A stretch of DNA of 64,000 nt from Taiwanofungus camphoratus (taxonomy: Eukaryota > Basidiomycota > Agaricomycetes > Polyporales > Taiwanofungaceae): contig CP021225.1 in the NCBI GenBank assembly GCA_003999685.1, positions 496,001-560,000 on the forward strand. The letters run 5' to 3'. The notes below the pieces were generated by a model that worked only from the letters and a program-made list of their open reading frames with translations, was not told where the DNA came from and did not search any database. The position numbers were made by a program, and so were the translations under genes. Below are positions 1 to 64,000 of this stretch, piece after piece (the first letter of the stretch is position 1; each line of letters starts with the position of its first letter).

Positions 1-1369
1 GGCCATGCTCTGGGCAGAGAAGTCAAATGATTGAGGCCATGTATACTTGTGCACTCAGATGGCTAGCACATACATGTACGTCTATGGCTTTCACGATGCG
101 CTCAGGACCGGAGACGAAGCCCACACGAATCCCGGAGGAAAGAATCTTGGACACGCTGTCGAACCGAAGCACTCGTCCTACATCGGGCTGGTTTCTCTCC
201 AGTGCGAAGTAGGATGGCGGGCGGTTAGATGGCCCATAGTAGAGGTAAAAATAAGGATCATCTGCAAGTGACGTGGAAGGTCAGATTGCAAAATGAAGAA
301 TCGTACGAGGCGCAATTGCCTTCTAGAATAAGGAAGTTATGTTCTCGACTGAGCTCGAGGACTTCCAGACGACGCTCTATAGTTGCCGTCATCCCTGTTG
401 GATTACAGCCATACTACAGTAAATCAGCTGGCCTGCCAAGGGTAGGCGAAGACAACTAGAGCAAGCTGCTCACCGGTACAGTGTAGAGTACTTTCGGCTT
501 AGGTTTCGACACCGGCCAATTCTCAAGAATCGACCGGAGAGAATGGGAACAAATTCCATGAGCATCTGTCTCCGCCTCTGACACATACGATGTCAAAAAG
601 TTTACCAAGGGAAGGTTATATTCATCCCACCTATCATCTCACAGTCTAAGGCCTGGAATATGGGTAGGACACCACTGTGAAAATAAGAATCAAAACACTT
701 TCTTAGAATGTCATACTATATGGTCTCCATAAACGTACGCATAAACCGGTGCTTCAACGAAAACTGCATCCCCGGGATCCACCAATGCAGTGACAGCCTT
801 TCATCCGTTTAGCATCTGATGGCTCACAAAGGCACTGTCATGGCTAACCTTATAAATAAGGTCCTGCGATCCCGCCCCAACACTGACCGTCCAGCCCTCT
901 CCTTTCTGACGTCCATGCAAGTATGCTTGTAAGCCAAAGATCCACTCGCGCAGGTCTGGCAGGCCATTGGTTGGGGAGTACTGCAGGCCATACTGCAGCT
1001 CTTCCTCGGTCAATTCCATCTTCACATCTTCCGAGGAGGAAGAGATTGGATCACGCAAAGTAAACTCCAGAGAAGTGATAGGAAAGGTGGATGTATTGGG
1101 TTTTCCAGCGAGGAGGGATATAAGACCTGGGCGACCCTCCAGCGGTAGGAGAGCACGAACTGTTGTCCAGTTCCATCAAGCGTTCATTATCGTAGGCTGA
1201 GGATCGGACACTTACTTGCGTCCTCTTTTCTATGCTTAGCGGCTTCGGATAAGCATGGCGTATAGAAGTCGGGTGGAAGGACATTCAATGCCTTTGACTT
1301 GATAGCTGCAGTCTCGGAGGTACCGTTGGAAACAAAGACACCATTAGAGAGGTGTACGGAACTGTTCAT
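1..1369 (-). CDS. Aro8-type PLP aminotransferase, copy 1 (3' end beyond window)
   Basis: Fold-type I PLP aminotransferase of the aromatic amino acid / 2-aminoadipate (Aro8, KAT II) group, which moves amino groups between amino acids and 2-oxo acids. The ATG is at 1369. The first exon ends near 1217 at a GTAAGT donor. The next exons carry the substrate-side motifs LQYSPTNGLPDLREW and SVGAGSQDLIYK. The PLP-lysine exon (about 60-258) reads RFDSVSKILSSGIRVGF, with Lys in the S-K-I context. All exons seen are open, so I see no sign of decay, but the C-terminal part lies left of base 1. It is a close paralogue of the gene at 15697-17495 on the same strand. It is divergent from RPL4. Exact substrate is not knowable from sequence. 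Confidence 0.85.
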
Positions 1370-2004
1370 CTTCGAAATACAGATCAGATAGGTTAGCCTA
1401 CGAGGGAGTCAGTCATGTCCTATGATCAGCCTTTATCTGCCATCGAAGCCGGCTATTCGAGTCATTGCAACCACGGCGTCCTGAATCATTACCTTAAGAT
1501 AACCAGAAGACGTTTAGAAGGCTGATAGACCCTAGCGGAGGAACAGTTCACCATGTCTGCTCGCTGAATCAACGCGCACGGGGATTGGCCGAGGTCTAGT
1601 TCAAAGGATGCAACACAGCGGATTACAGGACTTTCCGAATACAGGCAATAAGTCGCGATGCCAAAATACAAAAGAAAAAAACAACTATTTCCTTCGCAGA
1701 AACGTTACTTATCAATACTGGATTGCAATGGGGCAATCTTAACATACTTATTTAAATATGGTCAACGTGATCAATGCTCACAGATCCATTCAAGGCCAAT
1801 CGAGATTGAAATATGTAAGGCAAATTCGGCAACCTTGGCAAATTCTGACCATATTTCAATCAATATTTTACCGATTGGGATAAAGACACACAATTATTTG
1901 TGCTTGTTTATTGAGGCTGAAGTACTGCCAAACTCTAATTTTCCATATCCACACAACAGGCATTCCAGCTTGGCAGCGTCAAGACTTCAAGACTATCAGC
2001 AACA
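1370..2004. other. Divergent intergenic region, aminotransferase / RPL4
   Basis: This stretch must hold the promoters of both divergent genes. An AT-rich stretch lies around 1660-1880. I see no gene, repeat or clear TATA box that I would defend. Confidence 0.5.
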
Positions 2005-3399
<1,395 letters not shown>

Positions 3400-4019
3400 G
3401 CGACCGCATTCTGAATGTTCTAGACGGCGAGTGGTTGCTACGCAGTCTAGTTTATGTGATCTTTACTTGGTCTCTCCATGTCGTGTATGACAAGCATGCT
3501 CAAAAGATGATGTGCATATGGAACGCGCGTTTTGCATTATGACCGATTTCTGAGTGAAGGCTTGCTGCCACGTGAGGAAACGCGCATGTGTGATGGGTAC
3601 GAAGGATATGTGCAAGGTCCATCCCTATTCTATGTCAGGTAGGATATCAAGGCATGCCTGATGCCTGGGCTCGAGTAGCCTAGCTAGTCTTTGACTTTAT
3701 TTGCACACGGTGGGGAACCGCTAAGCACGTTGTCTTAGGGCGGTGCTCGTGTGTCATTGAATGAGTTTCATTGTGTATGCACGACATCACCAGTCGCCGT
3801 ATTGTGTGCATTCCACGATGCGGTGTTACACATAACAAAGACGGCCTGGTAGGCATATATATCCTGTCCATGACTAACCATGCCCATTCAAATCCCTCGA
3901 TACGATCCTTAGCATTCATTTAGGGTCACATTTATAATATTACAATTTTTGTTTTCGGTGAGTACATGTGATTTTCAAGGCCCAAAATTTTTGACCGACT
4001 GAATATTAGCTGGTCGAAA
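3400..4019. other. Intergenic, RPL4 3' side
   Basis: Holds the RPL4 3' UTR and the upstream region of the next gene. The last 100 bases before 4020 are AT-rich. No coding frame or RNA gene was recognised. Confidence 0.4.
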
Positions 4020-4925
4020 ATGTCTCAACATTCAACGAGCAAGATAGCGGCTGGCGTCATAGCCGCAATTACGCTCACAATTGCACTGATGTACATCGGT
4101 GGATTCTATTACCTCTATATTTATAGTAAGAAGCATCCGAAGGCCCTGAACAAGGCTGTGGGGGTGCGTTTGCAGCGATATGTTCCTGGTAAGTGTATTC
4201 CTTGTTGCTCTACAATATTGTCTGATCCTTAGGTCTTGTCTACTGAGTTGTTTACATCTTCCTTATAATCAGTAGCATAATTGAGGTACAGTAATGAGAT
4301 GTCATCATTGTCTGCAATTGATGCATAGTTCTACAGATCGCCACAAGTTCTTGGCTTCTCGTAGTATACAACGGCATCCACAATTATCCAAACGTAGGCG
4401 CTCGGAATGGCATACGCCTATGCCTGTAAGTTCATCTACTTCATTTTCCTAGATCACAAATACATAATTGTTAGGTTTTCCGCCTGCTGGACGTTGTTAT
4501 TCTCCACCCTCTATATCGTGTTATTTGCACATCCGACGCTATCTAAACATCCTCTCGCCTCGATTGGATCTCAGGCGATCTGGGTGCTCGCGAGCTGGTG
4601 CTTTTGGGTAGCATGCACAGCGACGTTGAGCGGGGCATTGCCCTTTGCAACGTCAGGGGCATGTTTGGGGCTTCCATACTGTGGTCAATTGCAAGCTCTA
4701 TTTGGTAAGCTCTCTTATGGAATAGCAAGTTGAGAGATTAGCTGACATAAGTGAATGGTCCTAGCGTTTTCTGTGATAGAAATGTGAGTGCCTCCTCTGC
4801 CTGTTCGAAGTCCAGCATTAAGCGTTGATTCGGGTAGGTTGGTAATGACCCTCAGTATGCTCGGTTTGGTCTGGCTGATCTGGCGGTATGTGCGTGATTC
4901 CAAGAGCGTCATCTTGCCTCGGTGA
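4020..4925 (+). CDS. MARVEL-type four-helix membrane protein
   Basis: Small membrane protein that matches fungal MARVEL-domain proteins, which sit in the plasma membrane or in vesicles. Joined exons give helix 1 (VYIFLIISSIIEIATSSWLL), a loop with HNYPNVGARNG, helix 2 (CLFSACWTLLFSTLYIVLF), helix 3 (IGSQAIWVLASWCFWVA) and helix 4 ending MLGLVWLIWR. The stop is at 4923-4925. Introns are small: about 4191-4248, 4278-4333, 4427-4474, 4705-4764 and a last one near 4783-4836. The loop Asn-Tyr-Pro and the Cys-Gly-Gln-Leu segment are typical of the family. The N-terminus is less certain: the ATG at 4020 adds an extra hydrophobic segment (about residues 10-35), unusual for a four-helix MARVEL protein, so the real start could lie later or another intron may exist. 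Function unknown. Confidence 0.72.
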
Positions 4926-5084
4926 ACCCAATCTCACGTAGCAAGTACGTTCACGCTGGAGAGACCTTTCTCTTAGAATAGAAATTATACAACGACCATA
5001 ATATATCATTATCTCACTCTGTAAATAAAGTAATAGTTGTCAAACGCAGGCCAGCCTGCCAATAATAGTCTAATAAGTCTGTAA

Positions 5085-6887
5085 TCAACGCGCATCGTAC
5101 ATCACTAAATACGATGGCCGAATAGCATCGTTACTGTAAACCACTAATTCATCGTGGTTCAGGCTGTCTCCCTTCTCTGCGAGGACCTAAGCGGATGAGG
5201 TTAGAGCGTTTGAAAAATAGATACAACAGTAAACTGCTCACTGAGTCATAGCCTGCTGGGGGAGCAGTGAGCGTGGTATCATCTTTAGTTATCTTACAGC
5301 CCTTGCCTACGACGACTTTGTTCAATAGGATAGCTTTCAGTGGAGCATTGCCGTCTGTGTTGTGTGAATAGTCATTTGACCTGTGAAAGAGGAATAGAAG
5401 CTCAGCTTAATAAGGTATTGTCATGTCGAGCAGTCTGAGTACACACTTTGATGACGTAGAGGAAGTATAGACGCCGACTCCGAACCTGCGAGTTTAGGGT
5501 AGAATTCATGTGCAGGGAGGAGCGTTTGGTATAACTACCTTCCCCATCCAGTGTTCTTGCCACATGCACCGATATCGAACGATGTCTTGATGATACAGCA
5601 CAAAGAACAAGTCGAAGAAGAGCAGAATTGGGTATGACCCTTGTCTCCGATTGAACATTCCCGTCGAGTCCCATGCCACCGCCGATTCTCATTCCCAGCG
5701 GACCTTCCAGAGGCTAGGAATTGGCCACGGCTTTCAACTGCATTTCTGTGCTCATGGGCTGAAACATCAAAAATTGGGAAAAGCTAAATGGAAAGTCGTA
5801 CTTGTAGGCTTCATACTTGTCCAAAGATACTTGATGACCCACAATCTTGTAGATGTGCCGGACTGCGGGGCAGCGAGAGCCAGCATGTCTCCAGGATGTC
5901 TTAAATTGCGTAGCGACTGTATTCAACTGACATCAGGTACGGCTGAGGTATCATTCAAACATTACTAACCGTCTCGGAAAGTTACGTGATCTTCTGGTAT
6001 TTCTAGAAGTATAACAGCTTTCTTCTGCGCTTCATCTGCGCATGCACTACCGCAAAAATGACGATCACCTCGTCTGATAGCTTTGCGACACAAGAGGCAC
6101 GCGTTTTCTGCCAATCTAGGTAGAAAATCGAGAGTGGTTCTTGTGTTATAATCAGTATGGGTTTACCTCTTGTGTGCAAGTCCACAATATTTTCCTGTAC
6201 CATTGGGTGGCTTATAAGCAGGTTTATTGCAATCCGGTACTTGACACATCCCTGAGGAAACAGATAACTAAGCGTTGGAGATCCACCACTCGATCTTCGT
6301 ACACACCATTGCCGTTAGCGTTGATAGGATTTTGGCGCGTTCCGTTGGCCTTTGCCTGTTGAGCACATGTCTTGCTACAATACGGATGCAATGTTGTGCC
6401 GTCAAAGTACTTCGGACGACTATGACAAAACTACTTGCGAATAAGTCATTTGTCACACCAGTACCAGTGAGCGATGACTGACTGTACAGGTGCTACCGGA
6501 ACCCGCATGAGCATGGGACTTCGCTACCGCCGCGCAACTTTTCCCACAGTAAGGATGAGTCTTCGTTCCATCAAAATATTTAGGTCGTACATGACAACCC
6601 TGAGAGTAACCATATACGTAAACAGACAACATTGAGGTCCAGAAGATCCTTACCTCGCAAAGATTCGATGTGTTCGCTTTCGGTGGACTAGCGGAGGGTA
6701 TCACATTCGTGCCGTTCGTAGCCGGCGCTGAGGGAACTTTGATGGGGGCTGGTGTGCCGTTTACTGGGCCCGAGGAACAGGTCGAAGCCGCAGTGGAGGA
6801 AGGAACAGAAGCTTTTTGCAAATTCTGGAAGGCCGGGTGTTGTGCTGCCATATTTGCCAGGAATGACAAAGTAGGTATGGCAGACAT
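5085..6887 (-). CDS. PARP-like ADP-ribosyltransferase with four N-terminal zinc modules
   Basis: Predicted poly/mono-ADP-ribosyltransferase, moving ADP-ribose from NAD+ to a target. The ATG at 6887 opens a low-complexity Ser/Thr/Pro-rich N-terminus (about 75 residues). Four Cys/His modules follow: one ending THPYCGKSCA, one reading CTFCHSRPKYFDG...HPYCSKTCA, one reading CQVPDCNKPAYK...YCGLAHK, and one reading CLLCRKA...HFCGSAC. The PARP fold follows. Its His is in WHGTRRECSIGD, its Tyr in FGVGVYTSSTSSK and its Glu in DELVVYSNDAIRPSYLVMY, so an H-Y-E triad appears intact. A C-x(5)-C-x2-C cluster after the His (FCSSSTCSLC) is usual for this fungal subfamily. The stop is at 5085-5087. All exons join in frame through about eight short introns. 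Targets unknown; nuclear location is only a guess. Confidence 0.85.
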
Positions 6888-7141
6888 TGTCCTCCTTGCT
6901 TATGCCAGTGACGACGGATGAGCGGATTTGAGTTATTCAATTCTCAGGACTTGGAGAAATATTAGTACTACCTTGCCTACCCATAAGAACGTTCCTCTAC
7001 CTTGATTGTCTTGATGCACATGGCAGTCATGCTTGTTCAGCGATGCTATGTATCCCCTAGCAATGCGGTTGGAGCATGGTCACTGCCTGTCATGCTACAT
7101 GAGGGCGTCTTGGGATCTCGGACTGCTAAAGTCAACCAACC

Positions 7142-7762
7142 ATGTACTCCTCACTGAAATCTGTTATGCAGTGGACGACCTCGCCGAAGGTTTCGGTGCC
7201 AGATCATATGTGCGAGGTGAGGGTTCAATGCATCCTCAGGACTCAAGACGCTGGGCCGGTTCTTAATATCACACCTACCACGCAGACCTGCGGCGTCAAG
7301 CCAAAATTCGTTGAACACGGATATCAACATCCTTATTGCAGCAGGACATGCGCGAGGAATCACAGTAGTAAGACGGTATCGTGTGCTCTTCAGGGATGTC
7401 GTAGTTCGGGAAAGGCAGTGAACGGCGGATTCTGCTCTGACGCTCACGCTAGGTAAGCCCCTTTCAAGTACAGTTTCACAAATACAGAACGCACGATTGA
7501 TTGCAGAGACGCTGTCAAGATGCATCAAGTCCAGGCGTGTGCAATGTGCCGCTCTCTCCCGAGTACCATGGGCCAATTATGCGTAGCTTGCAATCGTCAC
7601 GGAGATGCTGGTCTCACTCTGCGGGAGGTAGACTTCAAAGATATCGCGTATAAGAGCGGTGCGGAGAAAATTTCATGGTCTTCAGCAGTGTGTCCTGATC
7701 AATATAGTAGTCGTGGCCAAATTTCTCGGTGCATGGTCAGGCGGCGACTGGCCGACCGTTGA
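7142..7762 (+). CDS. PARP-less zinc-module protein (relative of the 5085-6887 gene)
   Basis: Short gene with only the Cys/His part of the neighbouring PARP. The ATG at 7142 leads to MCE at a GTGAGG donor (7214). The next exon reads TCGVKPKFVEHGYQHPYCSR, matching module 1 of the minus-strand PARP with the same intron position. Then come a module-3-like CALQGCRSSGKAVNG...FCSDAHA and, after an intron near 7453-7505, a module-4-like ACAMCRSLP in which the usual FCG-x2-C is altered to LCVACNRH. The frame runs to a stop at 7760-7762 with no recognisable PARP domain. Either it is a true zinc-module-only protein or a gene that lost its catalytic half. The last 30 residues look non-conserved, so the true 3' end is uncertain. 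Confidence 0.55.
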
Positions 7763-8540
7763 GAAACTAGTAGGAATTGCCATTCCCTGCGACGTTCAAA
7801 CTAGATATGACAATCATTGGTGAATTTAATTCCACCCACTGGAGCTGTGTGCTGGATAAGACTTTGCTTGTAGGGGCATGCTTGAGACCACAACAAGCAT
7901 ACAAGAGCTTACCGCTTACCATAGCGCTCAATGCATATGCGATTTCGGAGTGAGGGATGTGGGGCCATGCAACTGGCAGTCATGCGGTATTTGTAACATA
8001 ATAAAGTCATCGTTCCGTGCCTTCGCGTTTGGCATCTCGTGTAATTCCGGCAGGTGAGGTATTTTCGGCAGACGTGATGTCTCGTCTGTGCTGACGGCAA
8101 TTGCCCATAGACACGGAGAAGGCATATATTCGTGCAAAAATCCTGCGCTGGCGGATAAATTTGCTACGTCGTCCACTTCGTCCCCATACCGTGTTATGCT
8201 CGCATGCACCGTCCTGGCGCCACGCAGGGGAGTTGGACACGATATCTTGACAAATTCTTCTGGCGAAGTACTCTGCGTTAGTGTCTTTTCTGATGAGCGT
8301 TAAATCAAAGCTGATGAGTTGCATAGGTCAATGACAGCGAAAAGGTTTTCGTGAATAGTGCAGATGCCATTGTACCGAACTATGTTATTTTGTACACAAA
8401 AAAGATTCGTGGTACTATCTTGTGATGTTGACTCACACCTCTTGTGATTGCTGTAGTTGAATACTTATTAAGTGAGTCCAATCACATCGGGACAAAAATG
8501 TACAATATGGTTACTTGAGTAATGGTATTCATGACCTCCA
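7763..8540. other. Intergenic between convergent cluster genes
   Basis: AT-rich around 8380-8480. A short open minus-strand frame at 7928-8209 has no recognisable motif. If the plus-strand gene at 7142 once carried a PARP domain it should have lain here, but no PARP motif remains in the plus-strand frames that I could read. Confidence 0.35.
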
Positions 8541-9589
8541 TCACGATGCCAATGGAGTGGTGAAGAGTTTTCGCAAGATCGTTTCCAGTGGTTTCCGGGC
8601 GCCTTGTGCAGGAACGGCGCCGTAGACTACGAGGTGAGTCGGACGAATGGCATCGTTCCGATAGACGACAGTTTCCTCGTAGTTGAGGTCAACTCCGGGC
8701 TCGCCAATCACAGAATCATATCCTGAAGGTGGTCTGGTAAGGTTGACGACATTGCGACGTAGCCTCTTCGCTCTGCCAATGACGACACGATTGAGGAGCA
8801 GGACTCGCCAGACTGCGTCCTTGGAGCCATTTTGGACATAGTCATCTGCCTCTGTTTTAAATTTGAGGTTAAGATAAAGACCTTGCCTATAAGTTGTAAG
8901 CTCACTAGAAGAGCATGCGCTGGTGTATATCCCACTTCCGAATCTGTCGGAAAACAAAGTATTGACTTATGTTCCTCTAGCACGGACATACCAGAAGAAT
9001 TCTTGATCACCTGCTGAATTTATGCTTGTATCCTGGTGAAAACAGCACATTAGACATGAGCATCAACTACGAGGAGCTGACTAACCACATCTTTCGACGT
9101 CAAAAGACTCGCGAAGGATGGCACATAAGTAGCACTCGGGTAGATTACAAAGTACGACATTTTGCGAAGTCTCCCCTAACAAGCAAGCTCGGTTGGTGCC
9201 ATGGAAGAGGAAGTGTTCGCCTTCTGGGGATGTTATGCTTTCCCTGGAGGTGAAAGGGAGGTGATAATAAGGTTTGAGGTCATAGGGCATGTACGCTCTC
9301 TTACTTATATTTCAAGTAGGGGCGAAGATTCGAGCTGGGAGAGACGATTTTGAAAATAGACTGCACAGGAGGCTGGGCTTTTTTGGCGTGCTTCCAGCCT
9401 TTCAGGAAAATTCTTTCGACTGCATGGCTTGTCAGCTATCCATGGTCTTGGCAAGAAGGGGAGGAGACGATGATGATGCGTACTTTCCGCATAATGGGGA
9501 TCGGTCGATGTCAGTGGTATCAGTCGAGCTAAGCGACTGCTCGTCACATTGACCGGGTTCTCCAACGAAAATTCGTCTATGATCTCCAT
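8541..9589 (-). CDS. PARP-like ADP-ribosyltransferase without zinc modules
   Basis: Second PARP-fold gene, stop at 8541-8543. Exons give, in order, a lead segment RLARLIPLTSTDPHYAE, an exon with LKGWKHAKK and VQSIFKIVSPSSNLRPYLKY, the NAD-site exon HFLFHGTNRACLLGE with the Cys cluster LCNLPECYLC, a mini-exon of about 22 bases near 9016-9037, then FGSGIYTSACSSK, and a last exon with PPSGYDSVIGEPG and NYEETVVYRNDAIRPTHLV. His, Tyr and Glu of the PARP triad are all present. The Trp-x-His segment and the linker match the minus-strand PARP at 5085-6887 module by module. The ATG at 9589 is the first in frame after an upstream stop. An upstream exon cannot be excluded, but no Cys/His zinc modules were found upstream, so this looks like a catalytic-domain-only form. 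Confidence 0.8.
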
Positions 9590-10313
9590 GATTTCTTTGG
9601 GTGTTACCCTGTCCCGGAAGCGCTAAAGGGCGATAATATATCCAAGACATGCATTCAAGAGCGTGACAACGTAAACTGCAGCGAAAGCATGCGCATTGTC
9701 TGCGACAGCGTGCATCGCCTCGGGCGTATGGTTGCGACCAGTTAGGAAACGCATTGAACACGTTCTGTCATTCAATGATCGGTTTTGCATGCCAGCACAG
9801 GTAAAAAGACAACTGTATATAGTAGATTGAAGCAAGGAGAATCGTTGGGAAAGTCAGAGTACAGCCTATCTGTTCAGCCACCAAGCCAATAGTAAGAAAC
9901 GCGCCGTAAGTTCTTGGTACGAGACTACTATGATCTGACCAGGCGAGAGTAAGAGTGTAACTGAGTCGGGCACCGAAAGGCAGCCGTGCACGTGATGGCG
10001 TCTCATCGATCATCTGCAAAGTCCAGGAAGGAGTATGTTCAACGACCTTGCATTGGCCCAGAATATGCCTCTCGTCCGTCTTCTGTTGCTCACTATGAAG
10101 ACGTTTGACAAAGGGTTTTTTGTATCAACCATCAAGACCGTTCCACGTGTAATCCGGACTGTGTAGCGCAGACGCACATACATGCGACAGCCGCTCGGAT
10201 GCAGCGAGGAAGAGTACCTCCACATGACCTCTCGGTATGAGCGAACGATCTTTAAACTTCAATTGTGATCTACTAGACTTCTCTATACTTTGCTCGCACT
10301 CATCAATCTCAAC
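9590..10313. other. Divergent region between the second PARP and the NADAR gene
   Basis: Shared upstream region of two divergent genes that may act on the same modification. A minus-strand frame with hydrophobic stretches (9768-10019) is open but matches no family I know, so it is not called a gene. Confidence 0.4.
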
Positions 10314-11363
10314 ATGCACGTACCTTCTCGCACAACTCGCCCAGTTGTCATCTCTGAAGCTCGTAATGGGCCTACGCAGCACACAGTTGATCGGCGAACA
10401 GGTACCCCAGTACAATATATCGTCACTGAACATCGTCGCACAGTCTACGTGACCTCGACTGTTTCCCCCGATAATTTGAATCCCCAGATAATCGACGACC
10501 TGCTCCAACCTGAAATGTTCGGAAGCAACTCTGACAATATTCAAAGGCACCATCGATCCAGATCTGACGACGGGCAAGAGAAACAGGACGGAAAGCGAGA
10601 CGGGGTTCCACAACCTTCCCCCACTAGCGCCAGACATTATTCGAACGAGCACAGGCATCCCAGTCTCCCGACTCTCAGAAACCATAATCCCCAGAAGACT
10701 CCTCCAAATACACCGGCTAGTCGCAGTCGTTTCTCTTGGACTCCAGCTCGACCTCGCATCCTTTTCTACCACAGTCACGAACCTTATTATGGCTTCACAA
10801 ACTTTTCTCCGCATTCTGTCACATACCGCAATAAACGGTATCCAACAAGTGAACATCTATTTCAGTCTTTCAAAGTAGGTGGCCATACTTTCTATTCTTA
10901 AAGGAGAGGAAGCTCAACTTCAGTCAGTTCCAGAAACATAGGCCCCATTTAGCCGAACACATCAGAACGTGTTCTGAAAGACCCAGCATAGCCTTTTCCG
11001 AAGCCCGTCGCTTCCAGCCAGAAGTTCGGAGCGATTGGATGGACGTGAACATAGCGAAGGTGCGTAGCTTGCATGATACCTCTTTCAGCCACAAGGTAAT
11101 CCCATATTTTCAGATGGAAGAGACTTTATGGCATAAATTCACTCAGCACCAAGATCTGCGAGAAGAATTACTTGCGACAGGTGATGCCGAACTTGTTGAG
11201 GTATGTTTTGTACTTGATAAAACAAAGAGCACATACGGACTTACGTCTCCATGAGAAGAACTCGGACAAGGACTCTTTTTGGGGAATTGGTGCTCATGGC
11301 AAGGGCCGTAACGAGCTCGGAAAAGCACTGGAGAGATTGCGTGATCAACTTCGTAAGACCTAA
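10314..11363 (+). CDS. NADAR-domain protein (YbiA-like fold)
   Basis: NADAR proteins are N-glycosidases related to YbiA. Known members act on riboflavin-pathway intermediates or remove ADP-ribose from nucleic acid bases. Four exons, 10314-10874, 10928-11059, 11114-11200 and 11256-11363, join in frame to give 295 residues. Residues 1-150 are polar and Pro/Ser/His-rich. The NADAR domain (about 152-290) shows ILFYHSHEPYYGFTNFSPHS, RYPTSEHLFQSFK, LAEHIRTC, SEARRFQPEVRSDW, EETLWHKFTQHQDLREELL and SFWGIGAHGKGRNELGK, all family hallmarks. The domain seems complete. The first ATG is at 10314; the frame upstream is open but has only a TTG. It sits among PARP-like genes, which suggests, but does not prove, a role in removing or processing ADP-ribose marks. 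Confidence 0.92.
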
Positions 11364-11597
11364 TTTCGACGTTTGCTGCGTCGCACTGCAAGTTATATCC
11401 CTGGACCCGTTTGATTCTCGAGGATCATTCATTAAATTATAATCAGCGCCCGCCACGTGCGTGGTGCACAATGTGTTGAAAGTGAGGACATTGCCAGTCC
11501 GCCGTGTGCTTACCGTGAGGAACCAGTCGCACCCGAACATCTATTTAAGCATGCCATAAGCAAGTAGGAGGGCAATTATTTTTCCATCGAGCACAAC

Positions 11598-12626
11598 ATG
11601 TCTAGCGCAATTGCCACTCCTTCTGTCTGTGATGTAAGTCCGAAGTGTACATTGTTCTTGCTCACAGGCCAATAACGTCTCAATCGCCGACAGTTTTGCC
11701 ACCAGAAACCAAAGTTTGGCGGTTATCCGTACTGTGGAAAGACCTGCGCAGCGCAGGCTGCTGCACTTCTCTGCGCCGTAAGTTCTGAAACTCACGCTGA
11801 TATAGATTCTTGACGCACATTTTGTCTCCAGCAATGTCACCAGAAGCCTAAGTATGGAAACTATGAGTACTGTGGCAAGAAATGTGCTGTGCAGGCGCAG
11901 GCTGTGAAGAAGCCTCCGGCAGCTACTACGAAGAATGTTCCCGGGCCTCATACTCGAAGTTCCAATGGCGTGCTAGCGTCAAGGAGCAATAATGTTCCGA
12001 GCAAACAGCAACCCATACCTGCACAATACATTTGTGAGCTAGATTGGTCTTTCCGCAGTGGAAGCTTGCCACTTAGCATGTCTGAAATTATCAGCTCAGC
12101 AGCCTGCACTTCAAGCTCAAGTCCCGCAGGCCAGCCAAACTCGTCCCGTTGCTCATTACATTCAAGCAGCCGCTGCACAGATACCGCGCATGTTCGCCAA
12201 CGCGCCGTCTATACCCGCTGGTCCTCAGGCCCGAGGGACTTATCAAAGCGCACCACCAAGATCGTCTTTCTATGGTAATACGAACAATTCGCCCACAATG
12301 GCGACGTCCGCCGGCCCACCATTTACGTACTCGAGTGCATCTGGCCAGCCGCCGGCGATGTGTCGCTTTCCAGGATGTAACGAACCCGCACATGTTGATG
12401 CAGATGGGTCGCAGACGAGCGATTTCTGTTCAATGAAACACCGCGAGTAGGTATATCCCTACAGACTATTTTGGAATTTATGAGCTAACGAGCTTTCCTG
12501 AGCAGGGACGCCGCCGTCAACGGCCTAGTTCCCCTCTGCATCATGTGCGGTGAACTACCTCAGAGCAAAGTTGATCATTTTTGCGGGAGAACATGTAGGG
12601 AGAGTGCATTGACAAAGCCGGAATGA
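11598..12626 (+). CDS. Four-zinc-module protein without PARP domain
   Basis: Protein with the same Cys/His kit as the PARP at 5085-6887 but no catalytic domain. It starts MSSAIATPSVCD, then after an intron FCHQKPKFGGYPYCGKTCA, then a second copy CAQCHQKPKYGNYEYCGKKC. A Pro/Gln/Ser-rich linker of about 150 residues follows, then the third module CRFPGCNEPAHVD...DFCSMKHRE. After the last intron (about 12450-12505) comes the fourth module CIMCGELP...HFCGRTCRES. The stop is at 12624-12626. Order and spacing of modules copy the PARP. The family appears widely in mushroom-forming fungi as hypothetical proteins; its role is unknown. Binding of zinc is inferred from Cys/His spacing only. A TATTTAA box lies about 55 bases upstream of the ATG. 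Confidence 0.8.
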
Positions 12627-13220
12627 ATGCTATCGCAGTTCAGAAGTTCTTCAGATAGGAAATGCAGTGGAGGATGTCATCTTCTCCTTGGTCTGATGTA
12701 ATGTCACATCAAGTTTAAATATGTATTTATTCTCGGGTAGCATGTACAACTAATAAACAGTGGAATTGGAGATCATTAGTACGGGTACGATGCAAGGGAT
12801 GATAGCGACAATATCAATGGTGAGCAAATCAGTTTATATGCGGTCAAGTAAGTAAGCTATTTGATGAAGACAGTCAGCGGACAGCCAGTCTATAAATAAG
12901 ATGGGAGAAGGAGCTAGGGAAGGTAAATATTCACTATCAGAGGCAAATAAAAAGCAGTCATGGTGAGAGGTGCACAAGGTTCACGCAGCCTGACCATCTA
13001 GGCTGATGCAATAAGGCACGCAACAGACATAGGTCACTAGTTTGAGGAAAGTCTTAAACCGCCCTGTATACAGTACATGATAAGCACGAGAAACCAGGGA
13101 CATGAAGAAACTGAGCGACCTCTGTGGGGAGGTGCTGGACGCGTAGGTGCTGGCGCAGGTGCAGGTGGAGGGTGGACCTCATGGCGCGATGGTTGTGCAC
13201 CATGAACCCAAGCATAGCTA
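12627..13220. other. Intergenic
   Basis: Contains a short G-rich imperfect repeat around 13125-13175 (units related to GGTGCTGG and GGTGCAGG). No gene recognised. Confidence 0.35.
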
Positions 13221-13949
13221 CTATGCTGAGCATGGACACTTCAAGATCTCATCAGACCAGCCAACCTGTGTGTAGTGACAAGCTGGAACGCACCCTGTTA
13301 TAGGGTCCAGGTCGTGCATATGGAGATGCGCCGCGAGCGCCATCAAATCGGAGAGCACTTTATTACAGCCAAGGCGCCGACATCTTATATTCGTGTGTAG
13401 CCCTCCGCTTCCGCCTTGAAGTGACATAAGATACGCTTCGCGTCTCTGGCGGTGCAAACACTGTGAGCCCCCCATTGAACATAAAAGGTTGGAAAAGCGC
13501 CCTACGTGTCCTTCCAATGCAGCCGCAGAAGACTGTCTGTATCGCACCTTTGGCTCTGAGGTGTCTGCGATACTCGTGATCGACGTCGACGCATCACCAC
13601 AAGTGGTCTCAGTGTGACTTATGCGAGAAGCCACGCTCGACTCTTCTGCCTCCCGCGATTCCTTTTCTGCACGAGCGGCGCGATATCTCGCGGCAATCTC
13701 TTGAGCGGCAGTTCGTGTTGCGGGCTTGCTGCCCGAAGAGGATATTTGGGATTGCCCCGTATTAACGGGGTCTTCATCGACGCTCGCAAGTCCACACCTC
13801 GATGGTCGCTTTGGTCCAAAGGAGATCCCAATATGTTTACGTTTAACTGGAGCATCCCGAGAGAGACGGCCAGCTGCTTGTTGGTAAGAAGTGTAGAGCT
13901 GAATGTAGTCTCGCGTGGCCTGCTGCATACTGGACGACTGGGCTTGCAT
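13221..13949 (-). CDS. Hypothetical protein with one C2H2 zinc finger
   Basis: An open frame of about 240 residues, with the first in-frame ATG at 13949 (frame open to 14000, stop codon at 14004-14006). The N-terminal part is polar and Gln/Ser/Ala-rich with an Ala/Glu/Arg-rich helix (AAQEIAARYRAARAEKESRE). Near the C-terminus is a textbook C2H2 finger, C-x4-C-x12-H-x3-H, in CRRLGCNKVLSDLMALAAHL followed by HMH. A single finger suggests a nucleic-acid or protein-binding role rather than strong sequence-specific DNA binding. An extra 5' exon further right is possible. No family recognised. Confidence 0.5.
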   Translation of the reverse strand: MQAQSSSMQQATRDYIQLYTSYQQAAGRLSRDAPVKRKHIGISFGPKRPSRCGLASVDEDPVNTGQSQISSSGSKPATRTAAQEIAARYRAARAEKESREAEESSVASRISHTETTCGDASTSITSIADTSEPKVRYRQSSAAALEGHVGRFSNLLCSMGGSQCLHRQRREAYLMSLQGGSGGLHTNIRCRRLGCNKVLSDLMALAAHLHMHDLDPITGCVPACHYTQVGWSDEILKCPCSA

Positions 13950-14480
13950 CTTAGCGATGAGTGGAGCGGGGCGGTGGCCACACAAAGGATCGCAGAACAC
14001 GGTTCAAATACTCTTTCGATGATTGCTTTGACCGACCATTGTAGCATTGTCCGAAAGCTGCCACATTTGAGCACATGGACAGTGGCCACTCCGAGGAAGT
14101 CCCATATACAGAAAGATAACATGTCGCACCAGCATATGCATGACGAAAGACCTCAAAGCACCGAATATGGATCAACTAGTCGAATGTTCGCAGCGCTCCA
14201 GGCCTAATTTCCTTGATAGATGGTCCAAACATCGCTCTTTCAGAATGAACCTGAAAGAGGCGTGGAACAGATATACTTCATCGGGGCACAACTCCATTAT
14301 CGACTTGTTCCCCGCAGAGGCCGCATGTAGTCAGTAAGTCAGCGCAGAGCATGCCAAAACGCCAAAGAGCACTGAAGTGGCTACAAGCGCCAGACGAGCG
14401 CGAAATGTGTCGCCGACCAAACTTGTGTCAACCGTGCCACCGACGCGACATCAGCCACTCGAACTTGTACCTACCATAAC
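13950..14480. other. Intergenic upstream of COQ4
   Basis: Short open frames occur on both strands, none with a recognisable domain. The 3' half should hold the COQ4 promoter. Confidence 0.35.
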
Positions 14481-15477
14481 ATGTCTGCTCTCGCTTGTTC
14501 TCTTAATTTCTCGCGTCGCGCTACCCTTCGAGCCTGTGCGATAGCAAACTCAGTATCACTTCCTCGCTCTCAGCGATGTTCGATTCGGTTTGCTAGCAGT
14601 CAGCCTGCGTACGAAGGCCACATTCCTCTCAACTGGTTTGAAGCCGGGTTTCTGGCAGTCGGCTCTGCATTCATGTCATTGGCCAATCCGCGAAGGGGCG
14701 GTAAGCTCATGAATATCATTGCCTTGGTCAATGTTATGGATGACGTGGGCTATAGACATGGTGGCAGCTCTTGGAGACCTCACTTCTGGGCCCGTATTGC
14801 CTCAGTTGCGGGATGCCATGCTTGCCAGTGCTGAGGGTCGCAGGATCCTCAAAGACAGGCCAAGAATCAACACACAAACTGTTGACATGAACAAGCTGGC
14901 TATGCTTCCTGAGGGTACTTTCGGGCGCGAGTACGTTACATGGCTGGAACGCTGTGGTGTGACACCAGACACGCGCGAGCCTGTGCGTCGTGGTTCGTGG
15001 TTCTAGCGTTCAGGCAGACTCAGTTTACAAGTCATTCAGGTCCACTACGTCGATGATCCGGAGTTGGCGTATGTAATGCAACGCTACCGCGAGTGCCATG
15101 ACTTCTACCATTGCCTCTGTTCGCTTCCTGTCAACGTCGAGTCAGAACTGGCACTGAAATTTTTCGAATTCACCAACTTGGGTCTACCTATGGCGGGATT
15201 TGCAGCCGCATTTGGGCACCTTCGCCTAACGCCAAAGAAGCGCGTCAGGCTTTTCCAAGAATTTGTCCCGTGGGCTATCAGATGCGGAAGCTCTGCAAAG
15301 AGTATGATCACTGTTTACTGGGAAAATAGATGGGACCAAAATATCGAAGAGATGAGGAAGGAGTTTGGGATCATCGATCCGCCGGAGGCGAGGTGGAGCA
15401 AACCTCTCAGCGAGGCAAAAGCTGCGGCAGAAAAGAGGGCGAAGGAAGCAGAAGCACAGTTAGCAGATAAGTCATGA
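14481..15477 (+). CDS. COQ4: COQ4, ubiquinone biosynthesis protein (mitochondrial)
   Basis: COQ4 is needed for coenzyme Q synthesis in the mitochondrial matrix, where it organises the CoQ complex and acts in C1 decarboxylation/hydroxylation of the ring. The ATG at 14481 begins a Ser/Arg/Ala-rich, acid-poor presequence (about 1-40). Conserved segments follow: YEGHIPLNWFEAGFLAVGSA, DMVAALGDLTSG, INTQTVDMNKLAMLPEGTFG and VTPDTREP. After the second intron comes ELAYVMQRYRECHDFYHCL, with the family's His-Asp-x2-His metal motif, and then FFEFTNLGLPMA and EEMRKEFGI. The stop is at 15475-15477. The tail is Ala/Lys/Glu-rich. Complete; introns about 14700-14757 and 14990-15040. Confidence 0.95.
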
Positions 15478-15696
15478 CGAGTCTCAGAGCGGTTGTCTAA
15501 GCATCAGTAAACGCAGCCAAAGATACCGTTCGTTGTTCTACAATCTTTGACTTGAGGTAGAGCTCTCTAATAGAGCTGCTAAGATGAAGTCTTCGAGTTC
15601 TGGCCTTTTGAACTGTCTAACCAACATGGATAATAGTGCTTAGTTAACGTTATATTACTAACGATCTACATCAATCTTTATGGCTGGAGTCTGTTG

Positions 15697-17495
15697 CTAT
15701 GTTAAAGCTTGTCTTACTTCCAGGATAACCTCTCGCAGTCTTTTTACAGCCTTTTCTACATCTCCTTCAGTCAACAAACTGAAAGATGCGCGTACATATG
15801 CAGTCTTGCCTCCATTGGGCAGGAAGACCGTCCCCGGTAGTGCAAGTACACCGCGTTCATACGCCTTGGTGCGGATGAGGCTTTCGGAGTCACCCTCACC
15901 TGATTCGGCGCCATTCGGTGAACCTAACAAGAGCTTGAACCTGGACGCCATGAGTAACGCGGAGGTCAGTTTCAGAGTAAACGTAATGGAACAAAGGTAT
16001 ACAACCAGAAGAACATGCCCGCCTCTGGCGCCGTCCATTCCGCAAGCCCTCCAAGATGCTGCTTCAGTGCTTGGTCGAACACGTCGCGCTTTTCGCGGTA
16101 GAATCGCGACACGGTCCCGGTATGCGTTTTGAACCCGTCGTAGCCCCACGAGTTAAGCAACGCGAATGCTATTGTCTGCGTTAGTGACGATGTTTGGAGA
16201 TTCGCCACAGCGGTCTGTGATATTGGACGTTAGGCCCCTGTCGAGAGTAAAGAAACTCCTATGTCACATACATGCATGTCAATGGCCTGCATGAGAGGCT
16301 CCGGACCGCAGGCAAAGCCGATTCTGATGCCAGACGAGAGAATCTTCGACAGACTGTCGAATCGTAACACCCGTCCCACCTCTGGTTCTTCCAGTTCGAG
16401 TGAGAAATAGGATGGATAGCGGGGCTCGTCTCCATAGTAGAGGTAGTAATATGGATCATCTGCGGAAGTGAGCTTCAGATTGGTGCTGGTCTCATTTCTG
16501 ATCAGGCTGTCCTACCTTCGAGGATGATGAAATTGTGTTCCCGGGAGAGTGCGAGCACTTCTTTGCGGCGCTGTAAGGTGGCTGTCATACCTGTTGGATT
16601 GCAACCATACTAGAGCCAAATTGTGTTAGTGGTCGTGCTTGGTGATGTGATAATTACGATCGTGCTCACAGGTACTGTGTAGAGCACCTTGGGTTTTGGT
16701 TTCGATGCGGGCCAGTTCTCCAGTATTGAGCGAAGGGAGCTTGAGCGAATGCCCTGCGAGTCCGTCTCGACCTCTATTCAGCGGTTCGGTAATTCAATGG
16801 CAGCAGAGCAGCAACGATATTCCAGACTCGGCTTACCGACGAGGTCACAGTGGAGGGCTTGGAACATCGGAAGAACGCCGCTATACGCAACAGCTATTGA
16901 AGAATGATTATCAAGGGAAAAATAAAATAACTCACGCATAAACAGGAGATTCTACAAGCACGGAATCACCATCGTTCACCATGGCTGTAACAGCCTGACG
17001 TCCCAATTTACAGCAGGCCAGCATCATCTAGAGCTTCCTTCGTACCTTGAAAATGACATCTTGAGAGCCCGCTCCTATGCTGACCCTCCATCCCTCGCCT
17101 TTCTTCCGCCCATGCTCAGCCTCCTGCAGCCCATACACCCACTCACACAGCGCAGGTAAACCTGCTGTGGGACCATACTGCAAGCCGTCTGCGAGCGCCT
17201 CCCCACTGACCTCTGTCGTGACCTCCTTCGAGGGATCCGCAGGCGACCGCGAAGTTAGCTGGATGGAGGTGAGGGGGAACGTAATGGCGTTGGGCTTGCC
17301 CGCGAGGAGGGAAATCACACCCGGGCGCGCCTCAAGCGGGAAGAGGCTGCGGACTGGGAAGATCGGTCAGCTTAATCTTATCTCTTGTAGAAGTATTGAA
17401 GCATCTGTATGAGGCTTACTCGGACTGGGTTTCCGCTCCTTCGCGACGTCCGAGAGAAAGGGCGCATAGAATTCAGGTGGTAAGCTTCTCACCAT
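15697..17495 (-). CDS. Aro8-type PLP aminotransferase, copy 2 (complete)
   Basis: Complete paralogue of the gene at 1-1369. The ATG at 17495 starts MVRSLPPEFYAPFLSDVAKE. Later exons give SLLAGKPNAITFPLTSI, LADGLQYGPTAGLPALCEW, SIGAGSQDVIFK, DPYYYLYYGDEPRYPSYF, the PLP-lysine exon RFDSLSKILSSGIRIGFACG, then LQTSSLTQTIAFALLNSWGY and EWTAPEAGMFFWLY. The last exon carries GRTFLPNGGK-like sequence around the substrate-carboxylate Arg region and ends LREVILEVRQALT. The stop is at 15697-15699. It is a cytosolic-type enzyme by lack of an obvious presequence. Expected substrates are aromatic amino acids, 2-aminoadipate or kynurenine. The N-terminus is about 25 residues shorter than copy 1. Confidence 0.9.
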
Positions 17496-17825
17496 GCTGG
17501 CAAACGTCTAGAGATGAAATCCTCCGGTCTGAGGTCGAGAGGTCTCCGACAAACAGTCGCACGAGCAAGGGATTTCCAATGTTGGTGCCATTTTGTCGAG
17601 TCCGAGTCATATATCGAGCATGATCGCCAATATCGATCCATGTCGGCGAGTTACCCGTTTATGGCAAGTATTCAAGTTTGCAAATCCTGGACACGACCTA
17701 ATGACAAGCCATACTATTTTTGATAGGCCACTGAACCTCGAAACCAGTAAAGCATAACAAAGATGTAAATGAAAGGCGAACTGCCTGACGGTTTACGCTA
17801 CAGATCACTGCAGTCTCAATCTCAC

Positions 17826-19155
17826 TTACCCCAGGAGTCTCTCCCTATCACCGAAGTCCTCCAAGGCACTCTCTTCAGAAATTGCACTATCGCTCCTACG
17901 AACAACCGGCCGCATCTTCTTCCATGTCTTGTGCGCAAGCCTCTTCACGCTCTCCGCGACCTTCGCAGCGACCCAGTTCCTCGCGCGCCACACCGCGTGC
18001 TCGCGCGAGTCGATGCGGTCGCTGCGGACGCGATGATCGCCGTCAACGACGACGGCGAGTGCGAGGACCGTCGTGACAATTGAGCTGAGCGCGGCGCTCG
18101 AGGAGATCATGAACATGATGACCATCTGCAAGCGCGCGGCCTGCTCCACGGAAGACCCGCCGAGGATTGCACCGGTCATCATGCCGGGGATCGCGATAAT
18201 GCCGAGCACGCTGAGACACAGACATAGGTACGTAGTAACGGGGGAGCGAGTAAAGTTGTCGTACCTCATTTGGTTGATATTTGGGGTAAGCGCGAGCCGG
18301 AGGGCCTCTTTGGCGATCGGCTTGCAGGCTTCAAACCTTGATGCTCCAAATGCGAGGTACATCTCCACCTTGTCCTTGTTGTCCCTAGGCCCTTGTTAAG
18401 CAAATCGAGATCATACAAGCACGAGAACATGGCATACTGTAGCTCTCTCAGAACGTAGGTCACGGAGACTACGATGGCTGAAATGGTAGAGCCACAAAGC
18501 ATACCTACGACAGGAACTAGAGGAATTACTTTAGCATCTACGAGAGTTGATCGTATGCCGAAAGTTAACACACTATATTGATCTGGCTGCCAGAATGGCT
18601 CAACCGCCATGGCAAAGCGAGTCCCGATTATGGAGACGGGGATTGTAGAACCCAACATTCCCAACATGACAGATGGGAACTAACAAATACGACCATTGTC
18701 TAGCAGTGCAATCACGAGGATGCGGAACGCCCTTACCATATGATTGTATCTCCGTTTTGATTTGTTGATCACTAGAAACCATTACTCCCAGGTAAGGCGG
18801 CCTGAACATGCCAAGTCGAATAGACTTCACCTGTCTCCATTGTCCCCATCAAATTGAGAAGAACTCATGGCAGTCGAGGTCATAAATACAATGATTGCGG
18901 GGTTGCATGACGCAAACAAAACTCACAAGCAATCCCGGCAACTGCAAATGGGTTATTGGTCTCAAAGACCTTTTGCAAAACCAACGCTACAACGCTGAGC
19001 TGGAGGACGCATCGGACGGCAGCGGTTACAAGCGAGCTGCCCACGCCCAATCCCGCCACGAAAGATACAACAGCGTCGAAGAGGATGAAGGAGAACGCGA
19101 GCCCGACGTTCCCCCACGTCAAGGGTGAGGTCGGCCCTCCAGGATCTGCGTCCAT
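17826..19155 (-). CDS. UPF0014 / FetB-like membrane permease
   Basis: Member of the UPF0014 family: bacterial FetB (iron export, oxidative stress) and plant ALS3/STAR2 (metal or sugar-nucleotide transport). The ATG at 19155 starts MDADPGGPTSPLTWGNVGLA. Helices follow: FSFILFDAVVSFVAGLGVG, then CVLQLSVVALVLQKVFETNN. The central exon around 18440-18670 is rich in short hydrophobic runs. The conserved C-terminal block reads FGASRFEACKPIAKEALRLA, then after an intron LGIIAIPGMMTGAILGGSS and AARLQMVIMFMISSSAALSS, the strongest signature of the family. A charged cytosolic tail of about 70 residues, longer than in bacteria, ends at the stop 17826-17828. A partner ATPase (FetA) is not encoded nearby. 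Substrate unknown. Confidence 0.88.
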
Positions 19156-20687
<1,532 letters not shown>

Positions 20688-20993
20688 ATAATACGTCGGA
20701 TAGCCATTGTATCATTGCCCTTGCTTCTCAATTTTTATAGGATTTAGACGCGATAACATACTAAGTCAAGGATAGAAGAGGTTACGTCTTTGCATGCTTT
20801 ACAAATTTCAAATATCGTGTATACTAAGTCATGTCTGCAGCAATAGTGCCATACTGTTCTGGACCCGAACGAATCATGCTAGGGCTTGATATATAGGTGT
20901 CGGGAGGGCCTACTATACACAAGGACTACTACACAGAATATAGACTTAAATGCATCATTGAATTAGAGAAACGTTGGACCCTTGCCTTATTTG
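20688..20993. other. Convergent 3' intergenic
   Basis: AT-rich 3' regions of the PLP-homeostasis gene and the ABC transporter. Nothing else seen. Confidence 0.4.
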
Positions 20994-23900
20994 CTACCGC
21001 TTCTCCTTGACGAAGAAATGGAGAATTAGGTAGCTAGCGACGGTAAACACACCGAAGAAAATCCCAAGAAGAGCAATATTTGGCCACCAGAATGACTGAG
21101 GGTAGAAGAGTATGAGCATAGCGACGGGCGCAAAGGCGAGAAAAGCCGTACCTGTGCTTGTAGCCCAAAGGTCGACAGAATAGCAGCCGCCGGCACTTCG
21201 ATGTCGACGCCGTACTAGGAACGTTGTTTTAATATGCATGTACGATTACAGCACACGATGAACTCACCTTATGCTCCCTCAGCTGCAAATACCGAAGCTC
21301 ATTGACTGCCAGGGCTTCAAACGCAGCGTGGAAGAAAGATAGCGTGTGTAGCCACTCCCAAGCCGGACCGAGCGACTGCCTGTTAATGAGCAGCCCGGCA
21401 AATAGCAGACTACAAGACCAGAATCAAGATCGACGCGTCACCATACATTGGGACGGCAACGTACTTGAACAGCATGATTAGTGTACCAGCCAGACTGGCG
21501 ACGCTCGTGCTTGCGAATGCGATGGACAGAAGTAATATCACACTGGCCGTTGTAAGATTGAACAGCACCAGAGTGAGCATGAACTTCCAGAAGGTAGACA
21601 CCGCCGGCACAAGTCCGATAAGACCGTAGGCAATTCCGCCATAGACTAGAGGTGGGACGACTCGCAACGGTAAGATATCGAACAGAATCTAAGTGAAGTA
21701 GTTTCAACCCCGACCCCAGAGAACGTGCTAAGAACCCCATACCTTCGACGCGAAATAGGTGAAAGACGAGTAATATCCGTTCGCTCTATATCGTGATCTC
21801 GTCAAGAAGACACGAAACTTGACAAATCTTGAGTGGCATACCGCTCACGCATGAATAGTATCCTTTCGTTGGCAAAGAGGTTCAGACTCGACAAGCAGGA
21901 AAACCCAAAGAGTGCGAGCATGAAAAAGAAGGCACCTACGACACGAATGGCAATACGTCAGTATTTTAGGCGCATCTCACAACAGCTGAAACATACCTAA
22001 TCTGTTCTGGAATCCGGGAATGTCGTTTCTACAAATTCACGTTAGCTAAAAAAGCCACTGATCAATCACAAGAATTCTTACGAGACGTTATGATAGAAGA
22101 AGCCAGATACGACTGCGAAGATTTGGTGAACAAAGTTGACTCGTTTCATTCGATCGTGGAATGACTTACAGGCCATGACAACCGCGGAGATATAATGAAC
22201 AGTTAGCAGTGCAGGGTCACGATACAGGTTCTTGAAAGCACGACCGCTCAAAATACGGAACTGGGTCACCCAACTTGCACGTTTGCGGCCTCTTGTTAGC
22301 GAATTCTCCAGGGCAACATCGGGTAGCTCAGCGGTGCCGTCGGAAGTAGGGTTCGAGGCCCTCGCTGCTTCCTCAGTGTCTGCTTGTAATGAAGCAGCGA
22401 CGTGGCTGTTGCTAAAGGCATCCACGAGTGCTGCAAGACGAGGCGGTAAGGGCGCATCTCCTTTATAAGGGGAAGGGGCAATCGCTTCCAAGAGCTGAGA
22501 TGTCTTGCGCTTGATAAAGCTGGAGGAGCCTGAAGAAGAACCTGACCTGATCTGCAGTTCTGTTTCGTCGCCTGCCGTGGATGACTGCCCGTTGGAGGAG
22601 CGAGCAGAGATCGACAAGGTCGTTGCACCACGACCGAGCGCTCGCTCCTCGTCACGAACATTGTTACCCTCATCTGAAGTAGTCGCTTCTGCAGGTGGAC
22701 TCTCAAGCGATCGGGGTTCCATGCCCGCTTGCATTGTCAAGTCAACTGTCAAGAGTGCCTTCAACAATCTAGTACGTCATTGGTGCGTCAATGAACATAC
22801 TCAAGAAATCAGCGATGTTAAATCCTGGAGGGCACGGATGGCCGATCTGCGCGATATATTCGTGACATTTATCCGCCTCTCCGGAGTAGACAAGTTTGCC
22901 TTGCGCCAGAACAATCAACTGATCGAAAAGAGACACGATGTTACTGCGGGGTTGATGGATCGTAAATATAACCGTGCGGTTGTAATCTCTTGCAAGCGTG
23001 ACTAAGCTGTCAATGACGCTTAAGGCATTGAACGCATCGAGTCCTGATACCGATGATTAGAAGATGAATGTGCAAACTGGAAACCCAATCCTCACCGCTC
23101 GTAGGTTCATCCAAGAACAAGATCGACGGACTGGTGACCAGCTCACACGCAATAGACACACGGCGCTTCTCACCGCCAGAGATCGATCGCCGACCTAGAA
23201 TGAATCTGAGTGATCAGGTCTATCAACTTCAATTTGACAACATACCGGAGTCCCCGATTCTCGAATCCTTGATACCAAGAATTCCTAGTTCGTGCATAGT
23301 CTCCAACGTCCTGAACTTCTTCGCCTCCAGACTCATCTCGCGCGGCAGCCTCAGTAACGCGGAGTACAGCACGGTCTCATAGACCGTCAGCGTGCTCATG
23401 AGTGTGTCCTCCTGGTCAACAAAGCCCATCACCTTCTTAAAGTCCGCGTCTGGGACGTCGCGCCCGTTCACGAGCACGCGCCCGCCAACGACTCCGCGCT
23501 TGCCCTTCCGTGCGAGGATGTCCAGGAACGTCGACTTGCCCGCCCCGGACGCGCCCATGATCGCCATCAGCTGCCCGGGCCTCGCCGCACCTGAAATCCC
23601 GTCCAGGATCGTCCGGCCGCCGAGCGTGTACGAGATGTCCGAGAAGTGCAGCGCCGCGGGGACGTGGTCTGTCATCAGCTTCGCCGTCTCGCTCTCGGGC
23701 AGCCGTATCCCACCAAAGTCGCCCGTGCGCGTCCTGCCCCCGTACCACACCGCTGACGGAAAGATGAGATGTGTATGCGCCGCACACGAAAGACACCTTA
23801 CCTGCGCACGCCAGCACCACCCCGAGCCCAAGTCCTGCGATGCTCAGCGCGATAAAACGGCTGTTGTCCGGCTTCGGCGGTGCCTACATGAAAACAATAT

Positions 23901-25214
23901 ACGTTTCGGGATGGCCGGTTTGGTGAAGAACGGCGTCAGCTCACCACATAGCCCGGCACCTGCGAGTAGTGCAGACATTCGCCACTCTGACAGTCGAGCG
24001 TGATATGGCTGTCTCCGAAGAACGTCAACATTAGCCCGTTCAGCCCGGGCTCCTCGAACTTGCATCCCTCGCCCGTTTTGCAGCTGAATGTCGCCGGGCC
24101 CGTAATGTCGTCCTTCAGAAAGTCCGTGATGTCTGTCCACCATCCAGCTCAGCACCCACGTGCCCTGTTGTCAAGATCGACTCGAACGCACCAATGCTGC
24201 CATCCTCTCCACAGATAAATCGTCCGGGGACGCACTTGCACTGTATGTGTTCGCACTCGTAACGCGTAGAGTTTGACCCGGGTTCATACTGCGCGCTCGA
24301 CGTGCACGTGTCCAGCGAGCAGTAGAACGACTCCACCTGTGCTGCCCAGAACTGGAACTGGCACGTCCCCAACCCCTTATCGCAGCTGAACGTTACCTCT
24401 GGAGGCCGGTCCGGGAGCATGTCCAGGATCTTGACGTCTGCGGGCTGTCAGCCGGAGTCGACGCCGCAAATGGCAAGAAGACATGGACGTACTTGTGACA
24501 TTGCATGCCTGGTGGTTCTGGAAGACGGTCTCTCCGCCCTTGAAGCAGGTCATGTCTACCTCGTCACCATCTTCGGGGACTTGGCCTCCAATAGGGAACC
24601 CGATACACGATGCGTCCGTCTTGCATACTGGACGAGGCGTGAGCGTAACGCAGCAAGAACATATGAGCGCTTACCGTTGCAGTTGACTCCTCCCCATCCG
24701 TCTTTGCACTCGCACTGCTTCCCGTCCTCCCTCTGCCTGCGCTTCTCGCCGTCCGCGAGCGAGTCGCATTCTGCACGGCATAACGACGTCAGTGAACGAA
24801 CCGAGAAGTGTCGATGGGGACCTACGTGGTGTCAGGCAGTCGATGCCCGCCCATCCTGGGGGGCATTTACACTGTCCATCATAGTTTGAACATTCGCCAA
24901 AGTGACCACAGCTGAATGCATCAAGCTGGCAGTTGAAGCACGGCGGGCATTCCTCTGCGTACGCAATGAGTTCGTGTGTTTCTGAAAGAGAGAAGCAACT
25001 TACCCGGCCTGTTGCTTGCCACGGACAATGGCTGAAGTGCATGAGATGAGACGAGTCGATTACCAGTCTTGTAGGTACATACAGACAACTCGTAGCCATA
25101 TGAACGCCCGACAGTCAACGAGCTGTTCCTCAGCTTTGTATATGCTAGCGCTTCGAGCGATAAAAAGATTAAACAGGCTGGTAATGCCAGCTGGCGATGT
25201 CTGAAGAGAGTCAT
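20994..25214 (-). CDS. ABCG-family ABC transporter with EGF-like extracellular region (ADP1-like)
   Basis: Half-size ABC transporter of the ADP1/ABCG type, predicted to sit in an internal or plasma membrane. The ATG at 25214 starts a signal peptide ([20 protein letters not shown]). Several Cys-rich EGF-like units follow (for example [20 protein letters not shown] near 24850-24930) and a Cys-rich region at about 24050-24420. The nucleotide-binding domain shows Walker [15 protein letters not shown], the signature [12 protein letters not shown], Walker [13 protein letters not shown] and the H-loop IHQPRSN. A long polar linker (about 22270-22740) leads to the ABC2 membrane domain, ending with [20 protein letters not shown] and VKEKR. 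The stop is at 20994-20996. More than ten small introns are needed. All hallmarks are intact. Substrate unknown. Confidence 0.9.
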
Positions 25215-25349
25215 TCCACCAGTGCCACGGTGCGGTGGACAAGATGGTCGAGCGCGCGTAGTACTCCAAATAGAGTCCCCCAGGGACAACTCCTGTCTGT
25301 CTACGGCCACGAGTCCAGCTTGCTCTCGGCACCGACTGCACTTTCCAGC

Positions 25350-27331
25350 ATGAGTGCAGCCTTGGATTTACTCGTTCTAGCCACCGCCTGGACTCACGTT
25401 TTTCTTGCACCGTACACAAAAGTCGAGGAGAGCTTCAATCTACATGCCGTTCATGATGTGCTGATGTACGGCGTTCGGCCCAATGTTCTCGAGAACGTGC
25501 GCACGATTTCTCCTCGCCAGTGGTCCCACATGTGCCCTTAACGTTCCAAGTATGATCATTTTGTGTTCCCTGGAGCTGTGCCTAGGACGTTTCTCGGGAG
25601 TGTGCTGTTAGCTTGGTTGTCTGACCCCGTCATTCGGCTAGCACATTATGCTGGTTTTGTGACGGACAAATTTGACCTCCAGATTATTGGTTCGTCAGAT
25701 GCACTCGATTTTGCGACCGTAATATATCTGTCTTCTTGTAGTCCGGCTAGTCCTCGCTGCACTCAATACCATTGGATTTTGTCTCATGAGGCGTGCCATC
25801 TCCCGCCGATTTGGCGGTCCCACAAGCGTGCTCTTCGTCCTCTTGACCTGCACCCAATTTCATTTACCGTTCTGGATGGGACGAACACTACCCAATATGT
25901 TCGCTTTATTTCCTGGTGCGCCAGCTGGTTCCCCCTGAGCTTAAGGATAATTCTGAAGAGAATGCGCCCTAGTCAACCTTGGATTATATATGCTCGTGAA
26001 TCGTGCACCGCGATCAATGCGGCCATCTCAATCAAGTATACATAGAGCCATTATTCTGTTGACTTTCACATCCGCGGTGTTTCGCTCCGAGGTGATATTA
26101 CTGCTGGGGCCGCTCGTTCTGCAGTCTTTAATATGTCAGTGGACAACACTTACCAAGGTGATCAAAGTGGGTCTGATTGCTGGACTTTTCTCCGCTGGTT
26201 TGTTGGCATGTCAAATGCTGTGCATGAATGTATTGTGACTCACGCAACCATTTCAAGCTTTGACCATCGGCGTTGATTCGTACTTTTGGAAGCGCTGGCC
26301 CATCTGGCCAGAACTATATAGTATTTATTTCAACGTGATACAGGGCAAAAGCTCTGAATGGGGTGTAGGTCATGTTTGGGTTCTTTCCTGATGCTTAAAT
26401 CGAGAATCAGATTACCAGGTCTCACCCTTCCACACATACTTCACCTCCTCCCTACCAAAGCTGCTCTTGTCATCCCTCCCCCTCTCGTTAGTCGGTTTCA
26501 TGGCCGATTCACGAGTTCGTGCGCTATTACTGGTCCCGACTACCTTCTTGCTGCTCATCAGTGGCTTAAGCCACAAAGAATGGCGTTTCGTTGTGTACAC
26601 AGTACCTCTCTTCAACATTGCTGCTGCAAGAGGCGCTGCATGGATGTATGACATCTTCCTATCGCCGAAATTATGCAGACCTGACCACAGTTGCCCATGA
26701 CAGGATAACTCGGAGGAAAAGCACCCTTTTCGGCCGCGTCTGCTTTTTGGCCGTAGCTGGCATGCTCATTTGTAACTGCCTTGCCACTACTATCCTCACT
26801 ATGGCGTCTATGGAAAACTACCCAGGGGGAGAAGCCTTGTCAAAGTTCAACCGAATATATGCCACTCAAGAGAAAGGTTGGTTTATAGGTTTACAATCAT
26901 ATATGATTGCGAAAGTGACGATATAATGGCCTTGCAAAGTGCATGTCCATATCTCAAATCTGGCTGCACAGACAGGCGCCTCGCTCTTCTTGCACACACA
27001 TTCCCCTCCATACCTATTAGGCCTCGACATCGCGCCCTCCACGCCTCATTGGACGTACAACAAAACTGAACATATCTCACCCAAGCTCCTGACTGCAGCG
27101 CCTGAGATTACGCATGTTATTGCCGAAGCTGATGCTGGCGGTGCGCGTGCATCTGGTTTTGGCCCTCATGTATGGACGGTCGTCGACGCTGTCGACGGCT
27201 TCGACAAATGGATGCTGAATCCGAATATCAAGCATCTGCTGAAGGGAAGGCCAGCAGACGCTCTGGATGCAGTTTCGCATGCCTTGGTAATGAACAGGAG
27301 CGAGAAGTTGCTGATTCTGGAGAGAACATAA
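25350..27331 (+). CDS. ALG12: ALG12, dolichyl-P-Man alpha-1,6-mannosyltransferase of the ER
   Basis: GT22-family enzyme that adds the eighth mannose (alpha-1,6) to the lipid-linked N-glycan precursor in the ER lumen. The ATG at 25350 gives MSAALDLLVLATAWTHVFLA. The luminal catalytic region reads YTKVEESFNLHAVHDVLMYG, with the Glu of the VEESFN motif, then DHFVFPGAVPRTFLGS. Later exons give LVLAALNTIGFCLMRRAISR, TCTQFHLPFWMGRTLPNM, hydrophobic helices, and the GT22 hallmark LSHKEWRFVVYTVPLFN. The C-terminal exon ends MNRSEKLLILERT, stop 27329-27331. It sits head-to-head with the ABC transporter, only 135 bases between the two ATGs, so the genes share a short divergent promoter. About seven small introns. 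Confidence 0.93.
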
Positions 27332-27891
27332 TGCTTGGCGTACTATTTCTCCCTGTGGTCGATATATTCTCACAATTGAGCACAACGATCATGTCGTTCG
27401 TCATAGCTGAATGTGATGAGTGTTGGCCGCATCCGTACTGTCCTTCATACATCGCCGCAGAGGTCTCGCATACTGAAGATGATCAAGGTCATTTTGTTTT
27501 CTCCCAGGGCCCATTAGCCTATTCGCGGCTGTGAGACTGGTAAGTAGCGATTATAATGTACTAGTTTGAGACGAGGTTGTCTCGATATCGTGGAATAGGT
27601 AAAGTCAATATACAATACAGAACTTGGGTAAGATTGTGGTCAGCCAGAATTGCAGATGTTAGTAGTAAGTACATTGTGCAGAGCATTGGAGGGCGCTTCA
27701 GAACTCGAGAAAGCACGTGCTTCACACGAAATTGGGCCACTGTCTGCAGGGGCAATAGTGACTGTCTCACTCGTTTGCGTCTTTCCTTCCGTCAGCTAGC
27801 ACTTACTTGAAGTACAGCAGTACGGACTAAGTACATCGGTTCCATCAATATACGGAATTGATGATTGAGCTTTAACCATGGATTCTCTCAG
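27332..27891. other. Intergenic, upstream of DnaJ gene
   Basis: ALG12 3' region and the DnaJ 5' region. It probably holds a non-coding first exon and a 5' intron of the DnaJ gene: two candidate donors with A before GTAC occur near 27811 and 27831. Confidence 0.4.
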
Positions 27892-29739
27892 TGCCCGTCG
27901 AAACAGCTCTGTATGAGCTCCTCGGAGTGCATCCAGAAGCTACTGAAGGTATGTGTAGAAGTCGCTCTGACCGAGTGACTATTGACATGTTTGTATTTAT
28001 GGAGACGAAATCAAGAAGGCATATAGGCGGAAGGTGCGCTAGGTGATATTCTACTGCGTGAGACAACTCACCCCTTCCAGGCCAGAGAACACCACCCAGT
28101 ATGTCATGATCCTTTTTGCAAAGTTTCTTAGGTTAACTGTTGGTCGTCTTGCTGCAAAAGGACAAGGTATGAATAAAGTTGTTGCCGCCTTACTTCCACG
28201 CATGACACCACTACGTAGAATCCCGATGACCCTACAGCAGGCCAGAAATTCCAAGAGATGGCGGCCGCGTGCGTATGCCCTGCTACATCTGCTCCTGCTG
28301 TTATTCACACCCAGCTCTGGTCATAGATACGAAATTCTTAGCTCTGTAGAAACGAGGGAGGCGTATGATATGTATGGCATGGAAGGGGTTTCTGGACGTG
28401 GGGGTCCCAGAGGGCCTGGTGGCACGGACGCCGCAGACATCTTTGCTGAGCTCTTCGGTGGGATGCGTTTTGGATTTGACTTTGGTCCAGGGGCAGGGCC
28501 GCGAAGATCAAAAGGAAAAGACTCGGTTATTCCATACGACGTCACACTTGAGGATCTATACAACGGGAAGACCGTGAAGATGAACATGGAGAAGGAGGTG
28601 GTGTGTAGTGGGTGCAAGGGGTGAGTGAACTGTTGGTACCATCTCTTTATGCGTTTATAGGAATTGAGGGCACAGGTCAGGAGGGCGGGGTTCAGCGAAA
28701 CCGAAGCCGTGTGTGAAGTGTGAAGGCAAGGGGTGGACTGTCACCCAGACTCAGGTCTGTTTTACTTCCTGATGGTTTCATAATATCTCATACCCTTCAT
28801 TAGGTTGGTCCGAATCGATATGCTTCCTCTCGTGCACGTTGCACTGAATGTGAAGGGCACGGAGAGAAACTACGAGAAAAGGACCGGTATGGCCTTTATG
28901 CCCGTTCTCAGACATTTGATCCGAGCATGTGGTGTAGGTGTAAGAAATGCAAGGGACGAAAGACAGTAAAGGAGAAGACCCGTCAAGAAATCTTTATTGA
29001 GCGCGGGATGGTGGATCGGCAGAAGATCGTCCTCGCGGGAGCTGGTGATGAAGAGGTACTTCTCGCTCATGTTAATCCATCTTTCATTCTCCAACACTCT
29101 ACTTTAGCCAGGCATCCCACCAGGAGATGTCATTTTCTTACTGAAGACTCGCCACCACGATTCATTCATGCGGTCTGGCAATGACCTACTAACAACAATC
29201 AACATAACGCTCTCCGAGGCTCTCCTGGGCTTTTCGCGAATTATCATCACACATTTAGACGGGCGTGGAATACGTGTAAGCAGTCCTCCAGGCAAGATCG
29301 TCAGGCCTGCTGCCTGCATAGTATTACGGGACGAAGGTATGCCTGTACACAAAAACCCCGACCAAAAGGGCAACCTCTACGTAGTGATTGAGGTCGACAT
29401 GCCCGATGAAAATTGGCTCCGAAACGTCGACAAAGCGGTACGTGTTATCTGTTGTGGTTGGGCTATTCTGACCCTTTCGGCTAGGCCCTGGAGAGCTTCC
29501 TGCCACCGAAGAAGTCGGAGATGGACCCGAAACCCGCAATAGTAGACGAATTGCCGTTCGAGGAGAGTGACATGCAGGACGTGCGTGAAACGCCTTTCTC
29601 CGCTGCTGGCGCCCATTTCTTTGATCACGATCTTGGCTCCCAGTACGGCGAAGGTGGCGATGCGGAATGGGAAGACGAGGATGAGGACGATGATGAGGAC
29701 GAGCACTTTGGCGCGCAACCGGAGTGTGCACAGCAGTGA
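27892..29739 (+). CDS. Type I (class A) DnaJ/Hsp40 co-chaperone
   Basis: Cytosolic Ydj1/Xdj1-like Hsp40 that hands clients to Hsp70. The first coding exon reads PVETALYELLGVHPEATE but has no in-frame ATG; the best explanation is an ATG split by an intron (A, then TG at 27892-27893). The J-domain continues with DEIKKAYRRK (28005-28033), an 18-base exon AREHHP (28081-28098), a 6-base exon Asp-Lys (28161-28166) and NPDDPTAGQKFQEMAAAYEI from 28219. Gly-rich region, then zinc repeats CSGCKGSG, CVKCEGKG, CTECEGHG and CKKCKGRK. The client-binding domain and an acidic tail (EWEDEDEDDDEDE) follow; stop 29737-29739. No signal peptide and no CaaX box. Confidence 0.9.
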
Positions 29740-30855
29740 TACAATTGGCTCTTGCTGAATCTTCAGAGGCGTCCGATTTTGTCGATGCATATACTACTCT
29801 ACATCCTTTCTATTCCCCTTCGGCACTCCCCACTGCATTTGTGTCCATACGCGTAATGTTATTCGCATCATCATCGTTACTTGTCTGATTTGCCCCTTAA
29901 GTAGTCATCGGTCAGGGCCAGTAACATTAACCTCCACAATCACGCCTACTCAAACGTTCAAGTCCTAGACTAGATTCGGAGAAGCGCACGCCACACCACA
30001 CGTCAGCGATAGTATATAATGCGGGCAACGAGACACAATCTGCTCAGGTCACCTTGTTCCCTGACTACCAACCCCAGCTCTTATCCTTCGACCCGAATCC
30101 TGTACCAGGTCCTTGCTCTCCATCATCGCCCCGCGGGTTTGAAGTCGGCACCTGGCTTATGATTCAAAACTCAGTTGCTCGTAATGTAAGCTCTTGGGGC
30201 TCATCATGGCAGGAAGCTCCGGCTGTGTACCAGAATGTCTTTGCGGATGCATTACCACACCATGATACATCGTAGGCTGTCTGCTATGGAGAATGAAACT
30301 CGAGTCCCATCCGTTGAAGCAGTCTCGTCTGCTGCGTCCGAAGACGGTCTCGTGGCAGAATGAGGCTGGAGGTTTTTGTGAGATGAGAGCAGAAGGCCAT
30401 GCAGTCATTGGTCGGAGGCTGATGTGAGAACTGCAGATGTTTTGACGACGTTTATATGTTGCTGGTATCGCATTTCTCCAGATTATAATTACAATCTCTC
30501 ACAGGCCGTGGAGTATGGGACACGCTGACGGTCTGGAGGATGGCAACAGCAAGCAGGTGATCTAGATTGGATCCGGAGGTGTCTGGTGCAAGGCAGAGGC
30601 AGCAAGCGGGAAGGCGCGTTCCTGCTTACGGAAGGTAATAAATTATTACGATCATGTGATATAAAATATAGGCAAGTGGTCTGACATTCTCTGTAAACGC
30701 CCTCATAAAAGAGCCCCTGTGCGTAGCAGTCCACGCTCATTGGTCGTCGCTGTCGCTGCCGCCGTCGTTCCTGTCGTTGCCTTCACTGCTCCTACGGTCG
30801 GTGTGTTATACCCGCAAAGTTCACAAGATTCCGTAGGGACTCAGCGGCTATTACC
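29740..30855. other. Intergenic upstream of ERG3
   Basis: Contains a TATATAA-like word near 30013. The short plus-strand frame from 30054 has no ATG start or motif. No gene or repeat recognised. Confidence 0.4.
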
Positions 30856-32109
30856 ATGGATCTCGTTCTCAGCATCTGTGACGACCTCTTACTAGACAAA
30901 GTCTGGGCGGTTTTGCTACCCGCATCTGCCTTCGCTTCATCTCCGAGTGCGAGCTTCATCCAGGCTGCTGTCAACTCTTCATCCTATGTCTCTATCGTAG
31001 CCTCCCAATCTAAATGGTCAAATCTAATCTCGTACATCCCGCATCCACCCTTGCCCATCGAGCAGCTCGCTTCACCCGCCTCCCCCTCGTCAAGTCTTGT
31101 TTCTGCATGGCCCCGAAATTATGTTCCACGACAGGTTCTCTCACTCCTTGTTCTCACGCTCATCGGCATCCATTTCCTCTACTTTTCGTTCGCATGGCTA
31201 TCATACAAATTTTTTTTCAATCACGAGATGATGAAGCATCCGCGGTTCCTGAAGAACCAGGTCAAGATGGAGATTCAAACCAGTTTGAAGGCATTCCCAG
31301 CCATGACCCTCCTTACCCTGCCGTGGTTCCAAGGAGAAGTTATGGGCTACTCGTTATTGTATGATAATGTCGCGGACTACGGATGGCCATATTTCTTCTT
31401 CTCAATAATCTGGTATGCATGAAACTGTTTAGCAAGCGATCAGTATCTGAGAATATTTGCAGGTTCCTCGTCTTCACCGACTTTGGGATCTATTGGGTCC
31501 ACCGGTGGGAACATCACCCTATCTGCTATAAGTGGCTGCACAAACCTCACCACAAGTGGATTAGTATGCGCATTACGTTATGTCTTACCTACACTTCGAG
31601 CTGACACACCTCCAGTCCCTACTCCCTTCGCGTCTCATGCGTTCCACCCGCTTGACGGCTACCTTCAGTCCGTCCCGTACCACCTTTTCATTTTCCTATT
31701 CCCTCTCCAGCGCATACTCTACCTGGGTCTCTTCGTGTTCGTCAACTTTTGGTCGATTTTGGTGAGTGATTTTACGTCAACTGTCCGATCGCGATTGTTA
31801 AGCTTTTTGATCTCTCAGATCCATGATTCGGACATGATCACCGGGCACCCGTTCGAGAAGGTGATCAACGGCCCTGCACACCACACGCTGCACCACTTGT
31901 ACTTCACAGTGAACTATGGACAGGTCAGTGAAATTTCCAACGACTCTGTCACCACATGATATTCATATTTGATCCTTGTCTAGTATTTCACATGGGCAGA
32001 CCGGATGGGTAACTCGTACCGCCAGCCCAAGTCCGAGCTCGACCCTCTCCTGGAAGTGCATACCGCAGAGTCGAAGAAAGAAAAGGAAGCTCTAGGAAAG
32101 GAGCAATGA
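30856..32109 (+). CDS. ERG3: C-5 sterol desaturase
   Basis: ERG3/lathosterol oxidase family enzyme of the ER membrane that introduces the C5-C6 double bond in ergosterol synthesis using a di-iron site. The ATG at 30856 starts [20 protein letters not shown]. Transmembrane helices are at [19 protein letters not shown] and [12 protein letters not shown]. The three His clusters of the fatty acid hydroxylase superfamily are present: HRWEHH, HKPHHKW and HHTLHH (the last in [18 protein letters not shown]). The frame also shows [19 protein letters not shown]. The C-terminus is Lys/Glu-rich, stop 32107-32109. Introns about 31412-31461, 31562-31615, 31760-31818 and 31922-31982. Complete. Confidence 0.94.
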
Positions 32110-32837
32110 TCTTATCTATTAATTATGTGCTACTTTAGCTATGTGAGGAGAGCGGAAGAGCGGCAGACGGATGCTTAACAAGACATACCCTAATGCTTAC
32201 CGACTATGGTGGTAATGACACAGTGCTGTACTTTCTATATGACTTGAATAACTATTTCCCCACCTCTGTACACCAATGCATATTGAAACACAGCGTTTCA
32301 CTAGCTATTATATCGGAGTTGTAAAAGGCACAGATGCAATGTGAAACTACGAATGCGAGCCTGAAGAAACATGAGCATTACAGCTACAACTGGTATTGCA
32401 TTCTCCGAAGCAAATTGGGTGGGTGCAGGAACATCTTTTTCAGTGAGACAGCATGGGAGAGAATGACAAGAGGCAAAAGAGTGGGACTCCATGCATGACG
32501 CAGAGAGGCTGCGGAGTCTACAAGAGCAAATGTTTTTAAAGGTTTTTTGTTGGGTGGGACAAACATGTCACTGGAACTGTAAAGATCTTTATTGTAGGGA
32601 AGGTAGATCTACCTAGGTCTACTTAGTTCTTAGATATGCATTCTTGCTGATGGTTGAGGACGGTCTATTGATGTTGAGATTGCTGTACTGACTCGGGTGG
32701 CCACTAAGTAAGGGTCTTGCCTATTTAGGTTGTGAGCCGGCCACTTCGCCGAGGTGTTGAACGCGAACGCTTGGGGCGGCCTCAGTCTCTAACTTCACAG
32801 TTCTTGCTTCCCACAGTCGTCGAAAACATTGTCGAGA
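32110..32837. other. Intergenic, ERG3 3' / RAE1 5'
   Basis: No coding frame with recognisable domain on either strand. The right half is the RAE1 upstream region. Confidence 0.4.
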
Positions 32838-34379
32838 ATGTCGTTTTTCTCTGGAGCGTCAACATCAACTGCAATTGGCAGTAATTCACAAGGAGACAAA
32901 GATATCGAAGTCGCGGACCCTCCTGGCGACTCTATATCTTCTCTTGCTTTCTCGAGTCAAGCAGATTATATGGCGGTGGGCAGTTGGGATAACAATGTAA
33001 GCCATTGTACTTGTGGTTTATTGGGATACTATATGCCTCGACGTTTATTGGAACAGGTTCGAATATATGAAGTGGGCCAGAATGGTCAGACACAAGGGAA
33101 AGCGATGTATGGACATCAGGGTCCTGTGCTCAGTGTATGCTGGAACAAGGTCTGTCGTGGTCTATAGTGATACTACCCCTTGTTGCGTCTCATTACTGCT
33201 GTCGACGTCCCGCCGCATTTAGGATGGGACAAAGGTTCTTTCAGGAGGGGCAGACAATGCAGGCAGGATGTTCGACATTACTACCGGGCAATCGCAGCAA
33301 GTAGCCCAGCACGACGCGCCCATCAAGGTTGTCAAGTGGATCGAGTCCCCGCAAGGTGGCGTGCTCGCCACTGGAAGCTGGGACAAGACACTGAAGGTGG
33401 CTTGCGCCTTCGTTTTTCCGTTACTGAGTTTCTCACCATCCCACTCAGTATTGGGATCTGCGGACGCCCAATCCCGTGTCTACAGTCCAGCTACCGGAAC
33501 GATGCTACACTTTGGACATTGTTTATCCGCTGATGGTCGTAGGCACGGCGGAACGCCATATTCAAATATTCAATCTGACCAATCCCACCAGTGCATACAA
33601 AGTGAGCGGGCATCATAACGGGTCATTCGAAGGGCCAACAACTACTTTCTCTGCGCAGACAATGATTTCGCCACTGAAGTGGCAGACGAGAATCGTATCG
33701 TGTTTCCCCTCAGGAAACGGCTTTGCGGTTGGGAGCGTGGAGGGGCGTGTTGCTATTCAGTATGTCACAATTATAGCCAATTTGAGTGTGTCGTGAAAGT
33801 CTGATGATCACATGCAGATATGTTGACGATAAAGATGCAGCGTTCGTTATGGCCAATGCTATGATACCCAAGCCATTTATCTATAGTCTGTTACAGGAAC
33901 AACTTTTCGTTCAAGTGTCATCGTCGCGATCAGTCTGCCACATCAAAAGACCAATCTATGGTGTTTGCTGTGAATGATATCTCATTCCACCCTGTGCACG
34001 GGACATTCTCCACTTGTGGTGCGTCCAGCGATAGTTCCGAGAGAGCGGACATGCTTGACCTTTGCTTGTGGTGCACAGGATCCGACGGTACCATCAACTA
34101 CTGGGACAAGGACGCTCGTACGCGTCTTAAGTGTATGTCATTTTTCTCTCGTCCGCATTGCGTCTCAGTATCATTCATGCTTCGTGATGCGTAGCGTTCG
34201 AACCGGCACCTGGACCCATACCGACGACATGCTTCAATCGCACTGGCACAATTTTCGCGTATGCGGTGTCGTACGACTGGTCGAAGGGCCATTCGGGCAT
34301 GACGCCTGGCCATCCGAACAAGCTGATGTTGCACGCGTGCAAGGACGACGAGGTGAAGCGTAAGCCCGCGAAGCGGTAA
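32838..34379 (+). CDS. RAE1: RAE1/GLE2 mRNA export factor, WD40 protein
   Basis: WD40 beta-propeller of the nuclear pore that partners with Nup98-type GLEBS motifs in mRNA export and spindle checkpoint. The ATG at 32838 gives MSFFSGASTSTA. Blades in order: ISSLAFSSQADYMAVGSWDN, VRIYEVGQNGQTQGKAMYGH with VLSVCWNK, DGTKVLSGGADNAGRMFDIT, IKVVKWIESPQGGVLATGSW with DKTLKYWDLR, LPERCYTLDIVYPLMVVGTA, ISPLKWQTRIVSCFPSGNGF with SVEGRVAIQYVDD, VNDISFHPVHGTFSTCGSDG with INYWDKDAR, and a final CFNRTGTIFAYAVSYDWSKG. The stop is at 34377-34379. Many small introns; complete. Confidence 0.95.
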
Positions 34380-35013
34380 ATTATGAAGATGCACGTCCTG
34401 TTACAGTGCTGTCGAATCGAATTGCTGTATCAATTTGAGTGTGCTTGTCATCTCTGTTTGTTTGCATTGCATGTCGTGTCGCGTCGTCCGGGTGTCTCTT
34501 CGCACCGTCATTTATATACATACGTAGTCGATGCTATTGTTTTGAGTACTACGAGTAGTCTAGTACAGTGAATATATATCGGATTTTGAGTTTGGGCAAT
34601 GACAGCATGACGGAGCCTTGTATTGCACTCGGCTCCCGAATTACGGTCGGCGAAAATCAATGTTTTGAAGCACCAAAATCCATACCCTTCCAGGGGCCAT
34701 AACAGTTGCACACTACTCATCACTACGGCCTGTTGACTGTTGACGTTACTTCTTTATGACAAGTTTAAAGCCATTTGCATAATGATTGTCACTAAGTAGC
34801 TGAGATGTTTGGCCTGGCGTGGCGAAGTACCATTTCGTTGCATCCGACCATAACGGTCTGATTGAGACGGAGGTATCCAGACCCCAGGGAAACCTTGCCT
34901 GTGCCCCTGAGCGGACACGTACCTGCACATGTAGAGCAAAAGTCGTTTTAGAGAAGTAAAAGCGACAGGTCAGTTCGAACATAGCGTTACCAAAAAGGGA
35001 CAAGGATGGCACA
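34380..35013. other. Intergenic between RAE1 and tRNA
   Basis: A minus-strand open frame at 34746-34986 reads smoothly but has no motif I know and lacks an assigned start, so no gene is called. Confidence 0.35.
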
Positions 35014-35115
35014 CGACCAACCGGGGATTCGAACCCCGAATCTTCAGCTGATTCCTGTTGAAGGACCAAAGTAACGTCCCGGAAACTGACGCCTTAACCA
35101 TTAGGCCAGCCGGCC
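35014..35115 (-). tRNA. tRNA-Arg (anticodon CCG) with a 29-base intron
   Basis: Reads 5'-3' on the minus strand from 35115. Acceptor stem GGCCGGC pairs with GTTGGTC (three G-U pairs). The D-arm GCCT-AATGGTTA-AGGC, the anticodon stem TCAGT/GCTGA, a 5-base variable loop AGATT and the T-arm CGGGG-TTCGAAT-CCCCG all fit a tRNA. The anticodon CCG (35082-35080) reads the Arg codon CGG. An intron of 29 bases (35078-35050) lies one base 3' of the anticodon, the standard nuclear tRNA intron position. Mature length without CCA is 73. The discriminator base is G. Confidence 0.9.
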
Positions 35116-35453
35116 GACACTCGAAATGTTAAAGATGCATAATCTGTGGGGGCTATTGCGGGGGCCAGATGATAACGGTGATAAAACCAGCGTTTATATA
35201 CCGCTACCGGGGAAGAGACCAGAGAACACTGCAGGGATCATGTTTGCGGTTGTCAAAAGGGGACCGTGTGTTCGAATCCTTCACATATATTGATCGGCGG
35301 GAGAGCCACGCGACGAGGGCGCGACGTCACACGACTGGGGTGTAAACAGTAATGCGCAGGTGACGCTCTTCATGACGTTGGCATCGGGGCACATATTTAT
35401 AATAAACGGATTGCTCAATCGCTTAAACAGTCGCCACTTGAACTGCATGCATC
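35116..35453. other. Upstream region of the first small hydrophilic gene
   Basis: Contains a T-arm-like word (GTTCGAATCC at about 35269) without the rest of a tRNA, and an AT-rich TATA-like box at 35394-35406. Otherwise nothing recognised. Confidence 0.4.
35394..35406 (+). promoter_or_regulatory. TATA-like box
   Basis: TATTTATAATAAA lies about 50 bases before the ATG at 35454, in a GC-balanced context. Distance and sequence suit a core promoter element for the small hydrophilic gene. Confidence 0.45.
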
Positions 35454-35935
35454 ATGGTGAACCCTACTGCTGCCCGTGGCCCGTACAACCTTCCGCCGGC
35501 CGTCCGTGGCGTCGACGACCTCACCTACAACCCACAGGCGGATGCGCAGCCTGACAACGCCGAGTTCGATCCAGCGGCGGTCGATCCTGAAAGCCAGCTC
35601 GTCGGCGCCCGTGGCGCGGACAACCAGCCTACCTACCGCGACTATGGCCAGGAGGACGTCGAGGCCGCACGCTCTGACGAGACGCAGCAAATCCCGCGCA
35701 GTATGCGTCGTGCCCCATCTTCGTACAGAGGCCTATTCTGACTGCATTCTCAGGCGAGGTCGATGACCTCCTTGACAGCACGACTGATGCAGAGCGAAAC
35801 GTCGGCGGAGGTAAGACTCGCGGCAAGCGAGTCGACGCTTGGAAGCAGGATCGCGACGTCGATCAATTGTTGGACCAGACCGGCATCGCCAGTGCCGACA
35901 GGGACGTCGAAATCTCCGCCGCCACCGGTCGTTGA
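35454..35935 (+). CDS. Small hydrophilic protein, tandem copy 1
   Basis: Two-exon gene coding about 143 residues. It starts MVNPTAARGPYNLPPAVRGV and DDLTYNPQADAQPDNAEFDP; the intron starts at 35701 (GTATGC) after IPR, phase 1, and the second exon begins with the Ser-Glu-Val junction. The second exon reads EVDDLLDSTTDAERNVGGGK, TRGKRVDAWKQDRDVDQLLD and ends at TGA 35933-35935. Rich in Asp, Glu, Arg, Gln and Pro, with few hydrophobic residues, no membrane segment and no signal peptide; predicted largely disordered. Closely matches the gene at 36874-37372 along the whole length, with the same intron phase and position. Function unknown; I do not recognise a named family. Confidence 0.75.
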
Positions 35936-36873
35936 ATATGTCCCAGAGTATAATACACGCACGAAATGGGAAATGTGTACCTGTAGCATATTGACTTGAC
36001 CGTATTATTGTATTTCTACCTGTATTAGATAGCGCTCGGTGCTTGATTGATGCTGTCCTTGCTTTGAAAAGTGCTGTCGTGCAAGATCAGGTGCAATCGC
36101 GGTGCTGATGTAGTCCTCCTGCCACGAGAGCCTAGTATCCAGGATGCACAAGTCAAGATATAAGCATAGCGGCGTATCCTCGAGGGTGCCGACAGAGCTA
36201 GACTTTGGGACGAGACCAGTAATGACGACCGCAATCCGTGCAATCCATTCGTACGATGGCGCGCCAAACGCGGCCTGCATGGCTCCACGAATCTGGGTTG
36301 CCCCATACGAAGTCTCCTTCAGCCGTTTGCCCTCATGGATATAGTCCACGTTCGAAGAATGTATGTGCAGCCCGCGCGATACACGCACCGTGATCACTGG
36401 AGCTCAGCGTTGATGTCGTAACATGCATATCGAGCCGCATCAATAAGGTGCGTCTTGTTGCTCACTTGCTGACGGAAGTTCGTACATCAATACGATCAGC
36501 ATTTGATTCCGGCCTTGATTCTCGTCGGAGTTCCACCCTCATTTTCCACCCTCATTCACCTCTAGGTCTGATATCTGGTCTGTGAGAGTAGGATCAGTTG
36601 CCGGTCTAGCCCGGGTCCCTACTACTTGCTGAGCAAGTGGAGACATAGTCCAGAAGGAGAAAAGTGTTGAGGCAGAAAGACAGCCTGCACGGGGAACAGG
36701 GGCACGCTCCACGGCTCGCTGCGCACCAGTAGACGGCCTGCAGCATCCGACTCTCGAGCCCTCGAGGCCCCTGCACACCTGTTAAAATACCGCAGGAGGA
36801 CCTAGTTCGGCCAACCCAATCATTCCGCGCGCTCATTTCTTCCCTGGTCGCTGCCACGGTTCAACACATCACC
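35936..36873. other. Spacer between tandem paralogues
   Basis: About 940 bases without a recognisable gene. A direct repeat of TTTCCACCCTCATTC-like sequence (ATTTTCCACCCTCATTCACC beside TTCCACCCTCATTTTCC) lies at about 36531-36560. Confidence 0.4.
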
Positions 36874-37372
36874 ATGGTAGACCTCACTGACAGTCGCGGC
36901 CCGTACAATCTCCCTCCCGCAGACCCCGCCGTCGACGAGCTCACCTACAACCCGCAGGCGGACGCGCGTATCGATAACGCCGAGTTCGACCCAGAGAAGA
37001 CAGACCCGGAGACCCAGCCCGTCGGCGCGCGGGGCGCGGAGAACGAGCCCACGAACCGCGATGCCGCGCGGGAGGACGCGGAGGCGGCGCGCTCGGAGGA
37101 GACGGGCGAAATCCCTGAGAGTACGTGTCTCCTGCGCTTCGCGCTCGGCTCGCTCGACTCGTGGGCTGACTCGGCTGTCATTTGGTCGTGTAGGCGAGGT
37201 GGAGGACATCCTTGAGGACGAGACCGACGAGGAACGCAATATGGGCGGCGCGAAGACCCGGGGCAAGCGCGAAGATGCGTGGAAGCAGGATCGTGATCTC
37301 GACAAGCTCTTCGACGAGACTGGTGTTTCCAGCGTGGGCAAGGAAATCGAGATCACTAATGCCACGGGCTGA
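36874..37372 (+). CDS. Small hydrophilic protein, tandem copy 2
   Basis: Paralogue of the gene at 35454-35935. It starts MVDLTDSRGPYNLPPADPAV, then DELTYNPQADARIDNAEFDP. The intron (about 37122-37193) interrupts after IPE in phase 1, as in copy 1. The second exon reads EVEDILEDETDEERNMGGAK and TRGKREDAWKQDRDLDKLFD, ending EITNATG with stop 37370-37372. Acidic, disordered-looking, about 142 residues. The shared core GPYNLPPA, LTYNPQADA, NAEFDP, KTRGKR and DAWKQDRD suggests a functional constraint despite lack of a known domain. Copy 2 is more GC-rich than copy 1. Confidence 0.78.
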
Positions 37373-38829
37373 ACCACTCCTGTGGGATTCGGTGAAGGTG
37401 TCGATTGATCAGAAATATTATCTGAGCTGTACCATATTGTACCTATATTCCTCTAAGCTTCATGAACTTGTAAGACGGAGCCGAGGAAACTACAGTGCTG
37501 CCTTCAACATTAGGAAAGACAGATGGCTCGGTGGCGGCTAGAACAAATTCGCGTAATATCACCTGGCCGCCTAAAGTTTCATTTACATACCTCAGGAATA
37601 TGTTCTTCTGTTCTGGGCAGTACGAGATGAAAATAGGAGAAAAGTCACCATAAGTGGAGAGAACTGCCTTGATCTAGCCTCTGACTGATGCAGCTTGACG
37701 AAAGCTCCACAATCCATCCTCAAGTGACAAACTCGTATTGCTGCAACGAGTGTCGCTATGACCTTTGGGATTGCGGTGAGTCTAGCAGCGGTGTGCTGAG
37801 GCAAGATGGCGTCGGAAGTGGACCAGATTACATGTTGTCAAGCAACATGTTTATGTGAAACGTTCAGCATCACATAGTGTGGCGCAGGTGCCTGCTGGGG
37901 TCCTGAAGCTCCAAGCCATTGGGGAACCGTGTATATAGTGGTCTACCACTCTTGTACGTCCAGTAGTCTTCATCCGAAATGCGTACTCAAAGCCACTCCA
38001 CAAAAGAGCACCAGATTACATCTGAGATGCGTGCAGCCGGAAACGTCGGCGTCTTCGAAGTCTCGAGACTAGTGATCTCGCCAAGGACAGTAGGAGAGAA
38101 TGCGGAAAACGATGAAACGGTACGTTCTAAGCTTCCAGAGGAGGAAAAGTCGAGATTCAGTGACCGAGGCACGACCACCGATCTGGCTCACACACAGGCG
38201 CGTCTCAGTTCGCGTCCAAGCCGCTCTAGACGCCGCTTCGAGCAGACAAGAGCCATTACCCTAATGTTCCGTAGAATGTGTAGTTATGAGTCTCGGACGT
38301 AGAGGCGGAGAGATATCCTCAAACTTGTCCTGCGGCGAGATCGAAGACAAAATTGAAGTCCAGAGAAAGTTGGGCGGTCATCGGTATCATATCTATATGG
38401 CGGAGATTGCCGGGAACCGGCCCGGCACGACTGGACAGCCGCGCAGAACCTTTCTCGCGAATTGTATAGGCTGGAACAGTGCAGCATTCATGCCATAGCC
38501 ACGCTTTTGAAGGGAGTATACAGGATGCAGAGGGAAATACGAGTGCCTTGGAAGAACTTGACACAATGCTTCCAAGGAAACGCTGCTCCAGCGAGGGTCC
38601 TGCGTTTCATAGAAGGATAGATGTTAGATCAATTGAAACTCCGATTCTATGCAAGCTACAATTGCAATCATGATGATCTTGAAACTCAATTGCTTACCGT
38701 AATCGGGTGCACGCCACCCCTCTTTGCTGCAGAAGTTCAAACGGTGACACCGACCTTGCTCCTGCCCGCGACTTTCTCAGGAGCACAACCTCCTCGCCCC
38801 CCCCGGTCAGTCGATTACATCTCGAGGTG
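37373..38829. other. Intergenic stretch with a possible small gene
   Basis: One ATG-started frame (37979-38302, listed separately) is preceded by a TATATA word near 37932. The rest shows only short frames without motifs. Confidence 0.35.
37979..38302 (+). CDS. Possible small hypothetical protein
   Basis: Single-exon frame of 107 codons with a true ATG at 37979 and a TATATA word about 48 bases upstream. Polar, Ser/Thr/Arg/Glu-rich, no domain recognised. It may be chance; support is only the start, the upstream box and the open frame. Confidence 0.25.
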   Translation: MRTQSHSTKEHQITSEMRAAGNVGVFEVSRLVISPRTVGENAENDETVRSKLPEEEKSRFSDRGTTTDLAHTQARLSSRPSRSRRRFEQTRAITLMFRRMCSYESRT

Positions 38830-41296
38830 ATGACGGTCTTCCTCCCCTTGGAGGCGTCATCGCCTTTTCCCCACTCCCCCTCTTTTCTTGTACCGTCAGC
38901 CGAGCCATCCGCACATGTCAAGAAGGTAATCAAAGCAATCATGAAGGCGCGCAGGATCGCTGTGGTTTGTGGTACGCAGCGGTCGTTGTGGGCGTGCTTT
39001 CTCGTCAGTATTCATGTCTTTTGAAGGCGCTGGGATCTCCGTTCAGGCCGGAATACCTGACTTTCGGTCGTCCGATGGTCTTTTCCAAAGTTTGAAGAAA
39101 GACAACCCATTTCTGAGCTCTGGGAGAGATTTATTTGATGCGTCAGTGTTCAATGTGAGTGCACGCGATTTCTGGTTGTGATTCGGGTCTCGTGCATTCC
39201 CAATCAAGTCTCTTGAAGAACGGTGTCAGGTGGCACCTCATCGCCACCTTACTTATGACCGTCCGGAATCATGGCAGTCTGGCAGTGCTTGGAGATCGCT
39301 TGCTGAAACCGCTGTATGAGTGGACTGCAATGTGCTGTGATCTGGTAGATATCCTCCTTAAGCGTCGTCAAACACATCGTGTGCCACGCATCGACCCGGG
39401 GTTCTTTGACATTTACAAGCTACAGAGGTCTAGTTGTCAAAGTGAGGTCGTTTTCACGCTGAAAATTAGGGTATCTGTATGCCTCGCTGGACATGCAACG
39501 GGACAATGTTCCGGTCTTTTGCTCAGGGACCACATTGTCGATGTTTGCTTCACATTTACATGTCGCGTCGTTGAGGCTCTGAGATGCTTCAATGAAGGTA
39601 ATGAAAGGGTTCCTATCCTGCATAACCTATCTTATGACCGATTTCACTTAAACTATTACTGATTCTTCTTGGACAGTCAGAGGGAACCACCTCTTTATTT
39701 TGCCAAATGATCGCCCAGCTCTACGAACTCTCTCAAGATGCCACACCAACCGCCTTCCATCAGGTTTTGCGCGCGCTAGACGACAGGCGCAAGCTTCTCC
39801 GAGTCTACACGCAGAACATTGACGCCCTCGAGATGAAGACTGGACTCACCTTCGGTGTCCCAGAGGTTGACGGCAAACGCTACAAGCCCCGCTCCACTAA
39901 AGGTAAACCCGAGAATGGCCCAGAGGAGGCCGGGCCGTCCACCCGAGTGGAGCCGCTTTCGAACGAACGACTACCCTCTCCTCCCGCCGAGACCCCTCGG
40001 TGCATCCCACTCCACGGCACACTGCAGTCTATGCACTGCCAGACGTGCACGCACTCTTTCCCGCTGCGCAACCACCTCGAGACGCTTACTGCTGGGCGCC
40101 CACCGTACTGTCCCGAGTGCACGGCGCTCGAGGAGACGCGCCAGCTCGTGGGCAAGCGGTCGCGTGGCGTCGGGAAGCTGCGCCCGAGCGTTGTGCTGTA
40201 TAACGAGATGCACAAGGACGGCGAGGAGGTCGGCGATGTCGTTCGCCGTGATCTGATCGGCAGCTCGAAGGGGAAGGGCAGGGCCGGTGCGGATCTCCTA
40301 TTAGTAGTGGGCACGAGTCTTAGAGTGCCGGGAACGAAGAGGATTGTCCGCGAGTTCTCGAAAGCTGTTCATTCTCGCGCGTCAACCGCAAACTCGTCGC
40401 AGAACGAGTCTTCAGCAACTTCGACTCTTGGTCTTGCGACGCCGACACCCTCTCCGCGCCGCTCCCCTGCAGATGATGAAGAGCCGCCGATAACAACGGT
40501 GTATCTTAATCTTGATTTTCCCGTGCCGACACGGGAATGGGAGGGCGTTTTCGATGTGTGGATCAGGGGGGACGCCCAAGAGTTCGCACAAATGCTACAC
40601 GATGAGATGGAGAGAGAGGCGAGAGCAAAGGAAGCAGCCAGCGAACGAAAGCGAAAGAGAGAAGAAGCCGCATTGGCGGCCAAACTAGATGGGAGCGAAG
40701 GTGCAGGCAAAGCCAAGAGTAGCAAGAAGCGCAAGAACGCTTCTGGCTTAGAGGCAGTTACTCCATCTACGAAGAAATGGAAGGTTGATCCTCTCACACC
40801 CATTTCGTTGATCAAACCCTCAGCCTCGAGCAAGAAGCATGAAGACACCACGTTGCCCACTCTTCCCAAAGACAATGCACGACCTAATGTCAAGACGAAG
40901 CTCACCATCAAGATACCAGCCAAGCGATTCCGCTATGTGCCAGAGGTGGTTATCACTACTCCTGTCCCGAAGAAGCCCAAGCTTCGCACACCAAGCCCTG
41001 CACCGTCGGACTCCCCACTCACCCCGGCCCCCTCACCTTCTCCACGGCACAGAAGAACCTCATCGACTGGCAAGGAGGCAAGGAGAACAATTCCACATAA
41101 CAGGCCTCCTCCCGAACGGCCGTCTTCGGGCATCGGAAGAGACACTAAATTGGACGCTCGTGCTGGACATGGGCACAATGTCAATGTCTCTCGCTGGGAT
41201 TGCATAGATGCATCAAGCGACTTGACCGACGATGAAATGCTGGACGATGCCGTTAGGTCTTTCGTCCGGTACGGCTCGCGTGCTCCTGGCGGATAG
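38830..41296 (+). CDS. Sirtuin, Hst3/Hst4-type NAD-dependent histone deacetylase
   Basis: NAD+-dependent protein deacetylase of the fungal Hst3/Hst4 group, which acts on histone H3K56ac in the nucleus. The ATG at 38830 gives MTVFLPLEASSPFPHSPSFL. After IAVVCG a short intron leads to GAGISVQAGIPDFRSSDGLF, the NAD-binding motif. A 522-base intron (39155-39676) follows SVFN. The main exon begins in SEGTTSLFCQMIAQLYELSQ and carries RVYTQNIDALE (catalytic Asn-Ile-Asp), CIPLHGTLQSMHCQTC with the catalytic His and first zinc Cys pair, YCPEC with the second pair, LRPSVVLYNE and LLLVVGTSLRVPG. The C-terminal 200 residues are basic and Ser/Pro-rich with Lys/Arg clusters (KRKREE, SKKRKN), likely nuclear localisation signals. 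Stop 41294-41296. Confidence 0.93.
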
Positions 41297-41587
41297 TGAA
41301 CGCTAGAGGCATTGTAGGACCATCTCGACTACGTCTTGAACTGTCTATTCTATATTATTACTATTCTGTATACTTGTATTCCAGTCTAATTGGACTTCAT
41401 ACCCATCATCTTTACATCGGTATTTACTACTTGGTACTTGCGAGCTCCAGGAATGCCGTTGAGCGCTTACGCGTGATCAAGTTCCCACGCTTGTAAGACT
41501 GACGCGTCGCGTCGCAGTGGGGGCTGTAGACCAGTGAAGACTAACTGTCGCTCACCAACGCAAATCGTAGGCAAAGTGTGATTTACG

Positions 41588-42044
41588 ATGTCTTCAGAGA
41601 ACGCATCCGGTTCGAAGGCGCCAGATAGCTCCTCAAAGACTACAGAAATTCTCAAGGAGGACGAAACACAGCCTCAGCTTGTCCTCGGTGTATTGGAGGA
41701 GGACGATGAGTTTGAAGAATTTGCTGTTGCAGGTACGCGGTCGTATTCTTACGGCAGAATGAAGGATTATCTGCATGTCCACTTTCTCATGCAACAGATT
41801 GGGACGACTCGGAGACCCCTCTCGCGCACCTTGGAGGTGCTGCACCTGGCGCGGCGAAGTCGGGGGGCGACAAGCTATGGGAGGACAACTGGGACGACGA
41901 TGACATCGAGGATGACTTCAGTGTACAGCTACGGTGAGTATGGTATCTCTTTTCTGACGTCTTGTATTGAAATGAACCTTAATCCTCAGGAATGAACTTG
42001 CGAAGAAAAGCAGCAGCGGTGGAATAGAGCCAATGCAACACTAG
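41588..42044 (+). CDS. SEM1: SEM1/DSS1, 26S proteasome lid subunit
   Basis: Small acidic subunit of the proteasome lid, also in TREX-2 and BRCA2-type complexes. Three exons: the first starts MSSENASGSKAPDSSSKTTE and ends DDEFEEFAVA. After the intron 41733-41799 the frame reads DWDDSETPLAHLGGAAPG, then KLWEDNWDDDDIEDDFSVQL. After a second intron (about 41935-41989) it ends NELAKKSSSGIEPMQH, stop 42042-42044. The two acidic Trp-containing motifs (DEFEEF...DWDD and WEDNWDDDD) are diagnostic. It is about 110 residues, close to family length. Complete. Confidence 0.95.
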
Positions 42045-43538
42045 AAGCTATGAGATTGCAGTCCCTCTTTCTCGATTTTGCTCCACAATTTCCACACTGT
42101 TCTGTATCTGCTACTTTCAGCAAATGAAACGTTATTGAAGTTGTCTTCGCGCACTCAAGCTCCTGCATCTCTACGCTCGAAACACGCTGTTTTCCATTTG
42201 TGTGTGGAACGTGTTGTATGGCGAAGTTAACCTGTGTGCGCTGCCAAGACTCCTGTCGATGGTTCTTTTCGTAATATGTCTCCGTCCCTCGCATCGTGCG
42301 ATTCCCCATAATAGGCGGCATTACTATCTTTATAGTTGGCCTCTGCGCTTCATTCGCAGTTCCAACCGCCATCATGACGCTCTTACAGTTTTTTAATCAC
42401 TTCCAAGCCACAATTTGCTGCAGTTGTGATCGTGGACTTCAATCCCGTCATCTGAGACAGACATATGGAGGCTCCTGTCCACTCACAGCGTGTTGGAAAT
42501 CAGGTGATATCATGAATTCATTATTGCAAGATAGGGTTTACTCTCAAATAATGATGGTTGGTGAGGTTGTACTTTAATATCACTCGCACAGGTGTGTGCT
42601 CCAATCCGCTGTGTACTATGGCTTCACCGGAAGTGCAAATTGGACAGGATGTGCAAAGTTCTGTCCCGAGCACCACAAACAGGATGTAACTTTATAAAGT
42701 TTGGTAGGTATAGATATGATAGTATTGAAAGGTTTATCAAGTTTGGGCACAAACATATACAGTGTTGTCAATATACGAGATGAAAATGAGTTGTTGCGAG
42801 ACCCAGACTCCATGGATATGCCCCGACCATGATGGGTAGAGCTACTCTGATCCTGCCTACTGTTCCTCCTCAGATTCTCTGGAGGTTAGGTCCAAGTACC
42901 TTTGATTCAGACCTCCCACATATTTCCGCAGGCAATTATTGTGGTTTTGCATAGTTCAGGGAACATTGCTCGGGCGTGACAGCTTCAGCCACACAGGCTC
43001 AGAAAGGAAATCATACCCGACTTGACGTTTGGGCGGACCTTGAGTCTAGACTTGCGACGATGCGCTGCTGCACTACTGCATCCCGCCAAAGCCGTCCAGA
43101 GGCTAGGCTGTGGGACTCCGTGACAAAATTTTGCATTGCAGATTGCACTCAGGATTGTTCTGACAGACCTTCAAATCAAACATGGGGTAAACAATCTTCT
43201 AAGCTGATAGTTTTCCCCCAGTCACAGTTCGAGGTAAAAAATATGGAGCAGAGCTATTCACGATGTGCCAAACATTTTGCACATCCGGTGAAGCCATAAT
43301 AGTATTGTAACACCTTTCAATAAAATTGAAACAAGATGACTAGAATATCAATAGATAGTGGTGCGGCTACATGACAAGTCGTGAGGATTATCCGCTCTAT
43401 TGGCAACAGCAACTGGGATGCTCGTGGGGGTCATGTATCGTGCATAGTCAACAAAAACACCCAGCCGACGGACAAGTGGAAATGTCATAACAATGGAAAG
43501 TACGCAGGAGAGCAGGTGGTCGACCGAGAACAAGACAA
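42045..43538. other. Gene-poor stretch with an inverted repeat
   Basis: No gene recognised. A plus-strand frame near 42296-42400 is hydrophobic but short. Inverted repeats are listed separately (42617-43298). Confidence 0.4.
42617..43298. repeat. Inverted repeat pair, 23 bases, 22 matching
   Basis: Left arm 42617-42639 begins TATGGCTTCACCGG; right arm 43276-43298 is its reverse complement with one mismatch. The arms are separated by about 640 bases and both border the word GGATGTGCAAA or a variant. The arrangement resembles the ends of a small mobile element, but I could not find a clear target-site duplication and the middle is not coding for a known transposase. Confidence 0.45.
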
Positions 43539-45968
43539 TCACGCTGGTATGGCCTTTTCGTCGATGGGCAGGTCCTTGTCTGAACCTGTCCAGCTGTCCA
43601 CTTGATCGACGATACCCATTTGTGAGGTGTCGTAACCGTTCTCCTCGAGGTATTCTCGGAACTAATAAGAGATCGGCTTAGACATGCGAGATGAAGCTGA
43701 GATGCATCAAGTGCGCACCTTGCGGTCCTCCTCTTCCATGCCGTCATGCGACAAGGGGCGGATAAAGAAGAACGTAATTATGGCACTGAAGACAGCAAGA
43801 GCTGTCGAGGAGGGCGTGAGATGGCTGCATAAACGTGTATAAGTTCTGGAACGTACCGCTACCAACCCAGAACGGCCCAGTGTTTCCCTTCGTTGAATCA
43901 GCTCCGCCAAAGTCTATGGTGACATCAGCACCGTTGACAGCTCCTCATGCTCAGACGACCTACCAGTAATCATGGCGGGGAACGCTGAAGAAATAGCTCT
44001 AGTCAACAACTGTCAACGAAGATAACAAACGAAGACATACCCCAAGTACCAACGAATGCACCGACTTTACCCACAGCGGCTGCAATTCCGTAAAATTGCC
44101 CTCGGACTGCTGTAGGACCGGTCTTCGCGGCGAGCATTCCTAAGCAATTTCCAGGGCCAAGCTCGCCGAAGCTCAAGAAGATGCCATACACCACAGCGAA
44201 TGCAGCGATGTGGTTGGTCAACCTGGAACGCCATATATGAATTCGTAAAGAAATTTGAAAAAAAATAAAGGTTGGCATACTGTACGTAGAGACCACTCAT
44301 GATGAAACCGATGATAGCTTGGCACACAAGGCCGAGGATCTATGCAATAGTCGCATCAATAGGTCCGGTCATATATATCGACGTACTAAAATATTACCAT
44401 GGTATATTTGGGACCGAGATAGTCAACGATGAAAGCGCCACCAACTGTGCCCGGGATATAGAACAGACTGCGAATGAATGCATCAGACAAAGGCCTTGAG
44501 TGATTGGAGGGTTGCCTACTTGATGACAACATTCCAACCGAACACGACGCTCAATGCTGTCGAATTGTGAGTGATGCTGATCATTTATGTGAGATAAAGT
44601 TTTCCAGTACGGGAAGTAATCTTACTTGTCCACAACAGTCGACGAGTAGATGCCGAACTAAGATAGTGAATTGGAGGCAAACTATCAGCACAGTTTGGCA
44701 GAACGTCCGAATGTATACTAACCGGGTAACTATGTGGTGATATCAGCTCAAGTCATTCTGAGAAAAAAGTAAAACAAGGAACTAACGTGATGAAGTCGTA
44801 GATGAACCAGGTGATGCAAATCGCTGAAAGGCTGAGCCAATAGCGACGCAGGATCAGGAGGTAGGGCGTCTTAACGCGCGCCATGGAGTCCTTCTTGAAG
44901 CGCGTCGGCTCCTCCAACGTCAGCCGCCAGAGGAACACAGCAATGGCAGGGATCATGCCAAGGCCAAGAGACATGCGCCATACAGCGCGTAGATGGTGCT
45001 CGCCGAAGCTAGCGGGGGGCACTAGGTATGAGTGTGATGGAGGGGCTGATGAACGACTTACATCCAGTAAAGGACGAGAGGAACGAACGCCGCGATCACA
45101 AACCCGGTATCGATCATTGAGTCTACCGAATGTCATGTTAAGCGAGCCATCAAAGTCGACATCACCGAAAAGTTGGAGGCATACTCGTTGCAAGTGCGAA
45201 CCATCGATGCTGCGCGTTCTTGTTGATACCGGGCTCTTCTGACTGCTCAGAAGCCGCGACTGAACCACATGGGTATTCCGCACCCACACCGATACCAAGG
45301 AAGAATCTGAGGATTTGGTTTAGTTTATTTCGCAAATTTAGAAAAGTCTCCAACGTACCGCATGGCACTCAGCATAGAAAGCAAGCCGCTGACTGAGTGA
45401 TGTGCTCCCTCCGAAGCTGCGGAGAGGCCGGAGAATAGAGCGACAATGCCAGTGGCCAACATCTGACAACGATTCCCATCGATTCACGAGCTGCCGTGGA
45501 TCACAAAGATATCAACTTACCATTCCAAATTTTCGTCCCATCTTGTCCGACATGTAACCAAAGACAAGCATACCCACGACAGTGCCGGCAAAGGCAACGC
45601 TGGAGACGACCTTGCTGTAGTTATGGGCTGAAACTGCTTTCTTGCCATAGGTGCGGGACAGCACTATGTCGAAGTCTCATGAGCCCAGTGACATGTCAAA
45701 ATTGTTTCAGACTAACACGTATTTACTGAAAATCTCAATCAGGACGGTGGTCATACCCATCAGACATATCAAACTCACCACTTCCAATAACACCATTAGC
45801 ATAGCCTGTTGTCAATGTCAGATCGGTCAAAGTAGTTGCAACTGATTCAAGTCGTCACCGTCAGAAAATAGCGCGGTTCCACATCTGCGCAGTTGATTAG
45901 GTCTTGTTGGGCTGGATAACCAAAGGAAGAACGTACGCAAAGATCAGGGAAACCTGGGAGAGGCCCAT
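43539..45968 (-). CDS. GIT1-like MFS transporter (glycerophosphodiester/phosphate)
   Basis: Twelve-helix major facilitator of the phosphate:H+ symporter / Git1 group, expected in the plasma membrane. The ATG at 45968 gives [11 protein letters not shown], then [17 protein letters not shown] across two introns. Next come [20 protein letters not shown] with [20 protein letters not shown], the loop signature [73 protein letters not shown] and [20 protein letters not shown]. The last exons end [17 protein letters not shown] and a polar tail with stop 43539-43541. The family transports glycerophosphoinositol, glycerophosphocholine or phosphate. Over ten introns; all conserved loops intact. Confidence 0.88.
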
Positions 45969-46607
45969 TTCGACAGTCGACGCTCACAGCGAAGGGAGAG
46001 AAGACGAGGGTAGGTACGGCGAAGGGGGAGCTCAAAGGCCGACGGTGACATAGTGGGGTTGATATAAGTATGAGAGGTTGCAAATGTCTGATGCTCCGGT
46101 GATTTATCTCCAATTGATGCCCCTGGAGAAATCCCTTATCAGGAATTTGCTGGCGCACGTTCGCGGTTTCCTTCAGCGCCTCAGTTCGCGCCCTTCATGC
46201 CGCCTGATCCAGTTTTACGCCGAAGCGTCGCATTTGTGACTCTCAGCTTTTCAGCCCCAGCTCGTTATTTCCTTTGCGTATACTTATCGAGAGAGGCAGA
46301 AAAATTTATATGTCGCAGGTTGTCAAGATAAGTCTTCGCATCGGCCCTTTGGAAACTAATAGAATATTTGTCTGCATATCGCCCGCGGAACTCGTTACTC
46401 GAAGCCTCGCCACTCTCTGAAGCCGTTTCGCCAGCAGCGGCAGAGAGACAGTAAGTGGCCCTTTGGACTCGCCAGCAAATCGACAAAGGTGGATTCCATC
46501 GTATCAACGTTCCTGAAATCCGAAAGGCACTCGGGGCAAGGTCAATTTATGGCGTCCCGAGTGTGAAACGTTGCAGACCTGGCCCTCATACTCGGCTGGA
46601 TTTCCAA
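45969..46607. other. Upstream region of the MFS gene
   Basis: GC-rich promoter-like DNA near 45970-46260, then a minus-strand open stretch at 46265-46507 without recognisable domain. Confidence 0.35.
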
Positions 46608-46615
46608 CTGGCAAG
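46608..46615. repeat. Target-site duplication, left copy
   Basis: CTGGCAAG, directly flanking the transposon left end; perfect match to the right copy at 47216-47223. Eight bases is the standard hAT duplication length. Confidence 0.9.
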
Positions 46616-47215
46616 CAGTGATGTGTGGGTCAGTGACCCTGACCCTGATCTGACCTTACTGACTGTGACCTTACCCACGGTCGCGGCATAGAGTGGCCCG
46701 ACTGTGACCCGTTACCGAGACAATAAAGTCGTCGCAGCTAACATTCAATGTGCGCCGCGAGAGAAACACAATTAAGTACTAAGGATTGTATCTGCCGTCT
46801 CATCAATACTACTGAATGCTGCTTCCTCCTCGCCGTCAACATCTAATTCAATTAGTTCCTAAAATTCAAGCTCTTCATCTAGGATATGGTGTGCACCCCT
46901 CTCGTATCTTTCCACCCAAGTGGTAAAGTCAAAGAGAGATTTGAGTTCAATTGAGATGCTTGACGGAAATTATGCAGCATCAAGGTCAAGATCGTCATCT
47001 ACCATTTGCGATAAGGTGTCAGTGATCATACGAACTTGGTCTGCCATGATTGCTCTGTGACCTCTGTCTGCGTTACCGATAAGGCCCTCTGTCACCGCTC
47101 TGGACAAGACCCCAGCGTTACCCTCGGGGTCATAACCCTACCAGGGTCAGTGGAAAGTCAGTCGTAGGGTCAGTGACCGTGACCTATGACCTTGGGCACT
47201 GACCGTACACCACTG
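46616..47215. mobile_element. Non-autonomous hAT transposon, 600 bases
   Basis: Ends are imperfect terminal inverted repeats: left CAGTGATGTGTGGGTCAGTG, right end (reverse complement) CAGTGGTGTACGGTCAGTG. CAGTG ends and an 8-base duplication (CTGGCAAG on both sides) define the hAT superfamily. Subterminal DNA is packed with GGTCAGTGACC and GTGACC words in both orientations, the usual transposase-binding arrangement. Only a damaged transposase tail is left inside (46770-47050, minus). The element cannot move alone and would need a transposase supplied in trans. Confidence 0.9.
46770..47050 (-). pseudogene. hAT transposase C-terminal relic
   Basis: Minus-strand translation shows SIELKSLFDFTTWVERYERG, then HHILDEELEF, a stop, then ELIELDVDGEEE and an acidic end. 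The acidic Asp/Glu-rich tail with a short aromatic segment resembles the C-termini of fungal hAT transposases. Two in-frame stops break it, and the catalytic DDE part is absent. Family assignment rests mainly on the surrounding hAT ends. Confidence 0.55.
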
Positions 47216-47223
47216 CTGGCAAG
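47216..47223. repeat. Target-site duplication, right copy
   Basis: CTGGCAAG, perfect partner of 46608-46615. Confidence 0.9.
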
Positions 47224-49061
47224 AACAAATTGGTTGTCAATGTCCGCTGGAAGATCGGGGAGTCTGTCGCGTGCAACCAATGCCAGATTCGGAGATGAGC
47301 CTTCAGATCTTGGTCCAGCGAAGCTCGTTCTCCGGCAGGTTCAAGCGTCGACGCTTCTTCCCCGCTTCGAATTCCTTACATGTCATCGTTTCCTCCGCCA
47401 TATACGGCGGTAGACTTAAATTGTAGTGGTCCAACGGGCAATTCTCCAACTTGAGCGGTACAGGAACCTTGCCAACGCACGTTCTTGCGCTGCACACGGT
47501 TCTCCAGGCAGAGCCACTACTATGAGCCCGAGCTGCTGCGCCGATGTCGGCAAGGAAGGATCATCAAGGCATCATGATCTAGACTGCAGCGGGCGCCGGT
47601 GTGGTGGCCAACTTACCGCTTGCAGTGTCTTCTCCCATCGTCCTCTGTGAGATAGCTGAACTAGACAAAGGCACATTAGATGTATCTATCTTAGCTTGTA
47701 CACTGAAAGAAAACTTCGTCCATTTGGTCAATTTATCGATATGGCCTTCTGTCAAGCCTATGTTACGTACGCCGTCTGTCCCCTTCCCTATCTCAACCTT
47801 CTGGTCGTGGCTTGGTACGCCGTAGGCGGTCCACCTCTCGTTCACGAGACTCGCCTGTTCGCCGACGTTGACCCGCTTGACATCCTTCTTCCTGGGTGCT
47901 TACTCCTGCCGCGCAATCGACTTTAAGTGGCTTTGCAGACCTTTGGGTAACGCCAGAAAGACTATGTCTCACACACACAACGCTGTCTGTATCTCTTACT
48001 CGGCTGGTGTGAAGGTAAGACGCTTACCAGCTGCGCATTTCACTTCACTGAATTCAGAGGATGTGTGGTGACGCAGATAGGGATTTGCCGGACAGGTGTC
48101 AATGGACCTTACAATTTCACTCGACGTATAATGTTACTGGTAATGTGCCTTGTCTCCCCTCCTTTTGTAGCGTGAATTGTCAAGCCGGGTGAGCCTGCAC
48201 TTCGAACTGACTACGAGTGATAACGTATCTGAAATACGGAGTACCGTCTTTTGTTTGCCATCGATCTGGCGTTGTGTCGCTGATTTGGCTGTCTGGAGAA
48301 CATGTTTCCTTCATTCCGCACAAGAACACTACTTCGAGGGCCCAGCTGACTATAAATGACCGTGACACGAGTTTCATCCTTCCAGTCAAGTGACAGCGCA
48401 TCTCGCAACACTCTGAGTCACGATATTGCTGCGGTACATTTCGGTGGCGATGTTCGTGCTTTCAAAGGCCTATCACCACTCACGGCCATCCAAGGGGCAG
48501 TGATGGGTTCTGATGCTCATTTATAACGCTCACACGACGGCGGACTGCATACCCAAGTAACTCAGCAAGTGCGCTGACGCGCTCAAGCACAGCCGACTTC
48601 GGTGATAACCTTTGGACTGTAGCTTGGACGCACCGGCAGAGCGTATCCATGCTTTAATCGATTGATCTCCATTTCGCACGTTGGTTCTTGGATACACCAT
48701 TGCCGACGATTGTTTAACTCCTATGCAACTACGAGGTAGAGCTACGGTGCCGTCACTGTCAGTGGTAGCAATAAGCGTTATCATCCGCAGTCAATCCGTT
48801 ACACACGGCCACGAGCATGTGATTTCCCCACACTCTCATTGAACTTTATTCCTGGTCTCGCAAGAGAAGTAGACTCCAGACGATGCAGCGGAATGCTATG
48901 TACCGCGTTCTTCTACCTCCCGCAGGAGCCTCATCGCAGTCTCGCTGACCCAACCTGACGCCACGCAGCCCAGACAAGATTGCGACCATATGAGTACTTA
49001 AGGGATACGCAAACATTAGTACAAGGACGTATTTAGGAAACTCAAATTCTCGTTCACTATC
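47224..49061. other. Gene-poor stretch right of the transposon
   Basis: Several minus-strand open frames (47303-47497, 47579-47845) look coding-like in composition but match nothing I know. They may be remnants of the sequence into which the transposon inserted. The last 250 bases hold the upstream region of the DUF6593 gene. Confidence 0.35.
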
Positions 49062-49792
49062 ATGACTGGATCAACTGTCACTTTCACCTTGAATCCCGAT
49101 GATCCGTGCAACACCACTATCACCGATGAACAACGGAAGACTGTCTACATCGTGCGCACGGAGCGTAGTAAGGACTCGTCGACGACACGGATCTCCAACG
49201 TCGACGATGAAGTGATCGCGTCCCTAGTATGGCAGGAGACTGGATTTCGATCGGACAAGGTGACTCTAGGCAGTGGCGCTCCCAAGTGGGTGGGGAGCTG
49301 GTTGAACAAGAGCAGACTTCCCTTCAATGAGTGCGTGTTCGATTCGTCGACCGTGTTGTGCTGACTGTGATGGAAGACTGATGCGATGTTCTGCGATCCG
49401 CCAGTGATGTTTCCTTCAAGGACGATGCTGGACGTCGGTACAAGTGGAAAGGTAACGCCCCTGGGCGTTCTCTCGAGGTCTGTACCCTCTCCGACAACTC
49501 GACGCCATAACACCCTTGACCCGTCGCACAGCTCTACAGTGCGGACAAGACCAAAGAACCCATTGCGCTGTTCCACAAGTCTCGGAAGGACAATGAGGCT
49601 GAGCGTTCGTCACTGACACCCGCGACGCTCGTGCTAGAACCCCGCGCCTTAGAGATTCAGGACATCGTGGTCGCCTCATTTATCTTCCTTGAGCGGGATC
49701 GGAGGACGGGAAACAAGTCAAAAGTCAGCAAAGCGAGTGCCTTGGCTCTCGCGACGCGGCGTGGAGGTATGGATGTACCCTCAAATTCATGA
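49062..49792 (+). CDS. DUF6593 protein, tandem copy 1
   Basis: Member of a basidiomycete family of unknown function with a tubby-like beta-rich core. The ATG at 49062 gives MTGSTVTFTLNPDDPCNTTI; the first exon continues through VYIVRTERSKDSSTTRISNV and IASLVWQETGFRSDKVTLGS to LPFNE (49329). After an intron come DVSFKDDAGRRYKWKG and PGRSLE, then LYSADKTKEPIALFHKSRKD. The last exon gives LEPRALEIQDIVVASFIFLE and ends VPSNS, stop 49790-49792. About 200 residues, no signal peptide. Proteins of this family are abundant in mushroom genomes; a role is not established. Closely related to the gene at 50259-50990. Confidence 0.85.
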
Positions 49793-50258
49793 TGCCCTTC
49801 AATCCGGCGCCATTGCGCGCCGTATAATGCCTGGGTTACTGCTCGGTACTTACTTGTGGAATTTGTACGTTACTCAAGGTGGTTTTTGCTGAGAGGTGGA
49901 TTATATATGCAAGGATTGTGTTGGCATGGTTCAATAGATACTAGGCGGACAGTTTTCACTGTCAATAGTCGTCAAAGCATCTCGAGCGACAGAAGTAGTA
50001 ATGCCGCCTGGGGGCATGTGATTACCCCGGACCCTGATCGGGTTGGTGCCTGGCAGTCAACTGTCACGGTATAAGAAAGTAAACGTCCTTATAGAATGCT
50101 ATGGATTACTAGTGAGTCTTACCTCTTGCCTTTTGCCCATTGACAGTTCATTTGACAGCACGCAGCATGCAGCCCGCGCTTGTTACCGACAGAATACATA
50201 AGAATGCTCACAAGGAACACATCGAGGGACACTTAGCTCTGCTACCACCGTGACGAAC
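49793..50258. other. Spacer between DUF6593 genes
   Basis: Holds the upstream region of the second copy. No gene recognised. Confidence 0.4.
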
Positions 50259-50990
50259 ATGTCCGAGTCGATTGTTACACTCACGCTCACCCCCGACAAC
50301 CCATGTAATACCACTATCACTGGTGAAGACAATGAAGCCGTCTACATCGTATACACCGAGCATGGCAAGAATGCGTCGACAACGCAGGTTCTCAACGCCG
50401 AGGACAAGGTGGTCGCATCTTTGGTATGGCGAGATACTGGTGTGCATAGGGATATGGTCACTTTGGGTGGGGGTACCCCAAAGTGGCTTCGGAGCTGGTT
50501 GAGTAAGAGCATAGTTCCTTTCAAGGAGTGCGTATCATCTTCTCAGTTCCAGGAGCCGTGCAGCGAGGATGTCTGGTTGACGTAATGAATCACATCCTGG
50601 CAGTGATGTGTCCTTCAAGGACAACGCTGGTCGGCGATACAAATGGAAAGGCAACGCACCAGGGCGCTCTCTCGAGGTGTGTTCTTACCGTATGCCCAAG
50701 TCCGTCAAACGCTTCATGCCATCGCGCAGCTCTATACTTCAGAAGACGCGGAGGAGCCCATAGCGCGTTTCTTCAAGTCTCGGATGGACAATAAAAGCGA
50801 TCCCCCATCACTAACGCCTGCCACACTCCTGCTCGCACCGCGCGCCATGGAGATTCGCGATATCGTAGTGTCCTCGTTCCTCTTCCTGGAGAGGGACCGC
50901 AGAACGAACGAGAAATCGATAGTGAGTAGATCGAACGCGCTGGCTGCAGCGGCGCGGGGTGGGGCCATGGCTCCGTCCAACTTCGCATGA
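50259..50990 (+). CDS. DUF6593 protein, tandem copy 2
   Basis: Tandem paralogue of 49062-49792. The ATG at 50259 (MSESIVTLTLTPDNPCNTTI) was chosen because the codons further upstream in frame give only GTG. First exon: VYIVYTEHGKNASTTQVLNA, VVASLVWRDTGVHRDMVTLG and VPFKE. Then, after introns, DVSFKDNAGRRYKWKG, PGRSLE, LYTSEDAEEPIARFFKSRMD and LAPRAMEIRDIVVSSFLFLE. The end is APSNFA, stop 50988-50990. Intron positions match copy 1. Both frames stay intact, so both copies may be expressed. Confidence 0.85.
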
Positions 50991-51194
50991 TGTGTCACCA
51001 TAAGTGGCGAAATTACTTGTCTTGTACGGCCTCCCTGTACTTTCGAACCTGAGCAGCAAAAACAGGATAAAGTTCAGTCTGGTATCAAATTCATTTTCAA
51101 GAAGACACAACTAGGGTCCAATGATACAGGTATTAGAAGTACATATTACTTCAGTGACGTACAAATACACACAGTGCAAAGTCTGATCAGCAAA

Positions 51195-52766
51195 TCACTG
51201 CCAAAATTTGTTCGCCAACGCGCACTCCTTCGCCATCTCAAGCTGCAATGCATCATGATCAGCGTTCTTTGACGCGACTCCAAGTATGGAAGTAAACATA
51301 CCTGCTCATCAGTCCTGCATACGAGGACCCGCCGCGCGTCCTTATTCTTCCCTATATCAACAACGACACCGCCGCTATCCTTCGCCTTCTCGTTCGCTCC
51401 TCCATCTAGCGCGAACCCAAGACATGTCGCTTTCTCTGTTACTGCCTCCCGCAGCTCCACGCTCTTCTCGCCAATACCGCCCGAAAACACCAGCGCGTCT
51501 ACATCCCCACCAAGCTTCACAAAGTAAGAGCCGACGTAACCAACGATGCGGTCCACGAACAGGTCAAATACGAGGCGCCACTTCGCCTCGCTGCCCCAGC
51601 CGCCCTGTGCGCCGGCTGCGTTCTTCATCCGCTGCACGACCTCGCCAAAGTCCGTCGTGCCCGTGAGCGCCTTCCAGCCGCTCTTCGTGTTGAGGATGTC
51701 CTCGGCCTGCGAGACGCGCACGTCGACCGCCGTGCTCCGGTCGTGGCTGATGCGCCCCGCCTTGTTCGTGTAGTGGAAGATCAGCGACGGGTCTATCGCC
51801 CCGCTCCGCGTCGCGCCCGGCAGCCCGTTCAGCGGCGTCAGCCCCATCGTCGTGTCCAGTGATTTGCCGCCCTTGATCGCGACCATGGACGCCCCCGACC
51901 CGAGGTGCATCACGATCAGATTCGTCGAGGAGGGGTCCTGCGGAGGGTGAGTATGGACATGTCGGAGAACAAACGGCAAATGACCTTCTGGAGGTGATGG
52001 CTAACCGCGCTGAGGATGTAAGCATCTGTGAAAGATTTAACGAGCAGCCAAGATGAAGATAAAGAAGTTGGCACGCACAACTCAGCCCGTGGAACCCGTA
52101 TTTTTTGAGGCCTCGCTTTTGTGCAATTTCCTGGTTGATGGCATAACTAGCGATGTGCAAGGGGATTGAGCGATGGAAGGAAGTGTCAAAGTACGCAATT
52201 GAGTTCGCTTTCGGTAGGGCCTGTATACACGCCTTCATCACAGAGAGCGCAGAACCGTTGTGTCTGCGAAGTATGCGTTTGAATACATATGCCCCTGGCA
52301 AACATGAACAAGAGCGATATACCCACAGGGGCGCGAGATCGGAAAGCCTCTCGATGTGGTGATAGCTTTCCTCACTGATGACCACCGGCTCCAAGTAGTC
52401 GCCGCCATGCACCACACGATGGCACACATGCACGATCTCTTCCCTGTCGATACTCGCTTCTTGCTTCAGGTATCTGAGGAAGTGCTCAAACGCAGATGTG
52501 TGGTCCTTGACCCCGTCGACGGGCTCCTTCTTGACCTCGCGACCCTGCTCGTGCGAGACGAGCTGGAAGGTGAACAGCGCGGGGGGTGCAGACATGCTTG
52601 AGATGCTGGAGGTGAGGAGAAGGTCGACGGGGTCGTCCCTCCGCCCCATGGGTTGTCTGGTAGAGCGACCGCAACCATCCCGGCGGTAGAGGGATATCTT
52701 GAGAGAAGACGAGCCAGCATTGACAGAGAGGATCAGGCCGTTCCGTGGTGGATGCGTCTCTGTCAT
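51195..52766 (-). CDS. ackA: Acetate kinase
   Basis: Interconverts acetyl phosphate + ADP and acetate + ATP. In fungi this enzyme pairs with phosphoketolase. The ATG at 52766 (MTETHPPRNG) leads to the ASKHA start LILSVNAGSSSLKISLYRRD. Then come VCHRVVHGGDYLEPVVISEE, HNGSALSVMKACIQAL, SIAYFDTSFHRSIP, KKYGFHGLS, LIVMHLGSGASMVAIKGGKS, GLTPLNGLPGATRSGAIDPS, VDALVFSGGIGEKS and ALDGGANEKAKDSGGVV. The last short exon gives LEMAKECALANKFWQ, stop 51195-51197. The catalytic Arg in RVVHGG and TRSG and the His in HLGSG are present. About six introns. The 3' half is markedly GC-rich compared with neighbours. Confidence 0.93.
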
Positions 52767-54467
52767 GTCAGAATTTGCGTCCAACTGAGGGCACAGAGAA
52801 TATACAATTTATTTGTCTGTGCTCCATATCCCAGCGTTAGCGTCATGGCTCAACACTGAAAAAGTATGACTCGGCCGCGTCGTGGCCAGGCCCTCCATAT
52901 CCACTCACGTCTAGACCTGGGTATGAACTAGAAAGCTTCGAGTCCTGCAGTCGGAAAGGGGCTCGAGGAGCTCAGGAGGTAGAGATTGAGCGCAGAGTTA
53001 CATATTGTGAGTGTACGCCATGCCGAGTAGGTGTAAGGAGCGGAGGGGCCAGTGGCTGGCTGGTAGGCGCGTATGACGTCTTGCATGCACTCACATGGGT
53101 AGGTGTACTATCTTACGGTACACTCAGTCTTTAATTTTTAACGAGACTCGGCATGTCTTTAATCTTGTACTGGGACACAGCATTATCATTCACGATCATC
53201 TACTGTTATATTTGGGATGCAGGGTGGTCGAACGCGCACACGTTATGCACAAACGGGTCCATATCCGACAACAAAAATAGGAGGTAAAACATGGCAAGGC
53301 AAGGGGATAATCGCCTCACAAATGTCGTGAAGCAACTGGTGGTGAAATTATGCAGATGCATTGCAACTCGGAAGATCGACGAGGTTCCTATGTACGGGCA
53401 AATCGGAAGTTTAGTCAGGTCAACAAGATCCTTGTGAGCGTGTGGATTCAATTGTATTTCTCCTAGTCAGTGACTGCGGGTTCGAACAGAGTATGGGAAC
53501 CAGCCAGGCTGTCGAGCTTAGCAAGGCCGTGTCCTTATCTGATGTGCAGCGTGTATCGGCAAACTGGTATTCGAATGAACAGAAGGCGCCCATCACAGCA
53601 GCCTTGATGAATAATGTCCGAGAATGCCCATCTCCTGTCTAGTGAAGTCGGTCTGCTTGGATCAACGCACAGTGGGACAGAGTCAACAGACGTTCAACAC
53701 CGATGGTGAGATTCTGTCGGGATTGTTTGTCCTTGTTAGATTCAGAAGCCGCCGGATACCTTTCTGGGATCCCAGTGGAAGTACATTCACCAGCCATCGC
53801 CGTATCTCAGGCTTCTCTGCTATCACCTGCGATCGTCCTCGTCCTCGTGGCCTTGTTAATACGTGAATTTGGATGCTTGAGATGCCACAGCTCGTTCGAG
53901 ACTTGATCGCGGGAACAAATGCGAAGTTCCTGTCGTTCCGGATCCCCTGGCCTTCCCTATATGTCCTAGATAGACAGGCCTTGAGGCACAGTGCGATATA
54001 ATCCCGTACACCCCCATGATCATCAGACCCCCTGATGCCAGCATTTCATGCGTTTTCGTATGTACATCATTCGTTCTGATGTCTGTTTCTCTCTTTGCCG
54101 GCCGACTGGACGGCGATAAACGCCTGCCGCTAGACATAACCTCAGAGACCGGTGGCTTTGACCGCGATTCCCCTTCCCCTTCTGTCTCCTGCACTTGGAT
54201 CGTGTTTCTCAGGTTTAGTTTGACCGCACGTCACGACGCTCGGAGAGAACGCTGATCTCAATCAATGTGAGCGACGTGATCAATGCCTACAAGGGTGTTT
54301 GAACTTGGTTTCGATGATTCAATTCAGTCGTTCTTCAGAGGGACGAGTATCACGAACGTTACGAGGATAACGGTGTACGAATAGACCCACGAGATAGCTT
54401 CTGCCGCCTTAACGCGTGCCAAGCGTTCTATTTTGTGTTCCAACTTTCACATCCAAGCTCGCGGATC
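52767..54467. other. Long gene-poor stretch
   Basis: About 1.7 kb between acetate kinase and the P450. Short frames occur (for example 53703-53906 with a hydrophobic run) but none shows a family motif. The left end must contain the acetate kinase promoter. Confidence 0.35.
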
Positions 54468-56857
54468 ATGACAACCAGCGGTCTTTTAATCCAATGGACG
54501 CTGATCCTAGGAAGTACATGGTTTTTATGGCGCCTGTTCTGGCGGCGTTATGTCAAATCCCCTTTGGACAATATCCCTGGTCCTCCACCGCAATCGGTTT
54601 GGAAGGGTGAGTGTGGTGCACTGTTTCATTCCACTGTTCTGTTATCCCACTCTGCCTTCGTGAAGGCAACTTTGAGCAATTTTTCAATCGACACGCAACG
54701 GATTTCCAGCTGGAAGTGGCGCAGAATTATGGGCCTGTGGTCAAACTTAATGGACTATTTGGCGTGAGTGCTGAACTCGTGCGAAGTGAGGGTGTACAGC
54801 GGTGTTGATAGGAGTGCATTTCATCAGCGCCCGTTCTTATATATTTACGACCCTAAAGCCCTCCATACGCTGGTCGTCAAGGATGTGCAGATTTATGAGA
54901 AGAGCAAGATGTTCATAAAGTGCGCACCGAACTCGTTCCCGTCACGCAGCTGATATTGAGATCCGGATGAGGTCCAATCTTCTTCTGTTTGGTCCCGGTT
55001 TGTTATCGACATTGGGTGCGCAAACCTGATCTGTCGGGAACCTCGTACCTTACTCAGTCTCGTGCAGGCGATCATCACCGGGCCCAGCGGAAGATGCTGA
55101 ATCCTGTGTTCAATGTCAACCACATGCGCCACATGCTGCCGATATTCTATGATATCATACATCAGGTCGGTTTGCCTTCCAATTAAACTTACGTCTCTAT
55201 GCTCATACCCCGGACATGCGTAGCTGCGCGCCGCGATTGCGTCACAAGTGAAGGATGGCCCTCGGGAGATCGATATGCTCTGCTGGACTGGACGAACAGC
55301 CCTTGAGCTAATAGGCCAGGGCGGTCTGGGGTACTCTTTCGACCCACTGGTGGAAACGGTAGAGGACACTTACGGCGATGCCCTTAGGGACTTGTTGTAG
55401 GTGTCGAATCAGTTACGTCTATGCAGCCCTGATGTTGTTGACCCACGTAACCAGACCGACCATGATCGGATTGCACCTATTCCGGCAACTTGTTCCATAT
55501 GTCTGTGACATAGGTCCTGTATGGTTCCGAAGAATGATCATGGACTGGTTTCCCAACAAACAAGTCCAGAAGGCCAAGTCGATCGTGGACACCCTGACGA
55601 AGCGATCAACGGAGATATTCGAAGCGAAAAAGGCTGCTCTAGAGCAAGGGGATGAGGCTGTTGCTCGACAAGTCGGAGAGGGAAAGGACATCATGAGCAT
55701 ACTCAGTGCGTATCTTCTACTCTCCGCTTAGGCGACGACTAAGTACCAGACAGTGAGGGCGAATATGGCGGCTTCTGAGGAGGACAGGCTGTCGGAGTAT
55801 GAGCTCATATCCCAGATGTCGTGAGTCATGCTTCTCGATATTTTTGTATCAAGCGTTTTCACCTTTCTGTAGGACGATGACCTTTGCAGGGATGGACACA
55901 ACCTCGAACAGCTTGGCACGTATACTGCATATACTCGCAATGCATCCAGATGTTCAGGAGAAAGTCCGCGAAGAATCCATAAAGGCTCGAAGTGATGGCG
56001 ATTTATCATACGACGAGTTGATGCAGCTCCCCTATCTCGATGCAGTGATTCGTGAGACATTACGGCTGTAAGTGAAGTTTCACGATGACCATCGGACGGA
56101 TTTATTTAACGTACAGTATTGGCATAGTCACCCTGCGGTTACCCTCGTGATCCGTCAGTCAGTATAGCTCAATCTTGAATCTAATCGTTCAGGTGTATTT
56201 GTACTGATGAACCACACCCCTTGTGCGCTAGACCCACGAAAGATATGGTCCTCCCCTTATCGGAACCTATACGTGGAGTCGACGGAACAATGATGCACGA
56301 GATATTCATCCCCAAGGATACGCAGATAATCCCCGGTATACTAGGGTCCAACATCAATAAGGCCGTCTGGGGTCCGGATGCACTTGAATGGAAGCCTGAG
56401 CGGTGGCTTCGTCCGCTGCCAAGCACTGTCACCGAGGCTCCAATACCCGGCATCTATTCTCATTTGTATGTGGCAAGCACATCTTGGACGAATAACACTC
56501 ATTGACATTGTTGAACAGAATGACGTTCTCGGGCGGTGCAAGAGGATGCATGTACGTCATTGCTCGTCCGAAAAAGTACTTGCATACTACCAATCCTTCT
56601 GTTTCTTATAGTGGATTCAAGTTCTCGGAAATGGAAATCAGTATGTCCCTCATTAGTGCGACTAGCTTAGAATAGGACTGATACCGCTCCTGACAGAGGC
56701 CACTTTGTCCGTCCTGCTTTCGAGTTTCAGATTCGACGTTAGCCAGAAACCGATTGTCTGGAACCTGGCTACCGTCAAGTATCCCACCGTGGGCAGGGAA
56801 AGCAATGCAGCACAATTGCCCCTCAGGGTGCAATCGCTCAATCACACAGAAGCATAA
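54468..56857 (+). CDS. Cytochrome P450 monooxygenase
   Basis: Membrane-anchored microsomal P450. The ATG at 54468 starts an anchor (LLIQWTLILGSTWFLWRLFW) followed by the Pro-rich hinge NIPGPPP. Conserved parts: DHHRAQRKMLNPVFNVNHMR (C-helix WxxxR region), the I-helix motif FAGMDTTSNSLARILHILAM, the K-helix ExxR in AVIRETLRL, the PERW motif in LEWKPERWLRPLP, and the heme-binding loop FSGGARACI with the Cys ligand followed by GFKFSEME. The tail exon ends LPLRVQSLNHTEA, stop 56855-56857. About a dozen small introns. Resembles the large basidiomycete CYP clans that oxidise diverse lipophilic or xenobiotic substrates; no secondary-metabolite core gene is nearby, so the substrate is open. Confidence 0.88.
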
Positions 56858-57164
56858 CTTTGCTTGGAAGGTGGAGGCAGCCGGTATATTCTCATCGTTC
56901 TTGTTCCATTCCTTTGTAGACGTCGGACATCTGTGTAATCACCACTGTAGTCGGTATTGAGGCTGCCCATCTCAGCTTGTTATCTTGACAATTCGAAGTC
57001 TTGCCTAAAGGAAACCTTGTGTACCTGCGTTGAAATGAGACTAGTGAAGGTAACCGGCAAATGCCGAACTTTCCCCTTGGGAATTTGAATTACTATGAAT
57101 TGAATATGTCGTCTGATAGACATCATGGTCAAAACACCGGTGTACTTACTACGAGTGTGTTATT

Positions 57165-57188
57165 CCTGGTCTCCTGGTCTCCTGGTCT
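57165..57188. repeat. Perfect 8-base tandem repeat, three units
   Basis: CCTGGTCT three times in a row. Simple repeat. Confidence 0.9.
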
Positions 57189-58687
57189 CCCCAAGCGTTT
57201 CTGTGGAAATCCGACTTCATCGCCGATTGTGACGGAGCAAACACAGCACGGTGGATTTGACCAATCATTGTCGACCTGAGGTTACATGTGATCATACTTC
57301 TACGAGGACGACCTTCTCCATAACTCAAGTGGGGAACCCGGCAGGGTGCAGTCAAGGTTAAGATCATGGCAAACCGCGGCAGCATTACTGGTCCTTGGAA
57401 TTGTTGGAAATTCCAGTCTCTATGCTCGGTACATACAGATCACATGACCTAGCGTAGTACTTTACCTCTGATTCGGGAGGTGTTTTGCTGGCGTAGACCA
57501 GGTCAAACACGATATTCATTCGTCCTCTGTCCGTGGTCCCTAGCTAAAATCTAGCAGGAACCTGTACTCATCAGCTTTATCAGCATCTATCATGGGTGGT
57601 TTACTCTTTTTTTTTTAATCCTCATGTTTATACTCCAAAGTTAGCCATCACTCTAACTTAATTCTCATCTGTAAGGTGAGTCAAACACAAGGAAGACAGA
57701 GTGATATGCACCGCTGTGCTCCTTGCCTATTTCTATAATCACAAACAACTGGGGTATGGCAGTACACAGTTAACTGTTTAACATCTTTTTATAGTGATGT
57801 GCATATTTTTGCAGAAATGCAACCTTTTTTTGTGTAGCCAAAGTAGGACACCAGTATAAGTTTTCATTCTGAGTATGTCGCACAGCCAAATATGTGTAAT
57901 CTGCTGCCTTGACCACACCTTCAGCTTCAAATCACAATATCTCTTGAACAGGTTGGCATTTTCATGTTCTGTTAATGGATTTGGATTCTGCTTGTTGACA
58001 CGGAGGTAATGGTGCCCACAATGTTACTATCTGGCTACTAGGTAATAGTTGGCTCTCCATTTGTGTTCCCAAGCTGCAGATTGAACTTGCACTTGGCGGA
58101 GGGACTGGATGGTCTTAGGAAGTGATGGGGAGGTGTGAAGAAGATGGGTGACAGGGCACCATACAGTCTTTGTTCTCTGAGAGGTTGTCTTTCTATTCTT
58201 CTCTCGACCTTCACTTCCGAGTTGACAGCATGTAATCAGAAAAAAGCCAAATTTACTTTGGCAAGCATGACCGTGATCATCTCGCAAATGAACTCGCCAA
58301 TGCAAAGAGCCATGGCCGCCCAGCGATCAATATTCGGTGCTACATGGCAGAGTTTGACAAGGTCAATTCTAGCAAGTCGACCGAGTCTGCAAACGCGAAG
58401 CCACGTGCACGCTCAGAAGTCAATGACGCAAGAAAGATGGTGCAGCCAGGCGACCCCAGCCCGTGGATGGGCGGGGGTCGTCTAGAGCCGCTCTACGTCA
58501 GCCACAGCGTCATACCCGCCCAGACCCCGCGCACGAGTGACACCGCCTGCCTTCTGATTGGCCAGCACACCTCAAATCTCGTGACAATGTGTGACGAGAC
58601 GCGTGAGGGTGTCCGTCTAGAATTGCAAGAGACTTGACGCGACTGGAGACGCCTCTCGCCATGGCTCATCCTGTGCATCCTTCCTGC

Positions 58688-58694
58688 TATAAAG
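58688..58694 (+). promoter_or_regulatory. TATA box of phosphoketolase
   Basis: TATAAAG 98 bases before the ATG at 58792, followed by a C/T-rich stretch (58700-58760) typical of strong fungal promoters. Confidence 0.55.
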
Positions 58695-58791
58695 CCTTCG
58701 CTCCACCCATTTCCATCCCCATCCGCCTCTCCTATTTTCCCCCTTTCCAATCACACACCCTCATCACCAATTGTAGTTCCCTGTCCACGAC

Positions 58792-61700
58792 ATGCCCGGC
58801 CAGAGACTCTTCCAATCCAACCCCCCGCCCGACCCCTCCCACCTCCCCGACTTCCTCCTCGACCTCCGCGTGCAGCTCAACACACAGGGCGCACTCACCC
58901 CTGCCGAGCTCGATGCCGTCTTGCAGTTCAGGCGTGCCGCCAACTACATCGCTGCCGGTACGTCGCATTCTCCCTCTACAGTTCGCGTTCAGGCCGTCAG
59001 GCTCGTGGAGTGTGCACTAGTACCGCGCATAGGTGCTGGACATCGTGCGGACAACACGCCAGTCCACACTCGCACTTGCTGCTGAGCCCCTTGCCTCACT
59101 ACCGGCGGCCAGTGTTGGCATTGATGGGTCTGGCCTCAAAAAGGGTCACAGAGGTCAAGCTCTGTAAAAAGGACAATTGACCAAGTCACAATCCTAGTCC
59201 CCAAGTTGCGCCGCTTGACTGACCGGCCACTTTGATCGAGCCTCGCTGTCTAAATTCGGAGGAAACAGTCACACAATAGTCGATGTATAGTCGATCAGAG
59301 CGACTGATGCATGACTGCACTCCCAGGTGTGGTCATGGCAATAGTCACCGGCGCAATTTAGGGGCCACGGTTGACTATCCTTTTTACAGAGGGTCACAAT
59401 CTGACCAGGGGTGAACCCTGTCAGCACGAGTCTGGCCATCGCGGACTGACTGGTCATGACCCGTCAAAGATCGGAGGGTCAAGCTTGACGTTGCCCGCGG
59501 CAGGGGCTCCTCTTCATGCGCTTGTTTAGCATCCCCTAACTGCGCAACCCCTATACGTGACTGTATCGTGTGGGGCTTCAGAAGATATGTGTGATAAGCC
59601 GTATTCCATCGCGATTGCGAGCGACGCGGTCCGTTGGTGGATATGTCTGACGTTGCACAGCCTGTCAATGGTTTTGACTGCAGGCACCTCTGGACTTCTG
59701 CAATCCGGATGCGCCGTGTACTCGCACGCACGCCGCGCGTCTTCGCTCCCGCCCGTTCCCAGTACTCACCCTCCGTCATCAACGCACGTGCTAATCCCCT
59801 TCCCAGCGATGATCTTCCTCAAGGACAACGTCCTCTTCGAGCGCGCGATCACGGCGGACGACATCAAGCCGCGCCTGCTGGGCCACTGGGGCACCTGCCC
59901 CGGTCTCTCGCTCGTCTACGCGCACGCGAACCGCCTCGTGCGCCGTACGGGTGCGGACGTGTTGTACGTCGTCGGGCCCGGGCACGGCGCGCCCGCGATC
60001 CTGGCGTGCCTCTGGCTCGAGAACTCGCTCGCGGCGTTCTGGCCCGCGTACACGCGCGACCGTAAAGGCCTCGCGAAGCTCGTCGCGGGGTTCAGCGCGC
60101 CGGGCGGGTTTCCCAGGTGCGTGCGCGGGCGTTGACGGTGTCCGGGGCAGGTGCTGATGCGCGTGCGCAGCCATATTAATGCAGAGACGCCCGGCGCGAT
60201 CCACGAAGGCGGCGAGCTGGGCTACGCGCTCAGCGTCGCGTTCGGCGCGGTCATGGACAAGCCCGATTTGGTGTGTGTCTGCGTCGTCGGCGACGGCGAG
60301 GCCGAGTCCGGGCCCACTGCGACGTGCGTCTATGTATTCTCTCTCCCCGTCCACCTCCCCCTAACCCGTTCACCCTCCCCCTTCCCCGCAGCGCATGGCA
60401 CGGCTACAAGTACATCGACCCGGCCGAGTCGGGTGCGGTGCTGCCGATCGTGCACGTGAACGGGTTCAAGATCTCGGAGCGGACGATCTACGGGACGATG
60501 GACGACAAGGAGCTGGCGGCGCTGTTCGCGGGGTACGGCTACCAGGTGCGCTTCGTCGAGGACCTGGAGAACATCGACCAGGACATGGCGGCGTCCATGG
60601 CGTGGGCGTTTGGCGAGATCCGCCGCATCCAGAAGGCGGCGCGGGGCGGGAGCCCGATCGTGAAGCCGCGGTGGCCGGTGCTGATTCTGCGCTCGCCAAA
60701 GGTGCGTGCTGCGATTTTGGGCGGCGCTGTGGTGTGCTGCGGTGACGGCTGACGGCGCTGTGCGCAACAGGGGTGGTCCGGCCCGAAGACGTTGCACGGC
60801 GAGTACGTCGAGGGCTCGTTCAAGGCGCACCAGGTGCCGCTGCCCGAGGCGAAGACGGACGCGGAGGAGCTGCGCATGCTCAACGACTGGCTCGCGTCGT
60901 ACAAGCCGCGCGAGCTGTTTGACGGCAATGGCGCGCCGAACGAGATGATCCTCTCGATCGTCCCGGAGGTGCGTGCATGTTGCGCTGTGCAGGCCGAACC
61001 GGCTGCGTGGAGCTGATGGTATTCTTCGACGCAGGAGGACGCGAAGAAGCTCGGGCAAAGGAAAGAGACGTACGCCGCGTACACGCCGCTGGACGTCCCA
61101 GAGTGGATGGGCCTCGGCGTCGAGCGTGGCTCGCAGCAGAGCTGCATGAAGGTCGTCGGCGAGTTCCTGTACCACGTCGTCGAGCAGTGCGTGCTCTCTC
61201 TGTCTTGTTTTCTCTCCCACGTTTGCCCAGGCTGACGCCGGCGCAGGAACCCGCATACGTTCCGGATCTTCTCCCCGGACGAGCTGGTGTCGAACAAGCT
61301 GGATGCGGTGCTGCGGCATAGCGGGCGCAACATGCAGTGGGACGTCGCGTCGCGGGCTAGCGGGGGGCGTGTGGTCGAGATCCTGTCGGAGCACACATGC
61401 CAGGGGATGCTGCAGGGGTACACGCTGACGGGGCGCACGGGGCTGTTCCCGAGCTACGAGGCGTTCCTGGGGATCGTGCACACGATGATGGTGCAGTACA
61501 GCAAGTTCGTCAAGATGGCGCACGAGACGGCGTGGCGCCAGCCGGTCGGCTCGCTCAACTACGTCGAGACGAGCACGTGGGCGCGCCAGGAGCACAACGG
61601 GTTCTCGCACCAGAACCCGTCGTTCATCGGCGCGGTGCTCGACCTCAAGCCGGCGCTTGCGCGCGTGTACCTGCCCCCCGACGCGAACTGCTTCTTGTCG

Positions 61701-62577
61701 ACGGTCGCGCATTGCTTACGGTCGAAGAACTACATCAATTTGATGGTCGGCAGCAAGCAGCCCACGCCGGTGTGGCTGAGTCCCGAGGAGGCGAACATGG
61801 TACGCCATAAGCCGACTTTACTGCGGCGCCCGCGCGCGCGTGACTGCTCACGAGCGGCATTCCACAGCATTGCATCGCAGGCGCATCGATCTGGAAGTTC
61901 GCGAGCGTCGAGGACGGCGTGCGCCCGGACGTGGTGCTCGTCGGGATCGGCGTGGAGGTGACGTTCGAGGTGATCGCCGCGGCGGCGTTGTTGCGCGCGC
62001 GCGCGCCGGCGCTGCGCGTGCGCGTGGTGAACGTGACGGACCTGATGATCCTCGGGCCGCACGGCTCGCACCCGCACGCGCTCAGCGACGTCGACTTTGA
62101 CGGGCTGTTCACGAAGGGCTGCCCGATCCACTTCAACTACCACGGGTACCCCACGGAGCTGAAGGTGCGTCTGCGTCTCGCCGGCTGCGCGCGAGTGTGG
62201 TGGAGCGGCTGACCTGAGCGCGGAGTGCAGTCTTTGCTGTTCGGACGCCCGAACTTGGAGCGCGTCACGATTGAGGGGTCGGTCTCGCTTTCGATGCGGG
62301 GTCATAGCCTGATCGCTCACGCATGTGCACGTTGACTAGGTACCGCGAGGAGGGCACGACGACGTCGCCGTTCTCGATGATGCTGCTGAACCACACGTCG
62401 CGGTACCACGTCGCGGCCGCGGCGGTGCGCGGTGCGGCGCGGTCGAACCCGAGCGTGGAGGTGGACGCGCACGCGATGATCACCGAGATCATGCACCTCG
62501 CGGAGAAGGATAAGGAGTACGTCTACGCGCACGGCGCGGACCCGGAGGGCACGTTTGACGTGCCGAGGTTCAAGTAG
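58792..62577 (+). CDS. xfp: Phosphoketolase (Xfp), thiamine-diphosphate enzyme
   Basis: Splits xylulose-5-phosphate or fructose-6-phosphate with phosphate to acetyl phosphate plus an aldose phosphate. The ATG at 58792 gives [20 protein letters not shown] and the first exon ends AANYIAA (about 58957). An unusually long first intron (about 850 bases) follows. Next: [60 protein letters not shown], the ThDP motif [53 protein letters not shown], and [20 protein letters not shown]. The C-terminal exons include [25 protein letters not shown] and [20 protein letters not shown], stop 62575-62577. GC is far higher than in the flanking genes. About seven introns; no frame break seen. Confidence 0.93.
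58958..59806 (+). repeat. Long first intron of phosphoketolase with GGTCA words
   Basis: About 850 bases against 50-60 for most introns here. Between 59109 and 59490 words such as GGGTCACAG, GGTCAAGCT, GGTCATGACC and GGTCAAGC recur in both orientations, and the left part begins with CAGTG. It looks like an eroded hAT-type insertion, but a right end and duplication were not found. Confidence 0.4.
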
Positions 62578-62989
62578 ACGCGAGGGGTGGTGCGCGAGGG
62601 GTTTTCGTCTCGTTCTAGCGGTAGTGCTGCGGGCTGGACAGTCGCTGCACGCCAGCGCCGTTATGGTACTGTACGAGTAAATTGCGAATGGCGGATGTTG
62701 TAAAAGTAGACTGAGCCTGTATTTCCGAGTTGCAATGTATCCTTGCCCTAGAAAAGCGTTGAAGTTCAATATCAATGTTCAAGTGCTGCATAGGGAAGCA
62801 GGCATGCCGCCAGTGGTAGAGCGTCCGCCGGCGCCCACTTCGGAATGAACTGCGGCATATGGGCGCTTATGTACTAGCTTGACCTGAGCCATAACCGACT
62901 CATCACTTTCAAGTAGCTCGAACTGTGAGTTACGCAGATGCCGCAGAATCTTCACGCACGTCCTATCGACCGCTACATCAAGCTACGTA
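62578..62989. other. Convergent 3' region
   Basis: 3' sides of phosphoketolase and the hydrolase-like gene. A D-arm-like word (CAGTGGTAGAGCG near 62811) is present but without T-arm. Confidence 0.4.
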
Positions 62990-63757
62990 CTATATAGACG
63001 CCTCGGCCAGCCACCGGGCCTCGTTCTGCGTGCGGGTCATCATGTACTGCCTGATCTGCGGCGGCTGCGACCCGAAGCTGCCCATCCATTGTAGCTTTCT
63101 GGGCCACGGCAGGTCGAGCTTGGGATGTGCGACGCACGAATCGACAAACCACGCGGCGGTTTTCGCAGCCACTGTCGCGTCCGTCGATACGATCGCGTCC
63201 AACAAAGGCAGGAATGTTTGAGGGAATGTGGGTGGCGCCGATTTGAGTGACAGCGGTGCGCCGCCGACGTAGAGGACGCCTGAGATGGCATCCGCGCCGT
63301 ACGTTTCGACGACGTCAATTGGTATAATTCCTAAGACGATCGACTTGGTGATCAGCAAGCGAAGTTGATACCAGCGTAGCTCCTAGCAAACGTGACCAAT
63401 ATGCAGTGAGTACGACCTTGCCGTCACGTCTATGCGCAATGCACTTGCCACACAAGCATGCACGGTTTTTTCAAGTCGAATGCTTTGCACACGGTGTAAA
63501 AGTCTTCTGCATAACGGACGGATTTGTATGCCTGACGATACTCGGGCTTGTCACTGCGACCATGGTCGCGCATCTCATATCTGACCAAGTGCAGGTTCGT
63601 GAGCCCGTCGGGGTCTGAGAACTGGGCGTCGAACGCCATGGCGCTGCATCGATATTCCGTGAATGAAGACGATCGCGGGCCTGGAACGGTCTCCTGCAGA
63701 TTCTGCCCATATCTGTGTGCCTTCTAGGGATGTGACGCAGATTTCTTGACTCGACAT
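62990..63757 (-). pseudogene. Alpha/beta hydrolase, probably decayed or 3'-truncated
   Basis: The ATG at 63757 starts MSSQEICVTSLEGTQIWAES, and AIVFIHGIS carries the oxyanion HG motif. The next exon reads FDAQFSDPDGLTNLHLVRYE and MRDHGRSDKPEYR, both typical of the family. After KKPCMLV the usual G-x-S-x-G nucleophile elbow should follow, but the sequence goes to a doubtful junction and resumes as LLGATLVSTSLADH. The next exon reads IPIDVVETYGADAISGVLYV, and the frame stops at 62990-62992, just after NEARWLAEA. The usual last 70-90 residues with the catalytic His are not found in the following 250 bases. A spliced rescue cannot be ruled out. Confidence 0.6.
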
Positions 63758-64000
63758 TGTTTGGGACCTGTGAATGACAGAGCAAAACTAGAAGATGCGA
63801 TGGAGGGCATCTACTGTGTCCTTGTAATAATTTATAGGCCTCGGCGCAACGCCCATGAGGGCAATGACCTAATGTAAGCGTTACCTCCTGCCTTGGTTAA
63901 GTACTCATGACACAATTTCTGGCAGTGAGACTGGAGGCGTTCTAGCATGTTTGGTTTGCAAGTCGAGAATTACATACTCGTGCGTGAGTCGCTGGGCGGG
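63758..64000. other. Window end, upstream of hydrolase
   Basis: Promoter side of the hydrolase-like gene; nothing else seen. Confidence 0.4.

What the first reader, a model, noticed from the sequence alone, without database searches (positions are those of the whole stretch)
5085..12626. Candidate ADP-ribosylation gene cluster: two PARPs, a NADAR protein and two zinc-module proteins
Seen: five adjacent genes in 7.5 kb, of which two have intact PARP H-Y-E residues, one has a full NADAR domain and three share one Cys/His module set. Known: PARPs write ADP-ribose marks, and some NADAR proteins cleave ADP-ribose from nucleic acid bases or act on related N-glycosidic substrates. Inferred: writer, eraser or processor and reader-like or target-binding zinc proteins may work as one system, for example in nucleic acid marking, stress response or genome defence. 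I know of no described fungal system with this make-up.
Basis: partly seen in the sequence, partly recalled or inferred. Interest (0 to 1): 0.82.

Follow-up and report, generated by a model that had tools for sequence, protein, structure and literature searches.

The report
Mushroom PARP–NADAR gene cluster
A mushroom genome holds, side by side, two enzymes that look able to attach ADP-ribose tags, an enzyme of a family that removes such tags, and zinc-binding helper proteins; the same neighbours recur across many mushrooms, but an unrelated gene next door is kept nearly as faithfully, so a shared job is plausible and not shown.

Summary
Five genes splice cleanly at 5085-12626: A (zinc modules + PARP), B (zinc arm, truncated PARP relative), C (PARP alone), D (NADAR), E (zinc modules alone). 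A and C keep H-Y-E and a Cys4 motif; D keeps the NADAR active-site residues. The organism is very probably Taiwanofungus camphoratus. Of two NADARs detected in the genome only D has the catalytic Glu. Two species have a joined C-A protein model and one metagenome protein joins D to E. A control weakens the inference: the flanking gene COQ4 shares the PARP contig in 25 of 33 species, so the whole block is conserved; and D passes NCBI's riboflavin-intermediate N-glycosidase cut-off. A reversible ADP-ribosylation module is my single best reading (0.45); conserved neighbourhood without coupling is close behind (0.38). Neither this zinc-module PARP family nor the cluster appeared in what I saw of ten literature searches.

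The parts
5085..6887 (-). Gene A: 435 aa, 10 exons; four Cys/His modules (C77-C100, C116-C139, C161-H185, C193-C212), PARP catalytic domain with H298-Y349-E415 and Cys4 (C304, C315, C320, C323)
   Evidence: public protein P0001 agrees
7142..7762 (+). Gene B: 165 aa, 3 exons; three Cys/His modules and the start of the PARP linker, then stop; probably a truncated PARP relative
8541..9589 (-). Gene C: 249 aa, 6 exons; PARP catalytic domain with H-Y-E and the Cys4 motif, no zinc modules
   Evidence: N-terminal part of P0002 and P0007 is 54% and 52% identical from residue 1 and 3 of C
10314..11363 (+). Gene D: 295 aa, 4 exons; NADAR domain about 146-295 with E180, K187, E260, D266, W269, plus a weakly conserved N-terminal stretch
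11598..12626 (+). Gene E: 264 aa, 5 exons; four Cys/His modules, the first two of the short CxxC-x11-CxxxC type, no PARP domain
   Evidence: E-like modules follow a NADAR in P0148
14481..15477 (+). COQ4 (ubiquinone biosynthesis), used as the flanking control gene; not part of the proposed module

Best explanation
The cluster is an old Agaricomycete gene neighbourhood that encodes a reversible ADP-ribosylation module. A and C transfer ADP-ribose from NAD+ to a target, A being aimed by its zinc-module arm. D hydrolyses the N-glycosidic ADP-ribose bond, most likely on a guanine base of DNA or RNA or on a small ADP-ribosyl compound. E, with the same zinc modules but no catalytic domain, competes for or recruits to the same target. 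Shown by sequence: gene models, intact active-site residues, shared descent of the zinc arms. Shown by proxy (equal contig lengths, locus numbers): conservation of the A-D neighbourhood. Inferred: all catalytic activities, the substrate, the role of E, and that A/C and D act on the same substrate.
For: H, Y and E are kept in 120, 120 and 119 of 120 listed A relatives, the fifteen module Cys in 108-120, the Cys4 after the catalytic His in 120. E180, K187, E260, D266, W269 of D are kept in 119, 120, 117, 120, 120 of 120 listed NADAR relatives. PARP and NADAR share a contig in 40 of 44 species on both lists, against 2.5 expected, and in 20 of 20 where the PARP contig is under 500 kb; 40 of 42 after dropping two species with only a NADAR paralogue listed. 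Gene numbers differ by 2-3 in four of the six species with serial locus numbers, by 18 and 20 in the other two. Two species keep A-D while the listed COQ4 is on another contig (Tetrapyrgos nigripes, there on a 21 kb contig; Mycena kentingensis). C-A joined models in two species; D-E joined in P0148. In the own genome PARPs of this family were found only at this locus, and the only other NADAR found lacks the Glu. NADARs cleave guanine-ADP-ribose on DNA (PMC11543638, PMC11125620: passages and one section each) and RNA (PMC11833690, passages).
Against: COQ4, with no known ADP-ribose role, shares the PARP contig in 25 of 33 and the D-type NADAR contig in 27 of 34 species; in the 21 species on all three lists with a D-type NADAR the counts are PARP-NADAR 21, PARP-COQ4 19, NADAR-COQ4 18 (dropping M. 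epipterygia), which does not separate them. D scores 99.8 bits against a 73.7 cut-off for riboflavin-intermediate N-glycosidase. I saw no report of a PARP that modifies guanine, and the NADARs tested in print were inactive or nearly so on PARP10-made uracil-ADP-ribose (PMC13036486, passages) and on phosphate-end RNA ADP-ribose (PMC11833690, passages). No expression or biochemical data.
Confidence: 0.45

Rival explanations
1. Conserved neighbourhood without coupling. The block PARP-NADAR-COQ4 is ancestral in Agaricomycetes and simply decays slowly; D is a housekeeping YbiA-type enzyme that clears riboflavin intermediates, and A/C ADP-ribosylate something unrelated.
For: COQ4 shares the contig in 25 of 33 (PARP) and 27 of 34 (D-type NADAR) species. 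COQ4 lies between PARP and NADAR by gene number in Amanita inopinata (006596, 006604, 006614). TIGR02464 above cut-off; best solved relative is E. coli YbiA.
Against: Among the 21 species on all three lists, two keep PARP with NADAR while COQ4 is elsewhere and none shows the clear reverse. PARP-NADAR 40 of 42 against PARP-COQ4 25 of 33 gives Fisher p 0.018, though contig breaks inflate the second set of misses and the 42 rest on a cut-off chosen after seeing the data. By my arithmetic the chance that a given NADAR lies within 5 kb of a given locus is about 3 in 10,000 (10 kb in 33 Mb), before allowing for other eye-catching pairs.
Confidence: 0.38
2. The cluster is mainly the product of local duplication: one zinc-module PARP gave rise to C, B and E, which are a degenerating set around A; only A and D matter.
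For: Shared introns in A, B and E modules and in A and C PARP domains. B stops in the PARP linker.
Against: C-type PARP with the same N-terminus and no zinc arm recurs in front of A-type in Gymnopilus dilepis and Psilocybe cyanescens models, with the Cys4 kept. E-type short modules recur after a NADAR in P0148. These are not local debris. The reading may still hold for B.
Confidence: 0.12
3. Self-harm and rescue pair, as in DarT-NADAR: A or C makes a toxic nucleic-acid mark upon infection or in non-self recognition, and D is the protecting eraser.
For: NADARs act as antitoxins beside an ADP-ribosyltransferase in bacteria (PMC11543638, passages). D has weak matches to a NADAR anti-phage model (63.2 of 240 bits needed) and a PADLOC candidate (27 bits, E 1.1e-6).
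Against: Those scores are below cut-off or weak and follow from general NADAR homology. A and C are PARPs, not DarT. A is well conserved across genera (50-73% identity over the aligned part for the other 119 listed relatives), unlike a fast-changing conflict gene. Mobile-element context was not searched.
Confidence: 0.05

Closest known systems
DarT1-NADAR (DarTG1) toxin-antitoxin system
   Same: An ADP-ribosyltransferase gene beside a NADAR hydrolase gene; Glu, Lys and an acidic residue in the NADAR active site
   Different: DarT is not a PARP of this type; a bacterial two-gene operon; D has the YbiA-class Glu (E260) in place of the DarT1-linked Asp; here extra zinc-module proteins and a second transferase
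YbiA / COG3236 / TIGR02464 riboflavin-intermediate N-glycosidase
   Same: D 148-292 aligns with E. coli YbiA 16-156 of 168 (2b3w, E 5.5e-25) and passes the NCBI cut-off
   Different: D has a weakly conserved N-terminal extension and sits beside PARPs; the riboflavin activity is not tested
Fungal PARPs of clades 1 and 6 (Citarelli 2010, PMC2964712, passages)
   Same: PARP catalytic domain in a filamentous fungus
   Different: No WGR, PARP regulatory or UBC domain matched in A by Pfam; instead four Cys/His modules. The passages state that fungi have only clades 1 and 6
PARP4, PARP3 and tankyrases
   Same: Best solved-structure sequence relatives of the A family profile (E 6.9e-11, 3.2e-10, 1.5e-8)
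   Different: Remote; different accessory domains. The tankyrase zinc motif lies elsewhere in the domain (recalled), while A and C have Cys4 right after HGT
Zinc-finger PARPs of animals (such as PARP13/ZAP)
   Same: Zinc modules N-terminal to a PARP domain
   Different: CCCH fingers and WWE domains there (PMC2964712, passage); here C-x2-C-x11/15-C-x3-C modules without a Pfam match above cut-off in A

Membership tests
PARP (PF00644), H-Y-E type | Pfam catalytic domain above cut-off | tested here: met
   A 45.9 bits, C 50.6 bits, cut-off 26.7
PARP (PF00644), H-Y-E type | H, Y and E catalytic residues | tested here: met
   A and C; 120/120/119 of 120 listed A relatives
PARP (PF00644), H-Y-E type | NAD+-dependent ADP-ribosyl transfer | not testable with these tools
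   needs an assay
Clade 1 (PARP1-like) fungal PARP | WGR and PARP regulatory domains | tested here: not met
   No such Pfam match in A or C or among the 14 families matched by 46 A relatives
NADAR superfamily (PF08719) | Pfam domain over its full length | tested here: met
   127.3 bits, profile 2-163 of 163
NADAR superfamily (PF08719) | Active-site Glu, Lys and acidic residue (PMC11543638, section 12) | tested here: met
   E180, K187, E260; correspondence by my reading of the alignments
DarT1-associated (BC4488) NADAR | Asp at the second acidic site, beside DarT1 | tested here: not met
   E260 is Glu, as in 117 of 120 relatives; the neighbours are PARPs
Riboflavin-intermediate N-glycosidase (TIGR02464) | NCBIfam equivalog-domain score above cut-off | tested here: met
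   99.8 against 73.7 bits
Riboflavin-intermediate N-glycosidase (TIGR02464) | Cleavage of riboflavin pathway intermediates | not testable with these tools
   needs an assay
Functional writer-eraser gene pair | Linkage kept beyond the background of flanking genes | tested here: inconclusive
   40 of 42 against COQ4 25 of 33 and 27 of 34
Functional writer-eraser gene pair | Eraser removes the mark made by the writer | not testable with these tools
   needs an assay

The most novel reading that the evidence does not exclude
Mushrooms carry a eukaryotic counterpart of DarT-NADAR: a zinc-targeted PARP pair that ADP-ribosylates nucleic-acid bases and a NADAR that removes the mark, with a zinc-only protein that reads or guards the same sites, kept as one gene cluster since early Agaricomycete evolution.
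Probability: 0.2. Interest if true: 0.88.

Novelty: new variant of a known kind. Interest (0 to 1): 0.62.

Why it matters
What NADARs do in eukaryotes is an open question, stated as such in PMC11125620 (discussion passage). A conserved PARP-NADAR neighbourhood in mushrooms, some of which are genetically tractable (recalled), would give that question a directly testable writer and eraser. It also points to a zinc-module PARP family, with a Cys4 invariant in 120 of 120 listed relatives, that the one survey of fungal PARPs I saw (PMC2964712, passages) does not describe in those passages. If the coupling proves false, the block is still an unusually stable piece of Agaricomycete gene order.

Tried and rejected
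Pfam PARP search of the own genome gave nothing, even for A and C, because it reads exon by exon; replaced by protein queries. Other PARPs may be missed: one WGR match exists at C1:13.6 kb.

Own-genome uniqueness of the zinc modules: the search with A found A and C but not B or E, and the search with E found only E. Since these searches miss known divergent copies, they do not show that the modules occur nowhere else.

Mating-type region synteny as the cause of linkage: homeodomain and peptidase M3 matches lie on C1 and C7, none on C6; rejected.

Viral or prokaryotic relatives of A: 60 and 19 pattern matches in viral contigs and genome contigs, none confirmed as a relative.

Split-gene idea (B and C as halves of one gene): dropped, because both cover the same linker region (by eye).

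Tankyrase-type zinc motif for the Cys4: dropped, because its place in the domain differs (recalled).

Genus-level co-occurrence of A and D among genera with a listed COQ4: both 15, PARP only 9, NADAR only 7, neither 38 of 69 genera, odds ratio 9.0, p 1.2e-4; 7.6 and 8e-4 on 63 genera without six early-branching ones. Kept as weak only: the lists show the best 120 of 364, 870 and 2346 hits, genera are not independent, and this window's own genus was added by hand to the NADAR side.

The 72% identity line between D-type NADARs and paralogues was drawn after seeing the values. Genome sizes for the chance estimate (30 Mb, Mycena 50 Mb) are assumed. Locus numbers are assumed to follow gene order; JGI protein numbers were not used for distances.
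Full report
WHAT IS THERE. The window lies on contig 6 of a 33.2 Mb genome in 15 contigs, very probably Taiwanofungus camphoratus: gene A matches AcV5_008361 at 100% (rounded) over 97% of its length and COQ4 matches that species at 100%. I built five spliced genes by hand, with GT-AG introns of 51-69 bases. A is 435 aa: four Cys/His modules, then a PARP domain. B is 165 aa: three modules, then the start of the linker that leads to the PARP domain in A, then a stop. C is 249 aa: a PARP domain alone. D is 295 aa: a variable front part and a full NADAR domain. E is 264 aa: four modules and no catalytic domain. Pfam confirms PARP in A and C and NADAR in D. The zinc modules of A, B and E match no Pfam family above cut-off; weak matches among A relatives include zf-HIT, zf-FCS (MYM-type) and EsV-1-7.

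THE ZINC MODULES. In A the pattern is C-x2-C-x15-C-x3-C twice, C-x4-C-x14-C-x3-H, and C-x2-C-x11-C-x3-C. Among 120 listed relatives of A the fifteen Cys are kept in 108-120, H93, H132 and H185 in 111-115, and H206 in 103; H81 and H120 are kept in 53 and 64, and H107 and H109 in a spacer are not conserved. E has the short x11 form in its first two modules. In A, B and E a phase-0 intron splits the CxxC pair of the early modules and a phase-2 intron follows the third module, so the arms share descent. Own-genome searches found no further copies, but the search with A missed B and E, and the search with E missed A and B, so divergent copies elsewhere are not excluded.

THE PARPS. H-Y-E is present in A and C, and in 120, 120 and 119 of 120 relatives of A. 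Four Cys just after the HGT motif (A C304, C315, C320, C323) are present in 120 of 120, and C has the same set with one more residue in the first gap. This looks like a structural zinc site inside the catalytic domain; I infer that from the invariance alone. By sequence the family is closest among solved structures to PARP4, PARP3 and the tankyrases. It lacks the WGR and regulatory domains of clade 1 PARPs by Pfam. The passages I saw of Citarelli 2010 (PMC2964712) say fungi have only clades 1 and 6 and give Postia placenta a clade 1 PARP only; yet Rhodonia placenta (the same species, recalled) has an A-type protein (P0110). Whether that survey counted it under clade 1 I cannot tell. In the own genome the protein searches found this PARP family only at this locus.

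THE NADAR. D aligns over its whole domain with E. coli YbiA (2b3w, E 5.5e-25) and less well with the NADAR 8bau (E 4.2e-6). Using the residues named in Schuller 2023 (PMC11543638, section 12), the two Glu and the Lys correspond by my reading to E180, E260 and K187; they are kept in 119, 117 and 120 of 120 relatives. D is of the YbiA class (Glu, not Asp, at the second site). Its front part is only weakly conserved: in D-type relatives mostly 20-35% identity over about 60 residues, 9-14% in a few. D passes the NCBI cut-off for riboflavin-intermediate N-glycosidase, 99.8 against 73.7 bits. That does not exclude ADP-ribose activity: YbiA itself cleaves guanine-ADP-ribose in vitro but does not protect cells from DarT1 (PMC11125620, section 5), and NADARs act on guanosine-ADP-ribose in RNA (PMC11833690, passages). 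The only other NADAR found in the genome (C2:2.943 Mb) has Phe where the first Glu should be, by my reading of its frame, and no convincing PARP or module match within about 4.5 kb on either side.

NEIGHBOURHOOD CONSERVATION. Searches list the best 120 of 364 PARP and 120 of 870 NADAR relatives, with contig lengths. I tabulated 98 and 83 named rows: 87 and 72 species, 44 on both lists. Where the PARP contig is under 500 kb it is 20 of 20; for larger contigs a shared contig does not mean close. The four misses: in Mycena capillaripes and M. epipterygia the listed NADAR is a paralogue without the D-type front part, leaving 40 of 42; Ephemerocybe angulata rows carry different locus prefixes, so may be different assemblies; Lyophyllum shimeji remains a miss. 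Of six linked species with serial locus numbers, PARP and NADAR are 3 apart in Amanita phalloides, Cerrena zonata and Tetrapyrgos nigripes, 2 apart in Stygiomarasmius scandens, but 18 and 20 apart in Amanita inopinata and Psilocybe cyanescens.

THE OTHER MEMBERS. Protein models P0002 (Gymnopilus dilepis) and P0007 (Psilocybe cyanescens) begin with a C-type PARP (54% and 52% identical to C) and end with an A-type PARP behind zinc modules (only part of the modules aligns in P0007). In the window C lies upstream of A on the same strand, so this is the same order, whether as a true fusion or as two genes joined by the annotator. P0148, an unnamed metagenome protein on a 1.6 kb contig, is a D-type NADAR followed by two E-type short modules; in the window E follows D on the same strand. 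It is the only one of 120 NADAR relatives with such a module. So C and E are not confined to this species. For B I have no such support. No protein search was left for C, B or E, so how widely they occur is untested.

THE CONTROL. I spent the last protein search on COQ4, the next gene with a Pfam match beyond E (the best 120 of 2346 listed). COQ4 shares the PARP contig in 25 of 33 species and the D-type NADAR contig in 27 of 34. One PARP-COQ4 miss is T. camphoratus itself, where the two are about 7.6 kb apart in the window, because the listed rows have different contigs, so probably different assemblies; several others involve contigs of 15-85 kb and may be breaks. In the 22 species on all three lists (21 after dropping M. 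epipterygia) PARP-NADAR holds in 21, PARP-COQ4 in 19, NADAR-COQ4 in 18. Tetrapyrgos and M. kentingensis keep PARP with NADAR while the listed COQ4 is elsewhere (in Tetrapyrgos on a 21 kb contig); Favolaschia claudopus has one PARP with the NADAR and another with COQ4. The direct comparison 40 of 42 against 25 of 33 gives p 0.018, but contig breaks bias it. I conclude that the whole block is conserved and that linkage alone does not prove coupling. The region is not the mating-type locus.

HOW IT MOST LIKELY WORKS. Best reading (0.45): A and C write ADP-ribose, A aimed by its zinc arm; D removes it; E competes or recruits through the shared arm. What favours it beyond linkage is that two rare, chemically matched families meet at one spot, that the zinc arm is shared by the writer and by the protein next to the eraser, and that C and E recur elsewhere in the same positions. 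The main rival (0.38) is slow decay of an ancestral block with D as a riboflavin damage-control enzyme. Substrate identity is the weak point: the NADARs tested in print cleave guanine-linked ADP-ribose, are inactive or nearly so on PARP10-made uracil-ADP-ribose (PMC13036486, passages) and on RNA phosphate ends (PMC11833690, passages), and I saw no report of a PARP that modifies guanine.

NOVELTY. Ten paper searches (one of them on riboflavin N-glycosidase) and passages of eight papers, with one section each of two of them, showed no description of a fungal PARP-NADAR cluster or of this zinc-module PARP. Three listings were capped: 30 of 78, 15 of 35 and 5 of 83 papers shown. The library is open-access only; the founding NADAR paper (de Souza and Aravind 2012, recalled) is not held and might mention fungal contexts. 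As a system it is a new variant of a known kind, transferase next to NADAR.

Noticed in passing
window 5539-5745 and 9086-9243 (A and C, just after HGT): Four Cys after the catalytic His motif, invariant in 120 of 120 listed A relatives and present in C: probable structural zinc site inside the PARP domain.
   Followed up: partly
G000 C2:2942995-2943689 (L024, L025, L044): Second NADAR of the genome, behind a long low-complexity front; Phe in place of the catalytic Glu by my reading, so possibly a non-catalytic NADAR.
   Followed up: partly
P0003 and P0046 (Thelephora terrestris): Protein models with two A-type zinc-module PARP units in a row: tandem copies or true double-PARP proteins.
   Followed up: partly
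P0131 (Asterophora parasitica): NADAR protein with a second, partial NADAR-like repeat at its end (by eye).
   Followed up: no
window 39638-41296: Sir2 family protein, another NAD+-consuming family, 27 kb from the cluster.
   Followed up: no
G000 C6:852564-852810: The only macrodomain locus found in the genome, on the same contig about 345 kb away.
   Followed up: no
COQ4-list genera Trametes, Ganoderma, Dichomitus, Fomes, Polyporus: None of these is among the named rows of the 120 best PARP or NADAR relatives although other Polyporales are: possible joint loss, not tested with full lists.
   Followed up: partly
window 2445-3035: Ribosomal protein L4 on the other side of the cluster; could serve as a second synteny control.
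   Followed up: no
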